From Baekduia soli (GTDB taxonomy: Bacteria; Actinomycetota; Thermoleophilia; Solirubrobacterales; Solirubrobacteraceae), in NCBI RefSeq assembly GCF_007970665.1, contig NZ_CP042430.1, forward strand, positions 4,960,001 to 5,024,000: 64,000 bases of DNA, given 5' to 3'. Under the pieces are notes generated by a model. That model had not been told where the DNA came from, did no database searches, and worked only from the letters and a program-made list of their open reading frames with translations. The translations under genes were made by a program, and so were the position numbers. Every line of letters starts with the position of its first letter. Position 1 is the stretch's first letter. Below are positions 1 through 64,000 of the stretch, piece by piece.

Positions 1-537
1 GAAGATGCCCGCGGTGACGCGGTCGCCGTAGTCCAGGACGCGGGACATGATGTCCGCGCCGACGACCACGACCGTGCGCGCCCGGCTTGACTCGACCTGG
101 CCGACGGCCATCGACAGCGCGGCGAGGAAGCCCGTGCACGCGGCGTTGACGTCCAGGGCGCCGGCGCGGTGGGCGCCGATGCCCGCCGCGACGACGGCCG
201 CGGTGTGCGGGGTGAGGTCGTCGGGCGTCATCGTGGCGACGATGACCAGGTCGACCTCGCCCGCGTCGACGCCCGCCTTGTTCAGCGCGTCGGTCGCCGC
301 GGTGGCGGCGAGGTCGCTCAGGCGCTCGCCGTCGGCGGCGCGGCGGCGATGCTCGACGCCCGTGCGGCGCACGAGCCAGTCGGGCTCGATGCCCAGGGGC
401 GCGGCGATCTCGTCCGTGGAGACCTCACGGTCCGGGAAGCACGACGCGACCGAGACGACGCTCGCACCCGGGGCCACGGGGCGGATCAGGCCCAGGGCGT
501 CCAGCGGACTCTGAAGGAGCTCCGGCAAGGACGCCAT
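1..537 (-). CDS. fabH: 3-oxoacyl-ACP synthase III (FabH-like), 3' end cut by window edge
   Basis: Only the N-terminal 179 codons lie in the window; the reading frame is still open at base 1. The protein is a thiolase-fold ketosynthase of the FabH/KAS III type, which condenses an acyl-CoA with malonyl-ACP to start fatty-acid chains or a related starter reaction in the cytoplasm. Visible marks are the conserved DWLVRRTGVEHRR segment (residues 53-65), the stretch DVNAACTGFL holding the nucleophilic cysteine at residue 134, and the strand VVVVGADIMSR (156-166). The His and Asn of the catalytic triad would be off the window. The ATG at 535-537 was chosen because the family homology begins about 25 residues later and no better start lies upstream; no clear ribosome binding site precedes it. 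It could equally be a secondary-metabolism KAS III paralogue. Confidence 0.85.
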   Translation of the reverse strand, partial: MASLPELLQSPLDALGLIRPVAPGASVVSVASCFPDREVSTDEIAAPLGIEPDWLVRRTGVEHRRRAADGERLSDLAATAATDALNKAGVDAGEVDLVIVATMTPDDLTPHTAAVVAAGIGAHRAGALDVNAACTGFLAALSMAVGQVESSRARTVVVVGADIMSRVLDYGDRVTAGIF

Positions 538-594
538 TGTGCTGCCTGCGGCGGCGGGATCGCCGCCGCCCGGACCCCCAAGCACCTGAACGGG

Positions 595-729
595 CTAGGT
601 GTCGGCGCGCTGCCGAGCGGCCGATCCGGCCATCCCCGCATCGTCGCCGGCACGGCTGCGGCGCCCGACGAGCCGCTCCAGGCACGCCGCCACCCAGGTG
701 CCCAACGCGACGATGGTGGCCAGTGCCAT
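595..729 (-). CDS. small hydrophobic hypothetical protein (44 aa)
   Basis: A short frame of 44 codons starts at an ATG (727-729) and ends with TAG. The first 15 residues (MALATIVALGTWVAA) are hydrophobic enough for a single membrane segment, and the rest is basic (ERLVGRRSR). It lies on the same strand as the FabH-like gene, 57 bases upstream of it. I do not recognise a family. It could be a small membrane protein, or a chance frame in GC-rich DNA; there is no strong Shine-Dalgarno sequence. Confidence 0.3.
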   Translation of the reverse strand: MALATIVALGTWVAACLERLVGRRSRAGDDAGMAGSAARQRADT

Positions 730-772
730 CGCGCGACACTACCAGTGCAACGGCGTCGCGCCAGGGTCTTCG

Positions 773-985
773 TCAGCCTTCGAGGAGCGAGAGGCGCACC
801 CCGTACCAGGGATCGCCCTCGCGCACGAAGCGCCCGTTGACCTCCCGCAGCGTGTAGGTCCGGCCCGCGACGACGACCGAGCGGCTGTCCGGGCCGACCG
901 AGTCGATCACGGCCGGCTCGACCGCGCCGAGGTGCACGATGCGCACCGGCATGCCGGGCGACGGGATCGGGCGGGTGGGCGCCAT
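773..985 (-). CDS. hypothetical protein (70 aa)
   Basis: Seventy codons read from an ATG at 983-985 and end LSLLEG. The sequence looks like one small soluble beta-rich domain: PVRIVHLGAVEPAVIDSV, then a strand-turn-strand VVVAGRTYTLREVNGRFV, then WYGVRLSLL. I do not recognise the family and assign no function. The start was chosen because upstream in-frame residues are low-complexity and basic, while the conserved-looking part begins just after this ATG. It is divergent from the next gene on the plus strand, and the 181-base gap between them carries a perfect 14-base palindrome that could regulate both. Confidence 0.55.
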   Translation of the reverse strand: MAPTRPIPSPGMPVRIVHLGAVEPAVIDSVGPDSRSVVVAGRTYTLREVNGRFVREGDPWYGVRLSLLEG

Positions 986-1018
986 CACCCGATGGTCCCA
1001 GGTCGGCCGGAGGTGGCG

Positions 1019-1032
1019 CTTCGGGCCCGAAG
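1019..1032. promoter_or_regulatory. perfect 14-bp palindrome in a divergent intergenic region
   Basis: CTTCGGGCCCGAAG reads the same on both strands and sits between the divergent genes at 773-985 and 1167-1457. A dimeric regulator could bind here. The binding protein is unknown, and GC-rich palindromes also occur by chance. Confidence 0.3.
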
Positions 1033-1166
1033 CCTTCGATCGGCTCTCCGGCCATTGGCCCACAGGGACAAACGCGGACCCGCAATCCTGGCCCGCCGTG
1101 CGAAGGCAACGGCCGTGCCGAGGCTCATCATGGTGTCGACCCGACCCTGCTGAGGAGCGTCGTGCC

Positions 1167-1457
1167 ATGACCAGTGAACGTGCAGAGGCCTACCGGCGTG
1201 TGACCCACACCCTCGACGAGCTCGGCCCGAGCAAGCTCCTCGGCGACGAGCAGGAGCGCATCCGCCGCGCGGCCGACAGCCTCCTGTTCAGCCAGGACGC
1301 GGCCGACCGGGCCGCGCGGTGCGCGATCGAGGACATCGAGCGCCTCTGCCGTGCGCTGGTCGACAGCGGCCGCTGGCACCAGGCGACCGCGAGGCGGCTG
1401 GCCGACGACGTCTCCCACTGCGGCCCGGTGCTGATGCCCGAGCTCAAGGCCGCCTGA
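1167..1457 (+). CDS. hypothetical protein (96 aa), helical
   Basis: Ninety-six codons begin at an ATG preceded by GAGGAG at 1152-1157, about nine bases upstream, which fixes the start. The protein is soluble, charged and probably all helical, with Arg/Glu-rich stretches (ERIRRAADSLLF, DIERLCRALVDSGRW) and no signal peptide or membrane segment. I do not recognise a named domain. Its last 14 bases overlap the 3' end of the convergent FAD oxidoreductase gene. Confidence 0.65.
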   Translation: MTSERAEAYRRVTHTLDELGPSKLLGDEQERIRRAADSLLFSQDAADRAARCAIEDIERLCRALVDSGRWHQATARRLADDVSHCGPVLMPELKAA

Positions 1458-2967
1458 GCAGCCCTCGCCCGAGCGCGGCGCGCGCGGCCGCGTCGCCCGG
1501 CACGCCGTGCACCGCCCCGCCCGGGAACGTCGCGGCGCTGCCCAGGAACAGGCCCTTCAGCGGCGTGCTGTAGGGCGAGAGCTTGGGCAGCGGGCGGAAC
1601 ACCACCTGGTCCAGCCGGTAGGTGCCGCCGCCCACGTCACCGCCGACGAGGTTGGCGTTGCGGGCCTGCAGCGCAGCGGGCCCGAGGACGTGGCGCGCCA
1701 GGATCCGGTCGCAGAACCCGGGCGCGTAGCGCTCGACCTGGGCCTCGACGCGCTCGACGTGGCGGTCCTGCTCGGCGACCCAGTCCACGCCGCGCTGGGG
1801 CCCGTGGGTGTAGGCCCATGCCGTGTGCCGCCCCGCCGGCGCGCGCGTGGGGTCCGCGACGCTCTGCTGGCCCAGGAGCAGGAACGGCCGCTCGGGCAGG
1901 CCCTCCTGGGAGCGCGCGATCGCGTCGAGCAGCTCGTCCTCGCTGCCGCCCACGTGGACGGTCCCGGCGCCTCGGACCTCCGCGTTGGCCCACGGGATCG
2001 GGCCGTCCAGCGCCCAGTCGACCTTCAGCGTCGACGGGCCGTAGGCGAAGCGGCGCAGGGCGGACCGGTACCAGCCCGCCAGCGCGTCCCCGGCCAGGTC
2101 GACCAGCGCGTGGGGCATCACGTCGGCCACGACGATGGGCGCCGCCAGCGCCTCGCCGTCCGCGATCCCCACGCCGGTCACGCGGCCGCCGGAGGCGGTG
2201 ATGCGCGCGACGCGCGCACCGGTGCGCACCTCGCCGCCGAGGCTGCGCAGGTGACCCACGAGCGCGTCGGCCAGCGCCTGGGCGCCGCCGCGCGGGCTCG
2301 GCCAGCCGACGGCGTGGCCCAGCAGGTCGAGGTAGGCGGCCGCGATCGCCCCGCCGGGCCGGTGGGGCGGCGTGTCGCCGTGCATCGCGGCGGCGTACAG
2401 CCAGGCCCGCGAGCCCGGCGCACCGAACAGCCGGCGCCCGAGGCCGACGGCCGAGCCCGGCAGCAGAGCGCCGAAGCGCAGGAGGGTCGCGGGCCCGGCG
2501 CGGCCCAGCAGCGCGAGCGGGCCGCCCACGGGCGGGAAGCCGGACAGCATCGTGGCGCGCACCGCGTCGAAGTGCTCCAGCAGCGGGGTGGCGAACGTGC
2601 GCCACGCGTCGCCGTCACCGCGGCCCTGGGCCTCGAGCGAGGCGCAGGTCGTCTCGAGGTCGCGGTACAGGACCACGGCGTCGCCGTCGTCGAGGGGATG
2701 GGCCGCGCACGCGGCGGGGTGGACCCACTCCAGCCCGTGGGCGGCCAGCGGCAGGCGCCCGAACACCGGGGAGGCGGCGCCGGCAGGGTAGACCGAGCTG
2801 AACGTGTCGTGCCGGAAGCCGGGCAGCGTGAGCTCCTCGGTGCGCACCGCGCCGCCGGGCGTGTCGGCGGCCTCGAGCACGACCACCGAGCGCCCGGCCT
2901 CGGCCAGGCGGATCGCCGCGGCCAGCCCGTTGGGCCCGCTGCCGACGACGACGGCGTCGGCGCTCAT
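1444..2967 (-). CDS. FAD-dependent oxidoreductase, phytoene dehydrogenase-like
   Basis: The 507-residue protein belongs to the flavin amine oxidase / phytoene desaturase-like family. The N-terminus carries the Rossmann dinucleotide motif VVVGSGPNGLAAAIRLAEAG followed by VVVLEA (about residues 6-33) and the family signature DTPGGAVRTEEL. The C-terminus has the typical FAD-closing stretch GLFLGSAATFPGGAVHGVPG (near 478-497). Length fits the family (about 500-530). Its substrate is unknown; many such actinobacterial paralogues are not carotenoid genes, and no phytoene synthase lies next to it. Its ATG overlaps the TGA of the upstream 374-residue gene (ATGA at 2964-2967), so the two are probably translated together. 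Reading frames further upstream in the same phase are antisense or out-of-frame extensions and were discarded. Confidence 0.88.
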   Translation of the reverse strand: MSADAVVVGSGPNGLAAAIRLAEAGRSVVVLEAADTPGGAVRTEELTLPGFRHDTFSSVYPAGAASPVFGRLPLAAHGLEWVHPAACAAHPLDDGDAVVLYRDLETTCASLEAQGRGDGDAWRTFATPLLEHFDAVRATMLSGFPPVGGPLALLGRAGPATLLRFGALLPGSAVGLGRRLFGAPGSRAWLYAAAMHGDTPPHRPGGAIAAAYLDLLGHAVGWPSPRGGAQALADALVGHLRSLGGEVRTGARVARITASGGRVTGVGIADGEALAAPIVVADVMPHALVDLAGDALAGWYRSALRRFAYGPSTLKVDWALDGPIPWANAEVRGAGTVHVGGSEDELLDAIARSQEGLPERPFLLLGQQSVADPTRAPAGRHTAWAYTHGPQRGVDWVAEQDRHVERVEAQVERYAPGFCDRILARHVLGPAALQARNANLVGGDVGGGTYRLDQVVFRPLPKLSPYSTPLKGLFLGSAATFPGGAVHGVPGDAAARAALGRGLLRRP

Positions 2968-4088
2968 GCGCCCAGCCGCAGCGCGAGCTGGTGCAGCATG
3001 CTGCGAGGGACGTCGGCGCCCTGGCCCCAGAACGCGTGCTGGGCCTCCCGGCCCGCCACGCGGTAGGCGCGGTCGACGTGCCAGGGCATCGGATTCCATG
3101 TCCCCGCGGCCCGCACCCACGCCCGGCCCTCGTGCTCGTAGAGCAGGAGGCGGTTGTGCCCGTCGCCCATGAAGTGGCCCTCGTGGGTGGTGAGGTCGAA
3201 CCCCACCAGCGGCGTGCCGCCCTCGGGGACCGCCGGCGGCTCGTCGTCGCCGTAGCGGGCCAGGCCCTCCTCGAGGTCGGCGAACCAGCGCGCGAGGGCC
3301 CCGGGGTCGTCGCGCGTCACCAGCGCGGTGATCGTCACGTAGCCGCGGGTGAACACCGGGCGTCCCGACGCCGTGCCGGCGGCCACCTCGATCTCGAACG
3401 TCTGGTCGGCCAGTCCGCCCGGCCGCAGCGGGGTGAAGCGCCCGATCTCGCTCGCGTAGTCGGGCCAGGTCTCCGGACGGGTCAGCGCGCCGATCACGGC
3501 CTCGGCGGAGGGCATCGCCACCGGTGGGTAGGTGTGCCAGACCTGCTCGCCGGGCGGGACGCTCTCGGGCGTGAGGCGGCCGAGGCGGGCCAGCGCCAGG
3601 CGGTGGCCGGGATCGTAGAGGTCGCGGTCGGCGACCGTCGGGAACGCGATGCCCCAGGCGCGCCGTGCGTCGTCGGCGTAGGCCTCGGCGAAATCGTCGC
3701 CCAGCAGCCGGCCGGCGCCCTCCAGCAGCTCGTCGCGGTGCAGCGTGCCGCGCGAGGAGCGCCCGGCCGACAGGCGGTCGGCGCCGAAGGCGCGGTGGAA
3801 GGCCCCGACGTCGGCCAGGCGCAGGCGACGCGCGGGGTCGCGCCGGTACCAGTGCGTGGTGAGGATGCAGAACGCCAGGCGCAGGTCCTCGACCTCGCGC
3901 TCGCCGGGGGCGCGGCGGTAGTAGGCGGCGTTGAGGAAGTCGGTGACCCAGGGCGCGGCGTCGGGGGCCGCGATCGACGAGCCGGCCATCCGGGCGAACG
4001 CGAGCGGCCCGGACCCGCGTGCCGGCGGGTCCTCGACGTGCTCGGCGAGCGCGTCGTCCTGCGGGGGCGTGCCGGGTGGTTCGGTCAT
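2964..4088 (-). CDS. hypothetical protein coupled to FAD oxidoreductase (374 aa)
   Basis: This 374-residue soluble protein has no family I can name. It starts at an ATG (4086-4088) with GGAGG a few bases upstream, and its stop overlaps the start of the FAD oxidoreductase, so the pair forms a two-gene operon. An N-terminal segment (WVTDFLNAAYYRR, DLRLAFCILTTHWYRRD) looks helical. A central part (FEIEVAAGTASGRPVFTRGYVTITALVTRDDP) is beta-rich and resembles a ligand-binding or START-like fold only in general character. The C-terminus is rich in Trp and aromatic residues (GRAWVRAAGTWNPMPWHVDRAYR). No signal peptide or membrane helix is visible. Context suggests it acts with the oxidoreductase on a shared lipid or isoprenoid-like substrate; that is inference. 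Confidence 0.75.
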   Translation of the reverse strand: MTEPPGTPPQDDALAEHVEDPPARGSGPLAFARMAGSSIAAPDAAPWVTDFLNAAYYRRAPGEREVEDLRLAFCILTTHWYRRDPARRLRLADVGAFHRAFGADRLSAGRSSRGTLHRDELLEGAGRLLGDDFAEAYADDARRAWGIAFPTVADRDLYDPGHRLALARLGRLTPESVPPGEQVWHTYPPVAMPSAEAVIGALTRPETWPDYASEIGRFTPLRPGGLADQTFEIEVAAGTASGRPVFTRGYVTITALVTRDDPGALARWFADLEEGLARYGDDEPPAVPEGGTPLVGFDLTTHEGHFMGDGHNRLLLYEHEGRAWVRAAGTWNPMPWHVDRAYRVAGREAQHAFWGQGADVPRSMLHQLALRLGA

Positions 4089-4618
4089 GCGGGTCCTCCG
4101 ATCGGGTCCGCTGCCCATGGTGACCGGTCGGACCCGCGAGCGTGTGCGCGCACGGGCCGAGGATGTCCCGACGCGCCGCGGCACCCGCGCCGCGCCGCGG
4201 CGCGCCGGCCGTCTCCGCCGGCGCGATCTGCGCCTCAGGCCGCGCGGCGGGCGCCGGCCGGCGCGGGGGCCGCGGGGCCCAGCGCGGGCCGGGCAGCATC
4301 CCGGTCGCGCGCAGCCCGGCCGCGACGGCGGCAGGGGTGGCGGTCAACGGCGACGTGCGCAGCGCGGCGGCGTGGCCGATGGGCAGGACGGTGCGGGTGG
4401 ACACGGCGGGGACCTCCCGTGGACGGCATGGGGAACGGCTGCTCGCCACCGTCATCGGCCCCCGCGGTCGCACCGACATCCTCCAGCTGCGGGAACGCCC
4501 CGCCCGTGGTCCGCGCACGGACGCGCAGGACGGTCATCGCAGGGGTGCGGGAACCTACGGATGCGGTCTGTGGGGCGGCACCGTCGGCGCCGATCCGGCG
4601 CCCGACGACCATCGGGAC
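4089..4618. other. 530-bp stretch without a convincing gene
   Basis: This gap separates the minus-strand operon (ends its start at 4088) from the small plus-strand gene at 4619. On the minus strand a GTG at about 4402-4404 follows a GGGAGG motif and opens about 80 codons with strong G/C at third positions, but the frame then runs antisense and out of phase through the 374-residue gene without a stop, so I do not call it. No tRNA, repeat or clear terminator was seen. Confidence 0.4.
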
Positions 4619-4924
4619 ATGAAACTTCTCGACCGATCCCCGGGCGGATTCATCATCGCCGCCAACGCCGTCGTCTTCGGCACCGTCGGTGTCGAAGTCT
4701 GGATGCTGATCATCCAGAGTGTCGCCGCCATGATCTTCACGATGATCCTGATCGCCATGATCGCGGCGCTGCTGTGCCGCTGGATGATGAGCCTGATGGG
4801 TCCCGAGGGCCACCTGGACTACCAGCCGCGGCCAGCCCGCCAGGAGCCCGCCGTGTCGCCGCCGCAGCCCGTGGCCGTCCCGGTCCACCGCGCGGTCCGG
4901 ACCGGCACGCCGGTCCTGCACTAG
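4619..4924 (+). CDS. small membrane protein (101 aa)
   Basis: One hundred and one codons start at the ATG at 4619. Two hydrophobic stretches, roughly residues 12-35 (FIIAANAVVFGTVGVEVWML) and 36-58 (QSVAAMIFTMILIAMIAALL), predict two membrane segments with a short loop. A proline-rich, probably cytoplasmic tail follows (about 65-101). I recognise no family. Codon use is typical of the window. The gene ends 64 bases before a strong hairpin that it shares with the convergent COG4315-type gene. The start is the first Met in front of the hydrophobic region; no strong ribosome binding site is seen. Confidence 0.55.
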   Translation: MKLLDRSPGGFIIAANAVVFGTVGVEVWMLIIQSVAAMIFTMILIAMIAALLCRWMMSLMGPEGHLDYQPRPARQEPAVSPPQPVAVPVHRAVRTGTPVLH

Positions 4925-4984
4925 CTCCGCTTCCGCGGCGCCCCGGCCGCCCGGGGCGTCCGGGGGCCCGGAGGCGGTCCACGA

Positions 4985-5018
4985 GATGGCGGCCCCCTTC
5001 CGATCGGGGGCCGCCGTC
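4985..5018. terminator. bidirectional hairpin terminator
   Basis: Perfect arms GGCGGCCCCC (4988-4997) and GGGGGCCGCC (5006-5015) enclose an 8-base loop, with extra pairing at the base. It lies between two convergent genes and probably ends transcription from both sides; there is no U-tract. Confidence 0.6.
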
Positions 5019-5031
5019 CGTGGGCGCCGGC

Positions 5032-5493
5032 TCAGCTGCCGCCCTTCTCGATCTTGTTGCCGTTGGTGCCGACGACGTACCACTCGGCGCCGAACGCCTT
5101 GCTGCCCTCGCCGGCCGTGCTTCCCGGCCTGCCGTTGTCGCCGATGAACGTGTAGAGCGGGTGGTGGTTGTAGGTCACCTGCGTCGTGCCGTCGGCCCGG
5201 CGCGTGGTGCCCAGCTTCGCCGCGCTGACGCCGCCGGTGCCGTGCGGCCTGCCCTTGGTCAGCAGCGGCGGCCACGCCTTCGCGCAGGCGCCGCTGCAGG
5301 CGCTGCGGCCCTTGCTGTCCTTCATGAACAGGTACAGGGTGACGCCCTTGCCGTTGGCGAGGACCTTGCCCAGCTTCGTGCTGTGCACGGCGACCCTGGC
5401 GGGCGCCTTGGGGGTGGTCGCGGCGGTCGCCAGGCCGGCGCCCGTGCCGAGCGCGGCGACGGCGGCGAGGACGGCGACGGTGGGGCGGGTCAT
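5032..5493 (-). CDS. secreted COG4315-type repeat protein
   Basis: This 153-residue protein has an N-terminal signal peptide (MTRPTVAVLAAVAALGTGAGLATAA, residues 1-25) and then two copies of the secreted-repeat motif of the COG4315 / Lipoprotein_15 family. The first repeat includes GKGVTLYLFMKDSKGRSACSG followed by CAKAWPPLL, with the paired cysteines and the W-P-P-L core; the second includes NHHPLYTFIGDNGRPG followed by WYVVG. The family is common in actinobacteria and proteobacteria and is exported, but its biochemical role is not established. No lipobox cysteine is seen at the cleavage region, so it is probably released or cell-wall-retained rather than lipidated. It faces the small membrane-protein gene convergently across a hairpin. 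Confidence 0.85.
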   Translation of the reverse strand: MTRPTVAVLAAVAALGTGAGLATAATTPKAPARVAVHSTKLGKVLANGKGVTLYLFMKDSKGRSACSGACAKAWPPLLTKGRPHGTGGVSAAKLGTTRRADGTTQVTYNHHPLYTFIGDNGRPGSTAGEGSKAFGAEWYVVGTNGNKIEKGGS

Positions 5494-5677
5494 GTCTGCC
5501 TCCGATGGTCAGGCCGGACGCGGAAGGGTCCGGATCTGCCTGTCGAGGACGCCGCGGGACCCAGGATCTTCCGGGCGCCGCGGCGTCCCAACACGATCCC
5601 AATGTGGGGGCCGGTGCGGCGCTGCGCGTGGCGCCGGGGCACGCGGGTCCTCCGGCGTCACACATTCTCCGCAGTCG

Positions 5678-5716
5678 TGGTCACCTTGACCGGCATATGA
5701 CCGGTCGAGGTGACCA
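5678..5716 (-). terminator. hairpin downstream of the desaturase gene
   Basis: TGGTCACCT (5678-5686) pairs with AGGTGACCA (5708-5716), and GACCGG pairs with CCGGTC inside it, leaving a 7-base loop. The structure begins 28 bases after the desaturase stop and is the likely terminator; with its dyad symmetry an operator role is also possible. Confidence 0.55.
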
Positions 5717-5743
5717 GAGCCGCGCGGCGGCGACCACGGCGCT

Positions 5744-6724
5744 CTAGGCCGTCAGCTTCGCGGCCTGGCGCTCGGGCGCCACCTCGACGACGTCCCAGGC
5801 CAGGCCGAGGCGCCGCAGGCCCCGGATGACCATCGAGGAGACGTCGACCTCGTACCAGCGCAGGCCGTGGTGCGCCGACGTCGGGAAGGCATGGTGGTTG
5901 TGATGCCACGACTCCCCGAGCGAGAGGATCGCCAGCCAGGCCAGGTTGCGCGACTCGTCGCCCGTCTCGAAGCGCTGGCGGCCGAAGAAGTGGCAGAGCG
6001 AGTTGATGGAGTAGGTCACGTGGTGCAGGATCAGCATCCGCACCGCGCCACCCCAGAGCAGGCCGGTCAGCGCCGTGTCGATCGAGCCGCCGATCGCCCA
6101 GCCGAGCCCGAACGGCACGGCGAGGCCGGTGAGGACCCAGACGAAGAACGTGCGGTCGACGAACGTGATGACCGGGTCGTCGAGCAGGTCGGGCGCGTAG
6201 CGCTGCCGGTTGGCGCGCTCGGTGTGGATGAACAGCCAGCCGACGTGGGCGTGCAGCAGGCCGCGCAGCACCCCGTGGTGCAGGTGCGGGCTGTGGGGGT
6301 CGCCCGGCTGATCGGAGAAGGCGTGGTGCTTGCGATGGTCGGCGACCCAGGAGATGATCGGGCCCTCGATCGCGGCCGATCCCAGGACGGCCAGCGCGGC
6401 GCGGACCGGCGCGACGGCCTTGAAGCTGCGGTGGGTGAACAGCCGGTGGAAGCCCACGGTGATGCCGAGCGCGGTCAGGATGTAGGTGATCGCGAGGACC
6501 ACGAGGTCGCTCGGGTGCAGCAGGCTGTTCCACAGCTGCCAGCCGACCACGCCGAGCGCCAGGAACGGGATGACGGTGATCAGACCCGTCAGGAAGCGGT
6601 CCAGCCACTCGTGCGCGGTGGGCTGGACGTCGTCGGGGCCGGGGCCGGGCGGGAGCAGCGCCGGCGCGGAGGCGGGAGCGGCCGCAGGCGGCCGCGGGTC
6701 CGCGGTGAGCTCGGACAAGGGCAT
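5744..6724 (-). CDS. membrane acyl-CoA/acyl-lipid delta-9-type desaturase
   Basis: The 326-residue protein is a di-iron membrane fatty-acid desaturase of the stearoyl-CoA desaturase type. The three histidine boxes are clear: HRLFTHRSF (HxxxxH, about residue 100), HRKHHAFSD (HxxHH, about 137) and HHNHHAFP (about 277). Hydrophobic segments flank them (for example FLTGLITVIPFLALGVVGW and LVVLAITYILTALGITVGF). It would insert a double bond into saturated acyl chains at the cytoplasmic membrane, using electrons from a ferredoxin or cytochrome b5-like donor. The ATG at 6722-6724 was preferred over one further upstream because the proline-rich leader already precedes the first membrane segment. The gene is divergent from the 6874 operon, across a region with two dyad elements. 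Confidence 0.92.
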   Translation of the reverse strand: MPLSELTADPRPPAAAPASAPALLPPGPGPDDVQPTAHEWLDRFLTGLITVIPFLALGVVGWQLWNSLLHPSDLVVLAITYILTALGITVGFHRLFTHRSFKAVAPVRAALAVLGSAAIEGPIISWVADHRKHHAFSDQPGDPHSPHLHHGVLRGLLHAHVGWLFIHTERANRQRYAPDLLDDPVITFVDRTFFVWVLTGLAVPFGLGWAIGGSIDTALTGLLWGGAVRMLILHHVTYSINSLCHFFGRQRFETGDESRNLAWLAILSLGESWHHNHHAFPTSAHHGLRWYEVDVSSMVIRGLRRLGLAWDVVEVAPERQAAKLTA

Positions 6725-6782
6725 GACCCCAGGCTGTCGCGCCGGGCCTCGCCCGACACTGAGGCGCATCGGTGGATGACAG

Positions 6783-6796
6783 GGGGGTTAACCCCC
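6783..6796. promoter_or_regulatory. perfect palindrome GGGGGTTAACCCCC
   Basis: A 14-base perfect palindrome lies in the 149-base divergent region between the desaturase start (6724) and the electron-transfer operon (6874). It is a candidate operator for either side; no cognate regulator is identified. Confidence 0.4.
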
Positions 6797-6814
6797 GCAT
6801 GGCGACCGCGCCTC

Positions 6815-6839
6815 TAAGCGAACTCTCATGGGTCGCTTA
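6815..6839. promoter_or_regulatory. inverted repeat TAAGCGA-N11-TCGCTTA
   Basis: Two perfect 7-base arms (6815-6821 and 6833-6839) are separated by 11 bases, about 35 bases upstream of the first gene of the electron-transfer operon. The position suits a transcription-factor site overlapping the promoter. Confidence 0.4.
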
Positions 6840-6873
6840 CGCCGCTACCACCCGCACGGCCGATAACCGTGGT

Positions 6874-7413
6874 GTGTCCTCCGCACCCTCCACTCCCCTC
6901 ACCCACCGGTTCCCCGCCGTCCGGGCCCGTGACGCCGCCCTGCGGCGGATGCGCGGGGTCAACCGCCTCATCGTCGTGGCGGCCGTCGCGCTGGTCATCG
7001 GGTTCTCGCTGCTGGCGATGCGCGCGACCCCCGCCCGGCACGCCACCACGGTGGCGCAGATCGGCCAGACCTCGGCCACCGCCGACCGGACCGCCGGCAC
7101 CTCGTCGCGCCGCGGGTCGTCGTCGCACAAGGCCAAGAGCCATCACCGCAACTCGTCCTCCTCCTCGTCCAGGAAGGCCTCGGCCGCCAGGGCCCGGGCG
7201 TCGAGCAGCTCGTCGGGCTCCGCGGCCACGTCGTCCTCGGGCTCCGCGGGCACGTCGAGCGCCCAGAGCCAGAGCAGCACGAGCTCGTCGCAGGTCGCCG
7301 CCGCGCCCGCCCCGGCGGCGCCGCCCGCCGCCGCGCCCGTCCAGACGTCGCAGCCCGCCGCCGCGCCCGTCCAGACGTCGCAGCCCGCCGTCGTGACCTC
7401 GGGCGGCTCGTGA
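6874..7413 (+). CDS. membrane-anchored Ser- and Pro/Ala-rich low-complexity protein
   Basis: Reading from a GTG at 6874, this 179-residue protein has a basic cytoplasmic leader (DAALRRMRGVNR), one membrane anchor (RLIVVAAVALVIGFSLLAM, residues 31-49) and then an extracytoplasmic tail. The tail is Ser/Thr-rich to about residue 142 and Ala/Pro/Gln-rich at the end, with two exact 30-base repeats encoding APVQTSQPAA-like units. No folded domain is visible. Its stop overlaps the GTG of the apbE gene, so it is the first gene of the operon. In comparable actinobacterial operons an FMN-binding (FMN_bind) protein is often present; I see no such domain here. It may be a spacer, a scaffold, or a reduced acceptor protein. 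The start is uncertain because upstream in-frame codons remain open. Confidence 0.6.
   Translation: MSSAPSTPLTHRFPAVRARDAALRRMRGVNRLIVVAAVALVIGFSLLAMRATPARHATTVAQIGQTSATADRTAGTSSRRGSSSHKAKSHHRNSSSSSSRKASAARARASSSSSGSAATSSSGSAGTSSAQSQSSTSSSQVAAAPAPAAPPAAAPVQTSQPAAAPVQTSQPAVVTSGGS
7324..7383 (+). repeat. two exact 30-bp tandem repeats
   Basis: Copies at 7324-7353 and 7354-7383 are identical and in frame with the low-complexity protein, each adding ten residues of a PAAAPVQTSQ unit. Copy number is likely to vary between strains by slippage. Confidence 0.85.
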
Positions 7414-8324
7414 GCTTCGCGGTCGCCACCTGGGAGGCCCTGGGCAGCACGGCGCAGGTCGTCGTGACCGACGCCGACGCGCTCGCCCCGGCGGCCCGCG
7501 CGGTCGAGACCGAGCTGCTGGCGATCGACCGCACCTGCAGCCGCTTCCGCGACGACGCCGAGCTCAGCGGCGTCCACGCCGCCGCCGGCGCCGTGGTGCC
7601 CGTGAGCGAGCGCCTGGCCGAGGCCGTCGCCGTCGCCCTGGACGCCGCCCGGCGCACGGACGGCCTCGTCGACCCCACCGTCGGCGCCGCGGTCATCGCG
7701 GCGGGCTACGACCGCGACTTCGACGACCTCCCACTCGACGCCCCGGCCCTCTCCGCGGTGCCCGCCCCGGGCTGGCGCCGCGTCCGGCTGGACCGGGCAC
7801 GGCGGACCCTGCAGCTGCCCGTCGGCGTCCGCCTCGACCTCGGCGCCACCGCCAAGGCCCTGGCCGCCGACCGCGCCGCAGCCGCCGCGCAGGCCGTGGC
7901 CGGCGGCCACGGCGTGCTGATCTCCCTCGGCGGCGACGTCGCCGTGGCGGGCCCCGTGCCCGACGGCGGCTGGCCCGTCGGCCTCGCCGACGGCCACCGC
8001 GACGCCCCGGCGACCACGGTGTCCATCGCCGCGGGCGGCCTGGCCACGTCGAGCACGACCCAGCGGCGCTGGCGCCGCGGCGGCACCGCGGCCCACCACA
8101 TCCTCGATCCTCGCACCGGCGCCCCGGCGCCCGTCGTCTGGCGCACGGTCAGCGTCGCGGCCGTCAGCTGCGTCCGCGCGAACATCGCGAGCACCGCCGC
8201 CATCATCCTCGGCGAGTCCGCGCCGGCGTGGCTGACGGACCACGGCCTGCCCGCGCGCCTCGTGCGCGCCGACGGCGAGACCGTCGGCACCTGCGGCTGG
8301 ATCCCCGAGCCGGTGGCCGCCTGA
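7410..8324 (+). CDS. apbE: ApbE family FMN:protein flavin transferase
   Basis: The 304-residue protein matches the ApbE family, which attaches FMN from FAD to a Ser/Thr of an acceptor protein outside the cytoplasmic membrane. Visible family features are SRFRDDAELSGVH near residues 44-56, DGLVDPTVGAAVIAAGYD (about 88-105), LDLGATAKALAADRAA (about 144-159), the glycine-rich ISLGGDVAVAGP (about 171-182) and HHILDPRTGAPAP (about 230-242). It lacks an obvious signal peptide or lipobox at this GTG start, which is unusual because many ApbE proteins are exported; cytoplasmic family members do exist. The GTG overlaps the previous stop, and its TGA overlaps the next ATG, so it is tightly coupled to both neighbours. 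The target protein is not obvious in the cluster. Confidence 0.88.
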   Translation: MSFAVATWEALGSTAQVVVTDADALAPAARAVETELLAIDRTCSRFRDDAELSGVHAAAGAVVPVSERLAEAVAVALDAARRTDGLVDPTVGAAVIAAGYDRDFDDLPLDAPALSAVPAPGWRRVRLDRARRTLQLPVGVRLDLGATAKALAADRAAAAAQAVAGGHGVLISLGGDVAVAGPVPDGGWPVGLADGHRDAPATTVSIAAGGLATSSTTQRRWRRGGTAAHHILDPRTGAPAPVVWRTVSVAAVSCVRANIASTAAIILGESAPAWLTDHGLPARLVRADGETVGTCGWIPEPVAA

Positions 8325-9010
8325 TGGCCCTCTGGTACCTCACCCGGGCGACCGGCGCCGCCGCGCTCGTCCTGCTCACGCTCTCGCTCGTGCTGGGCAT
8401 CGTCAACGTGCGCCGATTCGCCTCGCCGCGCGTCCCGCGCTTCCTCGTCGACGGCGGTCACCGCACGACCTCGCTGCTCGTCGTCGTGCTCCTGGGCATC
8501 CACATCGGCACGTCGGTCTTCGACGGCTACGCGCCCATCCGCCTCGTCGACGCCGTCATCCCGTTCGGCAGCGCCTACCGGCCGGTGTGGCTCGGCCTCG
8601 GCGCGCTGGCCTTCGACCTGCTGCTCGCCCTCATCGTCACGAGCCTCCTGCGCGCCCGCCTGGGCCTGCGCGCCTGGCGCGCCGTGCACTGGCTCGCCTA
8701 CGCCTGCTGGCCCGTCGCCCTCGTGCACGGGCTCGGCACGGGCAGCGACGTCCGCGCCGGATGGCTGACCTGGCTGAGCCTGGCCTGCGCCGCGGCCGTC
8801 GTCACCGCGATCGGGGTGCGCCTGTCGGACCGGGCGGCCACCCCGGGCGTGCGCGCCGGCGCGGCCGCCGCGATCACGGCCGCGGCCGTGGCCCTCGCGA
8901 TCTGGCTGCCGTCGGGCCCGATGGCCGGCGGCTGGGCGGCCAAGGCCGGCACCCCGGCCCACACGACCACGACGAGCGCCACCACCACGACGACCACGAG
9001 GACGCCATGA
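8324..9010 (+). CDS. ferric reductase-like transmembrane haem protein
   Basis: The 228-residue integral membrane protein has about six hydrophobic segments, for example LTRATGAAALVLLTLSLVLG near the start, SLLVVVLLGIHIGTSVF and AFDLLLALIVTSLL. Histidines at GGHRT, GIHIGT, AVHWLAY and LVHGLG sit in or next to membrane helices and could ligate two haems, as in the ferric reductase-like domain (YedZ/NOX type). It ends with a Thr-rich tail. It would pass electrons across the membrane from cytoplasmic carriers to an extracytoplasmic acceptor. It overlaps apbE by TGATG and the NuoF-like gene by ATGA. This domain next to ApbE is a known arrangement for flavin-based transmembrane electron transfer. 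Confidence 0.8.
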   Translation: MALWYLTRATGAAALVLLTLSLVLGIVNVRRFASPRVPRFLVDGGHRTTSLLVVVLLGIHIGTSVFDGYAPIRLVDAVIPFGSAYRPVWLGLGALAFDLLLALIVTSLLRARLGLRAWRAVHWLAYACWPVALVHGLGTGSDVRAGWLTWLSLACAAAVVTAIGVRLSDRAATPGVRAGAAAAITAAAVALAIWLPSGPMAGGWAAKAGTPAHTTTTSATTTTTTRTP

Positions 9011-10254
9011 CCGACCGCCTGCTGCTCGGCCTCACCCCCAAGGGCCCCGTCCCGCTGGACCGCCACCTCGCGACCCACGGCCCGCTGCCCGACACCGGCC
9101 ACGGCCTGATCGCGGAGGTGACGGCCGCCGGCCTGCGCGGGCGCGGCGGTGCCGGCTTCCCCGCCGCCGTCAAGCTCGCCGCGGTCGCCGAGGGCTCGCG
9201 CCCGGTCGTCGTGGTCAACGGCACCGAGGGCGAGCCGATGAGCGCCAAGGACCGCTCCCTGCTCATGCGCGTGCCCCACCTCGTCCTCGACGGCGCCGAG
9301 GCCGCGGCCCGCGCGGTCGGCGCCTCCGAGGTGCTCGTCAGCGCGTCCGAGCGCGCCAACGACGTGCTCGCCGCCGCGGTCGCCGAGCGCCGCGCGACGC
9401 GCGCCAGGGGCGCGCCGAAGTTCCGGCTCGTGCCGCGCGCCGTCGGCTACGTCGCCGGCGAGGAGACGGCCGTGATCGCCCACCTCGAGGGCCGGCCGCC
9501 GCTGCCGCGCGTCACGCCCCCGCGACCCGCGCAGCGCGGCTACCGCCGGCGCCCGACGCTGGTCCAGAACGTCGAGACCCTCGCCCACATCGGCCTCATC
9601 GCCCGCCACGGCGCGGCGTGGTTCCGCGAGACCGGCACCCAGGAGCGCCCCGGCACGATGCTCGTCACGGTCTCCGGCGCGGCCGCCGCGCCCGGCGTCT
9701 ACGAGGTTCCGGCCGGGGTGGGCCTCGACGACGTCCTGCGCCGCGCTGGCGGCCGCACCGAGCCGCTGCGCGCCATGCTCGTCGGCGGCTACTTCGGGGC
9801 CTGGGTGCCCGCCGACGTCCCCGGCCTGGCCCTCGAGGACGCCGCCCTGCGCGCGCACGGCGCGGCCGTCGGCGCCGGCGTGGTCGTCGCCCTGGGCGAG
9901 AGCTCGTGCCCCGTGGCCGAGACGTCGCGGCTGACCGCCTACCTCGCGTCGGAGTCCGCCGGCCAGTGCGGGCCGTGCGTCAACGGCCTCGGCGCCCTGG
10001 CCGGCGTGGCCGAGCGCTTCGCAAGCGGCCGCGCCACGGCCACCGACGGCGAGCGCTTTATCCGCTGGATCGAGATGGTCAAGGGCCGCGGCGCGTGCGC
10101 ACACCCGGACGGCACCGCGCGGATGCTGGCCAGCGCCGTGCGGCTGTTCCGCACGGAGTTCGAGGAGCACGCCCACCGCGGCCGCTGCCCGCGCTGCGCC
10201 GCGCCGCAGGCGCTGGTGCTGCCCATGGGCCGGACCCTGGCGGTGGCGGCATGA
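9007..10254 (+). CDS. NuoF-like NADH-oxidising flavo/Fe-S protein
   Basis: This 415-residue protein resembles the 51-kDa subunit of complex I (NuoF) and related NADH dehydrogenase subunits. The FMN/NADH-binding glycine-rich segment is GLRGRGGAGFPAAVK (about residues 41-55), followed by VVVNGTEGEPMSAKDR (about 74-89) and YVAGEETAVIAHLEG (about 158-172). An SLBB-type region lies around 235-300. The C-terminus carries SAGQCGPCVNG and GACAHPDG, cysteines typical of the N3 4Fe-4S site, plus an extra CPRC pair (RGRCPRCAAPQ). No other complex I subunits are nearby, so it probably feeds electrons from NAD(P)H, or to NAD(P)+, via the downstream ferredoxin and the membrane haem protein. Confidence 0.85.
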   Translation: MTDRLLLGLTPKGPVPLDRHLATHGPLPDTGHGLIAEVTAAGLRGRGGAGFPAAVKLAAVAEGSRPVVVVNGTEGEPMSAKDRSLLMRVPHLVLDGAEAAARAVGASEVLVSASERANDVLAAAVAERRATRARGAPKFRLVPRAVGYVAGEETAVIAHLEGRPPLPRVTPPRPAQRGYRRRPTLVQNVETLAHIGLIARHGAAWFRETGTQERPGTMLVTVSGAAAAPGVYEVPAGVGLDDVLRRAGGRTEPLRAMLVGGYFGAWVPADVPGLALEDAALRAHGAAVGAGVVVALGESSCPVAETSRLTAYLASESAGQCGPCVNGLGALAGVAERFASGRATATDGERFIRWIEMVKGRGACAHPDGTARMLASAVRLFRTEFEEHAHRGRCPRCAAPQALVLPMGRTLAVAA

Positions 10255-10490
10255 GCCGCCCGTCGTCACCGCCGGCGGCGGCCCTCGAGGCCGAGGAGCT
10301 CGTCCTGGACCCGATCGCGTGCACGGGGCACGGCCTCTGCGCCGAGCTGCTGCCCGAGCGCATCGTGCTCGACGACTGGGGCTACCCGATCGTCGATCCG
10401 TCGGTCCCGCCCGCGCTGCACGAGCACGCGGTGCGCGCGGTCAAGGCCTGCCCGGCGCTGGCCCTCGCGCTGCGCCGGGCGCAGCGGTGA
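10251..10490 (+). CDS. ferredoxin (single Fe-S cluster)
   Basis: A 79-residue small ferredoxin. The cluster motif begins DPIACTGHGLCAELLPE (about residues 20-36), with cysteines at the CxxxxxC positions, and ends VKACPALAL (about 64-72). The middle of the usual CxxCxxC is CTGHGLC, which lacks one cysteine; that pattern is typical of 3Fe-4S or ligand-modified 4Fe-4S ferredoxins that serve actinobacterial P450s and related systems. It is the last gene of the operon (ATGA overlap with the NuoF-like gene) and lies 41 bases before the response regulator. It would shuttle electrons between the NuoF-like protein and the membrane haem protein. Confidence 0.85.
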   Translation: MSRPSSPPAAALEAEELVLDPIACTGHGLCAELLPERIVLDDWGYPIVDPSVPPALHEHAVRAVKACPALALALRRAQR

Positions 10491-10531
10491 GCACCCACGC
10501 GGGCGGGCGCCCGGCGGCCTAGGATCGGGGC

Positions 10532-11203
10532 GTGCGGATCCTGGTCATCGAGGACGAGACGGGCATCGCCGACTTCGTCGAGAAGGCCCTGCGCGCCCAG
10601 GGCCACCAGGTCGACGCGTGCGCCGACGGCCTGGAGGGCGAGCGCCTCGCGCTGACCACCGACGTCGACCTCGTCATCCTGGACCGCATGCTGCCCGGCC
10701 GCGAGGGCGTCGAGGTGCTGCGCGGCATCCGCGCCGCCAAGCCGGCCCTGCCGGTCATCATGCTCACCGCGCGCGGCGAGGTCGGCGACAAGGTCGCCGC
10801 GCTGGACGCCGGGGCGACCGACTACGTCACCAAGCCGTTCGCGGTCGACGAGCTGCTGGCCCGGGTGCGGGCGCACCTGCGCCGGCCCGCCCAGCCCGAG
10901 GCCACGCGCCTGACCGCGGGCGACATCGACGTCGACCTGCTCTCGCGCGACGTCACGCGCGGCGGCCGGGCGGTGCGCCTCTCGGCCAAGGAGTTCGAGC
11001 TGCTGGCGCACCTGATGCGCCACCCCAACCAGGTCCTGTCGCGCGAGCAGCTGCTCAGCGGCGTCTGGGGCTATGACTTCGACCCGCAGACCAACGTCGT
11101 CGACGTCTACGTCGGCTACCTGCGCAAGAAGCTCGCGCTGCCCGGCTCCCCCGCGCCCATCGAGACGATCCGCTCGGCGGGCTACCGGCTCACGGTCCGG
11201 TGA
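10532..11203 (+). CDS. OmpR-family response regulator
   Basis: The 223-residue protein has an N-terminal receiver domain with acidic residues IEDE (6-9), phospho-acceptor Asp51 in LVILDRMLPG, Thr79 and Lys101 in VTKPF. The C-terminal half is a winged helix of the OmpR/PhoB type (LSAKEFELLAHLMRHPNQVLSREQLL, then VDVYVGYLRKKL and IRSAGYRL). It would bind direct repeats in promoter DNA when phosphorylated by the kinase encoded immediately downstream, whose GTG overlaps its stop. The start is the GTG at 10532, since the receiver fold begins at the next residues. It lies in the same direction as the electron-transfer operon and might control it. Confidence 0.95.
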   Translation: MRILVIEDETGIADFVEKALRAQGHQVDACADGLEGERLALTTDVDLVILDRMLPGREGVEVLRGIRAAKPALPVIMLTARGEVGDKVAALDAGATDYVTKPFAVDELLARVRAHLRRPAQPEATRLTAGDIDVDLLSRDVTRGGRAVRLSAKEFELLAHLMRHPNQVLSREQLLSGVWGYDFDPQTNVVDVYVGYLRKKLALPGSPAPIETIRSAGYRLTVR

Positions 11204-12675
11204 GCGCGCCGGCCGGACTGCGGCCGCGCATCACCCTGCTCATCTGCGGGGTCGTGGCGCTCTGCCTGCTCGTGGGCTTCCTGGCCGTCTACCGCGGGAC
11301 GGCCACCACGCTGCAGGGGCGCACCGACCGCGGGCTGCGCGACGACCTCGCCGACCTGCAGCGCTCGGCGCACGGGCCCTCCGCGGCGCAGCGGGCCGAG
11401 CAGGCGCAGACCTACCTCGCCCGCCAGCCCTACCGCGCCACGACCCACGTCGCCTTCGTCGTGATCCCCGGCCGCGTACCCGTGACCAACGAGCCCGAGC
11501 TGCTGGTCACGACGGGCCGCGACGCCGACGACACGCCGGCCGAGCGCCGCCAGGAGACGATCGACGCCCGCGCGGTCCTCGGCGCGCCGGCGGGCTTCAG
11601 CCGCCGCGTGCTGCCCGGCGTCGGCCCGGTGCGGCTGCTCGTCGCCGTCCAGCCCACCGGCGAGGGCCAGGTGCGCTTCGGCGTCGCCGAGCCCGTCGAG
11701 CCCGTCGAGCGGGCCGAGAGCACCGTGTCGCGCGCGTTCCTGCTCGCGGGCGCCCTCGGCATGGCCGCCGCGCTGCTGGGCGGCCTGCTCGTGGCCTCGC
11801 GCGTCGCCGCGCCGCTGCGCCGCATGGCCCGCGTCGCCGCGCGAGTCGAGGCCGGCGACCTCGGGCCGCGGATGGGCCTCTCCGGCCGCCGCGACGAGGT
11901 CCAGGTCCTCGCCCACGCCTTCGACCAGATGCTCGACCGCCTCGAGGCGGCCTTCGCGCGCCAGGGCGCGTTCATCGCCGACGCCTCCCACGAGCTGCGC
12001 ACCCCGCTGACCATCGTCCGCGGCCAGCTCGAGGTCCTCGCGATGAACGATCACCCCAGCGCCGAGGAGGTGCGCCGGGTCAAGGACATGGTGTCGGTCG
12101 AGATCGACCGGATGAGCCGGCTCGTCGAGGATCTCGTCGTCCTCTCCCACGCGCCCGACGAGGGCTTCCTGCGCCTGGAGCATATCGACCTCCCCGGCTT
12201 CCTGACCGGCATCTGCGACGGGCTGCGCCCGACGGCCGACCGGGTCCTGGAGCTCACGCCCGTCCCGCCGCTGGTCATGGAGGCCGACCCCGACCGCCTC
12301 GCCCAGTCGCTGCGCAACCTGCTGCGCAACGCGATCGTCCACACCGAGCCCGGCGGCCTCGTGCGCCTCGGCGTCCGCGAGCACGGCGACCGGATCTGGT
12401 TCCTCGTCGACGACGACGGCCCGGGCGTGCCCGTCGCCGACCGCGCCCGCGTCTTCGACCGCTTCGCGCGCCTGGACGCCGCCCGTGGGCGCGACCGCGG
12501 CGGGGCCGGGCTGGGCCTCTCGATCGTCCAGGCCATCGCCCAGGCCCACGGCGGCGAGGCCTGGGTCGCGCGCTCGCCCGAGGGCGGTGCGCGCTTCGTG
12601 CTCGACCTGCCGCGGACCGCGGCGCCGGAGCCCGCACCCGCGCGCCCGGCGCCGTCGTCCCCCGCGACGGCCTGA
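11200..12675 (+). CDS. sensor histidine kinase (HAMP-HisKA-HATPase)
   Basis: The 491-residue membrane kinase has two membrane segments (about residues 10-30 and 178-200) around an extracytoplasmic sensor region of about 150 residues. A HAMP linker (SRVAAPLRRMARVAARVEAGDLG) follows, then HisKA with the phospho-accepting His264 in DASHELRTPL, and the HATPase domain with N-box LRNLLRNAIVHTEPGG, G1 DDDGPGVP and G2 GGAGLGLSIV. The tail is Pro/Ala-rich. The sensor domain has no recognisable ligand fold. It is co-translated with the upstream response regulator (GTGA overlap). The signal is unknown. Confidence 0.93.
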   Translation: MSAPAGLRPRITLLICGVVALCLLVGFLAVYRGTATTLQGRTDRGLRDDLADLQRSAHGPSAAQRAEQAQTYLARQPYRATTHVAFVVIPGRVPVTNEPELLVTTGRDADDTPAERRQETIDARAVLGAPAGFSRRVLPGVGPVRLLVAVQPTGEGQVRFGVAEPVEPVERAESTVSRAFLLAGALGMAAALLGGLLVASRVAAPLRRMARVAARVEAGDLGPRMGLSGRRDEVQVLAHAFDQMLDRLEAAFARQGAFIADASHELRTPLTIVRGQLEVLAMNDHPSAEEVRRVKDMVSVEIDRMSRLVEDLVVLSHAPDEGFLRLEHIDLPGFLTGICDGLRPTADRVLELTPVPPLVMEADPDRLAQSLRNLLRNAIVHTEPGGLVRLGVREHGDRIWFLVDDDGPGVPVADRARVFDRFARLDAARGRDRGGAGLGLSIVQAIAQAHGGEAWVARSPEGGARFVLDLPRTAAPEPAPARPAPSSPATA

Positions 12676-12722
12676 GCCGCCGTGCCGCGGGTCGACGCGC
12701 CCGCCCGTCGTACCCTCGGTCC

Positions 12723-13379
12723 ATGAGCCCCCGCATCCTCGTGGTCGACGACGACCCGTCGGTCCTGCGGATGCTCGCGCGCACGCTGACCGCCGAAGGC
12801 CATCAGGTCGATGCCGTGGGCGACGGCGGCGCCGCGCTGGCGGCGGTCGCGCGCCGCGCGCCGGAGGCCGTCGTCCTCGACGTCGGCATGCCGGGGATGG
12901 ACGGCCTGGCGGTGTGCCGCCGGCTGCGCGCCGGCGGGTTGACCGCGCCCGTGCTGCTGCTCACCGCGCGCGACGCGGTCGCCGACCGCGTGGCGGGCCT
13001 GGAGGCGGGCGCCGACGACTACCTCGTCAAGCCGTTCGCCGTCGAGGAGCTGCTGGCCCGGCTGGCCGCGATCGCCCGTCGCGGGCAGCCCGCCGGCGAC
13101 GTCATCGCCGTCGGCGCGCTGCGCCTGGACCCCGTCGCACGAGAGGTGCTGCGCGACGGGCGCGCGGTCGCGCTGACCGAACGCGAGTGCGCGCTGCTCG
13201 AGCTGCTGCTGCGCCACCCGCGGATGGTGGTCACCCGCGAGCACGCGCTCGACGAGCTGTGGGGCTCGGCGGCCGTGGAGAACGTCGTCGACCGCTGCGT
13301 GATGAGCCTGCGCCGCAAGCTCGGCGCGCCCGAGCTCATCCGCACCGTCCGCGGCGTCGGGTTCGTCCTGGAGCCATGA
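12723..13379 (+). CDS. OmpR-family response regulator (second system)
   Basis: This 218-residue regulator has the same domain order as the one 2 kb upstream: receiver with acidic DDD (9-11), phospho-acceptor Asp53 in AVVLDVGMPG, Lys103 in LVKPF, then a winged helix (LTERECALLELLLRHPRMVVTREHALDELWG, IRTVRGVGFVL). It resembles the MprA/TcrA-type actinobacterial regulators. It starts 47 bases after the first kinase gene and overlaps the second kinase by ATGA. The GTCAGAGA direct repeat at 14720-14738, before the LolA-like gene, is a plausible target because OmpR-type regulators bind tandem repeats with about 11-base spacing. Confidence 0.94.
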   Translation: MSPRILVVDDDPSVLRMLARTLTAEGHQVDAVGDGGAALAAVARRAPEAVVLDVGMPGMDGLAVCRRLRAGGLTAPVLLLTARDAVADRVAGLEAGADDYLVKPFAVEELLARLAAIARRGQPAGDVIAVGALRLDPVAREVLRDGRAVALTERECALLELLLRHPRMVVTREHALDELWGSAAVENVVDRCVMSLRRKLGAPELIRTVRGVGFVLEP

Positions 13380-14776
13380 GCCGCCTGCCGCTGCGCCTGC
13401 GGGTCGCCCTCGCCGCCGCCGGCGGCGTGCTCGTGGCCGTCGCCGCGCTGGCCGGGGCCGCGCAGTACCTCGTGCGCCACGAGCTGCGCGCCTCCCAGGA
13501 CCGCGGACTCCGCGGCCGGGCGACCGACGTCGCGCGCCTGAGCGCCTCGGCGCCCGCGCTGCTCACCGCGCCCGGCGCGCTCGACGCGCCCTACGGCGGC
13601 CAGGACCTCCTCGTCGAGGTCGTCGACCGCCGCGGGCGCATCGTGGCGCGCTCCTCGGCCCTGGGCGGGCGCCTGCTGCCCACCGACGCCCTGCTGACCG
13701 CCGCGATCCGCTCCGGCCGGACGGGCTACGCGCGCGCCGAGCTGTCAGGAGAGCCGCTGCGCGTCTTCGCCGCGCCGCTGCCCGACGCCGGATCGGTGGC
13801 CGCCGGCGGCGCGGTCCTCGTGGCGTCCTCGGCGCGCGAGATCGAGCGCACGGCCGACCACGTGCGCACGCTCATCCTGCTCTGCGCCCTCGGCGCGGCG
13901 GCCCTGGGCGGCGCGATCGCGGCGCTGCTGACCGGGCGCGGCCTGACGCCGCTGCGGCGCCTGGCGGCCGCCGCCGGCGATATCGAGCGCACGGGCGACT
14001 CGAGCCGGCGACTGCCCGCCGAGGCCCGGACCGGAGGCGAGATCGAGGAGCTGACCCGCACGCTCAACGCGATGCTGGCCTCGCTGGAGGAGGCGCGCCG
14101 CAGCGAACGCCGGCTGCTGGCCGACGCCTCGCACGAGCTGCGCACACCGGTCACCGCCCTGCGCGGCAACCTGCTGTACCTCGGCCGCCACGGCGCGGCC
14201 GATCCCGAGACGATCGCCGACCTCAGCGCCGACGTCGACCGCCTCGCGCGCCTCATCGACGACCTCCTGGTCCTCGAGCGCCACACGCAGGCCGCGGCGA
14301 CCCGCGCGCCCGTGTCGCTGACGGCGACGGCCCGCGCGGTCGCGCGCGCCGCCGGCGACGACGCGGCGGTGCTGGCCCCCGACGGCGACGTGGTCGTCCG
14401 CGGCGACGGCGACGCGCTGCGCCGGGCCCTGGAGAACCTGGTCGCCAACGCACAGACCCACGGCCGGCCGCCCGTGCGCATCACCGTCGCGCGCTCGGGC
14501 GGACGCGCGCGCGTCACCGTCGCCGACGCCGGACCCGGCCTCGGGCCCGAGGAGGCCGGGGCCGCGTTCGACCGCTTCTGGCGCGGCGCGGGGTCGCGTG
14601 GACGCCCGGGCTCGGGCCTCGGGCTGGCGATCGTGCGGGCCACCGCGCGAGCCCACGGCGGCGACGTCGAGGTCGCCGGCGCCGCGTTCACGCTGGATCT
14701 GCCCGCCGCGGGGACGATCGTCAGAGAGCCGTCAGAGAACGGGCCTAGCTTGGGCGACGTCCCCCTCACGACCTGA
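13376..14776 (+). CDS. sensor histidine kinase (second system)
   Basis: The 466-residue kinase has a first membrane segment at about residues 8-30 and a second at about 160-182, enclosing a sensor region of about 130 residues with a VEVVDRRGRIVARSS segment typical of small PAS/PDC-like folds. HAMP, HisKA (LADASHELRTPV, His253) and HATPase (LENLVANAQTHG, DAGPGLG, GSGLGLAIVRATARAHGG) follow. The N-box is shorter than in the first kinase but complete. The last 20 codons overlap the regulatory repeat that precedes the LolA-like/ABC genes, so kinase coding sequence and promoter share DNA. Confidence 0.92.
   Translation: MSRLPLRLRVALAAAGGVLVAVAALAGAAQYLVRHELRASQDRGLRGRATDVARLSASAPALLTAPGALDAPYGGQDLLVEVVDRRGRIVARSSALGGRLLPTDALLTAAIRSGRTGYARAELSGEPLRVFAAPLPDAGSVAAGGAVLVASSAREIERTADHVRTLILLCALGAAALGGAIAALLTGRGLTPLRRLAAAAGDIERTGDSSRRLPAEARTGGEIEELTRTLNAMLASLEEARRSERRLLADASHELRTPVTALRGNLLYLGRHGAADPETIADLSADVDRLARLIDDLLVLERHTQAAATRAPVSLTATARAVARAAGDDAAVLAPDGDVVVRGDGDALRRALENLVANAQTHGRPPVRITVARSGGRARVTVADAGPGLGPEEAGAAFDRFWRGAGSRGRPGSGLGLAIVRATARAHGGDVEVAGAAFTLDLPAAGTIVREPSENGPSLGDVPLTT
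14720..14751 (+). promoter_or_regulatory. GTCAGAGA direct repeat and promoter of the LolA-like/ABC genes
   Basis: GTCAGAGA occurs at 14720-14727 and again at 14731-14738, exactly 11 bases apart, the spacing expected for an OmpR-type response regulator dimer. A possible -10 element TAGCTT (14746-14751) follows, about 36 bases before the ATG at 14787. Activation of this operon by the adjacent response regulator is inferred. Confidence 0.5.
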
Positions 14777-14786
14777 GACCCGATCC

Positions 14787-15983
14787 ATGCTGCGACGCCT
14801 CCCCACCTCTCGCCTCCTCCTCGTCCTCGGTGCCGCCGTCGCCATCCTGGCCGGCGGCACCGCGCTGGCCATGGCCGCCCTCGGCGGATCGGGCCCCACG
14901 CCGCCCGCCAAACCGCTGGACGCCGCCGTCCACGACGCCCTCTCCGCCCCCGCGGTGCAGGGCGTGACCGCGCGGATCACGTTCACGAACCGGCTCATCG
15001 ACAAGTCCAGCCTGCCCGGCGGCGCCAACCCGCTGCTCTCGGGCGCGACCGGCCGGCTGTGGGCCGCCGCCGACGGGCGCGTGCGCCTCGAGCTGCAGTC
15101 CGACAACGGCGACGCCCAGATCGTCAGCGACGGCGACACCGTCACGATCTACGACGGGACGCTGCGCCAGGCCTACCGGATCACCCTGCCCGCCGGCGCG
15201 GGGCCCGGCCACGCCGCACCGCACGCGGTCCCCGCGCTGCAGAAGATCGACGAGCTGCTGGCGCGCGTGGCGCAGACCGCCGACCTCTCCGGCGCCAAGC
15301 CCTCGGACATCGCGGGCCGCGCCGCCTACACCGTGCGGGTCTCCCCCAAGCACGACGGCGGGCTCGTCGGCGCGGCCGAGCTGGCGTTCGACGCGGCCAA
15401 CGGCACCCCGCTGCGCGTCGCCGTCTACGCCTCCGGCGACCCCTCTCCGGTGCTCGAGCTCGAGGCCACCGACATCTCCTACGGCAGGGTGCCCACGGCT
15501 GACCTCAGCGCCCCGGTCCCCGCCGGCACGAAGGTCACGACCGTCGACCTCGGCGGCCACGCGCCGGCGGGTGCGGCCGGCGGCAGGGGCGGCGCCTCGA
15601 CGACGGCGACGACCCCGCAGGCGGTCGCCAAGGCGCTGGCGTTCCCGCTCAGCGCGCCGGACACGCTCGTCGGGCTGCCCCGCCGCGACGTGCGGGTCGT
15701 GGCCTCCGGGCAGGCCAAGGGCGCCCTGGTGACCTACGGCCAGGGGCTGGGCGGCATCGCCGTCCTCGAGCAGGCCGCGCCCGCCGCCGACGCGGCGGCC
15801 GGCGGCGGGGGCGGCGCGCCCGGCGGGCTGTCGCTGCCCAAGGTCTCGATCGACGGCGCCTCCGGCGAGGAGCTCGCCACGGCGCTGGGCACCGTCGTCC
15901 GCTTCGAGCGCGGCGGCGTGCAGTACACGGTGATCGGGTCCGTGCCCCCGTCGGCGGCCGAGGCCGCGGCCCGGGCCCTCTGA
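14787..15983 (+). CDS. exported LolA/RseB-like protein
   Basis: This 398-residue protein has a membrane anchor or uncleaved signal (LLLVLGAAVAILAGGTALAMAA, about residues 10-31). A beta-rich region follows that resembles LolA/RseB-like folds (for example AADGRVRLELQSDNGDAQIVSDGDTV and YRITLPAG, IAGRAAYTVRVSPKHDGG), then an Ala/Gly/Thr linker and a C-terminal region TLVGLPRRDVRVVAS to VIGSVPPS typical of actinobacterial DUF4367/outer-membrane-lipoprotein-sorting-like proteins. In actinobacteria such genes commonly sit beside an ABC exporter and a two-component system, as here. The protein probably senses or carries a lipid or envelope component. Its TGA overlaps the ATG of the ABC ATPase. Confidence 0.75.
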   Translation: MLRRLPTSRLLLVLGAAVAILAGGTALAMAALGGSGPTPPAKPLDAAVHDALSAPAVQGVTARITFTNRLIDKSSLPGGANPLLSGATGRLWAAADGRVRLELQSDNGDAQIVSDGDTVTIYDGTLRQAYRITLPAGAGPGHAAPHAVPALQKIDELLARVAQTADLSGAKPSDIAGRAAYTVRVSPKHDGGLVGAAELAFDAANGTPLRVAVYASGDPSPVLELEATDISYGRVPTADLSAPVPAGTKVTTVDLGGHAPAGAAGGRGGASTTATTPQAVAKALAFPLSAPDTLVGLPRRDVRVVASGQAKGALVTYGQGLGGIAVLEQAAPAADAAAGGGGGAPGGLSLPKVSIDGASGEELATALGTVVRFERGGVQYTVIGSVPPSAAEAAARAL

Positions 15984-16921
15984 TGACGGCCCCGCCCGTG
16001 CAGGCCCGGGGGCTGGTCAAGCGCTACGGCGACGTGCTGGCCGTCGACGACGTCGACCTGACCGTCGAGGCCGGCGACGTCTACGGCTACCTCGGGCCCA
16101 ACGGCGCGGGCAAGACGACGGTGCTGCGGATGCTGCTCGGGCTCATCCAGCCCACCGCGGGCGAGGTGCGCCTCTTCGGTGCCGACCCGCTCGTGCACGG
16201 CGCGACGGCCCTGGACGGCGTCGCGGGCTTCGTCGAGGCGCCGCGCTTCTACCCCTACCTGACGGGTCGCAAGAACCTCGAGCTGCTCGCCGCCCTGGAC
16301 GGCGGCGACGCGAAGGCCCGCATCGACGGCGCGCTGGACGTCGTCGAGCTCACCGACCGCCAGCGCCACAAGGTCGGCGGCTACTCGCACGGCATGCGCC
16401 AGCGCCTCGGCGTCGCCGCGGCGCTCATCCGCAACCCGCGGCTGCTGCTGCTCGACGAGCCCGCCACGGGACTGGACCCCGCGGGCATGCGCGACATGCG
16501 CGCGCTCGTGGCGCGGCTCTCGCTGTCGGGCACGACCGTGCTGCTCTCCAGCCATCTGCTCGCCGAGGTCGAGGAGCTCTGCAACCGCGTGGCGATCGTC
16601 CGCACCGGGCGCATCGTCTTCGAGGGGGCGCTGGCCGACCTCAAGCGCACCGCCGGCGCCGAATGGCGGCTGCGCACGACCGACGACGCCCGCGCCATGG
16701 AGATCTGCCGTGACCGCCGCGGGATCGCCAACGTCCGCCGCGACCCGCTCGAGCTGCGCTTCGAGGGCACGGAGGAGGCGGCCTCCGAGCTCTCGGTCGT
16801 GCTCGTGGAGGCCGGCCTGGCGATCCGCGCGCTGGCGCCCCACGCCGCCACGCTCGAGGACCTGTTCTTCCGGCTCACCGAGGACGAGCCGGCCGCCGCG
16901 CGGTTGGCCGAGGCCTCCTGA
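15983..16921 (+). CDS. ABC transporter ATP-binding protein
   Basis: A 312-residue ATPase with Walker A GPNGAGKTT (38-46), Q-loop region near FVEAPRFYPYLTG (83-95), signature YSHGMRQRL (134-142, G in place of the usual first signature Ser-Gly pair being conserved), Walker B LLLLDEP (154-160) and the switch His in LLSSH. The C-terminal 90 residues form the extra domain found in drug/antibiotic (BcrA/DrrA-type) ATPases, ending in LEDLFFRLTEDEP. It drives the permease encoded immediately downstream; both overlap by one base. Likely substrates are lipids, peptides or antimicrobial compounds, but none is shown by the sequence. Confidence 0.93.
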   Translation: MTAPPVQARGLVKRYGDVLAVDDVDLTVEAGDVYGYLGPNGAGKTTVLRMLLGLIQPTAGEVRLFGADPLVHGATALDGVAGFVEAPRFYPYLTGRKNLELLAALDGGDAKARIDGALDVVELTDRQRHKVGGYSHGMRQRLGVAAALIRNPRLLLLDEPATGLDPAGMRDMRALVARLSLSGTTVLLSSHLLAEVEELCNRVAIVRTGRIVFEGALADLKRTAGAEWRLRTTDDARAMEICRDRRGIANVRRDPLELRFEGTEEAASELSVVLVEAGLAIRALAPHAATLEDLFFRLTEDEPAAARLAEAS

Positions 16922-17736
16922 TGGTCGCGCTGCGCACCGTCTACGCGTGGGAGCTGCGCAAGCTCGTCGCCCAACGGCGGACCTACCTCGGCCTGGGGGC
17001 CGCGGTCCTGGTCCCGCTCATCTTCGTCGCCGCGCTCGCGCTGCAGACCGGCCAGCCCGAGGACGTGCCCTTCGGCCGCTACGTGCGCCAGTCGGGCCTG
17101 GCGATCCCGCCCGTCATCCTCATCTTCGGGTCCTACTGGCTCTTCCCGCTCATCACCGCGCTGGTGTCGGGCGACATCGTCGCGGCCGAGGACCACAACG
17201 GCACGCTGAAGACCATCCTCACGCGGTCGGTCGGCCGCGGCCGGATCTTCACGGCCAAGGTGCTTGCCGCCTTCACCTACGCCCTGGTCGCCCTGGTGGC
17301 CATGGGCGCCACGGCGATCATCGGCGGGGTGGTCAAGTCGGGGTTCAACCCGCTGGTGACGCTGTCGGGCACGACGGTCGGCGCGGGCCGCGCCCTCGTC
17401 CTCGTCGGCGCGAGCCTGCTCGTCTACGCACTGCCGCTGATCGCCGTGGCGTCGATCGCCGTGCTGCTGTCGACGGTCACGCGCAACTCCGCCGCGGCGG
17501 TCGTGGGCGCGCTGATGATCAGCCTGCTCCTGCAGCTCGTGACCATCATCCCCGGGCTGGGCGCGCTGCACCCCTACCTGCTGCCCACCCAGTTCAACGC
17601 CTGGCAGGGCTTCCTGCGCACACCGGCCGACTACGCCCCGATCGTCCGCGCCGCGTGGGTCTGCGCGCTCTACGCCGTGCCGTGCCTCGGCGCGTCCTAC
17701 CTCGTCTTCCTGCGCCGCGACGTCACCGGCGGCTGA
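16921..17736 (+). CDS. ABC-2 type transporter permease
   Basis: The 271-residue membrane protein has six predicted membrane segments (for example YLGLGAAVLVPLIFVAALAL, AIPPVILIFGSYWLFPLITAL, ALVALVAMGATAIIGGVV) and the motif EDHNGTLKTILTRSVGRGRI, which matches the ABC-2 permease signature E-x-x-x-GTLK-x-x-L-x-x-P/S. It pairs with the ATPase directly upstream (start at the last base of the previous stop). A GC hairpin four bases after its stop closes the unit that began with the kinase/regulator pair. Confidence 0.9.
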   Translation: MVALRTVYAWELRKLVAQRRTYLGLGAAVLVPLIFVAALALQTGQPEDVPFGRYVRQSGLAIPPVILIFGSYWLFPLITALVSGDIVAAEDHNGTLKTILTRSVGRGRIFTAKVLAAFTYALVALVAMGATAIIGGVVKSGFNPLVTLSGTTVGAGRALVLVGASLLVYALPLIAVASIAVLLSTVTRNSAAAVVGALMISLLLQLVTIIPGLGALHPYLLPTQFNAWQGFLRTPADYAPIVRAAWVCALYAVPCLGASYLVFLRRDVTGG

Positions 17737-17739
17737 AGC

Positions 17740-17759
17740 CGCGCGCCACGGGGCGCGCG
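17740..17759 (+). terminator. hairpin terminator after the ABC permease
   Basis: CGCGCGCC (17740-17747) and GGCGCGCG (17752-17759) pair around a 4-base loop, directly after the permease stop at 17734-17736. No U-tract follows, as is usual in such GC-rich genomes. Confidence 0.5.
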
Positions 17760-17788
17760 ACGCGCGGCCCGACGCATAGGCTGCGCGG

Positions 17789-19096
17789 ATGCCGACCTCC
17801 GACCGCCCGCGCTACCTCAAGGCGCCCGGCCCGCCCGCGCCCGAGGTCTCCGACGAGATCCGGCGCCGCGTGGAGACCATGTTGCAGGACATCTCCGCCG
17901 GCGGGGTCGATGCCGTCCGGCGCTGGTCGCGTGAGCTCGACGGCTGGGACGGCCCGGACGGCACGGGGTCCTTCGTCGTCACCGAGGAGGACTTCGAGCG
18001 GGCGGCCGCCGGGCTCGACGACGGCCTCAAGGCCCACATCGCGTTCGCCCAGGAGCAGGTGCGGACGTTCGCGCTGGCCCAGCGCGCCACGCTGACCGAC
18101 CTGCGCATCGAGTCGCTGCCCGGCGTCGTGCTGGGCCACACGCACATCCCGGTGGGGTCGGTCGGCGCCTACGTCCCCGGCGGGCGCTACCCGATGCTCG
18201 CGTCGTCGTTCATGACCGTCGTGGTGGCCAAGGCGGCGGGCGTGCCGCGCGTCGTCGCCGTCGCCCCACCGGCGCGCCACGGCGGCCTGCACCCGGCGAT
18301 GTTGTACGCCATGTGGACGTCGGGCGCCGACGTCGTGGCGTGCCTGGGCGGCGTGCAGGCGCTGGCCGCGCTGGCGTTCGGGCTCATCGAGGACATCCCG
18401 GCGGTCGACATGCTCGTCGGCGCGGGCAACGCCTACGTGGCCGAGGCCAAGCGCCAGCTCTTCGGGCGGGTCGGGATCGACCTGCTCGCCGGCCCGACGG
18501 AGGTGCTCGTCGTCGCCGACGCGAGCGCCGACCCGCGGATCGTCGCCGCCGACGTGCTCGGCCAGGCCGAGCACGGGCCGACCTCGCCGGCGGGCGTCAT
18601 CGCCATCGGCGCCGGCGTCGCCGAGGCGGTCGCCGAGCAGATCGAGGCGCTCCTGGCCACGTGGCCGACCGCCGAGGTCGCCGGCGCGGCCTGGCGCGAC
18701 CACGGCTGGATCGCGATCGCGGCCGACGACGACGAGGCGATCGCGCTCGCCGACGCGGCGGCCAACGAGCACCTCGAGATCCAGGTCGAGGAGGCCAAGC
18801 TGCCGATGTACCTGTCGCGGCTGCGCAACTACGGCTCGCTGTTCCTGGGCGACCAGGCCACCGTCGCCTACGGCGACAAGGGGGTCGGGACCAACCACGT
18901 CCTGCCGACCTCGGGCGCGGCGCGCTACACCGGCGGCCTGTGGGTCGGCAAGTTCCTGAAGACCTGCACCTGGCAGCAGCTGACCGCCGAGGGAACCCGC
19001 GCGGTGGCCCCGGCGATCGAGGCGATCAGCGTGGCCGAGCACATGCTCGGCCACGGGCTGACGGCCCGGATGCGGCTGGACCGCCTCGGCGCCTGA
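17789..19096 (+). CDS. histidinol dehydrogenase family enzyme (HpsN/HisD-like)
   Basis: The 435-residue enzyme belongs to the HisD family of zinc-dependent, NAD-dependent four-electron alcohol dehydrogenases. Clear motifs are VGSVGAYVPGGRYPMLASS, VGAGNAYVAEAKRQLFG, LAGPTEVLVVAD, the metal-ligand region GQAEHGP, NEHLEIQ and GVGTNHVLPTSGAARYTGG. The last segment, with ARYTGGLWVGKFLKT, looks closer to the HpsN-type sulfopropanediol dehydrogenases than to biosynthetic HisD, and no other his gene is adjacent. So catabolism of a diol or amino alcohol is as likely as histidine synthesis. The ATG at 17789 is the only sensible start. Confidence 0.82.
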   Translation: MPTSDRPRYLKAPGPPAPEVSDEIRRRVETMLQDISAGGVDAVRRWSRELDGWDGPDGTGSFVVTEEDFERAAAGLDDGLKAHIAFAQEQVRTFALAQRATLTDLRIESLPGVVLGHTHIPVGSVGAYVPGGRYPMLASSFMTVVVAKAAGVPRVVAVAPPARHGGLHPAMLYAMWTSGADVVACLGGVQALAALAFGLIEDIPAVDMLVGAGNAYVAEAKRQLFGRVGIDLLAGPTEVLVVADASADPRIVAADVLGQAEHGPTSPAGVIAIGAGVAEAVAEQIEALLATWPTAEVAGAAWRDHGWIAIAADDDEAIALADAAANEHLEIQVEEAKLPMYLSRLRNYGSLFLGDQATVAYGDKGVGTNHVLPTSGAARYTGGLWVGKFLKTCTWQQLTAEGTRAVAPAIEAISVAEHMLGHGLTARMRLDRLGA

Positions 19097-19112
19097 GGGC
19101 GCGGAGCCGCCG

Positions 19113-20342
19113 TCAGTCGACGAGCGCCTGCTGGACGAGCTGGCGCAGGCGGCTGCGCAGCGGGTAGGTGCTCGACGGCAGCAGCTGGGTCAGGAACACC
19201 ATGGTGATGCGGTCGACCGGATCGACCCAGAACACGGTGCTGGCCGCGCCGCCCCAGCCGAACTCGCCCGGGCTGGAGGGCACGAGGAAGGCCACGGGGT
19301 CCAGGAGGACCTGCACGCCCAGCCCGAAGCCGACGCCCGCGAACGTCGTCTCGGCGAAGAGCGGCCGCCCGACGGCCTGCAGGTCGGCCCCGCCCGGCAG
19401 GTGGTTCGTGCGCAGGTAGCGGGCGGTGCGGCTGCCGAGCAGGCGCACGCCGTCGAACGCGCCGTCGCCGAGCAGCAGCTGGGCGAAGCGGTGGTAGTCG
19501 GCGGCGGTGGACACCAGCCCGCCGCCGCCGCTGAGGCACCGCGGCCGGCGCAGCGCGGCGTCGCCCATCTCCGAGCGCGTCGCCCTCCCCGTCTGCGGGT
19601 CGGGGACGTAGAGGGCCGCGAGGCGCCCGTGGTCGGCCTCCGGCGCCCCGAACCCCGTGTCGGCCATGCCGAGCGGGCCGAGGATTCGGCGCGCGAAGAA
19701 GGCGTCGAGCGTCTCGCCCGAGGCGACCTCGACGACGCGGCCGAGCACGTCGGTGGCCACGGAGTAGTTCCACTCCGCGCCGGGCTGGAAGAGCAGCGGC
19801 AGCGCGGCCCAGGCGTCGCAGCAGGCGGCGAGGTCCAGGCCACGGGGCGTGCCCCACTCGAAGCCGGCCTCGCGGTACATCGCGTCGACGGGATGGGTGT
19901 GGTGGAAGCCGTAGGTCAACCCGGAGGTGTGGGTGAGCAGGTGGCGGATGCGGATCGGCTCGGTGGCCGCGACGGTCAGGGCGTTCTTCGAGGACCCGCG
20001 CGCGTAGACCTGGAGGTCGCCGAAGGAGGGGATGAAGCGGCTGACGGGGTCGTCGAGCTCGAAGGCGCCCTCCTCCCAGAGCATCATCGCCGCGACCGAG
20101 GTGATGGGCTTGGTCATCGAGTAGATGCGCCAGATCGTGTCGGGCGTGACCGGCGCGCGGGTCTCGAGGACGCGGTGCCCGGAGACGGCCTCGTGCACGA
20201 TGTCGCCGTCGCGGGCCAGGACGAACTGGAAGCCCGGGATCCGCCCCTCGTCGACGTAGGGCTGAAGCCCACGCTCGATCCGGCTCAGGCGGTCGGGGTC
20301 GAAGCCATGGGCCGTCGCGGCGGCCGTGTGGTCGGCGGGCAT
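19113..20342 (-). CDS. serine hydrolase, class C beta-lactamase/EstB-like
   Basis: This 409-residue protein has the penicillin-binding serine-hydrolase fold. The SxxK motif is SMTK at 75-78, a candidate catalytic Tyr193 sits in NYSV, and the family segment IWRIYSMTKPITSVAAMML is typical. Related residues are HLLTHTSGLTYGF (134-146), and GWGGAAST near 375 takes the place of the usual KTG triad. No signal peptide is visible, so it is probably a cytoplasmic esterase or amidase of the EstB group rather than a true beta-lactamase. It is divergent from the DoxX-like gene (59 bases apart). Confidence 0.87.
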   Translation of the reverse strand: MPADHTAAATAHGFDPDRLSRIERGLQPYVDEGRIPGFQFVLARDGDIVHEAVSGHRVLETRAPVTPDTIWRIYSMTKPITSVAAMMLWEEGAFELDDPVSRFIPSFGDLQVYARGSSKNALTVAATEPIRIRHLLTHTSGLTYGFHHTHPVDAMYREAGFEWGTPRGLDLAACCDAWAALPLLFQPGAEWNYSVATDVLGRVVEVASGETLDAFFARRILGPLGMADTGFGAPEADHGRLAALYVPDPQTGRATRSEMGDAALRRPRCLSGGGGLVSTAADYHRFAQLLLGDGAFDGVRLLGSRTARYLRTNHLPGGADLQAVGRPLFAETTFAGVGFGLGVQVLLDPVAFLVPSSPGEFGWGGAASTVFWVDPVDRITMVFLTQLLPSSTYPLRSRLRQLVQQALVD

Positions 20343-20401
20343 CGGGGCATTGTGACGGCGGCGCGCCGCCGGCGGTCGCGCTCGCGTAGCGTGCCGCGAC
20401 C

Positions 20402-20827
20402 ATGGACGTCGTCGAGCTCGCCGGGCGCCTGCTGTTCGCCGCCGTGTTCCTCATCTCGCCGGCCGGGGTCCTGGCCCAGGCACCTCGGGTCGCCGGCCTG
20501 CCCGCGCTGGCGGCGCTGCCGCGCCCGCTGGCGGTGGCGGCCGTCCGCGGGACGTGCCTGGCCGCGATGGGCGGCGCGGGGCTCATCGCGCTCGGCCTGT
20601 GGCCCGACGCGGGTGCGCTGCTCGTGCTCGCCTTCCTCGTTCCGGTGACCTCGACGATGCACCCCTTCTGGACGGTCGAGCCGTCGCTGGCCCGCAAGCA
20701 GAAGCGCGACGCCTTCCTCACGAACACGAGCCTGGCGGGGGCGGCGCTCCTGCTCCTGGCAGCCGTCAACCAGTCCCAGCACGTGGCCCTCGGCCTCCTG
20801 GCCCACCCGCTGCTCGGGCGGGCGTAG
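20402..20827 (+). CDS. DoxX/MauE-like membrane protein
   Basis: A 141-residue membrane protein with four hydrophobic segments (about residues 5-25, 45-65, 68-88 and 105-125). The arrangement GRLLFAAVFLISPAGVL at the start, and a central PFWTVEPSLARKQKRDAFLTN loop, fits the DoxX family. Members take part in membrane-linked redox or sulfur metabolism, but the role here is not defined by neighbours. Translation probably starts at the ATG at 20402; there is no strong Shine-Dalgarno. A hairpin follows 18 bases after the stop. Confidence 0.7.
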   Translation: MDVVELAGRLLFAAVFLISPAGVLAQAPRVAGLPALAALPRPLAVAAVRGTCLAAMGGAGLIALGLWPDAGALLVLAFLVPVTSTMHPFWTVEPSLARKQKRDAFLTNTSLAGAALLLLAAVNQSQHVALGLLAHPLLGRA

Positions 20828-20844
20828 GGGCGCTCCCGGTCAGA

Positions 20845-20870
20845 CCGCCCGGGACCGCGCGCCCGGGCGG
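20845..20870. terminator. hairpin between convergent DoxX and HxlR genes
   Basis: CCGCCCGGG (20845-20853) pairs with CCCGGGCGG (20862-20870) around an 8-base loop. It lies between the convergent genes ending at 20827 and 20972 and probably terminates both. Confidence 0.6.
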
Positions 20871-20971
20871 CACGCCGCCCCCATGGCGCGCACGTGGGCC
20901 ATGACCCCACCAACGCGCCATCGGCCCCGCCCCGCGCGGCCGCCGCGCGCGCCCGCCGCGCGCGCCGGTCG

Positions 20972-21454
20972 CTAGCGCCGCCGGATGGAGACCAGGTCCA
21001 GGTCGCCGGGGCCGACCGGGTGGTCGGCGGCGCAGCGCAGGCGCGCCTGGACGGGCTCGCCGCAGCCGTGGTGGCGCAGCTCGACGCCCGGACCGGGGTC
21101 GGCGAGCCAGCGGTCACCCCACTGCATGAGCGCCACGAGCGCCGGGAGCAGGTCGGCGCCCTGCTCCGTGAGCCGGTACTGGTGGCGCGTGCGCTGGCCG
21201 GGCTCCCGGTAGGGCTCGCGCTCGAGCAGGCCGTGGTCGACGAGCTCACGCAGGCGGGCAGCGGCGACGGGCTCGCTGATCCCCACGCGCTCGGCGAAGT
21301 CGTCGAACCGTGCCGTGCCGTAGAAGGCCTCGCGCAGGATGAGGAAGGCCGACCGCGTGCTCACGAGGTCCAGCGTCCGCGCCAGCGAGCAGCGGTCGGC
21401 CGCCCAGCCCGAGCGCGGGTCGAGCCGGCCGGTGAGGCGGATCGCGGTGTCCAT
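20972..21454 (-). CDS. HxlR-family winged-helix transcriptional regulator
   Basis: The 160-residue protein is an HxlR-type (MarR-like) winged helix: CSLARTLDLVSTRSAFLILREAFYGTARFDDF at residues 22-53, then the recognition helix and wing EPVAAARLRELVDHGLLEREPY and QYRLTEQGADLLPAL. A C-terminal extension with HHGCGEPV and RLRCAADHP contains cysteines that could sense redox or electrophiles, or bind metal. It is divergent from the MFS exporter at 21511 with only 56 bases between starts, so it very likely represses that exporter and itself from this interval. Confidence 0.9.
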   Translation of the reverse strand: MDTAIRLTGRLDPRSGWAADRCSLARTLDLVSTRSAFLILREAFYGTARFDDFAERVGISEPVAAARLRELVDHGLLEREPYREPGQRTRHQYRLTEQGADLLPALVALMQWGDRWLADPGPGVELRHHGCGEPVQARLRCAADHPVGPGDLDLVSIRRR

Positions 21455-21489
21455 GCGACGAGTCTAGCTGACTGTGGCACTCCTCAGCC

Positions 21490-21506
21490 AGGACTGCTAC
21501 GGTCCT
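21490..21506. promoter_or_regulatory. inverted repeat AGGAC-N7-GTCCT, probable HxlR operator
   Basis: A dyad AGGAC (21490-21494) / GTCCT (21502-21506) lies immediately before the MFS exporter start, in the 56-base interval shared with the divergent hxlR-type gene. Binding by that regulator is inferred from position. Confidence 0.45.
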
Positions 21507-21510
21507 CACT

Positions 21511-22950
21511 ATGTCCGCCCTAAGTCAGGTCCTCCATGGTCTGCGCCTCCGCGACGCGTCGTCGCGGCTGGCCCTCGTGATCGTCTGCGCCGGCGTCGTG
21601 CTCGCCAGCCTCGACCTCTTCATCGTCAACGTCGCGCTGCCCGGCATCGCGCGGGACCTCCACGCCGGCAGCCTCGGCGACCTCTCGTGGGTGCTCAACG
21701 CCTACGCCATCGTCTATGCCGCCCTGCTCGTGCTGTTCGGGCGTCTGGCCGAGCGGCGCAGCCGCCAGCACGGCTTCCTGCTCGGCGTCGCGATCTTCAC
21801 GCTCGCCTCGGCGGCCTGCGGCCTGGCCACGAGCGTCCCGATGCTCGTCGCGTTCCGCGTGGTCCAGGCGGCGGGCGCCGCGCTGCTGACGCCGACGTCG
21901 CTCGGCCTCGTCCTGGCGACGACCGCCCCCGAGCGCCGTCCGGGCGCCGTGCGTGCCTGGACGGCCGTCGGCGGCGCGGCGGCGGCGATCGGGCCGGTCG
22001 TCGGCGGGCTGCTCGTGGCCGCCTCCTGGCGCTGGGTGTTCCTGGTCAACGTGCCGATCGGCCTCCTGGCCCTCGTCATCGGCTGGCGGCGGCTGCCCGA
22101 CGTGCCCGGCCACCCCGTCCCCCGGCCCGACGCCCTCGGCGCCGTGCTCGTCACGGGCGGCATCGCGCTGCTGACGCTGGGCCTCGTCGAGGGGGAGTCG
22201 TGGGGCTGGGGTTCGGCGCGCACCATCGCGGCGCTCGCCGTCTCGGTCGCCGCGCTCGCGGCCTTCGTCACCCACTGCCGCCGCCACCGCAACCCGCTCA
22301 TCGACGGCGGGCTGTTCCGGGTCAGGGCGTTCACGGGCGCCTCGCTGGCCCTGACCCTCTTCTCCATGGCCTTCGGCGCGATGCTGCTGTCCATCGTGCT
22401 CTGGGACCAGGAGGTCTGGGGCTGGTCGGCGTTGCGGACCGGCCTGGCCGTCGCGCCCGGCCCCGTCATGGTGCCGCTGTTCTCCTTCCTGGTCGCCGGC
22501 CGGCTCATCGCCCGCTTCGGGCCCGGCCCGGTGGCGGGCGCCGGCGCGGCGCTGTTCGCCGGCGGCAGCGCCTGGTGGGCGCTGGCCGTGAGGACCCACC
22601 CCGACTACGTGGGCGGGATGCTCGGCGGCATGCTCCTCACCGGCGTCGGCGTCGGCCTGACGCTGCCCACCCTCATGGCGACCGCGGCGGGCTCGCTGCC
22701 CGCCCAGGCGTTCGCGACGGGGTCGGCCGTGGTGAACATGCTGCGCCAGGTGGGCCTGGCGGTCGGCGTCGCCGTGCTCGTCGCGGTCCTCGGCTCGCCG
22801 TCGGGCGCCGCCGGCCGGCTGACGGCCTATCGCCACGGCTGGTGGGTCATCGCGGGCTTCGCGCTGATCGCCTCGGCCGCCGCGCTCGTGGTGCTCGCCG
22901 CCCCGCGCCGCGCGCCGGTCGCGGCGGCGGCGGTCACGCCGTCGGCGTGA
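21511..22950 (+). CDS. MFS drug exporter, DHA2 (EmrB/QacA) type
   Basis: The 479-residue transporter has 14 predicted membrane helices. It carries the DHA2 motifs: motif C region WTAVGGAAAAIGPVVGGLL (GxxxGPxxGG) at about 150-168, LASLDLFIVNVALPGIARDL near 30-50 (motif D1 with Asp), and WVLNAYAIVYAALLVLFGRLAER (motif A-like) near 60-82. It would export hydrophobic compounds with proton antiport. Divergent HxlR control is likely. Its 3' end overlaps by 17 bases the convergent AraC-family gene, an unusually tight tail-to-tail arrangement. Confidence 0.9.
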   Translation: MSALSQVLHGLRLRDASSRLALVIVCAGVVLASLDLFIVNVALPGIARDLHAGSLGDLSWVLNAYAIVYAALLVLFGRLAERRSRQHGFLLGVAIFTLASAACGLATSVPMLVAFRVVQAAGAALLTPTSLGLVLATTAPERRPGAVRAWTAVGGAAAAIGPVVGGLLVAASWRWVFLVNVPIGLLALVIGWRRLPDVPGHPVPRPDALGAVLVTGGIALLTLGLVEGESWGWGSARTIAALAVSVAALAAFVTHCRRHRNPLIDGGLFRVRAFTGASLALTLFSMAFGAMLLSIVLWDQEVWGWSALRTGLAVAPGPVMVPLFSFLVAGRLIARFGPGPVAGAGAALFAGGSAWWALAVRTHPDYVGGMLGGMLLTGVGVGLTLPTLMATAAGSLPAQAFATGSAVVNMLRQVGLAVGVAVLVAVLGSPSGAAGRLTAYRHGWWVIAGFALIASAAALVVLAAPRRAPVAAAAVTPSA

Positions 22951-23926
22951 CCTCGCCGCCCACGCCGCGGAACGCCCGGCGGTAGGTCGTGGGGCGCGTG
23001 GCGGTCGCCCGCCCGAAGTGCACGCGCAGCGCGGCGGCGCTGCCGAAGCCCGAGCGCCGCGCGACCTCCTCGACGGGGAGGTCGGTGGACTCCAGCAGGC
23101 GGCGCGCGTGATGGATGCGCTGGGTCGTCAGCCAGCGCTTGGGGGCCTCGCCGGTCTCGGCCACGAAGCGCCGGGCGAACGTCCGCGGGCTCATGTGCGA
23201 GTGGCGGGCCAGGACCTCGACGGTCAGCGGCTCGTGCAGGCGCTCCAGGGCCCAGCGGCGCGTGCCGGCCAGGCCGCCGCCCTCGTGCGCGGGGACGGGG
23301 TGGTCGATGTACTGCGCCTGGCCGCCGTCGCGGTGGGGCGCGACGACGTTCCAGCGCGCCAGCGCGGTCGCGGCGTCGGCGCCGAGGTCGCCGCGCACGA
23401 CGTGCAGGCAGAGGTCCATCCCCGCCGCCAGGCCGGCGGAGGTCAGCACGTCGCCGTCGTCGAGGTAGAGCACGCCGGGGTCGACGTCGACCGTCGGGAA
23501 CTCCGCGGCGAGCTGCTCGCAGTAGGCCCAGTGCGTCGTCGCGCGGCGCCCGTCGAGCACGCCCGCGTGGGCCAGCGCGAAGGCGCCGGTGCAGATCGAC
23601 ATGACGCGCGCGCCGCGGGCGTGGGCGGCGGCCAGGGCGTCCAGCGCGAGGCGCTGGGCGGCCACGAGGGGCGGCGTCGAGCCCCCGACGACCACGAGGT
23701 CGGCCTCCTGGAGCACCTCGAGGCCGGCGTCGGCGTGCAGGACGACGCCGGCGGCCGTCGTCACCGGCCCGGGGTCGGCCGCGGCCAGCGTCAGCACGTA
23801 GGGCGTCTCGGGCCGCGCGGTGCCGGGTCGCCCCGGCCCGAAGACCGTGTGCACCGTCCCGATGTCGTACAGGATCGAGCCCTCGAGGAGCAGGAGGGCG
23901 ACGCGGATCTCCGACGACGCGGCCAT
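22934..23926 (-). CDS. GlxA/FtrA-type AraC-family transcriptional regulator
   Basis: The 330-residue regulator has an N-terminal DJ-1/PfpI-like glutamine-amidotransferase fold (RVALLLLEGSILYDIGTV, then ADLVVVGGS and ARVMSICTGAFALAHAGVLDG with the nucleophile-elbow Cys) and a C-terminal AraC double helix-turn-helix (LARHSHMSPRTFARRFVAETG, VEEVARRSGFGSAAALRVHFGRAT). It is a probable activator. The ATG at 23924-23926 was chosen over an upstream Met because it leaves room for the divergent promoter of the MFS gene at 23999. A sequence TTGTCATTCCTGCCAC lies in this interval and looks like a GlxA-group operator. Confidence 0.88.
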   Translation of the reverse strand: MAASSEIRVALLLLEGSILYDIGTVHTVFGPGRPGTARPETPYVLTLAAADPGPVTTAAGVVLHADAGLEVLQEADLVVVGGSTPPLVAAQRLALDALAAAHARGARVMSICTGAFALAHAGVLDGRRATTHWAYCEQLAAEFPTVDVDPGVLYLDDGDVLTSAGLAAGMDLCLHVVRGDLGADAATALARWNVVAPHRDGGQAQYIDHPVPAHEGGGLAGTRRWALERLHEPLTVEVLARHSHMSPRTFARRFVAETGEAPKRWLTTQRIHHARRLLESTDLPVEEVARRSGFGSAAALRVHFGRATATRPTTYRRAFRGVGGEVTPTA

Positions 23927-23946
23927 TGGCCGGAATCTAGCGAAGG

Positions 23947-23962
23947 TTGTCATTCCTGCCAC
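23947..23962. promoter_or_regulatory. candidate AraC (GlxA-group) operator
   Basis: TTGTCATTCCTGCCAC stands in the 72-base divergent interval between the AraC-family gene and the MFS transporter. Similar TGGCAG-N-TGACAA-like elements are reported for GlxA-group regulators; the match is from memory. Confidence 0.35.
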
Positions 23963-23998
23963 TCGTGGCGCCCGCGACCGTCCGGAAGGCTGTGGGCC

Positions 23999-25237
23999 AT
24001 GCACCGCGCCTGGATCGTCGCCGCCGCCGGCTTCGTCGCGCTCCTCGCCGCCGCGGCGATCCGCGCCACGTTCGGCATCCTCATGGAGCCGCTCATGATG
24101 GAGTTCGGCTGGAGCCACGGCGCGATCTCCACCGCTGCGTCGGTCAACCTGGTGGTCTTCGGGCTCTCGGCGCCGTTCGCCGCCTCGCTGACCGAGCGCT
24201 TCGGGCTGCGCCGCGTCGTGTCGGTCGCGCTCGTGCTCATCGTCGTCAGCGCCGCGGCGCTGACCCAGGTCACCCGGCTCTGGCAGCTCTACGTCGCCTG
24301 GGGCCTGGTCGCGGGCGCGGCGACGGGCGCCGTGGCGCCCGTGCTGGCCGCGACGGTCGCCGGGCGCTGGTTCGTCGCGCGCCGCGGCCTGGTCATCGGC
24401 CTGCTGACCGCGGCGAACTCCACGGGCCAGCTCGTCTTCCTGCCGCTCATGGCCCACCTGACCGAGCACGGCGACTGGCGCTGGACGATGGCCGTCGTCG
24501 GCGGCGCCGCGCTCGTCGCGCTGGCCGCCGTGGCCGCGGCGCTGCGCGACCGGCCCTCCGACGTCGGCCTGGCGCCCTACGGCGGGACCGCCGAGCCGCC
24601 GCCCAGCGGGCCGCGGCGCGCCGCGGTCGGCGTCCTGCGCGACATCGGGCGCGACCCGGTCTTCCTCGCGCTGGCCGCCTCGTTCTTCGTCTGCGGGGCC
24701 ACGACGGTCGGGCTCATCGCCGTGCACCTGATCCCCGCCGCCCACGACCACGGGATCCCGGCGGGCCAGGCCGCCGGCCTCATGGCCCTCATGGGGATCC
24801 TCGACATCGCGGGCACGACGGGCTCGGGCTGGCTGACCGACCGCCACCCGGCGCGGCGCCTGCTCGTCGTCTACTACGCCGGCCGCGGCGTCTCGCTGCT
24901 CATCCTGCCGGCGGCGCTGTCCAGCCGCGGGCCGGTGCTCACGGCGTTCACGGTGTTCTACGGCCTGGACTGGATCGCGACCGTGCCGCCCACCGTGGCG
25001 CTCGTGACCCAGCGCTTCGGGCGCGAGATCGGCGTGGTGGCGTTCGGCTGGATCTTCGCCGCCCACCAGCTGGGCGGCGCGGCGGCCGCCTGGGCCGCGG
25101 GCGCCGTGCGCGACGGTTCGGGCACCTACGACGGCGTGTTCATCGTCTCGGGGGCGCTGTGCTTCGCGGCGGCCCTGCTGCTCGCCGGCCTGCGCGTGCG
25201 GCCGCGCCGGCTGGCACCGGCGTCCGCGCCCGCCTGA
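23999..25237 (+). CDS. MFS transporter (monocarboxylate/oxalate-type)
   Basis: The 412-residue protein has 12 predicted membrane segments and begins MHRAWIVAAAGFVALLAAAAI, FGILMEPLMMEFGWSHGAIS, a start pattern typical of the MFS family that includes oxalate:formate and monocarboxylate carriers. Motif A appears as LTERFGLRR (about 64-72) and the second half contains GSGWLTDRHPARR. The substrate is unknown. It is probably controlled by the divergent AraC-family regulator. Confidence 0.87.
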   Translation: MHRAWIVAAAGFVALLAAAAIRATFGILMEPLMMEFGWSHGAISTAASVNLVVFGLSAPFAASLTERFGLRRVVSVALVLIVVSAAALTQVTRLWQLYVAWGLVAGAATGAVAPVLAATVAGRWFVARRGLVIGLLTAANSTGQLVFLPLMAHLTEHGDWRWTMAVVGGAALVALAAVAAALRDRPSDVGLAPYGGTAEPPPSGPRRAAVGVLRDIGRDPVFLALAASFFVCGATTVGLIAVHLIPAAHDHGIPAGQAAGLMALMGILDIAGTTGSGWLTDRHPARRLLVVYYAGRGVSLLILPAALSSRGPVLTAFTVFYGLDWIATVPPTVALVTQRFGREIGVVAFGWIFAAHQLGGAAAAWAAGAVRDGSGTYDGVFIVSGALCFAAALLLAGLRVRPRRLAPASAPA

Positions 25238-25462
25238 GCCGGCAGGGCACCGCCGCGCCCGGGTGCAGGCGCGGCGGCGTGGGGACTCAGCGGTGGTCTG
25301 GACCGTCGTCGGTGCCACGCCCGCGGCCGTGGCGGTCACCGGCGTTGTGGCCGACCGGGTCGTCGGCGCGTGGCCGGCGAGCGCGACCGGGGCCGCCACG
25401 CCGAGCGAGAGGGCGGCGACGGCCGCCGTCGTGGTCCATGAGCGCTTGGTGGGAAGGGACAT
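25238..25462 (-). other. truncated or frameshifted secreted-protein start with strong RBS
   Basis: An ATG at 25460-25462 is preceded by AGGAGG six bases upstream and opens with a good signal peptide (SWTTTAAVAALSLGVAAPVALAGHA, about residues 8-32) followed by a Thr/Ala-rich stretch to about residue 58. The frame then becomes Arg-rich and stays open antisense through the MFS gene with no stop, so the mature protein cannot be defined. A one-base change near 25290 would place a TGA after about 58 codons. I read this as a small exported protein with a damaged or wrongly sequenced 3' end, or a remnant. Confidence 0.4.
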
Positions 25463-25657
25463 GCCGGGCCTCCTGGGTGGTGGTTGCTGATGCCCATCAC
25501 CATCCGCCCAACGGGGTCCTGCATTCCATGGGGCAATGGTGGCGGCCCGGACCCAGACCATTCGCACCGTGATCGTGGGACCCCGGCGGCGTCGGGACCG
25601 GCGCGCCCGGCCAGGACCCTCGCGTCGCGCCGTCGTGCTGGGTAGAACTCCCGGCAC
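25463..25657. other. divergent intergenic region before amylosucrase
   Basis: About 195 bases between the start of the truncated exported frame and the amylosucrase GTG. It contains CATT-N9-AATG near 25523-25539 as a weak dyad. No gene or clear promoter consensus was found. Confidence 0.3.
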
Positions 25658-27595
25658 GTGCAGAACGTCCACGCGATGCGCCCCGAGGTCCGGGCCGAGT
25701 TCACCGAGGCGGTCAGGCACCTCGACGGCGACGCGGCGTTCCTGACGCGCCTGGAGCGCTTCTACACCGAGCTGCGCGACCCGCTCGTCGCGCTCTACGG
25801 CGACGACGCGCGGCTGTCCGGGCAGCTCGCGCAGCTGCTGGAGGCCATGGCGCGCACGGCGCGCGAGCGCTCGCCCGAGCTCCGCCGCCTCGATCACGAG
25901 CGCGAGATCACCCCGGACTGGCTGCTGCGCGAGCAGGCCGTCGGCTACGTGGCCTACACCGACCGCTTCGCCGGCACGCTGGCCGGCGTGCGCGAGCGCC
26001 TGCCCTACCTGCGCGAGCTCGGCATCACCTACCTGCACCTCATGCCGCTGCTGGCCACGCGGCCCGAGCCCAACGACGGCGGCTACGCCGTGGTCGACTA
26101 CGCCCGCGTGCAGCCCGAGCTGGGCTCCATGGACGACCTCCGCGCCCTGGCCGCCGAGCTGCGCGCGCACGGCATGGCGCTGTGCGTCGACGTCGTCGTC
26201 AACCACACGGCGCGCGAGCACCCCTGGGCGCAGGCCGCGATGGCTGGCGACGAGCGGCGGCTGGCCTACTACCGGACGTTCGCCGACCGCGGCGAGCCCG
26301 ACGCGTACGCCGCGACGCTGCCGGACATCTTCCCCGACACCGCGCCGGGCAGCTTCACCTACGAGCCCGAGCTGCGCCGCTGGGTGTGGACGACGTTCAA
26401 CCCGTACCAGTGGGACCTCGACTACCGCAACCCGGAGGTCCTGCGCGAGATGGCCGAGGTGCTGCTCGGGCTCGCCGCCGCCGGCATCGACGTGCTGCGA
26501 CTGGACGCCGTGCCGTTCCTGTGGAAGCGGCTGGGCACCGACTGCCAGAACCAGCCCGAGGTCCACGACCTGCTGCAGGCGCTGCGCGCCGTCGTGCGGA
26601 TCGCGGCGCCCGCCGTCGCGTTCAAGGCCGAGGCCATCGTCGGCCCCGAGCAGCTCGTGGCCTACCTGGGCACGGGCCGCCACGAGGGCAAGGAGTGCGA
26701 CCTGGCCTACAACAACGTGCTCATGGCCCTGCTGTGGAGCTCGCTGGCCTCGGGCCGCGCGCCGCTGCTGGCCCACGTCGTCGCCCGGATGCCGCCGGTC
26801 CCGCCGGGCACGGGCTGGGTGACCTACGTGCGCTGCCACGACGACATCGGCTGGGCGATCGGCGACGAGGCGGCCGCGGCCGTGGGCGAGGACGCCCACC
26901 TGCACCGCCGCTTCCTGTCGGACTTCTACGCCGGCGACTTCCCGGGGTCCTTCGCCGGCGGCGCGCGCTTCCAGCCCGAGCCGTCCGGCGAGGCGCGCAC
27001 GAGCGGCACCGCCGCCTCCCTCTGCGGGCTGGACGCCGCGGTGCGCTCCGGGGACCGCGCCGCCACCGAGCTCGCCGTGCGGCGCGTCCTGCTGCTCTAC
27101 GCGCTGGCCTTCGGCCACGGCGGGCTGCCGCTGATCTACATGGGCGACGAGCTGGGCCTGGGCAACGACCCGCACTGGGCCGATCCGCCCGCCCACCGCG
27201 ACGACAACCGCTGGATGCACCGGCCGCCGATGGACTGGGCGGCCGCCGCGCGCCGCCGCGCCCCCGACAGCCCCGAGGCGGAGCTGTGGCACGGCCTGCG
27301 CCGGCTCATCGAGGTCCGCCGCGCCACCCGGGCCACGCACGCCCAGGGCCTCGGCCTGCCCGTGCGGACCGGCAACGACCACGTCTACGGGCTCCTGCGC
27401 AGCCACGCGGGCGACCGGCTGCTCCTGCTGGCCAACCTGACCGCCCGTCCGCAGCACGTCCATCACGGCGTGGCGGACGCCCACGGCCTGGTGCTGCGGG
27501 CCGCCGACGCCACGCGCGCCGACGGGCGACCACTGGGCGAGGACGGCGAGCACGTCGTCCTCGCGCCCTACCAGGTGCTCTGGATCCGGGACTGA
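25658..27595 (+). CDS. amylosucrase (GH13)
   Basis: The 645-residue enzyme fits amylosucrase, a glycoside hydrolase family 13 glucosyltransferase that builds alpha-1,4-glucan from sucrose and releases fructose. GH13 regions are complete: region I DVVVNHTARE, nucleophile Asp283 in GIDVLRLDAVPF, acid/base Glu325 in FKAEAIVG and Asp395 in VRCHDDIGW. These positions closely parallel the catalytic residues known for the Neisseria enzyme (286, 328, 393). The extra N-terminal helical domain (LERFYTELRDPLVALYGDD) and the length are also typical. The protein is cytoplasmic (no signal peptide). The GTG at 25658 begins the conserved helical domain. Substrate alternatives within GH13 are sucrose hydrolase or trehalose synthase, but the pattern favours amylosucrase. 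Confidence 0.92.
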   Translation: MQNVHAMRPEVRAEFTEAVRHLDGDAAFLTRLERFYTELRDPLVALYGDDARLSGQLAQLLEAMARTARERSPELRRLDHEREITPDWLLREQAVGYVAYTDRFAGTLAGVRERLPYLRELGITYLHLMPLLATRPEPNDGGYAVVDYARVQPELGSMDDLRALAAELRAHGMALCVDVVVNHTAREHPWAQAAMAGDERRLAYYRTFADRGEPDAYAATLPDIFPDTAPGSFTYEPELRRWVWTTFNPYQWDLDYRNPEVLREMAEVLLGLAAAGIDVLRLDAVPFLWKRLGTDCQNQPEVHDLLQALRAVVRIAAPAVAFKAEAIVGPEQLVAYLGTGRHEGKECDLAYNNVLMALLWSSLASGRAPLLAHVVARMPPVPPGTGWVTYVRCHDDIGWAIGDEAAAAVGEDAHLHRRFLSDFYAGDFPGSFAGGARFQPEPSGEARTSGTAASLCGLDAAVRSGDRAATELAVRRVLLLYALAFGHGGLPLIYMGDELGLGNDPHWADPPAHRDDNRWMHRPPMDWAAAARRRAPDSPEAELWHGLRRLIEVRRATRATHAQGLGLPVRTGNDHVYGLLRSHAGDRLLLLANLTARPQHVHHGVADAHGLVLRAADATRADGRPLGEDGEHVVLAPYQVLWIRD

Positions 27596-27612
27596 CGGCG
27601 CGCGGGCGGCGG

Positions 27613-27705
27613 TCAGCCGCCCGCCGGGACCTCGAGGACGAGCTCGAGCCCGTCCTCGTCGTCGCACCGGGTGCCGACCTGGACGAAGCCGTTCTGCGCG
27701 GCGAG
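27613..27705 (-). pseudogene. C-terminal remnant of a GNAT acetyltransferase
   Basis: Thirty codons on the minus strand read ALAAQNGFVQVG, then DDEDGLELVLEVP and a TGA. This is the usual last strand-loop-strand of GNAT N-acetyltransferases (rNGF-x-x-VG followed by D-x-D-G-x-ELVxE). Nothing upstream in frame resembles the rest of the fold, and the adjoining DNA is a perfect hairpin, so most of the gene has been lost. The relic lies between the convergent amylosucrase and PEBP genes. Confidence 0.6.
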
Positions 27706-27720
27706 GGCGCAGGGCGCCCG

Positions 27721-27750
27721 CGCGTCCGGTCCGTGCGCGGACCGGACGCG
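27721..27750. terminator. strong 13-bp hairpin between convergent genes
   Basis: CGCGTCCGGTCCG (27721-27733) pairs perfectly with CGGACCGGACGCG (27738-27750) around a 4-base loop. It probably terminates the amylosucrase gene and the PEBP gene. Confidence 0.65.
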
Positions 27751-27778
27751 GGCGGGCGAAAGAGGGCCGGGGCCGGGC

Positions 27779-28324
27779 TCAGCCGGTGATCTCGGCGGTC
27801 GCCGTCAGCACGGCGCGGCCGAGGATGTGCCCGGAGATGACGAACCCCAGGAACGCGGGCGTGGAGTCCGGCGTGACGCCGTCGCCGGCCAGCGACTCGG
27901 TGTCGAGCGCGTGCACGGCGAACACGTAGCGGTGCGAGCCGTGGCCGGCCGGCGGCGCCGCGCCGAGGAAGCGCGCGCCGCCCGCGTCGTTCTTCAGCTG
28001 CACGGCCCCGTCGGGCAGGCCCGGGCCGCCCTCGTCACCGGCGCCCGCCGCCAGCTCGGTCACCGACGCGGGCAGGTCGTACACCGCCCAGTGCCAGAAG
28101 CCCGACTGGGTCGGCGCGTCGGGGTCGTACATCGTGACGGCGTAGCCCTTGGTCCCCTCGGGCGCCCCGCTCCAGGACAGCTGCGGCGAGCGGTCCTCGC
28201 CGCCCGGAACCCCGAACAGGCCCGACATCGTCACGCCGGGCAGCGGCTCGCCGTCGGTGACGTCGGTGCTCGTCAGGGCGAAGGAGGGCACCTCGGGGAG
28301 GCGGTGGAAGGGGTCGTTGGCCAT
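27779..28324 (-). CDS. YbhB/YbcL family Raf-kinase-inhibitor-like (PEBP) protein
   Basis: A 181-residue cytoplasmic PEBP-fold protein. Family hallmarks are SPQLSWSGAPEGTKGYAVTMYDPDAP (split near residues 46-71; the DPDAP motif is at about 67-71), FWHWAVYDLPA (76-86), and HRYVFAVHALD (131-141). The fold binds small anionic ligands or phospholipid headgroups; the bacterial role is unknown. The ATG at 28322-28324 begins a short leader of typical length. Its 3' end faces amylosucrase across a strong hairpin. Confidence 0.9.
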   Translation of the reverse strand: MANDPFHRLPEVPSFALTSTDVTDGEPLPGVTMSGLFGVPGGEDRSPQLSWSGAPEGTKGYAVTMYDPDAPTQSGFWHWAVYDLPASVTELAAGAGDEGGPGLPDGAVQLKNDAGGARFLGAAPPAGHGSHRYVFAVHALDTESLAGDGVTPDSTPAFLGFVISGHILGRAVLTATAEITG

Positions 28325-28363
28325 CGGGAGCTCCTGTCTCGGGTTGCGCGGACCTCCCGAACC

Positions 28364-28579
28364 CTAGCCGGAGGCCGGTGCCCGGACCGCCGCGCGCGGA
28401 TCGTCCTCGGCACTCCCGTCGGGCGCGTCGGGCCGGGCCGGCGCACCGGGCCCGGCGAGGGTCACCGTGCGGCTCTCCCGCAGCAGCTCGGCGCCGATGT
28501 CCCCGCGGGCCAGCAGCAGGGCGATCAGCCGCCGCCGCGCGCTGCGGTGCGCGGCCGCGCGACGGCCCGGATCGGTCAC
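28364..28579 (-). CDS. small hypothetical protein coupled to SIMPL gene (71 aa)
   Basis: Reading from a GTG at 28577-28579 that overlaps the TGA of the SIMPL-domain gene (GTGA), 71 codons encode a basic N-terminal half with a hydrophobic helix (RRRLIALLLARGDIGAELLR) and an acidic, Pro/Ala-rich tail. The overlap supports translational coupling and so a real gene. I recognise no family. It has no clear signal peptide because the hydrophobic stretch is short and follows eight basic residues. Confidence 0.5.
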   Translation of the reverse strand: MTDPGRRAAAHRSARRRLIALLLARGDIGAELLRESRTVTLAGPGAPARPDAPDGSAEDDPRAAVRAPASG

Positions 28580-29094
28580 GTGGCGACCGCGTAGGTCAGC
28601 GCCACGCCCGCCGAGACCGACGACGGCACGCGGCAGACCTTGTGCGTGCCCTTGAGGACCACCCGGCGGCGCGTGCCGTCCTTGCGCACGACCGTCTTGG
28701 TCTTGCGCACCTGTCCGCAGAAGTGGCCGTTGCCGAACGTCCCGTTCTGGGGCGAGTAGAAGAACGGATAGCCGGGCTGGGCGGCGTCGGAGATCGAGAC
28801 CAGCGCGCCGAGCTGCAGACCGGCGGCCCCGGCCAGGGCGGCCGCATGCGTCCGGGCGTCGGCGACGGCCAGCGGCAGGGCCTTGGCCGCGGCGACCTTC
28901 ACGGACTTGGCGATCGACGCGTCGTCGTGGGCGTCGACGGGCACCGGCTTGACCGTCGCCGTGCCGTTGGCGGTGATCGTGGGGCCGGCGGGCGTGGCCG
29001 CCTGCTGCGCCATCGCTCCGGGCGCCCCCACCGCGCAGGCGGCGACCCCGGCCGCGATCGTCAGCACGGACCTGCCACCACGGACCCTGGGCAC
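28576..29094 (-). CDS. exported SIMPL-domain (DUF541) protein
   Basis: This 172-residue protein starts at a GTG (29092-29094) with AAGGGAG upstream, and has a signal peptide VRGGRSVLTIAAGVAACAVGAPGAMA (about residues 4-29) with cleavage likely after Ala-Met-Ala. The mature part follows the SIMPL/DUF541 pattern: TITANGTATVKPVPVDA, then AKALPLAVADARTHAAALAGAAGLQLGALVSISDAA. Two cysteines (FCGQ and VCRV) near the C-terminus could form a disulfide outside the cell. The family is poorly characterised; one member in eukaryotes associates with IRAK signalling, and bacterial members are envelope proteins. It is transcribed with the downstream 71-residue gene. Confidence 0.8.
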   Translation of the reverse strand: MPRVRGGRSVLTIAAGVAACAVGAPGAMAQQAATPAGPTITANGTATVKPVPVDAHDDASIAKSVKVAAAKALPLAVADARTHAAALAGAAGLQLGALVSISDAAQPGYPFFYSPQNGTFGNGHFCGQVRKTKTVVRKDGTRRRVVLKGTHKVCRVPSSVSAGVALTYAVAT

Positions 29095-29168
29095 AGCACT
29101 CCCTTCGTCGATGTACGCCTGCCTGTACAACGCGCGGGGCCCCACATCTGTGACGGTGCCGGTCAGCG

Positions 29169-29192
29169 GCGCGACCGCCGGGGCGGTCGCGC
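29169..29192 (-). terminator. hairpin terminator of the hopanoid operon
   Basis: GCGCGACCGC (29169-29178) and GCGGTCGCGC (29183-29192) pair perfectly around a 4-base loop, 11 bases downstream of the hpnH stop. Confidence 0.6.
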
Positions 29193-29202
29193 GCGCCGCG
29201 GA

Positions 29203-30252
29203 TCAGGCGCCGACGAGCGCCCGCAGGGACTGCTTGAGCGACTGCGACGTCGCGACGACGGCGGTCGGCTCGTAGCCGCAGTGGGCCATGCAGTTCTCGC
29301 AGCGCGGGTCCTTCCCGCGCCCGTAGGCGTCCCAGTCGGTGGTCTCCAGGAGCTCCTTGTAGGTCTTCGTGTAGCCGTCGCCCATGAGGTAGCACGGGCG
29401 CTGCCAGCCGAACAGCGAGTAGCTCGGGATGCCCCAGGGCGTGCAGGCGAAGTCGGCCTTGCCCTCCAGGAAGTCCAGGAACAGCGGGCTGTGGTTCAGC
29501 CGCCAGCGCTTGCGCCGGCCGTCGGCGAACGCGGCCTTGAACAGCTCGCGCGTCTGGCGCACGCCGAGGAAGTGCTCCTGGTCGGGCGCCTTCTCGTAGG
29601 CGTAGGCCGGCGAGATCATCATCTCGTCGACCTCGAGCTCGTCGTTGAGGAAGTCCAGGACCGACCGGATCGTCTCGGGCGAGTCGTGCGTGAAGAACGT
29701 CGTGTTCGTCGTGACCCGGAAGCCCGCGGCCTTGGCGGCGCGGATCGCCGAGACGGCCTTGTCGAACGTCCCCTCGCGGGCGACGGAGGCGTCGTGACGC
29801 TCGGCGAGCCCGTCGATGTGCACGGCCCAGCTGAAATAGGGGCCGGGCGTGAACTTGTCGAGCTTGCGCTCCATGAGCAGCGCGTTCGTGCACAGGTAGA
29901 CGAACTTCTTGCGCGCGACGAGCTGGCGCACGATCTCGTCGATCTCGGGATGGATGAGCGGCTCGCCCCCGGCGATGGAGACCATCGGGGCGCCGCATTC
30001 CTCCACGGCGTCGATGGCGTCCTGCACGGGCATGCGGCGGCGCAGCTCGTGCTCGGGATGCTGGATCTTGCCGCAGCCCTCGCAGGCCAGGTTGCACTGG
30101 AAGAGCGGCTCGAGCTCGAGGATCAGCGGGTACTTGTCGCGGCGCAGCAGCTTCTGACGGGCGATGTAGGCGCCCATGCGGGCGCTCTGACGGAACGAGA
30201 CGGGGATTTCAATGCTCCCTTGGCCGGCGGCGCGGCGGTTTGAAACGGACAT
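29203..30252 (-). CDS. hpnH: adenosyl-hopene transferase HpnH (radical SAM)
   Basis: The 349-residue enzyme matches HpnH, which uses a 5'-deoxyadenosyl radical to add the adenosyl group to diploptene on the way to extended hopanoids. The CxxxCxxC cluster motif is FQCNLACEGC (Cys53, 57, 60), followed by GKIQHPEH and SIAGGEPLIHPEIDE, the radical SAM GGE motif. C-terminal cysteines in FACTPWGIPSY, RPCYLM and RCENCMAHCGY are also family features. The gene begins inside the 3' end of hpnG-ispH (44-base overlap). The start is slightly uncertain: AAGGGAG stands just before an ATT codon near residue 14, and homology proper begins at about IEIPVSFRQSARMGAY; the annotated ATG at 30250-30252 is the conventional choice. 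Confidence 0.93.
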   Translation of the reverse strand: MSVSNRRAAGQGSIEIPVSFRQSARMGAYIARQKLLRRDKYPLILELEPLFQCNLACEGCGKIQHPEHELRRRMPVQDAIDAVEECGAPMVSIAGGEPLIHPEIDEIVRQLVARKKFVYLCTNALLMERKLDKFTPGPYFSWAVHIDGLAERHDASVAREGTFDKAVSAIRAAKAAGFRVTTNTTFFTHDSPETIRSVLDFLNDELEVDEMMISPAYAYEKAPDQEHFLGVRQTRELFKAAFADGRRKRWRLNHSPLFLDFLEGKADFACTPWGIPSYSLFGWQRPCYLMGDGYTKTYKELLETTDWDAYGRGKDPRCENCMAHCGYEPTAVVATSQSLKQSLRALVGA

Positions 30253-31729
30253 CTTCGACGGTGACCTCGTGCTCGGACACCGTCACCCGGCCGAGGCCCT
30301 CCAGCGCGGAGACCAGATCTTGCACGAGTCGCTCGGGGGCCGACGCGCCGGCGGTGATGCCGATGCGGCGGGCGCCGGCCAGGAATTCGGGCGGGAGGTC
30401 GGCGGCATGGTCGATCAGCATGGCAGGACAGCCCGCCCGCTGGGCGACCTCGACCAGCCGGCGCGAGTTCGACGAGTTCGACGACCCGACCACGAGGATG
30501 CGGTCACAGGTCTCGGCGAGCGCCCGCACGCCGTCCTGGCGGTTCTGGGTGGCGTAGCAGATGTCGTCGGTGCGCGGACCGACGAGCTCGGGGAAGCGGT
30601 CGCGCAGGGCGTCGACGACATCGGCGGTCTCGTCGACCGCCAGCGTGGTCTGGGTCAGGTAGGCGATCCTGGACGGGTCGGCGACCTGCAGGGCGTCGAC
30701 CTCGTCGATCGACGCGATGACCTGGATGTGCTCCGGGGCCTCGCCGAGCGTGCCCTCGACCTCCTCGTGCTCCTCGTGGCCGACGAGGACGATGTCCAGC
30801 CCGGCCTGGGCGTAGCGCCGTGCCTCGCTGTGGACCTTGGCCACCAGCGGGCACGTCGCGTCGATCGCGTCCAGCCCGCGCGCCCGGGCCTCCTCGCGCA
30901 CTGCGGGCGACACGCCGTGGGCCGAGAAGACGACCGTCGCCCCGTCGGGGACCTCGTCGAGCTCCTCGACGAAGATGGCGCCGCGGGCCTCGAGGTCGGC
31001 GACGACGTGGGCGTTGTGGACGATCTGGCGGCGCACGTAGATCGGCGCGCCGTGCTCGCGCAGCAGGCGCTCGACGGTGTCGATGGCCCGCGAGACCCCG
31101 GCGCACGACGCACGGGGCGCGGCGAGGACCAGCTCGCGCTCGAGCTGGGCCTCCGACCACTGCCACAGCAGCCGGCAGGCGCGCCGCAGCGTGCGCAGCG
31201 CCAGGATCGCGTCGCGGGCGACGTACCAGGGGCGGTGCAGCTCGCGGTCGGGGGTGTCGAGCACCACGCGCATCGTGACCAGCGCGGTGCCGGCGGCCTC
31301 GGCCGCCAGCCATGAGGACTCCATGTCGACGGCCAGCGCGCCGCTGCGGTGCAGCGCGCGCCGGCGGTCGCGCATGACGAGCCGCTGGCTGGAGGCGATG
31401 GGCCCGACGTGGACGGTCAGCCCGGCGCGCCGCAGCACCCCGGCCAGGATGGCGGGGTCGGTGCAGGGCACGGTCCCCGTGGGCCCGCGCAGCTCGCTGG
31501 CCAGGATGACGTCGCCGGCGCGCAGCCTCGGGTCCAGCGCCCCGCAGACGCCGGCGATGACCACCGGGCCGTCGTTGGCCTCGTGGGCCAGCGCGGCGGC
31601 CAGGCGCGCGCGCTTGGGGCCCACGCCGAAGCGCTTGACCTGCGCCCAGGGGGCGCCGCGGCGGGCCGCCTCGGCCTCGATCCCCATCGGGGCCAGGATG
31701 AGCAGCGGGTTGGGGGCGCCCTGGCTCAT
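30209..31729 (-). CDS. hpnG-ispH: HpnG-IspH fusion: adenosylhopane nucleosidase + HMBPP reductase
   Basis: A single 506-codon frame without internal stop encodes two enzymes. Residues 1 to about 195 resemble HpnG, a nucleoside-phosphorylase-fold enzyme that removes adenine from adenosylhopane: MGIEAEAA, VIAGVCGALDPRLRAGDVILASEL and AVDMESSWLAAEAAG. Residues about 199-490 are IspH (LytB), the last enzyme of the MEP pathway, which makes IPP and DMAPP: the three 4Fe-4S cysteines are Cys209 (RASCAGVSRAI), Cys293 (DATCPLV) and Cys391 (CYATQNRQ), with the HGVSP and SSNSSNSRRL motifs present. The junction (ALRRLLWQWSEAQLERELVLAAPRASCAG region) has no long linker. The start ATG overlaps the hpnE stop and the end overlaps hpnH. 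The fusion would supply precursor and act on an intermediate in one chain. Confidence 0.87.
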   Translation of the reverse strand: MSQGAPNPLLILAPMGIEAEAARRGAPWAQVKRFGVGPKRARLAAALAHEANDGPVVIAGVCGALDPRLRAGDVILASELRGPTGTVPCTDPAILAGVLRRAGLTVHVGPIASSQRLVMRDRRRALHRSGALAVDMESSWLAAEAAGTALVTMRVVLDTPDRELHRPWYVARDAILALRTLRRACRLLWQWSEAQLERELVLAAPRASCAGVSRAIDTVERLLREHGAPIYVRRQIVHNAHVVADLEARGAIFVEELDEVPDGATVVFSAHGVSPAVREEARARGLDAIDATCPLVAKVHSEARRYAQAGLDIVLVGHEEHEEVEGTLGEAPEHIQVIASIDEVDALQVADPSRIAYLTQTTLAVDETADVVDALRDRFPELVGPRTDDICYATQNRQDGVRALAETCDRILVVGSSNSSNSRRLVEVAQRAGCPAMLIDHAADLPPEFLAGARRIGITAGASAPERLVQDLVSALEGLGRVTVSEHEVTVEDVRFKPPRRRPREH

Positions 31730-33084
31730 GCCGCCACCGCCGCGGGGCGGGAGGTCCGGTGGGTCGCCGCGATCGCCTCGGCCGCCGCGGCGTGGCCGCT
31801 GAGCACCGCGCTCTCCATCGTCGCCGGCCAGCCCGTGTCGGTCCAGCCGCCGGCCAGCACGAAGCCGTCGACCGCCGTGCGCGCCGGCGGGCGCAGCGCA
31901 CGGGCGCCGGGGGCGACGCGGAACGTCGCCGCGTGCTCGCGCGTGACGTGGAAGGCCTGGACCTGCGCGCCGGCCGCGGCGGGCAGCAGGTCGCGCAGCG
32001 CGCCGACGGCGCGGTCGCGCAGCTGCTCGGCGGGCGTGTCCGCGAGGTCGTCGGCGGCCGAGAGCGACAGCGACACGAGCTGGCCGCGTTCCAGGCCCGA
32101 GCCGTCCGTGCGATCGAACATCCAGGAGACCGGCGCGTCGACGGCGACGGCCATCGGCTCGTCCAGGACCCGCCGGTCGTAGACGAGGTGCAGGTTGACG
32201 ATCGGCGAGCGGCCCAGGCGGGCGGGCGCGCCGGGGTCGGGCAGCGCGCCCTCGACGAGGAGCGGGCCGGCGCGCTCGGGCGGGACGGCGAGGACCACGG
32301 CGTCGGCCCGCAGCGGCGCGCCCAGCCCCGACAGGGCGAACCCGCCCTCCCCGGCGCGGGCGACCCCGTCCACGCGGGCGCGCAGCCGCACGTCGACCCC
32401 GGCGGCCGCCAGCGCCCGGCGAGCGGGCCCGTCGTGCAGGTCCGACAGGGGGACGCGCGACCAGCCGATGTCGCCGGCGCCGGCGTCCTGCAGCAGCGCC
32501 CGCTGGAAGACGTAGGCGGCCTGGGCCAGCGACGCGTCGTCGGGCTCGAGGTTCAGCGTCGGGGTGGCGATGAGGCGCCACACCCGCTCGATCGCCTCCG
32601 GCGACTGGCGGTGCTCCCGCAGCCAGTCGCCGAACGAGCGCGCGTCGACGCGCCGGTCGTCGGTGTCGACGGCGCGCAGCGCGAGCATCGCGCGGACCAC
32701 GCCGAGGCGGTCGGCCCGGGAGAGCAGCCCGTAGCGCGCCAGCGCCCCGGCCAGCTGCAGCGGCGCCGGCAGCCCGGAGCGGCGCAGGCGCACCGGGCGC
32801 CGGCCCGGCGCCAGGATCGGCAGGTCCAGCCGCGGCTGCAGCACGACGTCGTCCTCGCGCCCCAGCCGCCCGAGCAGCGCGCGGTAGGCGTTGCAGCAGC
32901 GCAGGAACACGTGCTGGCCGTTGTCGAGGCGCAGGTCGCCGCGGGTGTAGGAGTACGCGGCGCCGCCCAGGCGCGGGCGGACCTCGGCGAGCGTCACGGC
33001 GGCGCCGGTCGCCGCGCAGTCCAGCGCCGCGGTGATCCCGGCCAGCCCCCCACCCACGACGGCGATGTGCGGCGGGGTGCTCAC
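31726..33084 (-). CDS. hpnE: hydroxysqualene dehydroxylase HpnE
   Basis: The 452-residue FAD enzyme converts hydroxysqualene to squalene, the third step from farnesyl diphosphate in the HpnCDE route. The dinucleotide motif is IAVVGGGLAGITAALDCAATG (6-26), followed by RLGGAAYSYTRGDLRLDNGQHVFLRCCNAYR, the characteristic HpnE segment (about 42-72), and the C-terminal FAD-binding GFVLAGGWTDTGWPATMESAVLSG (about 410-433). Translation starts at a GTG (33082-33084) overlapping the hpnD stop, and the stop overlaps the next start. Length matches the family. The alternative name is squalene-associated FAD-dependent desaturase. Confidence 0.93.
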   Translation of the reverse strand: MSTPPHIAVVGGGLAGITAALDCAATGAAVTLAEVRPRLGGAAYSYTRGDLRLDNGQHVFLRCCNAYRALLGRLGREDDVVLQPRLDLPILAPGRRPVRLRRSGLPAPLQLAGALARYGLLSRADRLGVVRAMLALRAVDTDDRRVDARSFGDWLREHRQSPEAIERVWRLIATPTLNLEPDDASLAQAAYVFQRALLQDAGAGDIGWSRVPLSDLHDGPARRALAAAGVDVRLRARVDGVARAGEGGFALSGLGAPLRADAVVLAVPPERAGPLLVEGALPDPGAPARLGRSPIVNLHLVYDRRVLDEPMAVAVDAPVSWMFDRTDGSGLERGQLVSLSLSAADDLADTPAEQLRDRAVGALRDLLPAAAGAQVQAFHVTREHAATFRVAPGARALRPPARTAVDGFVLAGGWTDTGWPATMESAVLSGHAAAAEAIAATHRTSRPAAVAA

Positions 33085-33947
33085 GTCGTGCTCCGGGCCA
33101 GGCTGACGGCGGCGACGCGCGCCTTCTCCCACGCCGAGAGCGACAGGCGCTCGCGGGTCACGACGACCGGGTCGGCCTCGATGCGGGTGAGGATCCGGCG
33201 GTAGATGCCGGTCATCGCCAGCAGGCAGGCCTTGCTGCGCGCGTCGGTGAGCAGCGGGACGAGCTGCATGCCGCGGGCGAACCACTCGCGGTTGCGCCCG
33301 GCCTCGAAGCGCACGAGCCCGGCGATCCGTTCCGGCGGCCCCGTGACGGGGTCGGGCAGGTCGAAGCGGCGCAGGTCCTCGGCGGGCAGGTAGACCCGGC
33401 CGTTGGCGCGGTCCTCGCGGACGTCGCGCAGGATGTTCGTGAGCTGCATGGCCACGCCGAGGTCGTCGGCCAGCGCCGCGGCGCGCACGGGGTCCGAGGA
33501 CCCGAAGATGGCGACGCACAGTCGCCCGATCGAGCCGGCCACGCAGATGCAGTAGTGGTGCAGGTCGGCGAACGTCTCATAGGTCGCGCCCCGCACGTCG
33601 AGCTCGACGCCGTCGATGAGCTCGTCGAAGGCCTCCGTGGGCAGCGCGAAGCGCTCCTGGGCGTCGGCCAGCGCGACGAGGATCGCGTCGGTGTGGCCGT
33701 TGAGCACGCCGCTGCGCAGGTGCGCGACGCCGTCGCGGGCGTGGCGCAGCGCCGCGAGCTTCTCCTCGGCGGGCAGGTCGCCGTCGCCGATGTCGTCGAT
33801 GCGCCGTGCCAGCGCGTAGGCGGCGCTCATCGCCCGGCGCTTGTCGGCGGGCAGCAGCCGGATGCCGTAGAAGAAGTTCGCCGCCTCGCGGCGCGTGGTC
33901 TCCTCGCAGGTCCGGTAGGCCTCGCTGACGGCGGCCGACACGCTCAT
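33081..33947 (-). CDS. hpnD: presqualene diphosphate synthase HpnD
   Basis: The 288-residue protein belongs to the squalene/phytoene synthase superfamily. It carries ARRIDDIGDGDLP (first aspartate-rich motif, about 47-59), SIGRLCVAIFG, and DVREDRANGRVYLPAEDL (second aspartate-rich motif, about 170-187). In the bacterial three-enzyme pathway HpnD condenses two farnesyl diphosphates to presqualene diphosphate. N-terminal TRREAANFFYGIRLLPADKRRAM is typical. The ATG at 33945-33947 overlaps the hpnC stop. It could also be called a phytoene synthase by similarity, but its partner genes fix the role. Confidence 0.93.
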   Translation of the reverse strand: MSVSAAVSEAYRTCEETTRREAANFFYGIRLLPADKRRAMSAAYALARRIDDIGDGDLPAEEKLAALRHARDGVAHLRSGVLNGHTDAILVALADAQERFALPTEAFDELIDGVELDVRGATYETFADLHHYCICVAGSIGRLCVAIFGSSDPVRAAALADDLGVAMQLTNILRDVREDRANGRVYLPAEDLRRFDLPDPVTGPPERIAGLVRFEAGRNREWFARGMQLVPLLTDARSKACLLAMTGIYRRILTRIEADPVVVTRERLSLSAWEKARVAAVSLARSTT

Positions 33948-34786
33948 CGCGCCACCTGCCCCAGCGTACGGACCAGGCGCAGCGCCAGCGCCCCGCGGGT
34001 CGGGCGCGCGCGGGTGCCCAGGACGTCCCAGCCGGCGCGCTCCAGGGCGTCGGCCGCCGCGTGGCCGCCGGCGACGAACGCGGCCACCGCGAGCGCCGGG
34101 CGGACGGGCAGCCGGCGGACCAGCGGCGCGCCGCGGCCCAGCAGGGCGCGGGCGCGGCCGGCCTCCAGCGCGACGACGCGCCGCAGCGCGGGGGACGCGA
34201 CCGGCGCGTCGAGGTCGCCCTCGGGGCACCCGCAGGCCGCGAGGTCGTCCTGGGGCAGGTAGACGCGCCCGGCCGCGCGGTCCTCGCCGACGTCCTGGAG
34301 GTGCTCGACGACCTGCAGCGCCGTGCAGATGTCGTCCGAGAGCGCGATGCGATCGGGCGTCGCGACCCCGAAGATCCGCAGGACGAGCTCGCCGACGGGC
34401 GTGGCCGACAGGCGGCAGTAGTCCACGAGCGCGTCGAAGTCCGCGTAGCGGGCCACGACCTGATCCTGGCGATTGGCCGCGACGAGGCGCTGGAGCGGGT
34501 CGCGGGGGATGTCGCAGGCCGCGACCGTGCGCGCCAGGCGCACCATGAGCTCGTGCTCGGGGGCGCGTCCTGCGTAGATCGCGTCGAGCTCGCCGTCGAC
34601 CCAGTCCAGCAGCGCGCCGCGGTCGCCGGCGGCCTCGTCGCCGAGGTCGTCGACCAGGCGCGCGTAGCCGTAGACGGCCAGCAGGTGGTCGCGCTGGGCC
34701 CGGGGCAGCACCCGGCCGGCCACGGGGAAGTTCTCGTGGCGCGCCCGCTCCATGACCGCCGCGGCCGACGGGGCGCCCGGCGCCAT
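33944..34786 (-). CDS. hpnC: hydroxysqualene synthase HpnC
   Basis: The 280-residue squalene/phytoene-synthase-fold protein follows shc after 11 bases. It starts MAPGAPSAAAVMERARHENFPVAGRVLP, with the NFPVAG-type beginning typical of HpnC, and has YARLVDDLGDEAAGDR (about 41-56) and HLQDVGEDRAAGRVYLPQDDL (about 176-196). HpnC turns presqualene diphosphate into hydroxysqualene for HpnE. The ATG at 34784-34786 was chosen because the frame upstream enters the shc gene antisense to its phase. It overlaps hpnD by ATGA. Confidence 0.92.
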   Translation of the reverse strand: MAPGAPSAAAVMERARHENFPVAGRVLPRAQRDHLLAVYGYARLVDDLGDEAAGDRGALLDWVDGELDAIYAGRAPEHELMVRLARTVAACDIPRDPLQRLVAANRQDQVVARYADFDALVDYCRLSATPVGELVLRIFGVATPDRIALSDDICTALQVVEHLQDVGEDRAAGRVYLPQDDLAACGCPEGDLDAPVASPALRRVVALEAGRARALLGRGAPLVRRLPVRPALAVAAFVAGGHAAADALERAGWDVLGTRARPTRGALALRLVRTLGQVAR

Positions 34787-34797
34787 CCCGGTCCCGG

Positions 34798-36654
34798 CTA
34801 GCGCAGGCAACGAGCGAGGGCCATGACGGGGAAGACCTGCCGGTAGAGGCCGTAGTTGATGTAGAAGTCGCCCGGGAACCCGGTCCCGGTGTACTCGGGC
34901 TCGTCCCAGCTGCCGTCGGGGAGCTGGGTCGCGGCCAGCCACCGCAGGCCGCGCTCGGCCGCCTCACCCGAGCCCTCGCCGGCGGCATGCAGCGCCAGCA
35001 GCGCCCACGCCGTCTGCGACGCCGTGCTGGCACCGCGTCCGACCCACGCGGGGTCCTCGTAGGAGCGCGGGTCCTCGCCCCAGCCGCCGTCGACGTTCTG
35101 GTGCGCCCGCAGCCAGGCGACGGCCCGGCGCACCGCCGGGTCGAGCGGCGAGACGCCGGCCGCGGCCAGCGCGGGCAGCACCGCGCCCGTGCCGTAGACG
35201 TGGTTGATGCCCCAGCGCCCGAACCAGGAGCCGTCGTCCTCCTGGGCGTCGCGCAGCCAGACGATGCCGCGGCGCATCGCGACCTCGTCGCGGCCCTCGA
35301 GGGCCAGCATCTCCACGACGTGGGCGGTGACGTCGGCCGAGGGCGGGTCGATGACCTCGCCGAAGTCGCAGAACGGCAGCTCGGTGCACAGCCGGCGCGT
35401 GTTGTCGGCGTCGAACGCCGCCCAGCCGCCGTCGGCGCACTGCATGCCGATCGTCCACTCCACGCCCCGGCGGATCTCGGGCCCGGCGTCGACGCCCGCG
35501 CGGCGCAGGGCCATCACGACCTCGGCGGTGTCGTCGACGTCGGGGTAATGGTCGTTGGCGAACTCGAACGCCCAGCCGCCCGGCGCCAGCTCCGGGCGCC
35601 GCACGCACCAGTCACCCGGCACGGCGACGGCCTCGTCGCGCAGCCAGGCCGCCGCGCGCGTCATCGCGTCGTCGTCGGCCTCGACCCCGGCGTCGGCCAG
35701 GGCGACGACCGCCAGCGCGGTGTCCCACACCGGCGACTGGCAGGCCTCGATCCGGCGCTCGCCGTCCTCGTGCAGCGTGAAGGCGTCCAGCCCGGCCAGG
35801 CCCGCGGCCATGACGGGATGGTCGATCGCGTAGCCGCGGACGTTGAGGGCCATGAGCGAGTAGACCCACGGCGGCTGGATGCCGCCCCAGGACCCGTCGG
35901 CCTCCTGGCGCTCGACGATCCAGCGCTCGGCGCGGTCCAGCGCGAGGCGCCGCAGCGGCCCCAGGGGGCGGCGCTCGTAGCGGTGCAGGGCGGCGTCCAG
36001 CCATGCCAGCCGGCCGGGCCAGTCGCGCAGCGAGCGGCGCGGGCGCGGCGCGCCGTCGCCCGAGCGCAGCTCGTCGATGCCGAACGGCAGCGGGCGCACG
36101 GGCCGGTAGGCGCCGATGATCGTCAGCGGCGCGATGGTCTGGCGGGCCCAGCAGGCGAAGTCGTAGAGGTTGAGCGGCATCCAGGACGGGAGCAGCATCA
36201 CCTCGGGCGAGAGCGCGGGGACGTCGTCCCACGACCACAGGCCGAACAGCGACATCCAGATGCGCGTGAAGACGCGGGTGGCCTCCAGGCCCCCGCCCGC
36301 GCGGACGAACGCGGCGGCCGTGCGCATGTGCTCCTCGTCGGGTCCGTCGCCGGCCAGGCGCAGGGCGACGTAGGCCTCGGCGGTCGTCGAGAGGTCCCCG
36401 GGCCCGCCGTGGAAGTTGGCCCAGGTCCCGTCCTCGCGCTGCTGGCCGCGGATCCAGCGCGCGGCCGCCGACGTCTGGCCGGGATCCAGGATGCCCAGGA
36501 AGGCCCGCATGAGCAGGTCCTCGGCATCCATCGTGACGTTCGTGTCCAGCGCGCCCTTCCACCAGCCCGCGTCGTCCTGGAGATCGCGCAGGCGTTCGAC
36601 GCCGCGGACCAGCGCCGTACGTGGATCGACATGCGCCACCGCCGCCCCGCTCAT
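34798..36654 (-). CDS. shc: squalene-hopene cyclase
   Basis: The 618-residue terpene cyclase folds squalene into hopene/hopanol at the cytoplasmic membrane. The catalytic DxDD motif is YPDVDDTAEV with Asp372, Asp374 and Asp375, close to positions 374-377 known for the Alicyclobacillus enzyme. Several QW repeats are visible, such as QREDGTWAN, QEADGSWGG, CADGGWAAFD, QEDDGSWFGRWG, QNVDGGWGED and QLPDGSWDE. The MPLNLYDFACWARQTIAPLTII segment is also typical. I chose the ATG at 36652-36654 because a likely promoter -35 (TTGACA on the minus strand, 36700-36705) lies just upstream of it, making the in-frame ATG at 36720 impossible if that promoter is used. It is the first gene of the hopanoid operon. 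Confidence 0.95.
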   Translation of the reverse strand: MSGAAVAHVDPRTALVRGVERLRDLQDDAGWWKGALDTNVTMDAEDLLMRAFLGILDPGQTSAAARWIRGQQREDGTWANFHGGPGDLSTTAEAYVALRLAGDGPDEEHMRTAAAFVRAGGGLEATRVFTRIWMSLFGLWSWDDVPALSPEVMLLPSWMPLNLYDFACWARQTIAPLTIIGAYRPVRPLPFGIDELRSGDGAPRPRRSLRDWPGRLAWLDAALHRYERRPLGPLRRLALDRAERWIVERQEADGSWGGIQPPWVYSLMALNVRGYAIDHPVMAAGLAGLDAFTLHEDGERRIEACQSPVWDTALAVVALADAGVEADDDAMTRAAAWLRDEAVAVPGDWCVRRPELAPGGWAFEFANDHYPDVDDTAEVVMALRRAGVDAGPEIRRGVEWTIGMQCADGGWAAFDADNTRRLCTELPFCDFGEVIDPPSADVTAHVVEMLALEGRDEVAMRRGIVWLRDAQEDDGSWFGRWGINHVYGTGAVLPALAAAGVSPLDPAVRRAVAWLRAHQNVDGGWGEDPRSYEDPAWVGRGASTASQTAWALLALHAAGEGSGEAAERGLRWLAATQLPDGSWDEPEYTGTGFPGDFYINYGLYRQVFPVMALARCLR

Positions 36655-36676
36655 GACTGATGCGCGCAGGTCGGAC

Positions 36677-36705
36677 ACCAATGAACAACCTGCCAGACGT
36701 GTCAA
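36677..36705 (-). promoter_or_regulatory. candidate promoter of the hopanoid operon
   Basis: TTGACA (36700-36705 on the minus strand) matches a -35 box exactly. The hexamer 17 bases downstream (ATTGGT) is a weak -10. The -35 core is convincing; the -10 is not. About 22 bases separate the -10 from the shc ATG. Confidence 0.4.
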
Positions 36706-36720
36706 GTCTCCGGATTCCAT

Positions 36721-37030
36721 GCGAGACCGCGGCAACCGTCCCAAGCGGACCGCCGTTCCGGGCGCTCGGGCACTCGGGTTCGAGCCCGCGGGCCGTGCGC
36801 GGGCGCCCGCGCGTGTCACGGCGAAGACCCAGGTGAGACGGGTTCCACCGCCGTGCCCGGTCTGCGATGCCCGCGGCCTCGCCCGACGCGATGCGCTCCC
36901 GGGCGCGAGTGGGTCGCGTTCCTGCGCGCCGCGGTGCGCCGCGAGGGCGAGGACGAGGACGCGCTGGTCACGGCGCTCGTGGCCCTCGACGTGGGCGGCT
37001 GAGCCGCGCGGCGTCCTACCATCGGCGCCC
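36721..37030 (+). other. 310-bp region upstream of DUF4031 gene, possible broken frame
   Basis: One plus-strand frame contains CPVCDARGLARRDAL (36852-36896), a zinc-knuckle-like start. A different frame 10 bases later reads EWVAFLRAAVRREGEDED then ALVTALVALDVGG and stops at 37000-37002. Joined by one frameshift they would make a short plausible protein, so this may be a broken small gene. A T-loop-like GGTTCGAGCCC near 36776 is not part of a foldable tRNA. Confidence 0.25.
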
Positions 37031-37330
37031 GTGGCGGTCTACGTCGATCACGCCTTCGCGCACGGGGACTGGGGCCGCTGGTCGGGCGGCGGCCACCTGC
37101 AGGCCGACACGCCGGGCGAGCTGCACGCCTTCGCTGCCGGCCTGGGCCTGCAGCGGCGCTGGTTCCAGCACCGCCCGGGCCGCCCCGATCGCGACCACTA
37201 CGACCTGACCGCCGGCCTGCGGCGGGCGGCGCTGGCCGCCGGCGCGGTGGCCGAGGACCGCGCGCAGGGCGTCGCGCGGCGCCGGCGGGTGCGCGCCCTG
37301 CACGGGGCCGCCCAGCCCGCCGGCGCCTAG
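37031..37330 (+). CDS. DUF4031 domain protein (99 aa)
   Basis: A 99-residue protein starting at the GTG at 37031 that matches the DUF4031 pattern: VAVYVDHAFAHGDWGRWSGGGHLQAD, then ELHAFAAGLGLQRRWFQHRPGRP and HYDLTAGLRRAALAAGAV. These segments, with conserved Trp, His and Arg, are typical of this actinobacterial domain family whose function is unknown. A basic, Arg-rich tail follows (GVARRRRVRALHG). It is convergent with the large secreted protein gene; their stops are 13 bases apart. Confidence 0.78.
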   Translation: MAVYVDHAFAHGDWGRWSGGGHLQADTPGELHAFAAGLGLQRRWFQHRPGRPDRDHYDLTAGLRRAALAAGAVAEDRAQGVARRRRVRALHGAAQPAGA

Positions 37331-37343
37331 CTCCTCACCTACC

Positions 37344-39359
37344 TCAGACGGTGGTCACCACGAGCTGGGGCGCGTTGGCCCCGGTCTCGCGGCTGGAGAA
37401 GGTCAGGCTGTCGGTGCCGCCACCGGGGAGGTAGAAGCTGACGTTGCCGCCCGTGGTGACGCCGGTGACCGGGATCGACTCCCAGGCGCCGGCCGGGGCG
37501 GTCGTGCTCAGCGTGCCGACCTGCGCGCCCTGCGCCGGCCGCGTGTTCCACGTCGAGGTCTCACCCCACATGTTGACCGTGGCGAACACGTTGCCCGGCT
37601 TCTTGGAGGCGTCGGTGACCCAGATCCGCAGGGTGGCGCTCTGCACGGTGCCCGTGACCGCGCTGAGGTCGAACTTCACGAGGCCGAGGTAGCTGTTCGG
37701 TGGCGTCGCGGTGTCGAGGCGCGTCCGCACGGTCGTCGCCGTCCCGTAGGCCTTCGTGGGGCTGTACGACTTGAGGTTCGTGTCGGCCACGGCCGTCAGC
37801 GTCGTCGTCCCGCCGCCACCGCCGCCCGTGGTCGCGCTGACCGGGTGGGTCGCCGTCGACGTCTGGCCGCCCGAGCCCGTCGCCGTCAGCGTGACGGTGT
37901 AGGTCCCGGCGGCGGTGAACGTGTGGCTCGGGCTCGTCTCGGTGGAGGCCGCCGAGCCGTCGCCGAAGTCCCACGAGTAGCTCGTGGCGTTCGTCGAGGT
38001 GTTGGTGAACTGGACCGTCAGCGGCGCGACGCCCGACGCCGGGGTCTCGGTGAACGCCGCGGTCGGCGAGGTCGGCACGCCGCCGCCCAGCGGGTCGAAC
38101 GCGTGCCAATAGGTCTTGGAGGTCTTGTCGTTGGCCTCGATGAGCAGGCCGGTCGACGAGCTGACGTTCTGCTTCGTCGAGGTCACGTCGTTCATGTCGG
38201 GCGAGCCGGCCTGGCTGATGACGGTCTTCGTCGTCCCGAACGTGCCCGTCGACATGGGCGCCTGGCGCTCGCAGATGTCGCCGCCGGACTGACCGCTCGT
38301 CGACGGCGGCTGCGGGCAGGTGGCGAACATGTGCACGACCTGCGCCTGCTCGTCGAGCTCGACGATCGGGCGCGTGTCGGAGTTCGTCACCGTGCCGAAC
38401 GTGCTCGTGGTCCACGTGCCGGCGGTGCTGCGGGTCAGGAGCAGGACCAGCGGCCGCGTCTTGGGCGACGACTCGCTCGTCTTGACCGCCGCGTACACGC
38501 GACCCTGGGCGTCGGCCTTGAGGTTGATGTGGTCGTCGGGGGACGCGCCGGTGGGCACCGTCTCGGTCTTCCACGCCGCGGCGCTGTCGCCCGTGCCGTC
38601 GGTGTGGACGGAGAAGAGCTCCTTGCCGCCGCCCAGCGGGACCTGGCTGGACCACATCACGCCGATCCTGTTGCCGCCGAAGCGCACGAGCGAGGAGATG
38701 TCGTCGGAGTCCAGCGTGGCCGAGCCCGGCACCTGGTAGGGCGCGCTCCAGGTCCGGTCGCCGCCGACGGTGTGGGCGACCCACACCGTGTTGTTGTAGG
38801 TCCACGTCGACCACAGCGTCCCGGTCGAGTCCTTGTCGATGACGAGGGTCTCGGTCTTGTAGGGGTTGATCGCCGAGGTCTGGTCGCGCGTGTACGTGCC
38901 GCCGGAGAAGCTGTAGCGGTAGAGCTGCGCGCCGGTCCCCGAGGTCGCCGTCGCCGGCGAGGCGCCGTGGCCCTGGTCGTCGAAGTAGTGCGAGGCGACG
39001 TAGAGGTGCGAGCCGTCCCAGAGCGTGTCCGTGCGGTAGCTGCGCCCGCCGGTGCCGCGGTTCTCGACCACGACGCCCGTGTCGCTCCACGTGCCCGCCG
39101 CCACGTTGAACTTGAAGATGTCGTAGCGGTTGTTGGGCACGCTGTAGAGCACGCCCCACCACGACCCGCCCGTGTACCAGAGCTTGCTCTCGGGCTTGGT
39201 CCCGGTGGGCGACCCGCTCAGCGGCGCGTAGCTGCCGTCGTTGACTCCGACATCGGCCGCGGCGTCGGCCGCGGAGGCGCCGAAGGCCAGGCACAGCGCG
39301 AGCCCCAGCGCGGCGAGCAGCATGGTCATGGCTCGAACCAGCGTGCGCCCGGGGACCAT
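37344..39359 (-). CDS. large secreted protein with PKD and DNRLRE-type domains
   Basis: The 671-residue exported protein has a signal peptide (about residues 10-31, AMTMLLAALGLALCLAFGASA then ADA). Residues about 35-430 form a beta-rich, Ser/Thr/Gly-rich domain with repeated W-containing strands (SKLWYTGGSWWGVLYS, TGTLWSTWTYNNTVWVAHTVGGD) that suggests a beta-propeller like those of neuraminidase-like or sugar-processing enzymes; no catalytic motif is certain. A PKD domain follows (AFTETPASGVAPLTVQF, SYSWDFGDGSAA), and the C-terminal 155 residues match the DNRLRE/CBM96-like module (TLTAVADTNLKSYSPTKAYG, LVKFDLSAVTGTVQSATLRI). It probably binds or degrades polysaccharide or glycoprotein outside the cell. 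Confidence 0.8.
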   Translation of the reverse strand: MVPGRTLVRAMTMLLAALGLALCLAFGASAADAAADVGVNDGSYAPLSGSPTGTKPESKLWYTGGSWWGVLYSVPNNRYDIFKFNVAAGTWSDTGVVVENRGTGGRSYRTDTLWDGSHLYVASHYFDDQGHGASPATATSGTGAQLYRYSFSGGTYTRDQTSAINPYKTETLVIDKDSTGTLWSTWTYNNTVWVAHTVGGDRTWSAPYQVPGSATLDSDDISSLVRFGGNRIGVMWSSQVPLGGGKELFSVHTDGTGDSAAAWKTETVPTGASPDDHINLKADAQGRVYAAVKTSESSPKTRPLVLLLTRSTAGTWTTSTFGTVTNSDTRPIVELDEQAQVVHMFATCPQPPSTSGQSGGDICERQAPMSTGTFGTTKTVISQAGSPDMNDVTSTKQNVSSSTGLLIEANDKTSKTYWHAFDPLGGGVPTSPTAAFTETPASGVAPLTVQFTNTSTNATSYSWDFGDGSAASTETSPSHTFTAAGTYTVTLTATGSGGQTSTATHPVSATTGGGGGGTTTLTAVADTNLKSYSPTKAYGTATTVRTRLDTATPPNSYLGLVKFDLSAVTGTVQSATLRIWVTDASKKPGNVFATVNMWGETSTWNTRPAQGAQVGTLSTTAPAGAWESIPVTGVTTGGNVSFYLPGGGTDSLTFSSRETGANAPQLVVTTV

Positions 39360-39446
39360 GGGTGAAGAAGCTACCTCGCAGGCCGGTGGACGATGGTCTA
39401 GTTCCGGGTCGGGACTCCACCCATACGTTCGTTCGGGGGGTTGACG

Positions 39447-40478
39447 TCAGCGGCGGCGCGCCGCGGGCTCCAGGGCGGGGCTGGCCCACCCGCCGTCGCC
39501 GGCGTTGAGGTTCGTGCCGGGCGCGACGATCTCGTCGATCCGGTCCAGCACCGCCGCGTCGAGGACGACCTCGGCGGCGGGCAGCTGGCTCTCGAGGTGC
39601 TCCATCGTTCGCGGCCCGATGATCGGGGCGGTGACCGCGGGGTGGTTGAGCACGAACGCCAGGGCCAGCTCGATGAGCGTCAGCCCGGCCTCCTGGGCCA
39701 GCACGGCCAGCTACTCGACGGCGTCGAGCTTGGCCTGGTTGCCGGGCAGCGAGAGGTCGTATCGGGCGGGCAGCCGCTGCGCCCGGCTGGAGCCGATCTG
39801 CTCCGCGCCCTTGCGCCAGCGGCCCGAGAGCCAGCCGCTGGCCAGCGGGGCCCACGGGATGACGCCCATGCCGTGGCGTGCGCACGTCGGCAGCACGTCG
39901 GCCTCGACGGCGCGGACGAGGATCGAGTACGGCGGCTGCTCGCAGGCGAACCGCTGCAGCCGCCGGTCGCGCGCGGCCCACTGGGCCTCGACGATCTGCG
40001 ACGCGGGGAACGTCGAGGAGCCGATGGAGCGCACCTTGCCCTGGGCGACGAGGTCGGACAGGGCGCCGAGCGTCTCCTCGATGTCGGTGTCCGGATCGGG
40101 GCGGTGGATCTGGTAGAGGTCGATCCAATCCGTGCGCAGCCGGCGCAGGGAGTCCTCGACGGCCCGCATGATCCAGCGGCGCGAGTTGCCGCGCCGGTTG
40201 GGGTCGTCGCCCATCGGCATGTGGACCTTCGTGGCCAGCACGACGTCGTCGCGCCGCCCGCCGGCCAGCGCCTTGGCGACGATCTCCTCCGACTCACCCG
40301 CCGAGTAGACGTCGGCGGTGTCCAGGAAGGTGATGCCGGCGTCCAGGGCGCGGTGGATGATCCGGACCGAGTCGGCATGGTCGGGGTTGCCCCAGGCGCC
40401 GAACATCATCGTGCCGAGGCACAGCTTGCTGACCGAGACGCCGGTGCGCCCCAAGGTGCGGTGTTCCATGCCGACCAC
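39447..40478 (-). pseudogene. aldo/keto reductase interrupted by an in-frame TAG
   Basis: The complete coding frame would be 344 codons. From ATG at 40476-40478 it reads the AKR start MVGMEHRTLGRTGVSVSKL, catalytic Asp and Tyr in DTADVYSAGESE, Lys in ATKVHMP and His in YQIHRPD. A TAG at 39711-39713 (minus strand) stops it at residue 255 (LDAVE-stop), and the same frame resumes immediately with LAVLAQEAGLTLIELALAFVL and the usual C-terminal AKR helices PAVTAPIIGPRTMEHLES to the end. One nucleotide change from a sense codon explains it. The truncated product would lack part of the NADPH-binding C-terminus. The residue homology on both sides leaves no doubt that they were one gene. Confidence 0.85.
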
Positions 40479-40479
40479 G

Positions 40480-41637
40480 CTACTCGCGTGCCGCGTCGCC
40501 CAGGACCGTCCGGGCGATGATGAGCTGCTGGATCTGGCTCGTGCCCTCGTAGATGCGGAACAGGCGGGCGTCGCGATACAGGCGCTCGACGGGGACGTCG
40601 CGCATGTAGCCGGCGCCGCCGTGGATCTGCACGGCGCGGTCGGCGACCCGGCCGACCATCTCGCTGCAGAAGTACTTGGCCGTGGAGGGGCCGATGGTGA
40701 GGTCGCTCCCGTCGTCGAACGCCGCGGCCGCGGTGCGCACGAGGGCCCGGCCGGCGCGCAGGTCGGTGACCGAGTCGGCGACCATGCCCTGGATGAGCTG
40801 GTGGGCGGCGATCGGCCGGCCGCCCTGGCGGCGCTCGGTCGCGAAGGCGACCTGCTCGTCGACGAGCCGCTGGGCCATGCCCACGCAGACCGCGGCGATG
40901 TGCAGGCGGCCGTGCGCGAGGCATTTCATCGCGGTGGCGAAGCCGCGGTCCACGCCGGCGGCCCCGCCGATGAGGCCGGCGCCGGCCACGCGCACGCCGT
41001 CGAGGTGCACGTCGGCGGTCCAGGCCCCGCGCTGGCCCATCTTGTGGTCCGGGGCCCCGACCTCCAGGCCCTCGGCGCCGGCGGGGACCAGGAAGGCCGA
41101 GATGCCGCGGGCGCCCGGCTGCTCGCGGCTCGTACGCGCGAAGACCATGAACAGGTCGGCGATCGGAGCGTTGGTGATCCAGCGCTTGCTGCCGTGCAGG
41201 ATCCAGTCGTCGCCGTCGCGCTCGGCCCTGGTCGTCAGCGTGGAGGGGTCCGAGCCGGCCTCGGGCTCGGTGAGCGCGAAGCACGCGGTCAGCTCGCCCG
41301 TGGCCAGGCGCGGCAGCCACGCCTGCTTCTGCTCCTCCGTGGCGCCCTCGAGCAGGACGTGGCCGGCGATGCCGTTGTTGGTGCCGAACATGGAGCGCAG
41401 CGCCGGCGTCGTGTAGCCCAGCTCGAAGACGAGCTCGGCCTCCTCGGCCATGGAGAGGCCGGTGCCGCCGTAGCGCTCGGGGATCGCGAAGCCGTAGAGG
41501 CCCATCTCGCGGCAGGCCTGGCGGAGGTGCTCGGGGACGGCGTCGTCGGCCTCGATGCGCTGCTCGAGCGGCACGACCTCCTGGCGGACGAACTCCCGCA
41601 CGGAGGCCACGATCTGCGTGAAGGTCTCGGGGTCCAC
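40480..41637 (-). CDS. acyl-CoA dehydrogenase
   Basis: This 385-residue FAD enzyme has the acyl-CoA dehydrogenase fold: N-terminal helical domain (MGLYGFAIPERYGGTGLS), central beta domain with CFALTEPEAGSDPS (about 119-132) and WITNAPIADLFMVFART, and C-terminal helices with the catalytic Glu in FRIYEGTSQIQQLIIARTVLG (about 358-378). The signature FALTEPEAGSD is canonical. It oxidises an acyl-CoA at alpha-beta carbons and passes electrons to ETF. The chain-length specificity cannot be told from sequence. It lies immediately downstream of the nitronate monooxygenase gene and before the broken AKR (2 bases apart), and probably shares a transcript with them. Confidence 0.92.
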   Translation of the reverse strand: MDPETFTQIVASVREFVRQEVVPLEQRIEADDAVPEHLRQACREMGLYGFAIPERYGGTGLSMAEEAELVFELGYTTPALRSMFGTNNGIAGHVLLEGATEEQKQAWLPRLATGELTACFALTEPEAGSDPSTLTTRAERDGDDWILHGSKRWITNAPIADLFMVFARTSREQPGARGISAFLVPAGAEGLEVGAPDHKMGQRGAWTADVHLDGVRVAGAGLIGGAAGVDRGFATAMKCLAHGRLHIAAVCVGMAQRLVDEQVAFATERRQGGRPIAAHQLIQGMVADSVTDLRAGRALVRTAAAAFDDGSDLTIGPSTAKYFCSEMVGRVADRAVQIHGGAGYMRDVPVERLYRDARLFRIYEGTSQIQQLIIARTVLGDAARE

Positions 41638-41646
41638 AGGCGGTCC

Positions 41647-42609
41647 TCAGCCGCGCCCGAGCAGCGCGGCCGCCTCGCCGGTCATGCGCGCGATGACGTC
41701 GGCGGCCGGCTCGACGGCCGCGATGAGCCCCACGCCCTCGCCGACGAACGTGTTCGCGCGCTGTGGGTCGCCGGCCCGCCAGCCCTCGTCCCAGTCGCGG
41801 CCGGCCTCCTCGCCCGCGCGGCGCAGGTCGTCCTCGCGCCCGTGCCAGCGCTCCGTGAAGCGGTTGCGCAGGACGCGGGCGGTGAACCGCTCGGGCCACT
41901 CCCGGCCTCGGGCGATGTCCATCACGCTGCTGCGGATCGTGGCGTCGCCGTCGGCGGCCAACGCGGCGGCCTGCAGGCCGTCGGGGACGTCGGCCTCGAC
42001 GGTCGCCCACAGCCGCGACCCGACGAGCACGCCGTCGGCGCCCAGCACGAGCGCGGCGGCCAGCCCGCGGCCGTCGGCGACGCCGCCCGCGGCGCACAGC
42101 AGTGTCTGCGGCGAGCGGTCGGCGAGCAGGTCGGCGATCTCGGGCACGAGCGTGAACGTCGCGCGGCGGTCGCCGTGACCGCCGGCCTCCGCGCCCTGGG
42201 CGACGATGACGTCGGCCCCGGCCTCCAGCGCCAGCAGCGCGTCGCCGCGGGTCTGGACCTGGCAGAGCAGGGGCACCCCCGCGTCGCGCACGCGCGCGGC
42301 GAACGGGCGCGGGTCGCCGAAGGACAGCAGGACGGCCCGAGGGCCGCGCGCCAGCGCGTGGTCGAGCATCTCGGGCGTGCGCTGCAGCGACCACGTGATG
42401 AAGCCGCAGCCGACGGCCTCGCCGTGCGCGGCGTCGAACTGCGCGTCCAGCCACGCGCGGTCGTCGCCGTAGCCGGCGCCGACGAGCCCGAGGCCGCCCG
42501 CCGCGCTGACGGCCGCGGCCAGGCGGCCGCCCGCGGCGAAGGCCATCGGGGCCAGCACGACAGGGCGGGCGAGCCCGAGCCGCTGGGTCAACCGGGTGGT
42601 GAGCGCCAT
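41647..42609 (-). CDS. nitronate monooxygenase family (2-nitropropane dioxygenase-like)
   Basis: The 320-residue TIM-barrel flavoprotein matches the NMO/enoyl-ACP reductase FabK-like family: RPVVLAPMAFAAGGRLAAAVSAAGGLGLVG (9-38), DVIVAQGAEAGGHGDRR (about 134-150; HG is the expected catalytic His-Gly), and DGRGLAAALVLGADGVLVGSRL. Members oxidise nitronates to carbonyl compounds with FMN, or act on other small substrates. The C-terminus (VGEGVGLIAAVEPAADVI) is normal. Transcription likely continues into the acyl-CoA dehydrogenase gene. A role in detoxifying propionate-3-nitronate is possible but unproven. Confidence 0.87.
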   Translation of the reverse strand: MALTTRLTQRLGLARPVVLAPMAFAAGGRLAAAVSAAGGLGLVGAGYGDDRAWLDAQFDAAHGEAVGCGFITWSLQRTPEMLDHALARGPRAVLLSFGDPRPFAARVRDAGVPLLCQVQTRGDALLALEAGADVIVAQGAEAGGHGDRRATFTLVPEIADLLADRSPQTLLCAAGGVADGRGLAAALVLGADGVLVGSRLWATVEADVPDGLQAAALAADGDATIRSSVMDIARGREWPERFTARVLRNRFTERWHGREDDLRRAGEEAGRDWDEGWRAGDPQRANTFVGEGVGLIAAVEPAADVIARMTGEAAALLGRG

Positions 42610-42714
42610 CGGGCGATGATAGGAGCCGCCGGGCGGCCGCCGGGCGCCGGGGTAAGGATCGGGCCCGGCACGTCGCAGACCCAGGGACGCATCATCGACC
42701 GAGGAGTCCCGCAG

Positions 42715-43182
42715 ATGTCCGCCCACACCGCCTCGCCCCCGCTGCCCGCCGCCGCCGGACCGGCGGCCGCCGCCGCCGACGCGGTCGCGCAGCGCGCCGC
42801 CGCCGGCCACCAGGCCTTCCTGCTGCTGCGGCTCGCCTTCACCGTCGCGCCGATCGCCTTCGGCCTGGACAAGTTCTTCAACATCCTCGTCGACTGGACG
42901 CAGTACCTCGCGCCGTGGATCGACGACATCCTGCCCGGCAACGCCCACGACGCCATGCACCTGGTCGGCGTCGTCGAGATCGCGGCGGGGGTGCTCGTCG
43001 CGATCAGGCCCCGCTACGGCGCGCCGCTGGTCGCCGTGTGGCTGGGAGGCATCATCATCAACCTGCTCTCGCTCCCGGGCTACTACGACGTGGCCCTGCG
43101 GGACTTCGGGCTGCTGCTCGGCGCGCTGACGCTGGCGCGGCTGGCCGTCGCCTACGACCCTCCGGGGCGGCGACGGCGATGA
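42715..43182 (+). CDS. DoxX-like membrane protein
   Basis: A 155-residue membrane protein begins at the ATG at 42715 with GAGGAG (42701-42706) at good spacing. After an Ala/Pro-rich leader come four hydrophobic segments (FLLLRLAFTVAPIAFGLDKFF, HLVGVVEIAAGVLVAI, APLVAVWLGGIIINLLSL, FGLLLGALTLARLAVA), with a fold like the DoxX/YkgB group. It is the first gene of a translation-coupled set: a small hypothetical, the sigma factor and an anti-sigma factor. Such linkage suggests the set controls envelope or redox stress, with this membrane protein as a sensor or target; that is inference. Confidence 0.75.
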   Translation: MSAHTASPPLPAAAGPAAAAADAVAQRAAAGHQAFLLLRLAFTVAPIAFGLDKFFNILVDWTQYLAPWIDDILPGNAHDAMHLVGVVEIAAGVLVAIRPRYGAPLVAVWLGGIIINLLSLPGYYDVALRDFGLLLGALTLARLAVAYDPPGRRRR

Positions 43183-43397
43183 GCCGGACGTCCTCGCACA
43201 GCGACGCGGGCCTGGACGCCGCCCTGCCCTGGCGCCGCAGCCGGCTGCGGCGGGCGGGCTTCGACGCCCGGCTGGCCGCCGAGATCGCCGCCGATCTGCG
43301 CTATGACCTGGGGGCCATCGTGGCGCTGACCGACCGCGGCTGCCCGCCCCGGCTGGCAGCCCGCATCGCGGCACCGCTGGACGAGCGACGCCCATGA
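43179..43397 (+). CDS. small hypothetical protein between DoxX and sigma genes (72 aa)
   Basis: Seventy-two codons from an ATG overlapping the DoxX stop (ATGA). The protein is helical and basic: WRRSRLRRAGFDARLAAEIAADLRY then CPPRLAARIAAPLDERRP. It has one Cys and a DLGAIVALTDRGCPP motif. I do not recognise a named family, but such short proteins are frequent just upstream of ECF sigma genes in actinobacteria. Translational coupling on both sides supports a real gene. Confidence 0.7.
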   Translation: MSRTSSHSDAGLDAALPWRRSRLRRAGFDARLAAEIAADLRYDLGAIVALTDRGCPPRLAARIAAPLDERRP

Positions 43398-44036
43398 CCC
43401 GGCCCCTGCCAGACCCCCACCCGAACCCCGCCGCACCGCGATGACCTGCTCGCGGCGCTGCGGGGCGAGGGTCCACGCCACGAGGAGGCCGTGCGGGAGC
43501 TGCACGCGCTGCTCCTGCGCGCCGCGCGGTTCGAGCTCGGCCGCCGGGCGTCCGCGCTGGCCCAGGTCCGCGGCGAGGACCGCGAGGACCTCGCGCTGCA
43601 GGCCGCCGACGACGCGTTCGTCGCGATCATGGGCAAGCTGGACGGGTTCCGCGGCGAGAGCCGGTTCAGCACGTGGGCCTACAAGTTCGCCCTCTACGAG
43701 GCCGCCGTGCGGGTGCGCCGCCGCGCATGGCAGCACCGCGAGGTCGTGCTGGACCCGGCGCTGTGGCCGGCCCTCGGCGACCACGCCGACGGGCCGGCGG
43801 CCCGCCACGAGCGGGCCGAGCTGCTGACGGCGATCCGCGAGCTGATCGGCAGCGCGCTGACGCCCCACCAGCGGGAGGTGCTCGTCGCCCTCACGATCCA
43901 GGACGTGCCGATCGACGTGCTCGCCGAGCGGCTGGGCAGCACGCGCGGCGCGCTCTACAAGGCCCTGCACGACGCCCGCCGCGCGCTGCGCTCGCACCTG
44001 GCGGCGGCGGGCCACGACCTGGCGTGGATCGCATGA
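43394..44036 (+). CDS. ECF-type RNA polymerase sigma factor with apparent frameshift near its start
   Basis: An ATG at 43394 overlaps the previous stop (ATGA) and begins MTRPLPDPHPNPAAPR, then hits TGA (43442-43444). In the next frame the homologous protein continues without a break as DDLLAALRGEGPRHEEAVRELHALLLRAARFEL. So one base appears lost at about 43438-43442; otherwise translation must begin at the GTG at 43491. The rest is a complete two-domain sigma: region 2 (DAFVAIMGKLDGFRGESRFSTWAYKFALYEAAV) and region 4 (LTPHQREVLVALTIQDVPIDVLAERLGSTRGALYKALHDARR). It is followed by the anti-sigma gene with ATGA overlap. The frameshift may be a sequence error, because the coupling of all other genes here is intact. 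Confidence 0.82.
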
Positions 44037-44272
44037 CCCACCGCGACCCCGAGCCGATCCTGCGCCGCCTGCTCGGCCCGGCCGGCCCCGAGACGACGTG
44101 CGATGCGTGCTTCGAGCAGCTCGACGTCTACGTCGACCGCGAGGTGCTGCTCGGCGACGCCGAGCAGGCCATGCCGGCGCTGGCCGCCCACCTGCGCGGC
44201 TGCCCGGCCTGCGCCGAGGACCACGCGAGCCTGCTGGCGATCGCCCGCGAGGCGGGCGCTACCCCTGGGTGA
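44033..44272 (+). CDS. anti-sigma factor, zinc-finger (zf-HC2-like)
   Basis: A 79-residue protein coupled to the sigma gene by ATGA. The core ETTCDACFEQLDVYVDREVLLGD and MPALAAHLRGCPACAEDHASLLAIA carries the HxxxCxxC-type zinc site (His-Leu-Arg-Gly-Cys-Pro-Ala-Cys; residues about 54-61) with an N-terminal Cys pair at CDAC. The arrangement is the usual cytoplasmic anti-sigma domain, but there is no membrane segment, so it senses an intracellular redox or metal signal rather than the envelope. Its last 14 bases overlap the convergent exported-protein gene. Confidence 0.85.
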   Translation: MTHRDPEPILRRLLGPAGPETTCDACFEQLDVYVDREVLLGDAEQAMPALAAHLRGCPACAEDHASLLAIAREAGATPG

Positions 44273-45572
44273 AGACGCGGACGGGCCCCTGCCCGCCGGC
44301 CGTCCAGGCCACCGCCGTGAAGCGGCCCGCGGCGGCGACCGCCGCCGACGTCCAGACCGGATGCAGGTCGCCGGGTCGCGAGGTGGCCGTGACGGCGGCG
44401 GCCGGCAGCGGCGCGCCCGCGGCGCCCTGGCGGATCTCGAGGTGCCGGTCCGCCCCGTCGGCCCACACGACGGCGGCGGTCAGGGTGCCGCCGGCGTCGA
44501 ACGCGAGCTGCGGGGCCAGGGCGAAGGCGCCGGCCGGCGTGAGGGCCTGGGCCGCGGCGAACGGCGCGCCGGACGCGCGCGTGGCCAGCCACGCCGGCAT
44601 CCCGAGCCGGTCCGGCGGCCACCCGCTCGCCGCCCCGCCCCAGCCGACCGCGGCGGCGCTGTGGGGGCCGGCCGCCAGCTGCGGCGCCGAGGCGGCCGCG
44701 TCCGCCGGGCTGACCGTCTGGGCCGGGTCCAGGAGCGTGAAGCCGGGACGGCCGGCCGCCGCGAGGACCGCGCCGGGCTCGCGCCACGCGGCCACGGGCG
44801 TGTCGTTGGGCGAGACGGCGAGCACGGGGGCGCTGCCGCCGGTCTGCGACAGCGGCCCGATCGGGCCGAAGCGCCCGCCGAGCCGTCCGACGGCGGTGGC
44901 GACGAACGTCCCGCCGGGGCCGTCGGCCGTCCAGACCAGGTGCAGGCGGCCATCGGGCGCGATCGCCCACCAGACGGGCGTGTAGGGCAGCGTGAGGGTC
45001 GTCCGCGGCGTGCCGAACGGGCGCCCGGGCGCCCGGGCGGCCAGCTGCAGGCCGACGTCGTCGCGGTACCAGCCCGCCAGCAGCCCGCCGCCCGGCGCGG
45101 CGACGACGCGCGGCTGGGCGCGCCAGGCCGTCGTCGAGCCGCCGATCGTGCGCGGCGCCGCGAACGCCCGCGCGCCGGCGGCCAGCGCCGCCCGGATCCG
45201 GAAGTGGGGACGGCCCGGAGCCTCCTCGGCCCAGGCGACCACGGCGTCGCCGCCGGAGCTGACGGCGACCTGGGGCTCCAGCACCCGGCCGTGGGCGGCG
45301 GCGCGCGCGATGACGCGGGCGGCCCCGAAGCGGCCGCCCGCGCGCCGCAGCGCGGCGACGATGCGCCGGTCGCCCGCGACCCACGCCACGACGCCGTCGC
45401 CGCGCGCGTCCAGCCCCACGTGCGGGACCGAGAGCGACACGGGTCCCGTCAGCGTCTGCGGCGCGTGCCAGGTCGCCGCCGGGGCGGAGGCCGGCGCGCC
45501 CACGGCCAGCGCCAGCGCGGCGGCGGGCAGCAGGAGGCGGCGGACGGGACGACGGGCGAGGGCGGCGAGCAT
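44259..45572 (-). CDS. exported beta-repeat (propeller-like) protein
   Basis: The 437-residue protein begins with a signal peptide (MLAALARRPVRRLLLPAAALALAVGAPASAPA; about residues 1-33). The rest repeats a roughly 40-45-residue pattern ending in a strand such as GDGVVAWVAGDRRIVAAL, GDAVVAWAEEAPGRPHFRIRAAL, PDGRLHLVWTADGPGG and GTLTAAVVWADGADRHLEI. This is the WD/Kelch-like character of a beta-propeller, with a G/D-x-x-VVAW core in many repeats. No enzyme motif or cysteine is visible. Its function is unknown. It is transcribed opposite to the sigma/anti-sigma pair and overlaps the latter by 14 bases at the 3' ends. Confidence 0.7.
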   Translation of the reverse strand: MLAALARRPVRRLLLPAAALALAVGAPASAPAATWHAPQTLTGPVSLSVPHVGLDARGDGVVAWVAGDRRIVAALRRAGGRFGAARVIARAAAHGRVLEPQVAVSSGGDAVVAWAEEAPGRPHFRIRAALAAGARAFAAPRTIGGSTTAWRAQPRVVAAPGGGLLAGWYRDDVGLQLAARAPGRPFGTPRTTLTLPYTPVWWAIAPDGRLHLVWTADGPGGTFVATAVGRLGGRFGPIGPLSQTGGSAPVLAVSPNDTPVAAWREPGAVLAAAGRPGFTLLDPAQTVSPADAAASAPQLAAGPHSAAAVGWGGAASGWPPDRLGMPAWLATRASGAPFAAAQALTPAGAFALAPQLAFDAGGTLTAAVVWADGADRHLEIRQGAAGAPLPAAAVTATSRPGDLHPVWTSAAVAAAGRFTAVAWTAGGQGPVRVFTQG

Positions 45573-45629
45573 GCCGCGGATCCTGCTCGCCCCGCCGCCG
45601 GCCGGCATCCGTGCCCGGGCGCACCGCGG

Positions 45630-45644
45630 GCGGGCGAAGCCCGC
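45630..45644 (-). terminator. small hairpin downstream of hyuB
   Basis: GCGGGC (45630-45635) and GCCCGC (45639-45644) pair around a 3-base loop, about 26 bases downstream of the hyuB stop. The stem is short; this is only a candidate terminator. Confidence 0.35.
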
Positions 45645-45669
45645 AGGCGCCCTGGGTGGCGTGCCGCAG

Positions 45670-48018
45670 CTACGGCCCGAGCAGCACCATCTCCGGGGCC
45701 GAGGGCGTGCCCGCGGGCAGGATCTCGGTGGTCATCAGGGTCTGGCAGCCCGGGCAGCAGAAGGCCCGGAACTCCAGCGGGACGTCGATGAAGTGCGACG
45801 GGTCCTTCCCGCCGCCGCCCGGGATCGTCATCGGGGAGGCGACCCCCATGAGCAGCGCCTGCTTGTAGTCGGCGGTGTAGTCGCAGATCGCGGTGTCGCA
45901 CTCGCGGCAGGCCAGGACGCGGTGCTCGCCCTCGTCGCGCGCGACGAGGTACTCGTGGCGCAGGTGCGGCGGCTCGCCGGCTGCCGGCGTCGTGAACGCC
46001 TGCGGCGCGCCGGAGGCGGGGCTCCACGTCGCGCGCTCGGCGCGGATCTCGGCCCGCCGGGCCTCCGTCGCCGCCGCGTCGAGCTCATCACCGTCGAGCA
46101 CCACGCCGTAGACCTGGCGGGCCGCCTCCACCGAGACGTAGCCGTCGTTGACGTCGGTCACGACGCGCTCGGGCTCGCGCTTGAGCGGGTCGCCGTACCC
46201 GCCGCCGCCCAGGGCCGTGCCCTCGAGCACCGCGCCGGGCCGCATCTGGACGGCGTTCTGCTTGGGCGCGAAGAAGGTCCGCTCGCCGTAGCCGATCTCG
46301 TCGACGTCGCCGGGGATGCGCTGGCGGGCGAACTGGTCCAGGACGTCGGTCTCCTGCAGGATCGTCAGCCGCGAGGACGGCGACGGCCAGCCGCCGAACA
46401 GGCCCGGCGCGCACATGACGCTCGCCGCCTGGGCGCCGGCGAACCCGACGGCCGCCATGCTCTCGGCCCGGTAGCGGGTGAACGCGTAGCTCACGCCGAT
46501 CCCGCCGCGGAAGCGCCCGGCGCCGCCGCTGTCGGCGAACTCCTTGCGGTACAGGTAGAGCACCGGGTACCACTGCTCGACGGACTCCACGCTGAGCAGC
46601 CCGGCGAGCGGGCTCCAGGAGGGGCCCTTGGTGTTGACGCCGTCGTTGGCCTGCCGCGCGCCGCCGCCCAGGGCGTAGAAGTCCAGGACGGCCTGGCCGT
46701 AGGGCTCCTTGCGGTCGTTGACGCCGGCGATGACCGCGATCTGGAAGTCGGGCGTCGCCGTGACGGCGTCGGACGCCAGCTCGGGATCGCAGGCCAGCAT
46801 GCGGCTCAGGCACGCCTGCATCGCCACGAGGTTGGTCTGGACCTGCACGACGCTCGCGCTGACGGCGATCGGGTGCTCGGCGCACGACATGAGCCCGGGC
46901 TCGACGTCGTACTCGACCAGGCGGCTCGCGCCGCCGACGGAGAACAGCTGCTCGTAGACCATCATCACCGACAACGCGCCGGTGACCGAGCCGACCATGC
47001 CGACGAACGGGAACGCGAGCGGTCCCGCGTCGGGCTGGCGGTCGCTGCCGTGGTTGTCGATGACCAGGCGGTCGTCGCGCTTGGTCACGTTGAGCACCAG
47101 CCGGTAGGTCCGGCGGTCGCCGGGCAGCGCGGTGTCGAGGTAGCGCACCTCGGTCCACGTGCCGTCGGGGATGCGCCGCAGCTTCCTGCGCATCCCCTCC
47201 TCGGCGTTGGAGATGATCTGGCGCATCGCGGCCTTGACGACGTCGGGCCCGAACTCCGCGCACACCTCCAGGAGCTGCTCGGCCGCGAAGACGCAGCCGC
47301 TGATCTGCGCCCGCAGGTCCAGCGCGACCATGTCGGGCATGCGCGAGTTGCGCAGGTACATGCGTTCGAGGTCGGTGCGCATCCGCCCCTTGGACACGAT
47401 CTTCAGCGGCGTGAAGATCGTCGGGTCGTGGAAGACGTCGACCGCGTCCTGCGGCCAGCCGCCGGGCTGCACGCCCCCGAGGTCGTACTGGTGGCCGGCG
47501 TTGGACACCCAGGCGAAGATCCTGCCGTCCACGAACACGGGCCGGCAGAAGAGCACGTCCATCTCGTGGATCGCGGCGATCCACGGGTCGTTCATCACGA
47601 AGACGTCGCCGTCCTCGATGCCCGGATCGGTGCTCAGGTTCTCCAGCAGGTAGCGGACGCCGTACGGCGCGCCGCCGTTGAGGAACTGGATGTACGGCGC
47701 GTTCTGGACGATCTCACCGTCCTCGGTGAGGATCGACATGTTGAAGTCCAGCGTGGCGAACACCGGCGAGCCCGACACGCGGGTGACCTGGCGGCCGTGG
47801 GCGACGTTGATCGAGAACAGCCGGTTGCGGAGCACCTCGTAGGAGACCGGGTCGAGGTCCTCGACGGCGTCCTCGTGGAAGCCGAGCGACGGGTCGACGC
47901 GGTCGCGCCAGTCCGGGCGCGGGCGGTAGCCGATCTTCACCCCGTCCCACACGCGCCCGTCGGTGGGCTCGAAGACGTCGCCGCGCGGGGCGGCACCGGC
48001 CTGGGGGTTCTGGGTCAT
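45670..48018 (-). CDS. hyuB: HyuB / acetone carboxylase alpha-like subunit with C-terminal zinc-ribbon extension
   Basis: The 782-residue protein belongs to the HyuB family (hydantoinase/oxoprolinase and acetone or acetophenone carboxylase alpha-type subunits). Its N-terminal and central part carry DPVSYEVLRNRLFSINVAHGRQVTRVSGSPVF, NDPWIAAIHEMDVLFCRPVF, and GGGYGDPLKREPERVVTDVNDGYVS near residue 620, all typical. The unusual feature is the last 90 residues (about 695-782): HRVLACRECDTAICDYTADYKQALLMG and FRAFCCPGCQTLMTTEILPAGTP, with two CxxC pairs as in the small gamma subunit of acetone carboxylase. So alpha-like and gamma-like parts seem fused. The ATG (48016-48018) overlaps the hyuA stop, so both subunits are made together. 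The reaction is inferred. Confidence 0.85.
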   Translation of the reverse strand: MTQNPQAGAAPRGDVFEPTDGRVWDGVKIGYRPRPDWRDRVDPSLGFHEDAVEDLDPVSYEVLRNRLFSINVAHGRQVTRVSGSPVFATLDFNMSILTEDGEIVQNAPYIQFLNGGAPYGVRYLLENLSTDPGIEDGDVFVMNDPWIAAIHEMDVLFCRPVFVDGRIFAWVSNAGHQYDLGGVQPGGWPQDAVDVFHDPTIFTPLKIVSKGRMRTDLERMYLRNSRMPDMVALDLRAQISGCVFAAEQLLEVCAEFGPDVVKAAMRQIISNAEEGMRRKLRRIPDGTWTEVRYLDTALPGDRRTYRLVLNVTKRDDRLVIDNHGSDRQPDAGPLAFPFVGMVGSVTGALSVMMVYEQLFSVGGASRLVEYDVEPGLMSCAEHPIAVSASVVQVQTNLVAMQACLSRMLACDPELASDAVTATPDFQIAVIAGVNDRKEPYGQAVLDFYALGGGARQANDGVNTKGPSWSPLAGLLSVESVEQWYPVLYLYRKEFADSGGAGRFRGGIGVSYAFTRYRAESMAAVGFAGAQAASVMCAPGLFGGWPSPSSRLTILQETDVLDQFARQRIPGDVDEIGYGERTFFAPKQNAVQMRPGAVLEGTALGGGGYGDPLKREPERVVTDVNDGYVSVEAARQVYGVVLDGDELDAAATEARRAEIRAERATWSPASGAPQAFTTPAAGEPPHLRHEYLVARDEGEHRVLACRECDTAICDYTADYKQALLMGVASPMTIPGGGGKDPSHFIDVPLEFRAFCCPGCQTLMTTEILPAGTPSAPEMVLLGP

Positions 48019-50132
48019 CGCCCTTCTCCTTCCTGGTGCAGGTCGACGACGACGCTGCCGAACGGGTCCATCCCGACGGTCGCCGCGTCGGGGACCACGA
48101 CCGACGTGTCGGGGAACTCGACGATCGCCGGCCCCGTCACCTGGTGCCCGGGGCGCATCAGCGCCCCGTCGTAGACGGCGACCGGCGCGCGGCCGCGCGG
48201 GCCGACGACGCCGCGCTCGCCGATGGGCTCCAGCGGCGCGTCGGCGCCGTCGGACATGGTCTGGATCGTGAAGTCGCCGGCCGACGCGCGGGCCCGGACC
48301 ATGAGCCGGGTGATCGCCATGCCCGCGGCCGCGTAGCCCGTGCCCTCCCCGAAGAGGCGCGAGTACTCGACCTCGAAGGCGCCGATGAGCTCCTGGACCT
48401 TCGCGTCGTCGTAGTCGCCACCGGGCGCCGGGACCTCGACCTCGTTGACCTGCCCGCGGTAGCGCATCTCCGTCGCGCGCTCGATGACCACGGCGTCGGC
48501 GGGCACGCCCTGCGCCGTCATGCGCGCCATGGCGTGCTCCTCGATCTGCGGCCACAGGGACTTCAGCTCGTCGGCCGAGAACGGCGAGGTCAGGCTGACG
48601 GCGAAGTCCTCCACGACCAGGACGTCGGCGCTGGCCACGCCGAACGCCGACCACCCCGACGCCAGGTCGCTCAGCGGGATGACGACGCGCCTGATGCCCA
48701 GCTGGCGCGCCAGGGCGGCACCGTGCAGCGGGCCCGCCCCGCCGAACGCGAAGAGCGAGAACCCGCGCGGGTCGTATCCCTGCTGGACGCTGGCGACCCG
48801 GATCGCATCAGCCATCTGGCTCTCCACGATCCGCAGCGCGGCGGTCGCGGTCTGCTCATCGTCGAAGCCCACCGCGGCGCCGGCGGCGGCCAGCGCGCGC
48901 CGGGCGGCGTCCTCCTGGAGGACCATCTCGCCGCTGAGGAACTTCTGCGGGTCGATGTAGCCGACGACGAGGTCGGCGTCGGTCACGGTGGCCAGCTCGC
49001 CGCCGCGGCCGTAGCAGGCCGGCCCGGGGCGCGCGCCCGCGCTCTGGGGCCCGACCCGCAGCGTGGAGAGCTGCTCGTCGTAGCGCACGATGCTGCCGCC
49101 GCCCGCCCCGATCGACTGCACGTCGAGCGTCGGGATGAAGTACTCGTACTGGCCGTGCCAGGTCGTCGGGCGCTGGATCGGCACGCCGCCGCGCAGCACG
49201 CCGACGTCGAGCGTGGTGCCGCCCATGTCCGCGGTGATCACGTCGCCCGCACCGCCGTCACCGCCCGCCGCGGCCGCCAGGGCGCCGGCGCCGATGAGCC
49301 CGCCGACGGGGCCCGAGTGCATCGTCAGGATCGGCCGCCGGCGCGCCTCGCTGGCCGCCACGACGCCGCCCGCGCAGGTCATGACCTGCAGCGGCCGTCC
49401 GAAGCCCAGCTCCTTCAGACGGCCCTCGACGCGCTCGAGGTAGTCCTGGACGACGGAGCCGACCAGCGCGTTGATGACCGCGGCGGTCGTCCGCTCGTAC
49501 TCGCCGGTCCGGTTGACGACCTCGGAGGCGACGGAGATGAACGTGCCCGGGGCGTGCTCGGCGACGAGCTCGACGAGGCGCTCCTCGTGCACGGGGTTGG
49601 CGACCGACCAGATGCAGGAGATCGCGATCGCCTCGGCGCCCGTGTCGACCAGGCGCCGGATCGCGGCGACCGCGCCGGCCTCGTCGAGCTCGACGACGAC
49701 CGCGCCGTCGAAGGCGATGCGCTCGTCGACCTCCTCGATCATGTCCTTGGGCAGCAGCGGCGCGTCCTTGGTGTGCGCGGCCAGGTGCGCGATGTAGTCG
49801 GGGGGAGCGCTCCACAGGCGCTGGCCGCCGCGCATGATCGCGATCGCGTCGCGGTGCCCGCGCGTGGTGAGCAGCCCCACCTTCGCCGTCCGGTTCTCCA
49901 CGAGCGCGTTGGTCCCCACGGTGCACCCGTGGAAGATGCCGTCGGCCTCGGCGACGAGCTGCTCGAGGGGGATCCCGACGTGGTGGCCGGCGGCGGCGAT
50001 GGCGTCGATGAAGCCGGTCTCGAAGTCCGGCGGCGTCGACGGCGCCTTGCCGATCGTCAACTGCCCCCCGTCGCCGACGATGATGCAGTCGGTGAACGTG
50101 CCCCCGATATCGACTCCTACGACATGGCCCAT
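48015..50132 (-). CDS. hyuA: HyuA / acetone carboxylase beta-like ATP-binding subunit
   Basis: The 705-residue protein matches the HyuA family: an ASKHA/actin-like ATPase at the N-terminus (GVDIGGTFTDCIIVGDGG, 5-22; TTLDVGVLRGGVPI; GGAGPLHGAALARQLG) and a C-terminal hydantoinase/oxoprolinase region. These proteins couple ATP hydrolysis to carboxylation of a ketone or to cleavage of a lactam ring. A strong AGGAGAGGG lies 6 bases before the ATG at 50130-50132, fixing the start. It is the first gene of a two-gene unit with hyuB. Its neighbour in the opposite direction is the phosphotransferase-like gene at 50273. Confidence 0.9.
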   Translation of the reverse strand: MGHVVGVDIGGTFTDCIIVGDGGQLTIGKAPSTPPDFETGFIDAIAAAGHHVGIPLEQLVAEADGIFHGCTVGTNALVENRTAKVGLLTTRGHRDAIAIMRGGQRLWSAPPDYIAHLAAHTKDAPLLPKDMIEEVDERIAFDGAVVVELDEAGAVAAIRRLVDTGAEAIAISCIWSVANPVHEERLVELVAEHAPGTFISVASEVVNRTGEYERTTAAVINALVGSVVQDYLERVEGRLKELGFGRPLQVMTCAGGVVAASEARRRPILTMHSGPVGGLIGAGALAAAAGGDGGAGDVITADMGGTTLDVGVLRGGVPIQRPTTWHGQYEYFIPTLDVQSIGAGGGSIVRYDEQLSTLRVGPQSAGARPGPACYGRGGELATVTDADLVVGYIDPQKFLSGEMVLQEDAARRALAAAGAAVGFDDEQTATAALRIVESQMADAIRVASVQQGYDPRGFSLFAFGGAGPLHGAALARQLGIRRVVIPLSDLASGWSAFGVASADVLVVEDFAVSLTSPFSADELKSLWPQIEEHAMARMTAQGVPADAVVIERATEMRYRGQVNEVEVPAPGGDYDDAKVQELIGAFEVEYSRLFGEGTGYAAAGMAITRLMVRARASAGDFTIQTMSDGADAPLEPIGERGVVGPRGRAPVAVYDGALMRPGHQVTGPAIVEFPDTSVVVPDAATVGMDPFGSVVVDLHQEGEGR

Positions 50133-50218
50133 GCGCGCCCTCTCCTCGTACGGCCACGCGGCCGGTGGTCGCTGATTGACGCCGCACCGTAACCACTGGC
50201 GCCCGCCGGGCACAAGCA

Positions 50219-50228
50219 CGACCGGTCG
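50219..50228. promoter_or_regulatory. palindrome CGACCGGTCG in a divergent region
   Basis: A perfect 10-base palindrome, extended by GGTCG repetition, lies between the divergent hyuA and phosphotransferase genes. It resembles TetR-type operators (ACCGACCGGTCGGT-like) but no TetR gene is nearby. Confidence 0.3.
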
Positions 50229-50272
50229 GTCGAAGCCGTCGCGTCGACGGGCGAGGGCGGTAGGTTCCGGCG

Positions 50273-51316
50273 ATGCCCGACGCCGGCGCCGAGCTCCCGG
50301 GGATCGACCGTGCCGCCGTGCAGGACTGGCTGGGCCGGCACGTGCCCGGACTCGAGCCGCCGCTGGAGTTCCGGCGCGTGGGGCGCGGCCGCTCGAACCT
50401 GACCTACCGCGTGTCGTCGGCCGGCGGCACGACCGCCGTGCTGCGGCGCCCGCCCGTCGCCGGGCAGGTCGAGTCCGCCCAGGACATGGGCCGCGAGCGC
50501 CGTGTCCTGGAGTGCCTGGCGGCCGTGGGCCAGCCCGTCCCGCGCCCGCTGGCGCACTGCACCGACATCCGGGTGACCGGCGCCGACTTCTACGTCATGG
50601 AGCACGTCGACGGCGTCGTGGCCGACTCCGAGCAGGCGGTCCACGACGGCCTGGCACCGGAGGCCCGCGCCCGCGTGGGCGCCTCCCTGGCCCGCACGCT
50701 GGCGGGGCTGCACGCGGTCGACCACGAGGCCGCCGGCCTGGCCGACTTCGGCCGCGGCCAGGACTACGCCGGCCGCCAGCTGCGGCGCTGGTCGCGGCAG
50801 TGGGAGCTCACGCACACACGCGAGCTGCCGGCCGTCGACCGTCACGCCGCACGCCTGCGCGACACGGTGCCTCCGCAGGACGCCACCTCCGTCGTGCACG
50901 GCGACTACACGACGTTCAACACGATCCTGGGCCCCGACGGCGAGGTCCGCGCGATCCTGGACTGGGAGCTCTCGACGATCGGCGACCCGGTCGCCGACCT
51001 CGCCTGGCTGCTCATGTGGTGGCCCGACGACCAGCGCAGCGCGCCGCTCGGCGCCACGCCGGTGTCGCTCATGGACGGCTTCGCGCAGCGCGCCGACGTG
51101 CTGGAGGCCTACGTCGCGGCGTCGGGCCGCGACGTCGAGCACCTGCGCTGGTGGCTGTCGCTGTCGTACTGGAAGCTGGCGGTGATCCTCGAGGGGATCC
51201 TGTACCGCTGGCACCAGGATCCCGCGATGGGCGGCCACGACCCCGGCGCCCTGGAGCCGGGCGTCGAGAAGCTCGTGGGGCTCGCGGAGGAGACGCTGGC
51301 CGAGGGCGCGCGCTAG
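50273..51316 (+). CDS. aminoglycoside phosphotransferase-fold protein (ACAD10/11-associated type)
   Basis: The 347-residue protein has the APH/choline-kinase fold with GRGRSNLTYRVSS near residue 40, HGDYTTFNTILGPDG (about 204-218; catalytic Asp and Asn) and ILDWELSTIGDPVADLAWLL (about 225-244; DWE in place of the usual DFG-like motif). This subfamily is typical of proteins linked to acyl-CoA catabolism, where eukaryotic relatives (ACAD10/11) use the kinase domain to phosphorylate hydroxyacyl-CoA so that it can be dehydrated. It starts at the ATG at 50273 and is divergent from hyuA; the acyl-CoA catabolic operon lies 119 bases downstream on the other strand. Confidence 0.83.
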   Translation: MPDAGAELPGIDRAAVQDWLGRHVPGLEPPLEFRRVGRGRSNLTYRVSSAGGTTAVLRRPPVAGQVESAQDMGRERRVLECLAAVGQPVPRPLAHCTDIRVTGADFYVMEHVDGVVADSEQAVHDGLAPEARARVGASLARTLAGLHAVDHEAAGLADFGRGQDYAGRQLRRWSRQWELTHTRELPAVDRHAARLRDTVPPQDATSVVHGDYTTFNTILGPDGEVRAILDWELSTIGDPVADLAWLLMWWPDDQRSAPLGATPVSLMDGFAQRADVLEAYVAASGRDVEHLRWWLSLSYWKLAVILEGILYRWHQDPAMGGHDPGALEPGVEKLVGLAEETLAEGAR

Positions 51317-51434
51317 GGCAGGTCGTGGCCGACGGCGCGACGTCGTCCGGCGCGCCGGGATGGGACGGCGCGGTCGGCGGCTCGATCTGCCGCGCCCGAC
51401 GGACTGGTGGCACACCGCGCACTTCATCGCACGC

Positions 51435-52190
51435 TCATGCCGCCAGTCCCCCGTCGACCACGAACGTCTGGCCCGTCACGTAGCTCGCCTCGTCGGAGAC
51501 CAGGAACGCGACGAGGCCGGCGACCTCCTCGGGCCGCCCCAGCCGGCCGAGCGGGATGCGCGCGACGAGGTCGGCGGCCAGGCTCGCGTTCTCCTGCACG
51601 CCGGCCGTCAGGTCGGTGTCGACGTAGCCCGGCGCGACGCCGTTGACCCGGATCCCGGCCGCGGCCCAGTCGACGGCGAGCGTGCGCGTCATGGCGTCCA
51701 TCCCGCCCTTGGACGCCACGTAGGGCATCCCGCGGCGGGTGCCCCGGATCGCGGTGGCCGACGACACGCCCACGATGCTGCCGCCGTCGCCCTGCTCGAG
51801 CATCCGCCGCGCCGCCGCCTGCACCGCGAAGAAGACGCCGCGCAGGTTGACGTCGACGAGGTCGTCCCACATGTCGGTCGTCATCGCCTCGGGGCGCACG
51901 AAGTACGGGTTGATGCCCGCGTTGGCCACGAGCGCGTCGATCCGACCGAAGCGCCCGGCCACCGCGTCGACGGCGGCGGCGCTCGCGTCGGGGTCCCGCA
52001 CGTCGACCGCGACGCCCAGCGTGGGCACGCCGTGCTCCCCGGCCACGACCCCGGCGATCGCGTCGGCGTCGGCCTGCGCCCGGCCGCTGACCGCGACGAT
52101 CGCCCCCGCGGCGGCCAGCCGCAGCGCGCACGCCCGCCCGATGCCGCGCGTGGCGCCGAGCACCAGCACGACCTTGCCGGCGCAGTCCAC
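51435..52190 (-). CDS. short-chain dehydrogenase/reductase
   Basis: A 251-residue SDR oxidoreductase: Rossmann GATRGIG (12-18), VANAG (near 88), Ser in VGVSSATAI (about 140) and the YxxxK pair in MPYVASKGG (about 155-163), so the active site is complete. The conserved end [34 protein letters not shown] is typical. NAD(P)-dependent oxidation of a hydroxyl, such as a 3-hydroxyacyl-CoA, is likely given its place as the last gene of an acyl-CoA catabolic operon; the second SDR lies 3 bases upstream. Confidence 0.9.
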
Positions 52191-52193
52191 CGC

Positions 52194-52979
52194 TCAGACC
52201 GCCATGGCGTACCCGCCGTTGACCGGGTACGTCTGGCCCGTGATCCACGACGCCGCGTCGGACGCCAGGAAGAGGGCCATGTTGGCGGCGTCGTCGGGCT
52301 CGCCCAGCCGTCGCACGACGTAGCTGCGCAGGATCCGCTTGACCACGTCGTCGTCGGCCGTCATGCCGGCGGTCGCGGGCGTGCGCATCGCCGACAGCGC
52401 GACGCAGTTGGCCGTCACCCCGGCACGGCCCACGGCCTTGGCCAGCGCCCGCGTGAAGCCCGCCGCCCCCGCCTTGGCCGCGGAGTACACGACGAGGTTG
52501 GGCTCGCCGACGCGGCCGGCGTCGGAGACGATCGTCACCACGCGCCCGTGCCCGCGCTGCACCATGCCGCCGACGGCGGCCTTCGTGCAGTTCAGGACCC
52601 CGAAGAAGTTCGCCCCCAGCCAAGGAGCCCACTCCTCCGGCCCGGTCTCCCAGAACGGCGTGGCGTCCTCGATCGAGGTCTCCGGGCCGGCGTTGCCCGC
52701 GTTGTTGACGAGGATGTCGATCGGGGCGAGCCCCTCCTCGCCCCGGGCCACCATGGCGCACACGGCCGCGTGGTCGGTGACGTCGCACTGCACGGCCAGC
52801 GCCCGCGACCCCTGCGCCTCGATCTCGCCGACCACCGCCTCGGCCCGCTCGAGGTAGAAGTCGTTGACGACGACCGCGGCGCCGTGGGCGGCGAAGGTCA
52901 GGGCGATCTGGCGCCCGACGCCCTGGCCCGCGCCGGTGACGAGGGCCGTGCGGCCGGAGAGGCTGAGGAGGTCCTGCAT
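52194..52979 (-). CDS. short-chain dehydrogenase/reductase (second)
   Basis: The 261-residue SDR has GAGQGVG (16-22) in place of the usual GxxxGxG, NNAG (about 89-92), catalytic Ser in IVSDAGRVG and the YxxxK pair in VVYSAAKAG. An inserted segment between beta-4 and alpha-4 (PETSIEDATPFWETGPEEWAPWLGANFFG) is longer than average. It resembles SDRs in cyclic-acid or 3-hydroxyacyl-CoA degradation, such as BadH, but the substrate is not known. It is separated from the next gene downstream by 3 bases. Confidence 0.89.
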   Translation of the reverse strand: MQDLLSLSGRTALVTGAGQGVGRQIALTFAAHGAAVVVNDFYLERAEAVVGEIEAQGSRALAVQCDVTDHAAVCAMVARGEEGLAPIDILVNNAGNAGPETSIEDATPFWETGPEEWAPWLGANFFGVLNCTKAAVGGMVQRGHGRVVTIVSDAGRVGEPNLVVYSAAKAGAAGFTRALAKAVGRAGVTANCVALSAMRTPATAGMTADDDVVKRILRSYVVRRLGEPDDAANMALFLASDAASWITGQTYPVNGGYAMAV

Positions 52980-53003
52980 GTCCGTCCTTGACTCGGTGAT
53001 GGT

Positions 53004-53780
53004 CTAGGCGCCCGTGAAGTCCGGGTCGCGCTTGTCGTGGAAGGCGGCCAGGCCCTCGGCCATGTCGGCCGACCGGCTGTGCAGCGCCGAGGCCGTCAGC
53101 TCGGCGCGCAGCCCGACGTCGGGCGGCGCCTGCAGCGCATCGTCGGCCAGCTGCTTCATCCGCCGCAGCCCGAGCGGGCTCTTGCCCGCCATCTGGGCGA
53201 CCAGCGCGTCGACGGCGTCCTCGAGCTCGGCGCCGGGCACGACGTCGTTGAGCAGACCGCTGTGGCGCAGCTCGGCGGCCGGCAGGAACGCACCGGTGAA
53301 CATGAGCTGCTTGGCGAGCGCGGGCCCGACGCGGCGCGGCAGGCGCACGGTCCCCCCACCGCCGGGGATCAGCCCGTAGTTGGCGTGCGCGTCGCCGATC
53401 TTCGCCTCCTGCGCGGCCACGACCAGGTCGCAGCACAGCAGCATCTCCAGCCCGCCGGCCAGCGCGAACCCGTTGACGGCCGCGATCGTCGGCAGCGGCA
53501 GCTGCTCCAGGCGCCGGAACGTCGTGCCGACGTCGGTCAGGAAGCGCACGAACGCGTCCTCGCCGCCAGACCCGGCGACGACGCCGAGGTCGGCCCCGGC
53601 GCAGAACGCGCGGCCCGACCCCGTGATGACCAGGACCCGGATGCCCGGATCGCCCTCGGCGGCGTCCATGGCCGCCTCCAGGCCCGCGAGCAGGTCGCCG
53701 TTGATGCTGTTGAGCGCCTCCGGGCGCTGCATCCGCGCCCACAGCGCGGCCCCCCGGCGCTCGGTCTGCACGGCGCTCAT
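53004..53780 (-). CDS. enoyl-CoA hydratase/isomerase
   Basis: A 258-residue crotonase-fold enzyme with PEALNSINGDLLAGLEAAM at the start, ITGSGRAFCAGADLG (about 52-66; oxyanion-hole glycine), NGFALAGGLEMLLCCDLVVA (about 100-119; the first catalytic Glu is Glu at GGLE) and GDAHANYGLIPGGGG. The second Glu equivalent is less certain, so isomerase or hydratase activity cannot be fixed. The start ATG (53778-53780) overlaps by one base the ligase stop. It would hydrate an enoyl-CoA in the same pathway as the acyl-CoA dehydrogenase and ligase upstream. Confidence 0.9.
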   Translation of the reverse strand: MSAVQTERRGAALWARMQRPEALNSINGDLLAGLEAAMDAAEGDPGIRVLVITGSGRAFCAGADLGVVAGSGGEDAFVRFLTDVGTTFRRLEQLPLPTIAAVNGFALAGGLEMLLCCDLVVAAQEAKIGDAHANYGLIPGGGGTVRLPRRVGPALAKQLMFTGAFLPAAELRHSGLLNDVVPGAELEDAVDALVAQMAGKSPLGLRRMKQLADDALQAPPDVGLRAELTASALHSRSADMAEGLAAFHDKRDPDFTGA

Positions 53781-55306
53781 CAGCCGACCCTCCGGGCCTG
53801 CCCGGCCCAGTAGCGGTCGCGCACCCGGCGGCGCATGAGCTTGCCCGAGCCGGTCTTGGGCAGCTCGTCGACGAACTCGACCACGCGCGGCTTCTTGTAG
53901 CCGGCCAGGCGCTCGGTGCACGCGGCGACGACCTCGTCCTCGGTGACCGTCATGCCGGGGCGCGGGACGACGACGGCGGTGACCGCCTCGCCCCACTGCT
54001 CGTCGGGCGCGCCGACCACGGCGACCTCCTGGACGGCCTCCAGGCTGGCGATCGCGTTCTCGACCTCGGCCGGGTAGACGTTGTAGCCGCCGGTCACGAT
54101 CATGTCGCGCTTGCGGTCGACGATGTAGAGGTGGCCGTCGTCGTCCAGGCGGCCGAGGTCGCCCGTGGCCGCCCAGCCCTCGGCGTCGATCGTCTCGGCC
54201 GTGAGCTCGGGCTTGCCCCAGTAGCCCGCCATCACCGTGTCGCCGCGGACGACGATCTCGCCCACCTCGCCCGCGGGGAGGTCGGTGCCGTCGTCGCCGA
54301 CGATGCGCAGCTCCACGAACGGGTTGACGCGGCCCGCGGAGGCCAGCCGCTGCGGCGGCGGCCCCGAGGCGTCGAAGCGGTGGTCGCGCTGCGACAGCGC
54401 GGTCAGCGGCATCGGCGTCTCCGACAGCCCGAAGAACTGCACGAACACGTCGCCGAAGACCCGGACGGCGCGCGCGAGGCGGTCGGGGGCGATGCCCGAG
54501 CCGCCGTACATGATGGTCCTGATGCTCGACAGGTCGCGGCCGCCCGCCTCGGCGTCGGGCAGCATCAGGTTGAGCATCGTGGGCACGAGCGGCAGCGTCG
54601 TGACCCGGTCGCGCTCGATGGCGTCGAGCACCGCCGCGGGCTCGAAGGCGGCGTGCACGAGGTGGCACGCGCCGCGCGCGGAGTAGGTCGGCTCGACGTA
54701 GCCGCTGAAGTGGCTCAGCGGCGCCACATGCAGCACGACGTCCTCGGGGTCGACGACCGGCAGCTCGACCATCGAGTTGCGCATCATGGCCACCCAGTTG
54801 GCGTGCGTGAGCATCGCGGCCTTCGGCAGCCCCGTCGTCCCCGACGTGTAGAGCAGCGCGCACAGGTCGCCGGGCGCGGGCGGCGCGTCGGGCGGCTCCG
54901 GCGACCCCGCCGCCAGCAGCGCCTCGAAGTCCTCGCCGAACACGATGAGCTCGGCGTCGATGCCGTCCAGGCGCCCGGCCCATTCCGGGCTGACCACCAG
55001 CGCGCGGGCGGCGCAGTCGGCGACGATGCCCCGCACTTCGTCGGGGTGCAGCTTGTCGCTCGGCGCGACCCGGACGTAGCCGCCGGTGAAGATGCCGTGG
55101 GAGGCCTCGATGTAGGCGGGGCTGTTGGGGGCCACGAGGGCCACGCGGTCGCCGGGCTGCAGCCCGCGCGCCCGCAGCCCGCTCGCGAAGCGGTGCGCCC
55201 GGTCGCCCAGCTCGCGGTAGGTGCGAGTGACGGGCCCGTCCACGAGCGCCGGGCGGCCGGCGAAGCGCCGGTAGCTCGCCTCGAAGATCGCGGCGACCGT
55301 GGTCAC
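53780..55306 (-). CDS. AMP-forming acyl/aryl-CoA ligase
   Basis: The 508-residue ANL-family ligase has the AMP-binding loop ALLYTSGTTGLPKAAMLTH (about 150-168), QFFGLSETPMPLTA (A5 motif), GWAATGDLGRLDDDGHLYIVDRKRDMI (A7 and A8 hinge) and VYPAEVENAIASLE, and the C-terminal catalytic Lys in LPKTGSGKLMRRRVRD. It activates a carboxylic acid to its CoA ester with ATP. Translation starts at a GTG (55304-55306) overlapping the thiolase stop. The substrate may be a fatty, beta-keto or aromatic acid; nothing in the sequence decides this. Confidence 0.91.
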   Translation of the reverse strand: MTTVAAIFEASYRRFAGRPALVDGPVTRTYRELGDRAHRFASGLRARGLQPGDRVALVAPNSPAYIEASHGIFTGGYVRVAPSDKLHPDEVRGIVADCAARALVVSPEWAGRLDGIDAELIVFGEDFEALLAAGSPEPPDAPPAPGDLCALLYTSGTTGLPKAAMLTHANWVAMMRNSMVELPVVDPEDVVLHVAPLSHFSGYVEPTYSARGACHLVHAAFEPAAVLDAIERDRVTTLPLVPTMLNLMLPDAEAGGRDLSSIRTIMYGGSGIAPDRLARAVRVFGDVFVQFFGLSETPMPLTALSQRDHRFDASGPPPQRLASAGRVNPFVELRIVGDDGTDLPAGEVGEIVVRGDTVMAGYWGKPELTAETIDAEGWAATGDLGRLDDDGHLYIVDRKRDMIVTGGYNVYPAEVENAIASLEAVQEVAVVGAPDEQWGEAVTAVVVPRPGMTVTEDEVVAACTERLAGYKKPRVVEFVDELPKTGSGKLMRRRVRDRYWAGQARRVG

Positions 55307-56478
55307 CCCGTCGCCTCCAGGATCGTGACGCAGGCGACGGCCTGGTCGGGCCCGAGGAACCCGCCGGCGTTCTCGGCCAGCGCGATCCGCGCGCCCTGCA
55401 CCTGCCGCGCGCCGGCGCGGCCGCGCAGCTGGTCGGTGAGCTCGACGAGCTGGGCGCAGCCCGTGGCGCCGACCGGGTGGCCCTTGCTGAGCAGGCCGCC
55501 GCTGGGGTTGACGGGGATGCGGCCGCCCAGCATCGTGGCGCCCGAGGCCAGGAACGCGGGCCCCTCCCCCTCGCCGCACAGCCCGAGCTCCTCGTAGATC
55601 TGCAGCTCGGCCGGCGCCGCGGCGTCGTGGACCTCGGCGACGTCGACGTCGCCCGGTCCGACCCCGGCCTGCGCGTAGGCCTTCTCGGCGGCGCGCTCGA
55701 CGGCGAGCGGCCCGTCGTCGTCGCGGCCCGTGGCCAGCGCCGTCCCGCGCACCTTGACCGCGCCGTCGCCGGCGCGCAGCACGAGCGCCGCGGCGCCGTC
55801 GCCGATCGGCGAGCACATGAGCAGCTTCAGCGGCCCGCTGATCGTCCGGCTGGCGAGCACCTCCTCGACGGTGACCTCGTCGCGGTACTGCGCGTGCGGG
55901 TTCAGCGCGCCGTGGTGGTGGTTCTTGACCGCGACCTGGGCGAAGTCGCGCTCCGTCGCGCCGCTGCGTTCCATGTAGCGCTCGGCCAGCAGCGCGTAGA
56001 TGTCCATGAACAGCGAGCCCGTGCCGGGCGTGCCGTCCTCGCCGTAGACGAATGTCTCCAGGTCGCCCCGGCGCTCGAGGTCGATCCCCGCGCCGAGCGC
56101 GGCGAACGGACGCTTCCGGTCGGCGTGCGCCATCTTCTCCGCGCCGACCACCAGCGCGGTCTCGCACTGGCCCGAGGCGACGGCCATCCACGCCAGGTGG
56201 AAGGCCGACGACGCCGAGGCGCACGCGTTCTCCACGTTGAAGATCGGGATCCCGAGCAGGCCCGTCTCGCGCAGCGCGGTCTCCCCGCGGATCATCTCCT
56301 GGCCGGTGATCAGGCCGGCGGTGGCGTTGGCGAAGAACGCCAGCTCGACGTCGGCGGGACCGAGCCCGGCGTCCTCGAGCGCCCCGCCGACCGCCTGGGC
56401 GGCCAGCGACCGCAGCGGCGTGTCGAGGAACTTGCCGAACGGCGTCATGGCCGCGCCGGCGACGGAGACGTCCCTCAT
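55303..56478 (-). CDS. thiolase (SCP-x / acetyl-CoA acetyltransferase type)
   Basis: The 391-residue thiolase-fold enzyme belongs to the lipid-transfer-protein (SCP-x-like) thiolase group: NVENACASASSAF with nucleophile Cys86, VAEVHDAAAPAELQIYEELGL (active-site His region), PVNPSGGLLSKGHPVGATGCAQ with His and second Cys. These thiolases often act on branched or cyclic beta-keto acyl-CoAs, for example in sterol side-chain or terpene breakdown. It overlaps the ACAD gene upstream (56475-56478) and the ligase downstream. Cleavage of a beta-ketoacyl-CoA is the likely role in this operon. Confidence 0.9.
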   Translation of the reverse strand: MRDVSVAGAAMTPFGKFLDTPLRSLAAQAVGGALEDAGLGPADVELAFFANATAGLITGQEMIRGETALRETGLLGIPIFNVENACASASSAFHLAWMAVASGQCETALVVGAEKMAHADRKRPFAALGAGIDLERRGDLETFVYGEDGTPGTGSLFMDIYALLAERYMERSGATERDFAQVAVKNHHHGALNPHAQYRDEVTVEEVLASRTISGPLKLLMCSPIGDGAAALVLRAGDGAVKVRGTALATGRDDDGPLAVERAAEKAYAQAGVGPGDVDVAEVHDAAAPAELQIYEELGLCGEGEGPAFLASGATMLGGRIPVNPSGGLLSKGHPVGATGCAQLVELTDQLRGRAGARQVQGARIALAENAGGFLGPDQAVACVTILEATG

Positions 56479-57614
56479 GCCCCCACCGCCACGGCGCTGG
56501 AGCGGAGCACCTCGCGCGCGATGACGAGCTGCTGGATCGTCGGCGTGCCCTCCTCGAACCAGTTCAGCCGCGCATCCCGGTACAGCCGCTCGACGGGATG
56601 GCGGCGCGTGTACCCGATGCCGCCGTGGACGAGGATGGCGCGGTCGGTCACGCGGCCGACGGCCTCCAGCCCGAACAGCTTGCACACGGAGGCCTCGCGC
56701 GGGATCCGCCGGCCGGCGTCCCACTTGTCGGCCGCGTCGTCGAGCATGAGGCGCAGCGCGTGGATGTCGACCTCCATCTCGGCGATGTAGCGCTGGACGG
56801 CCTGGCGCTGGGCGATCGGCTTGCCGAACGTCTCGCGCTCCAGCGCGTGCTTGACCGACAGCTCCATGGCGTACTCGGCGGTGCCCAGGGACGAGGCGGC
56901 CACGAACACGCGGCTGATCTCCAGCGCGCGCTCCATCTTGGTCAGGCCGTCGCCCTCCTCGCCCAGGCGATTGGCGACCGGGACCCGCACGTCGGTGAAC
57001 GTGAGCAGCCCGTGCTGGCCGCCCTTGCAGCCCATGGTCTCCGGCAGCGCCTCGATCGCGAAGCCGGGCGTGTCGCGCTCGACGACGATCGCCGACAGCG
57101 TCGCCGGGTCAGTCTTGGCGAACACGATGAAGTGCGACGCGAAGTCCGAGTTGGTGATCATCCACTTGCGGCCGTTGATCACGTAGTCGTCGCCCTCGCG
57201 CCGCGCCGTGGTCGACGTGTCCAGCCCGGTCCCCGAGTCCGGTTCGGTCAGCCCGAAGGCCACGGACTTCGTGCCCGCCGCGACGCCGGGCAGGATGGCC
57301 TCGCGCTGGGCGTCGTCGCCGAGCTCGTAGAGCGCGTGGCCGATCGAGTTGTGGACGTGCACGAGCGCCCGGATCCCGCCGTGCACCTTGGAGACCTCGG
57401 CGATCAGCGGCAGGTACTGGCGCACGGTCATGCCGTGGCCGCCGTAGGCCTCCGGGATCAGCCAGCCGAACCCCCCGATCCGCTCCAGGGCCGGCCACAG
57501 CTTGTCCCGGGGGATCGACTCGGTGTCCTCGATCTCGGCCTCCAGCGACGCGACATCCTGCCACAGGCCGTCGAACGCCTGCGCGCGGAGCTGCTCATAG
57601 GCTTGCGTGTCCAT
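56475..57614 (-). CDS. acyl-CoA dehydrogenase (second)
   Basis: A 379-residue acyl-CoA dehydrogenase with MTVRQYLPLIAEVSKVHGG, FGLTEPDSGTGLDTSTTARREGDDYVING (about 126-154), WMITNSDFASHFIVFAKT and the C-terminal LNWFEEGTPTIQQLVIAREVL carrying the catalytic Glu equivalent. It oxidises an acyl-CoA in the pathway of the neighbouring ligase and hydratase. The ATG at 57612-57614 is preceded by the sequence GGAGGACACC, a good ribosome binding site. Compared with the ACAD at 40480-41637 it is shorter at the N-terminus and clearly a separate paralogue. Confidence 0.91.
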   Translation of the reverse strand: MDTQAYEQLRAQAFDGLWQDVASLEAEIEDTESIPRDKLWPALERIGGFGWLIPEAYGGHGMTVRQYLPLIAEVSKVHGGIRALVHVHNSIGHALYELGDDAQREAILPGVAAGTKSVAFGLTEPDSGTGLDTSTTARREGDDYVINGRKWMITNSDFASHFIVFAKTDPATLSAIVVERDTPGFAIEALPETMGCKGGQHGLLTFTDVRVPVANRLGEEGDGLTKMERALEISRVFVAASSLGTAEYAMELSVKHALERETFGKPIAQRQAVQRYIAEMEVDIHALRLMLDDAADKWDAGRRIPREASVCKLFGLEAVGRVTDRAILVHGGIGYTRRHPVERLYRDARLNWFEEGTPTIQQLVIAREVLRSSAVAVGA

Positions 57615-57628
57615 GGTGTCCTCCTAGA

Positions 57629-58294
57629 TCAGTGCATCAGGAAGCCGATGTCCTGCAACGGCTTCCCACGCTCGACGAGGATGGTGTCGGGCGAGAACTC
57701 CTGGACGAACTCGTGGCCGCGCTCGAGCGCGATCGTGATGAACTCGTCCAGCCGGGCCATCGCGCCGACGTCGACGTTGTCGGGATAGCCGGCGATGTCG
57801 TGCAGGACGATCGTCGACCAGTCGCGCGTCTCGATGTCGTCCAGCGCCCGGCCGACCCACCCCTCCTTGTCGTCCCAGTCGTGCGGCAGCGAGTTGAAGA
57901 ACACGATCGTCGCGCCGTCCTCCTGGAGGCGCTGGACGTCGATCTTCTTGAACACGCGGTCGTTGACGATGCCCGCGTTGCAGAAGGGCCGGTAGAGGCG
58001 GTCGGGGTGGGCGAGGTCGCCGAGCACGTCGAACGTGCTCTTGACCTCGACGTCGTACGCGTCGTCGCGGTCGATGTCGCCGAGCGAGTAGACGTGGTTG
58101 TAGGAGTGGTTGGCGATCCAGTGGCCCTCGTCGCGGGCGCGCTCCAGCACGCCGCGCAGCTCGGGCCAGAGCAGCAGCCGGCGCCCGACGACGAAGAACG
58201 TGGTCTTGATGGCGCGCGCCTTGAGCACGTCGAGGACGTGCGGGGTCCAGACGGCGTGCGGGCCGTTGTCGAACGTCAGGGTCAGCTTGGCCAT
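57629..58294 (-). CDS. NodB-fold polysaccharide deacetylase-like protein
   Basis: A 221-residue protein with a NodB-like (CE4) fold. Motif 1 is TFDNGPH (residues 7-13), where the second Asp of the usual TFDDGP metal site is replaced by Asn; motif 2 is the intact NHSYNH (HxxxH, about 77-82). ARAIKTTFFVVGRRLL and TIVLHDIAGYPDN also match. No signal peptide is present, which is unusual for a sugar deacetylase and suggests a cytoplasmic deacylase or amidohydrolase acting on a small molecule. It stands inside a catabolic operon (14 bases after the Fe-ADH), so a role in opening an amide or ester intermediate is possible; the Asn change may weaken metal binding. Confidence 0.78.
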   Translation of the reverse strand: MAKLTLTFDNGPHAVWTPHVLDVLKARAIKTTFFVVGRRLLLWPELRGVLERARDEGHWIANHSYNHVYSLGDIDRDDAYDVEVKSTFDVLGDLAHPDRLYRPFCNAGIVNDRVFKKIDVQRLQEDGATIVFFNSLPHDWDDKEGWVGRALDDIETRDWSTIVLHDIAGYPDNVDVGAMARLDEFITIALERGHEFVQEFSPDTILVERGKPLQDIGFLMH

Positions 58295-58318
58295 GGCGGC
58301 TCCTTCATCGGGTCGCGG

Positions 58319-59506
58319 CTACCACGCCGCCTGGAAGAGGTCGAGCAGGTCGGCGCGTGTCAGCGGCCGCGGGTTGACCGCGGCGCCCATGTCGCCCAGG
58401 ACGCGGTCGGCGACGTCGTCGAGCTCGGGCCGGGTGGCGCCGGCAGAGCTGAGCGTGTGCGGAACGCCGAAGCGCTCCAGGCGCCCGATGAACGCCGCGA
58501 GCCCGTCGATGACCGCGGCCGCGGCGGCGTCGGGCGCCAGGCCGCCGACGTCGACGCCCAGTGGCTCGGCCAGGCGCACGATGCGGTCGCCGACGACGCC
58601 GGCGTTGAAGCGCAGGACGTGCGGCAGCATGATCGCCGACGTGACGCCGTGCATCATGTCGAACTGCGCGGCGAGCTGGTGGCCGATGGCGTGCGACAGC
58701 CCGGCCCCCACGTTGGTCAGGGCGTAGATCGCCAGCCAGGCCCCGAGCAGGCACTCGCTGCGGGCCTCGAGCCGGTCCTCCTGCGCGCTCTCCTCAAGGT
58801 GGGCGCGCATGATCCGCAGGCTCTCGGCGCCCAGCGCGTCCATGAACGGCACGTGGCGCCGCGACAGCGTGCCCTCCACGGCGTGGTCCAGCGCGCGCAC
58901 GCCCGAGGCCGCCCACAGGTCGGCCGGCGTGCGCAGCGCCAGCTCGCCGTCGAGGATCACCGCGGTCGGCGCGAACGCCGGCCCGACATACAGGTGCTTC
59001 TCGTGGCGGTCGAGATCGGTGATCCCGAACAGGTTGGTGTGCTCGGAGCCCGAGAGCGTGGTGGGGACCGCGATGTGGGGCGGTGCCGTGGCCGGCAGCG
59101 CGGGCACCTCGAGCTGGTCGGGGTAGGTGAAGCGGATGTGGTGCTCGTCGAACTGCCCGGCCGCCTCGATGCCGGCGGCCAGGCACAGCGCGACGCCCTT
59201 GGCGCAGTCGATCGGCGTGCCGCCGCCGACCGACACGAGCGTCTCGGCCCCGGCGGCGCGCGCGGCCTGCGCCGCCTCGATCACCGCGGTGCGCGGGACG
59301 TGCTGGGCGACCCCGGCGTGCACGCCGGCCAGGCGGTCGCCGAGGATGTCGCGCAGCTGGTCGTCGAGGCCGCTCGCGAGCAGGGTCCGCGACGCGATGA
59401 CGAACGCCCGGCCGTCGACGAGGTCGGCCAGGCCGGCCAGCGCGCCCGGGCCGTACCGGACCTCGGCGGTCCGCGGGTAGGCGAAGCGCCCCGTCAGCGC
59501 GCTCAC
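58319..59506 (-). CDS. iron-containing alcohol dehydrogenase (maleylacetate reductase-like)
   Basis: The 395-residue protein has the dehydroquinate-synthase-like fold of group III alcohol dehydrogenases: SVGGGTPIDCAKGVAL (about 91-106; NAD-binding GGGxxxD), PTTLSGSEHTNLFGITD (about 149-165), and metal ligands in RALDHAVEGTLS, SHAIGHQLAAQFDMMHG and LPHVLRFN. It resembles maleylacetate reductases and other Fe-ADHs; the GSEHT stretch is close to that of maleylacetate reductase. The GTG at 59504-59506 overlaps the HpcH stop (GTGA). It would reduce or oxidise a carbonyl or alcohol intermediate with NAD(P). Confidence 0.87.
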   Translation of the reverse strand: MSALTGRFAYPRTAEVRYGPGALAGLADLVDGRAFVIASRTLLASGLDDQLRDILGDRLAGVHAGVAQHVPRTAVIEAAQAARAAGAETLVSVGGGTPIDCAKGVALCLAAGIEAAGQFDEHHIRFTYPDQLEVPALPATAPPHIAVPTTLSGSEHTNLFGITDLDRHEKHLYVGPAFAPTAVILDGELALRTPADLWAASGVRALDHAVEGTLSRRHVPFMDALGAESLRIMRAHLEESAQEDRLEARSECLLGAWLAIYALTNVGAGLSHAIGHQLAAQFDMMHGVTSAIMLPHVLRFNAGVVGDRIVRLAEPLGVDVGGLAPDAAAAAVIDGLAAFIGRLERFGVPHTLSSAGATRPELDDVADRVLGDMGAAVNPRPLTRADLLDLFQAAW

Positions 59507-60294
59507 GCCGGCGCGGCCGCCAGGATGGCCCGGAACTGCTCGACCTCGGCACGGGCGGCGTGCCACAGGATCTGGCTGTCGACGTCGGCGCCGATCATGC
59601 GGGCCCCGAGGCGGACCCACTCGGCGGCCTTCTCCGCGCCCTCGGTGAAGATCCCGACGGTCTTGCCCGTCGTCGCGGCGCGGGCGCACACGTCCTGGAA
59701 GGTCTCCCGGACGCTGGGATGGTCGACCTCGCCGGGCACGCCGAGCGACTGCGACAGGTCGTAGGGCGCGATCATGACCACGTCGAGCCCGTCGATGGCC
59801 AGGATCTCGTCGATCGACTCGTAGGCCGAGCGGCCCTCGAGCAGGATGCCGACGATCACCGCCTCCGACGCCTCGGCGTAGTAGTCGGGGCCCTTGGCGG
59901 CCGAGTAGTCGGCCGAGCGCACGAACGGGCACAGACCACGGGCGCCCCTCGGCGCGAAGCGCGCCGCCCGCACGGCCGCGCGGGCCTCGTCCGGGGTGTC
60001 CACGTGCGGGACGAGCACGCCCGCGGCGCCGACGTTCAGCACGGCGCAGATGAGCTCCGGGCGGTTGGCCAGCACGCGCGACATCGCCGGGATCCCGCGC
60101 CCGTGCGCGGCGCGCATCATGTTCTCGGCGACCTCGATGCCGAACGCGCCGTGCTCGAGGTCGACGACGACGAAGTCGTAGCCCGCCAGCGCGAAGATCT
60201 CGACCAGCCCGGGCGCCGGAAGCTGGACGAACGGACCGGCGACGGCCTCGCCGGCGGCCCACTTCTCACGGATCTTGTGCGCGTCTGCGTGCAT
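59503..60294 (-). CDS. HpcH/HpaI family aldolase
   Basis: A 263-residue class II pyruvate aldolase of the HpcH/HpaI family: FVQLPAPGLVEIFALAGYDFVVVDLEHGAFG (22-52; the first acidic metal-ligand region), GVLVPHVDTPDEARAAVRAARF (about 93-114), GARGLCPFVRSADYS and a second acid in LLEGRSAYESIDEI. It cleaves a 4-hydroxy-2-oxo acid to pyruvate plus an aldehyde, or citryl-CoA-like substrates. It is the first gene of the minus-strand operon and lies behind a 113-base region with a repeated CACACGTTCG element. Confidence 0.88.
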   Translation of the reverse strand: MHADAHKIREKWAAGEAVAGPFVQLPAPGLVEIFALAGYDFVVVDLEHGAFGIEVAENMMRAAHGRGIPAMSRVLANRPELICAVLNVGAAGVLVPHVDTPDEARAAVRAARFAPRGARGLCPFVRSADYSAAKGPDYYAEASEAVIVGILLEGRSAYESIDEILAIDGLDVVMIAPYDLSQSLGVPGEVDHPSVRETFQDVCARAATTGKTVGIFTEGAEKAAEWVRLGARMIGADVDSQILWHAARAEVEQFRAILAAAPA

Positions 60295-60322
60295 GGGTCA
60301 AACCTCGCTGTGGCGGGGAGTG

Positions 60323-60365
60323 CACACGTTCGCGCACTCGATGGGTCATGGCTACCACACGTTCG
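60323..60365. promoter_or_regulatory. repeat CACACGTTCG x2, 33 bp apart
   Basis: Exact copies at 60323-60332 and 60356-60365 are three helical turns apart, each partly palindromic. They lie upstream of the HpcH-led catabolic operon and are a candidate site for its regulator. Confidence 0.35.
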
Positions 60366-60407
60366 TGGCGCCCGGCCCCGCACAAACGGAGGTGCTCGAC
60401 GGCCGGC

Positions 60408-61904
60408 TCAGTCGGGCACGTAGGGCGGCTCGCCCAGCGGGGCGGCGGCCCCGATCTCGCCGAGCACGTCGAGGTGCTCGCCCGGCGCGCCGCGCGCCCG
60501 GGGGATCAGCAGCGCGAACCCGGCGCCCACCAGCGCCATCGTGGCGCCCACGACGAACGCGGTCCGGAACCCGGACTCCGCCGGCGCCGTGCTGCCCGCC
60601 GCGGCGCTGCCGGCGAGGATCGTCGCGACCACCTGGCCGCCGAGCGCGGCGCCGATGCCGCGCATGACCGTGTTGACGCCGGTGGCCTCGCCCGTCTCGC
60701 TGCGGGGCACGGCGTCGATGATGAGGTTGGGCAGGGCCGCGTAGCCGAGCCCGACCCCGGTCAGGGCGACGCTCGTGAGCACCAGGACCAGCAGGTAGCT
60801 GCCGTGGCTCCAGGCCAGCGCGAGCATGCCGGCGCCGTTGATCACGCCGCCGACGGCGAGCGGGATCCGGCTGCCGAAGCGCGCGCCGATCATCCCCGAC
60901 ACCGGCCCGGTGACGAGCATGAGCAGCGAGCCGGGCACGAGCAGCAGCCCGGCGATCGTGGCGTCGTCACCGAACCCGAAGCCGCCCGAGCTCGGCGCCT
61001 GCGCGAGCTGGGGCACGAGCACGTAGGACCCGAACATGCCGAAGCCGATGAGGATCGTCACCACGTTGGTCGCCAGCACCGGCGGCTGGCCCAGCGTGCG
61101 CATGTTGACCAGCGGGTGCTCCGTGGCCCGCTCGAGCACCACCCAGCCCGCGAGCACGACCGCGCCGGCGGCGATGAGCCCGAGCGTGCGGGGGCTGGCC
61201 CAGCCCCAGGTCTTGGCCTCGCTGATGGCGACCAGCGGCAGCACGAGCCCCACGGCCATGACCACGGCGCCGCGGATGTCGACGGGCGCCGGACGGCGCA
61301 CGAGCGACTCGGGGATGTAGAGCCGGCAGGCCACGGCGGAGACCGCGCCGACCATGGCGCTCGCCCAGAAGATCCAGTGGTAGTCGGCGTGGTCGACGAG
61401 CAGGCCGCCGACCACCAGGCCCACGCCCGAGCCGACGCCCACCGTCCCCGATATGACGCCCACGCCGGTGCGAACCCGCTCGGGTGGGAATTCGTCGCGG
61501 ATGACGCCGAAGGCCAGCGGGAACACGCCGACCGACGCCCCCTGCACGACGCGCCCGAGGACCACGATGACGAGGGTATCGCCCAGCGCCGAGATCACGT
61601 TGCCGACGGTGAACAGCACGAGGGCCAGGACGAGGATGACGCGCTTGCCGAACATGTCGCCCAGGCGGCCGAAGACCGGCGTCAGGACGGCGGCCGACAC
61701 CATGTAGCCGCTGAACGTCCAGGCCACCGAGCCCGCGTCGGTGTGCAGCGCGCGGATGAGCTCGGACAGCGCCGGGAACAGCGTCGTCTGGCCCATGGCA
61801 TAGGCCATGCCCGCCGAGCCCAGGACCAGGAGGGTGCGGGTGGAGTCAGGGCGCGCGGCGTCGCCGGCCTGGGGCGGGCGCGCCGGTTGCGGGCCGGTGG
61901 GCAC
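60408..61904 (-). CDS. MFS transporter, DHA2-like 14-helix type
   Basis: The 498-residue protein has 14 hydrophobic segments, the start GSAGMAYAMGQTTLFPALSELI, FGRLGDMFGKRVILVLALVL (motif A-like, about 77-96) and VGVGSGVGLVVGGLLVDHAD (motif C-like). It is divergent from the broken LysR gene. It may export a metabolite or drug related to that module. The GTG at 61902-61904 begins a Pro-rich leader of about 22 residues before the first helix; a start at the internal Met near residue 33 is possible. The gene itself shows no disruption. Confidence 0.86.
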   Translation of the reverse strand: MPTGPQPARPPQAGDAARPDSTRTLLVLGSAGMAYAMGQTTLFPALSELIRALHTDAGSVAWTFSGYMVSAAVLTPVFGRLGDMFGKRVILVLALVLFTVGNVISALGDTLVIVVLGRVVQGASVGVFPLAFGVIRDEFPPERVRTGVGVISGTVGVGSGVGLVVGGLLVDHADYHWIFWASAMVGAVSAVACRLYIPESLVRRPAPVDIRGAVVMAVGLVLPLVAISEAKTWGWASPRTLGLIAAGAVVLAGWVVLERATEHPLVNMRTLGQPPVLATNVVTILIGFGMFGSYVLVPQLAQAPSSGGFGFGDDATIAGLLLVPGSLLMLVTGPVSGMIGARFGSRIPLAVGGVINGAGMLALAWSHGSYLLVLVLTSVALTGVGLGYAALPNLIIDAVPRSETGEATGVNTVMRGIGAALGGQVVATILAGSAAAGSTAPAESGFRTAFVVGATMALVGAGFALLIPRARGAPGEHLDVLGEIGAAAPLGEPPYVPD

Positions 61905-61990
61905 GTCCCGCCAACCTAGCTGGCGCAGCGTGGATGCGGAACTGGTGGATCCGCTACGAGCCGTGTCAGCGCGCGGGTATCGTGCGCGCC

Positions 61991-62862
61991 GTGGCGGTCG
62001 ACCTTCGCCATTTCCGGTGTTCATCGTGGTGGCCGAGGAGGGCAACATCGGCCGGGCCGCCGCACGCCTGTTCATCACCCAGCCGGCGCTCTCCCGGCAG
62101 ATGCGCCGGCTCGAGGAGGAGCTCGGCGCGCAGCTGCTCATCCGTGTCCCGCGGGGCGTCGAGCTGACCGGCTCCGGGCGCGAGCTGCTCGACAAGGCAC
62201 GCGTCGCGCTCGCCGCCGCGGAGGACGCGCTGACGATCGGCCGCGGCAGCGAGCCGCGCGGCCGGCTCGCGCTCGGCGTCACCATGGCCTCCCACCAGGA
62301 GTGGTTCGGGCTCGCCGAGGCGTTCCACGAGCGCTACGGCGCGGTCGACATGGAGGTCCACTCCGCGCTGAGCGACGTGCTCCAGCGCCGCGTCGCGGGC
62401 GGCGAGCTGGACGCCGCGATCGTCCTGGAGCCCAACCGGCTGCCGGCGCTGACCTACCACCACATGCGCGACGAGCCCCTGTCGGTGTGGGCGCACCCCG
62501 GGCATCGCCTCGCCGATCGCGGCGAGCTCTCGCTGCGGGACCTCGAGGGCGTACGGGTGCTCCTGGTCGGCGGCGCCGCCGGCAGGACCTCCGGGTTCAA
62601 CCGCCGCGTGCGGCGGCTGTTCGACGCGGCGGGCATGCGCCCGCAGTTCCAGGAGGCCCCCGACCTGGTGCCGATGAACGCGCTGCGCACGCCTGATGCG
62701 CTGTCGGTCTCGGTCGCCACCGGGTTCCCGGACGCCGTCGCGCGGCTGACGCTGGTGCCCGCGGCGTCCATGAGCTACGAGGTCGTGCACCGCACGGATG
62801 CGGGCACCGCGGCGGTGCGCGCGTTCGCCGCCTTCGCGGCACGCCATGCGCGCGGCGCATGA
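61991..62862 (+). pseudogene. LysR-family regulator disrupted by a one-base frameshift
   Basis: From the GTG at 61991 the frame reads VAVDLRHFRC, the standard LysR start, and then derails. The continuation FIVVAEEGNIGRAAARLFITQPALSRQMRRLEEELG is perfect in another frame beginning at 62020. The DNA reads TGTTCATC where TGTTTCATC would be required, so one T is missing at about 62020-62022. The remaining 280 residues are a complete HTH (SRQMRRLEEELG) and effector domain (LTYHHMRDEPLSVWAHPGH, ATGFPDAVARL), without other stops. If the loss is real the protein is lost; if a consensus error, the gene is intact. It sits divergently from the MFS transporter gene. Confidence 0.8.
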
Positions 62863-62916
62863 CGCGCACGCGATCGGCATTGGATCGCCGGAGCGACGGG
62901 TCATAGCGTCGCGCCC

Positions 62917-63236
62917 ATGACCGAGACCACGAGCCCCACCACCGTCGTCCTCATCCACGGGCTGTGGATGAACGGCCGCAGCTGGGAGCATTGGGTGCAG
63001 CGCTACGAGCGGCGCGGCCTCACCGTCCTGGCGCCCAGCTGGCCGGGGATGGACGGCGACGTCGAGGCCCTGCGCGCCGACACCGCTCCAACTCCAAGCA
63101 CTAAAAGACCGAGACGGCGGTCACGGAGCTCAAGGAGTTCCCGGGGCGCTCGCACTTCACCCTGGGCCAGGAGGGCTGGGAGGAGGTCGCCGACTACGCG
63201 ATCGACTGGGCGCTGAGCGTCACCGCGGAGGGCTGA
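62917..63236 (+). pseudogene. alpha/beta hydrolase with internal deletion and nonsense codon
   Basis: From the ATG at 62917 the first 57 codons encode a typical alpha/beta hydrolase start (VVLIHGLWMNGRSWEHW, LTVLAPSWPGMDGDVEALR). The frame then departs at about 63085, and in a different frame the sequence resumes with the C-terminal segment TAVTELKEFPGRSHF then EEVADYAIDWALS and ends with TGA at 63234-63236. Most of the usual 270-residue protein is missing, including the nucleophile Ser, the Asp and much of the core. In the C-terminal part a TAA at 63102-63104 stands where a Tyr codon (KHY) is expected in the family. A deletion of some 500 bases cannot be a sequencing slip, so this is a genuine pseudogene. 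Confidence 0.85.
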
Positions 63237-63239
63237 GCG

Positions 63240-64000
63240 ATGGACCTGGGACTCCGGGGCGCCGTCGTCATCGTGACCGGTGCGAGCAAGGGCATCGGGC
63301 TGGCCGTCGCCGAGGCGTTCGCGGCCGAGGGCGCGCAGGTCGTCGCCGCCGCGCGCACGACCGACGCCCTGGAGGGCATCGCGGGCGTCACGCCGGTGGC
63401 GGTCGATCTCGCCGACGCCGCCGGGCCGCCGGCGCTGATCCGGCGGGCGATGGACGACCACGGCCGGATCGACGTGCTCGTCAACAACGTCGGCGGGGTG
63501 CGGCTGCGGCTGGACGGCTTCCTCGCACTGGGCGACGACGAGTTCCGGTGGGCGTTGGACCTGAACTTCTTCACCACCCTGCGGGCCACGCGCGCGGCCC
63601 TCGTGCCGATGGTCGACCAGGGTCGCGGCGCGGTCGTCAACATCGCCTCGGTCAACGCGTTCTTCCAGCCCGACGGCGCCACCGTGGACTCACTACGGGG
63701 CCGCCAAGGCCGCGGTCGCGAACCTGACCAAGGCGCTGGCGCAGGAGTTCGGCGCCAGCGGCATCCGCGTCAACGCGATCTCGCCCGGCCCGGTCGAGAC
63801 CGACCTGTGGCTCGGCGACCACGGCGTCGCGGCGACCGTCGCCGCCATGAGCGGCGTCGACGCCGACACCGCGCGCGAGCGCGTCATCGCCGGGATCGGC
63901 GGATTCGCCACGGGCCGCTTCACGCGGCCCGACGAGGTCGCCGCGCTGGCGGTCATGCTCGCCTCCGAGCGCATCGGCAACGTCACCGGGGAGAACGTGG
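63240..64000 (+). pseudogene. short-chain dehydrogenase, frameshifted, 3' end off window
   Basis: From an ATG at 63240 the frame gives a normal SDR: VIVTGASKGIG (10-20), NNVGG (80-84), VVNIASVNAF and PDGATVD. Here the frame breaks: the expected YGAAKAAV appears only one base later, starting at TAC 63694. The short string CACT before it can be read as a 4-base insertion, or a single inserted T. After the shift the protein continues in the other frame as YGAAKAAVANLTKALAQEFG, GIRVNAISPGPVETDLW and VIAGIGGFATGRFTRPDEVA, cut by the window edge. The catalytic Tyr and Lys lie after the break, so the translated product would be inactive. Confidence 0.82.

Follow-up and report, generated by a model that had tools for sequence, protein, structure and literature searches.

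The closest described relatives of the operon presented here are the MsrQ-like flavinylation systems of Actinobacteria, reported as 31 gene clusters that include a NuoF-like protein (Meheust et al. 2021, PMC8238504). As described in the portion of that survey on which we draw, these systems share with our operon a PF01794-like haem protein, apbE and a NuoF-like NADH entry, but typically also include an FMN_bind gene, which is missing here. The same portion of the survey reports orphan apbE genes in 670 genomes (4%), and states that genes lacking a predicted signal peptide were dropped; since the ApbE studied here, judged by eye, has none, the present form may have been missed.

Engineered flavin-tags (PMC12052999) likewise feature a short motif at the protein end with FMN on the last Ser or Thr, but they are artificial and follow D-x-x-[ST]-G-A-[ST], whereas the tails described below are natural, lack the Asp and often carry GG. 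According to the sections of that review used here, the target motif of ApbE is D-x-x-[S/T]-G-A-[S/T], its last residue carries the FMN, a seven-residue stretch is a sufficient target, tags work best at the termini, exchanging the Asp for Ala has a minor effect, and Thr is preferred over Ser. They also describe a Klebsiella cytosolic ApbE, likewise without a signal peptide, acting on soluble fumarate reductase, which is a folded cytosolic enzyme, whereas the target proposed here is a membrane tether. In Lactococcus FMN_red proteins (mSystems 2024, PMC11334425), too, the flavinylation motif lies in a C-terminal extension that is unstructured, but, unlike in the tails here, that site is near a folded flavin-binding domain, and these proteins occur mostly in Firmicutes; that paper contains no occurrence of "Actinobacteri-", "Actinomycetota" or "disordered". 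Our literature search, with few subscription papers and bioRxiv not covered, found no description of a C-terminal tail substrate.

Here, we present an analysis of a five-gene operon in a 64,000-nucleotide stretch of the Baekduia soli genome (NZ_CP042430.1, positions 4,960,001 to 5,024,000; hereafter the window), together with related loci. Based on sequence comparisons, we propose that the product of its first gene, the tail protein, is probably the substrate of the adjacent ApbE, with its last Ser as the FMN acceptor, within a transmembrane electron-export module.

Gene content and layout

The operon comprises five plus-strand genes at positions 6874-10490, joined by successive stop/start overlaps (GTGA at 7410-7413, TGATG at 8322-8326, ATGA at 9007-9010 and ATGA at 10251-10254), which encode a membrane-anchored disordered protein, an ApbE, a ferric-reductase-like haem protein, a NuoF-like flavoprotein and a 3-Cys ferredoxin (Table 1). 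A preliminary description had proposed co-translation of ApbE, haem membrane protein, NuoF-like protein and ferredoxin without an obvious ApbE target, and both points hold: all five reading frames are present with every junction overlapping, and FMN_bind is missing from the Pfam matches of the five proteins. Gene order is the same in 62 of the 64 related loci holding all four partner genes, and no Rfam family matched positions 6500-10700.

Table 1. Features of the operon, in window positions.
Feature	Position	Strand	Basis
Tail protein, 179 aa: basic N-terminus, one transmembrane (TM) segment, Ser/Thr/Pro/Ala disordered tail; putative ApbE substrate	6874..7413	+	Open reading frame; start fits relatives
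Hydrophobic segment of tail protein, residues ~32-49	6967..7020	+	Sequence and model helix
C-terminal S-G-G-S, residues 176-179; putative flavinylation site, acceptor Ser179	7399..7410	+	76 tail endings; 15-tail alignment
ApbE-like FMN transferase (putative activity), 304 aa	7410..8324	+	PF02424, E 6.2e-53
Asn258 codon of ApbE, aligned with Mg-ligand Asp of canonical ApbE	8181..8183	+	Asn in 81/81; spacing from His230
Ferric-reductase-like haem membrane protein, 228 aa; His46, 60, 122, 135	8324..9010	+	Conserved His; PF01794 in relatives
NuoF-like NADH/FMN/Fe-S protein, 415 aa	9007..10254	+	PF01512, PF10589, PF10531; conserved Cys
Single-cluster ferredoxin, 79 aa	10251..10490	+	PF13459, E 3.5e-12; conserved Cys

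The first gene product had been characterised as a mere membrane anchor with a Ser/Thr/Pro-rich tail, which our data bear out, as it has one hydrophobic segment, a low-complexity tail and no Pfam family at E 0.1, FMN_bind (PF04205) included. Its AlphaFold model (mean pLDDT 61, from a shallow 15-row alignment) features a single helix at residues 10-51 and no further element, and a hidden FMN_bind domain was rejected on the Pfam search together with this foldless model. The first genes of relatives have a basic N-terminus and a TM segment in common, are 22-41% identical to the window protein (15 aligned tails) and finish in V(T)SGGS. The preliminary description had not mentioned this ending, which is shared by many actinobacteria. 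Among the 67 of 76 tails ending in [ST]Gx[ST], net charge was +4.39 before the TM segment and +0.34 after it, the N-terminal side being higher in 61, lower in 3 and equal in 3, a charge pattern that predicts a tail located outside the cell.

The window haem protein matched no Pfam family at E 0.1, while PF01794 (Ferric_reduct) scored above the cut-off in 4/4 type A relatives scanned and in 0/1 distant paralogue (L028). Its four His residues are near-invariant (77-80 of 80), and we infer that they bind two b haems. In relatives, additional sequence between the haem gene and the NuoF-like gene was considered as a place for the acceptor and rejected, because it belongs to the haem protein as a C-terminal domain and is missing in the window; in one model (L105) this domain consists of eight beta strands, for which a structure search gave weak fold matches, none with E < 0.001. 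A long-form relative has a weak likeness to NOX5, DUOX and STEAP structures (best E 0.014), and we read the loop charges as placing the C-terminus of the haem protein outside.

The NuoF-like protein has the domains PF01512 (FMN/NADH), PF10531 (SLBB) and PF10589 (4Fe-4S), and is called NuoF-like rather than NuoF because it scores 244.4 bits, below the NCBIfam NuoF equivalog cut-off of 558.65. In the alignment of the 64 of 68 loci with more than 330 aa plus the window, Cys301, 321, 324 and 364 are found in 65/65 rows, as are Cys24, 30 and 67 of the ferredoxin. The Cys kept in both proteins suggest a route from NADH through flavin, Fe-S, ferredoxin and haems to a tail flavin. A paper on Streptomyces fd68 (PMC4048220) has, in the part available, P450 electron transfer as its subject.

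C-terminal end of the tail protein

For comparison we used the best 80 of at least 569 relatives with ApbE aligned, which are therefore the loci nearest the query, and which span Solirubrobacterales, Streptomyces, Amycolatopsis, Pseudonocardia, Frankia, Acidimicrobiia and others, including a few metagenome-assembled genomes labelled Acidobacteriota or Dormibacterota. The upstream reading frame was picked, without regard to its ending, by its position, its length and the presence of a TM segment followed by no fewer than 20 residues; where two qualified (L079, L130), the choice fell on the one whose third positions are richer in GC. A tail gene adjoins apbE in 76/80 loci, and dropped were two loci at a contig edge (L102, L126) and two with no TM frame in the searched span (L098, L148). 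Of the latter, L098 contains 82 Ns, and L148 has a tail frame ending STGAS 263 bases upstream.

The C-terminal end is [ST]G[AG][ST] in 62/76 tails, against a mean of 0.33 and a maximum of 3 when the last 40 residues were shuffled (2000 rounds), and against 1/415 among the remaining called reading frames of the loci, this one being the L157 haem protein with a fused tail ending ATGGS. The looser form [ST]Gx[ST] ends 67/76 tails, the exact [ST]GA[ST] 23/76, and the last residue is Ser or Thr in 71/76. The 14 tails without the strict terminal motif comprise five with [ST]Gx[ST], three ending xGS (SSGS, TSGS, SRGS), three with the motif a few residues inside (L100, L149, L154) and three without it (L082, L091, L112), which are perhaps wrong reading frames. 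The window tail ends in Pro-Ala-Val-Val-Thr-Ser-Gly-Gly-Ser, in which the Asp of D-x-x-[ST]-G-A-[ST] is missing and Gly stands for Ala, and it therefore matches the motif core only; at the position of the Asp (-7), the tails mostly have His, Val, Pro or Gln.

Since a start codon coincides with the stop of the tail gene in 59/76 loci and the Gly codons are rich in G, the motif could be a by-product of the ribosome binding site and start codon of the overlapping apbE, an explanation that we rejected and consider practically negligible, as codon analysis largely refutes it. Synonymous codons vary at all four motif positions (46 distinct 12-mers among 62), which makes a ribosome-site artefact unlikely, and GGAG, GAGG or AGGA falls within the last 12 bases in just 16/76 loci. 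Moreover, the motif is retained in 11/17 loci without the overlap, the tail that ends in VSGGS is followed by the haem gene instead of apbE in L033, and in L157 the motif (TGGS) sits at the end of the haem protein. Codon use here favours selection acting on the protein end over selection on the ribosome site of apbE.

ApbE and its metal site

The window ApbE scores 180.5 bits against the PF02424 profile (curated cut-off 25.6). Its match starts at residue 12 and its start codon lies in the overlap with the tail gene, so that no space is left for a signal peptide ahead of the domain. The catalytic Ser214 and His230, equated by spacing with Vibrio Ser241 and His257, are retained in 81/81 sequences, and Asn258 occupies the position of the Mg-ligand Asp in 81/81 type A sequences. 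The spacing of 28 from His230 to Asn258 equals that from His273 to Asp301 in Listeria FmnB, where, according to the part of PMC8906456 used here, Asp301 is a ligand of both Mg ions and Ala substitutions of the Asp301Ala type greatly reduce or abolish activity; the Vibrio ApbE counterparts given in PMC12052999 (available sections) are His257 and Asp285. Because Asn258 replaces the canonical Asp, we regard this as a divergent ApbE with a putative transferase activity, and Asn258 may mean either low activity or an adapted site. Sister types mostly have Glu at the metal site, often with Lys at the following Thr.

The genome of the organism holds four apbE genes, all of which (4/4) have, within 150 bases upstream, a TM-plus-tail frame ending in Ser (SGGS, SGGS, TRSS and TRAS). 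Two of them (L027, L028) encode a more distant ApbE, with the TRSS/TRAS tail frames 14 and 147 bases from the PF02424 match, which in L028 leaves out the initial 40 profile positions. Similar endings occur in relatives and in a phylum sample (TSAS, TSQS, TRTS, SDGS, SKGS). A tail frame accompanies 42 ApbEs that belong to neither the Asn type nor the canonical one; it ends in Ser in 32 of them (shuffle mean 7.9, maximum 17) and in another residue in 10.

A further sample comprised 110 ApbEs, once matches covering fewer than about 200 profile positions and duplicates of one core had been removed; two of the 110 have gaps at the metal site. Of the 61 whose metal site is altered, 39 come after a tail that ends in [ST]xxS; the remainder have the Ser a few residues inside (6), no upstream frame (6) or something else (10). 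No canonical ApbE (0/47) follows such a tail: 9 directly follow FMN_bind, 27 have no upstream frame and 11 have others. One locus with a tail ending VTSGAS (L007) was put under "other" because its cut frame missed the TM threshold. The association of tail and metal site has a Fisher p of 6e-14 with kinship ignored. In the ApbE tree, the Asn type forms one clade (99/97) and the other labels are clustered, though not as single clades. There are only five phylogenetically independent pairs, of which 1-2 favour the association, none opposes it and the others are equal, so that it is without significance. The metal-site change as independent support was thus not upheld once phylogeny was counted; the pattern linking tail and altered ApbE is real; repeated co-evolution may or may not lie behind it.

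Search for an acceptor elsewhere

The preliminary description had left two options, an acceptor elsewhere or the tail itself as substrate, and had called for a genome search for FMN_bind genes. This search gave 0 matches to PF04205 in the 5.2 Mb single-contig genome, while the same search was positive in 4/14 control genomes, and NQR2/RnfD/RnfE, DUF2271 and DUF3570 likewise had 0 matches. Across 41 genomes (the own genome and relatives, some incomplete), ApbE was found in 25 and FMN_bind in 5, all among those 25, so that 20/25 ApbE-bearing genomes are without detected FMN_bind. The option of an acceptor elsewhere hence finds no support in these families, while that of the tail is favoured by the comparative evidence, with covalent FMN on it being predicted, and is narrowed from the Ser/Thr-rich stretch to S-G-G-S.

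Discussion

Of the available readings, the tail as ApbE substrate is in our view the better one. Weighing against it are the missing Asp and the Gly in the SGGS of the window tail, the Asn at the ApbE metal site, the tails whose strict motif is not terminal, the non-Ser endings beside other altered ApbE types and the small number of independent pairs. The conserved C-terminus could instead be recognised by ApbE, the haem protein or a protease for docking or processing, with the tail as a structural spacer and no FMN acceptor, as might be expected from the missing Asp, the prevalence of GG over GA, and the few residues by which some tails in other clades extend past the Ser; we consider this unlikely given the near-constant final Ser/Thr and a core that equals a known transferase target core beside a transferase gene. 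An acceptor of some unrecognised family, with the role of the tail unrelated, would escape six-frame family searches if unlinked and bearing an unusual motif, since these catch known families only, yet the four known target families being missing from the genome and the near-constant neighbourhood of tail gene and apbE make such a protein very improbable.

The ApbE variant itself may be no protein FMN transferase, but bind or hydrolyse FAD, or move another nucleotide cofactor to the tail. The invariant Asn at the Mg-ligand position, the Glu and frequent Lys of sister types, and the crippling of FmnB by comparable changes all point this way; against it, the catalytic Ser and His are fully retained, and the otherwise conserved ApbE and the conserved tail end speak for a working pair, so that we hold this explanation to be quite unlikely.

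If the tail protein is the substrate, the signal-less ApbE would, in the cytosol, move FMN from FAD onto the C-terminal Ser of the new, still unfolded tail, after which Sec would insert the single-span protein and the flavin would come to lie outside, at the tip of a tether of some 130 disordered residues, in place of a folded FMN_bind domain. Modification before export would be required because the enzyme is predicted to be cytosolic and the tail outside, and the predicted compartments fit together if this order holds; SecY lumens of up to 2.4 nm with rigid adducts are cited in the part of a review consulted here (PMC6028853). The NuoF-like protein would then take electrons from NADH and hand them to the ferredoxin, from which they would reach the ferric-reductase-like protein, cross its two haems and arrive at the tethered FMN. 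This flavin would reduce an outside acceptor, for which ferric iron or quinone are guesses.

More tentatively, and with the odds rather against it, the loci could represent a second flavinylation mode across Actinomycetota, in which cytosolic ApbE variants place FMN on the last tail residue before Sec export, with a carboxylate at the metal site. As FMN would be added before export, the cell would need no FAD export and no folded flavin domain, and the metal-ligand Asp would have been lost (Asn in type A, mostly Glu and often Lys in the sisters) because the free carboxylate of the tail takes part; this participation of the substrate at the ApbE metal site is itself conjectural.

If true, the proposed role of the tail would provide a substrate for ApbEs without an FMN_bind partner and add to the ways in which proteins are modified at the C-terminus. 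A further consequence would be that a flavin can be placed outside the cell without FAD export, and that a covalent flavin electron carrier is possible without a folded domain, as a minimal "flavin on a string".

Haem-protein variants and rearranged loci

Among the best 80 of at least 569 relatives, 14 of 79 haem proteins are longer than 320 aa, and most of these 14 have an additional C-terminal domain, which the haem protein of the window lacks. In one of these long forms (L105, 5951-7024), the domain is predicted to consist of eight beta strands (residues 242-354), and the predicted model gave only weak fold matches. At another locus, L157, a low-complexity tail is fused onto the haem protein (879-1892), with VVATGGS at the C-terminal end of the fusion and a second, internal motif copy, SGGS; a separate tail gene is also present 5' of apbE. 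The Baekduia soli genome itself encodes a fifth, distant haem-protein relative (L026, 8847-9350, minus strand; 33% identity), near which no ApbE match was found.

At locus L033, a multi-TM protein (12315-12899) lies 5' of apbE and the tail gene is relocated to the haem gene. This protein had no Pfam matches over the cut-off, and similar proteins are encoded at other loci, the family covering 8 of the same best 80.

Flanking genes

Two-component genes, a family judged by eye, are the most frequent neighbours (37 of these best 80 loci). The Lipoprotein_15 repeat gene lies two genes away from the operon, on the opposite strand.

Genes flanking the operon in the window
Feature	Position	Strand	Pfam	Remark
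Lipoprotein_15 repeat protein	5032-5493	-	PF03640	secreted
Fatty acid desaturase	5744-6769			between operon and Lipoprotein_15 gene
Response regulator and histidine kinase	10532-12675			after operon

Cluster motif of the NuoF-like protein

The NuoF-like protein (window 9007-10254) carries the motif ESAGQCGPC, the NuoF counterpart of which is ESCGKCTPC. The ligand missing from this motif may be supplied by the invariant Cys301.
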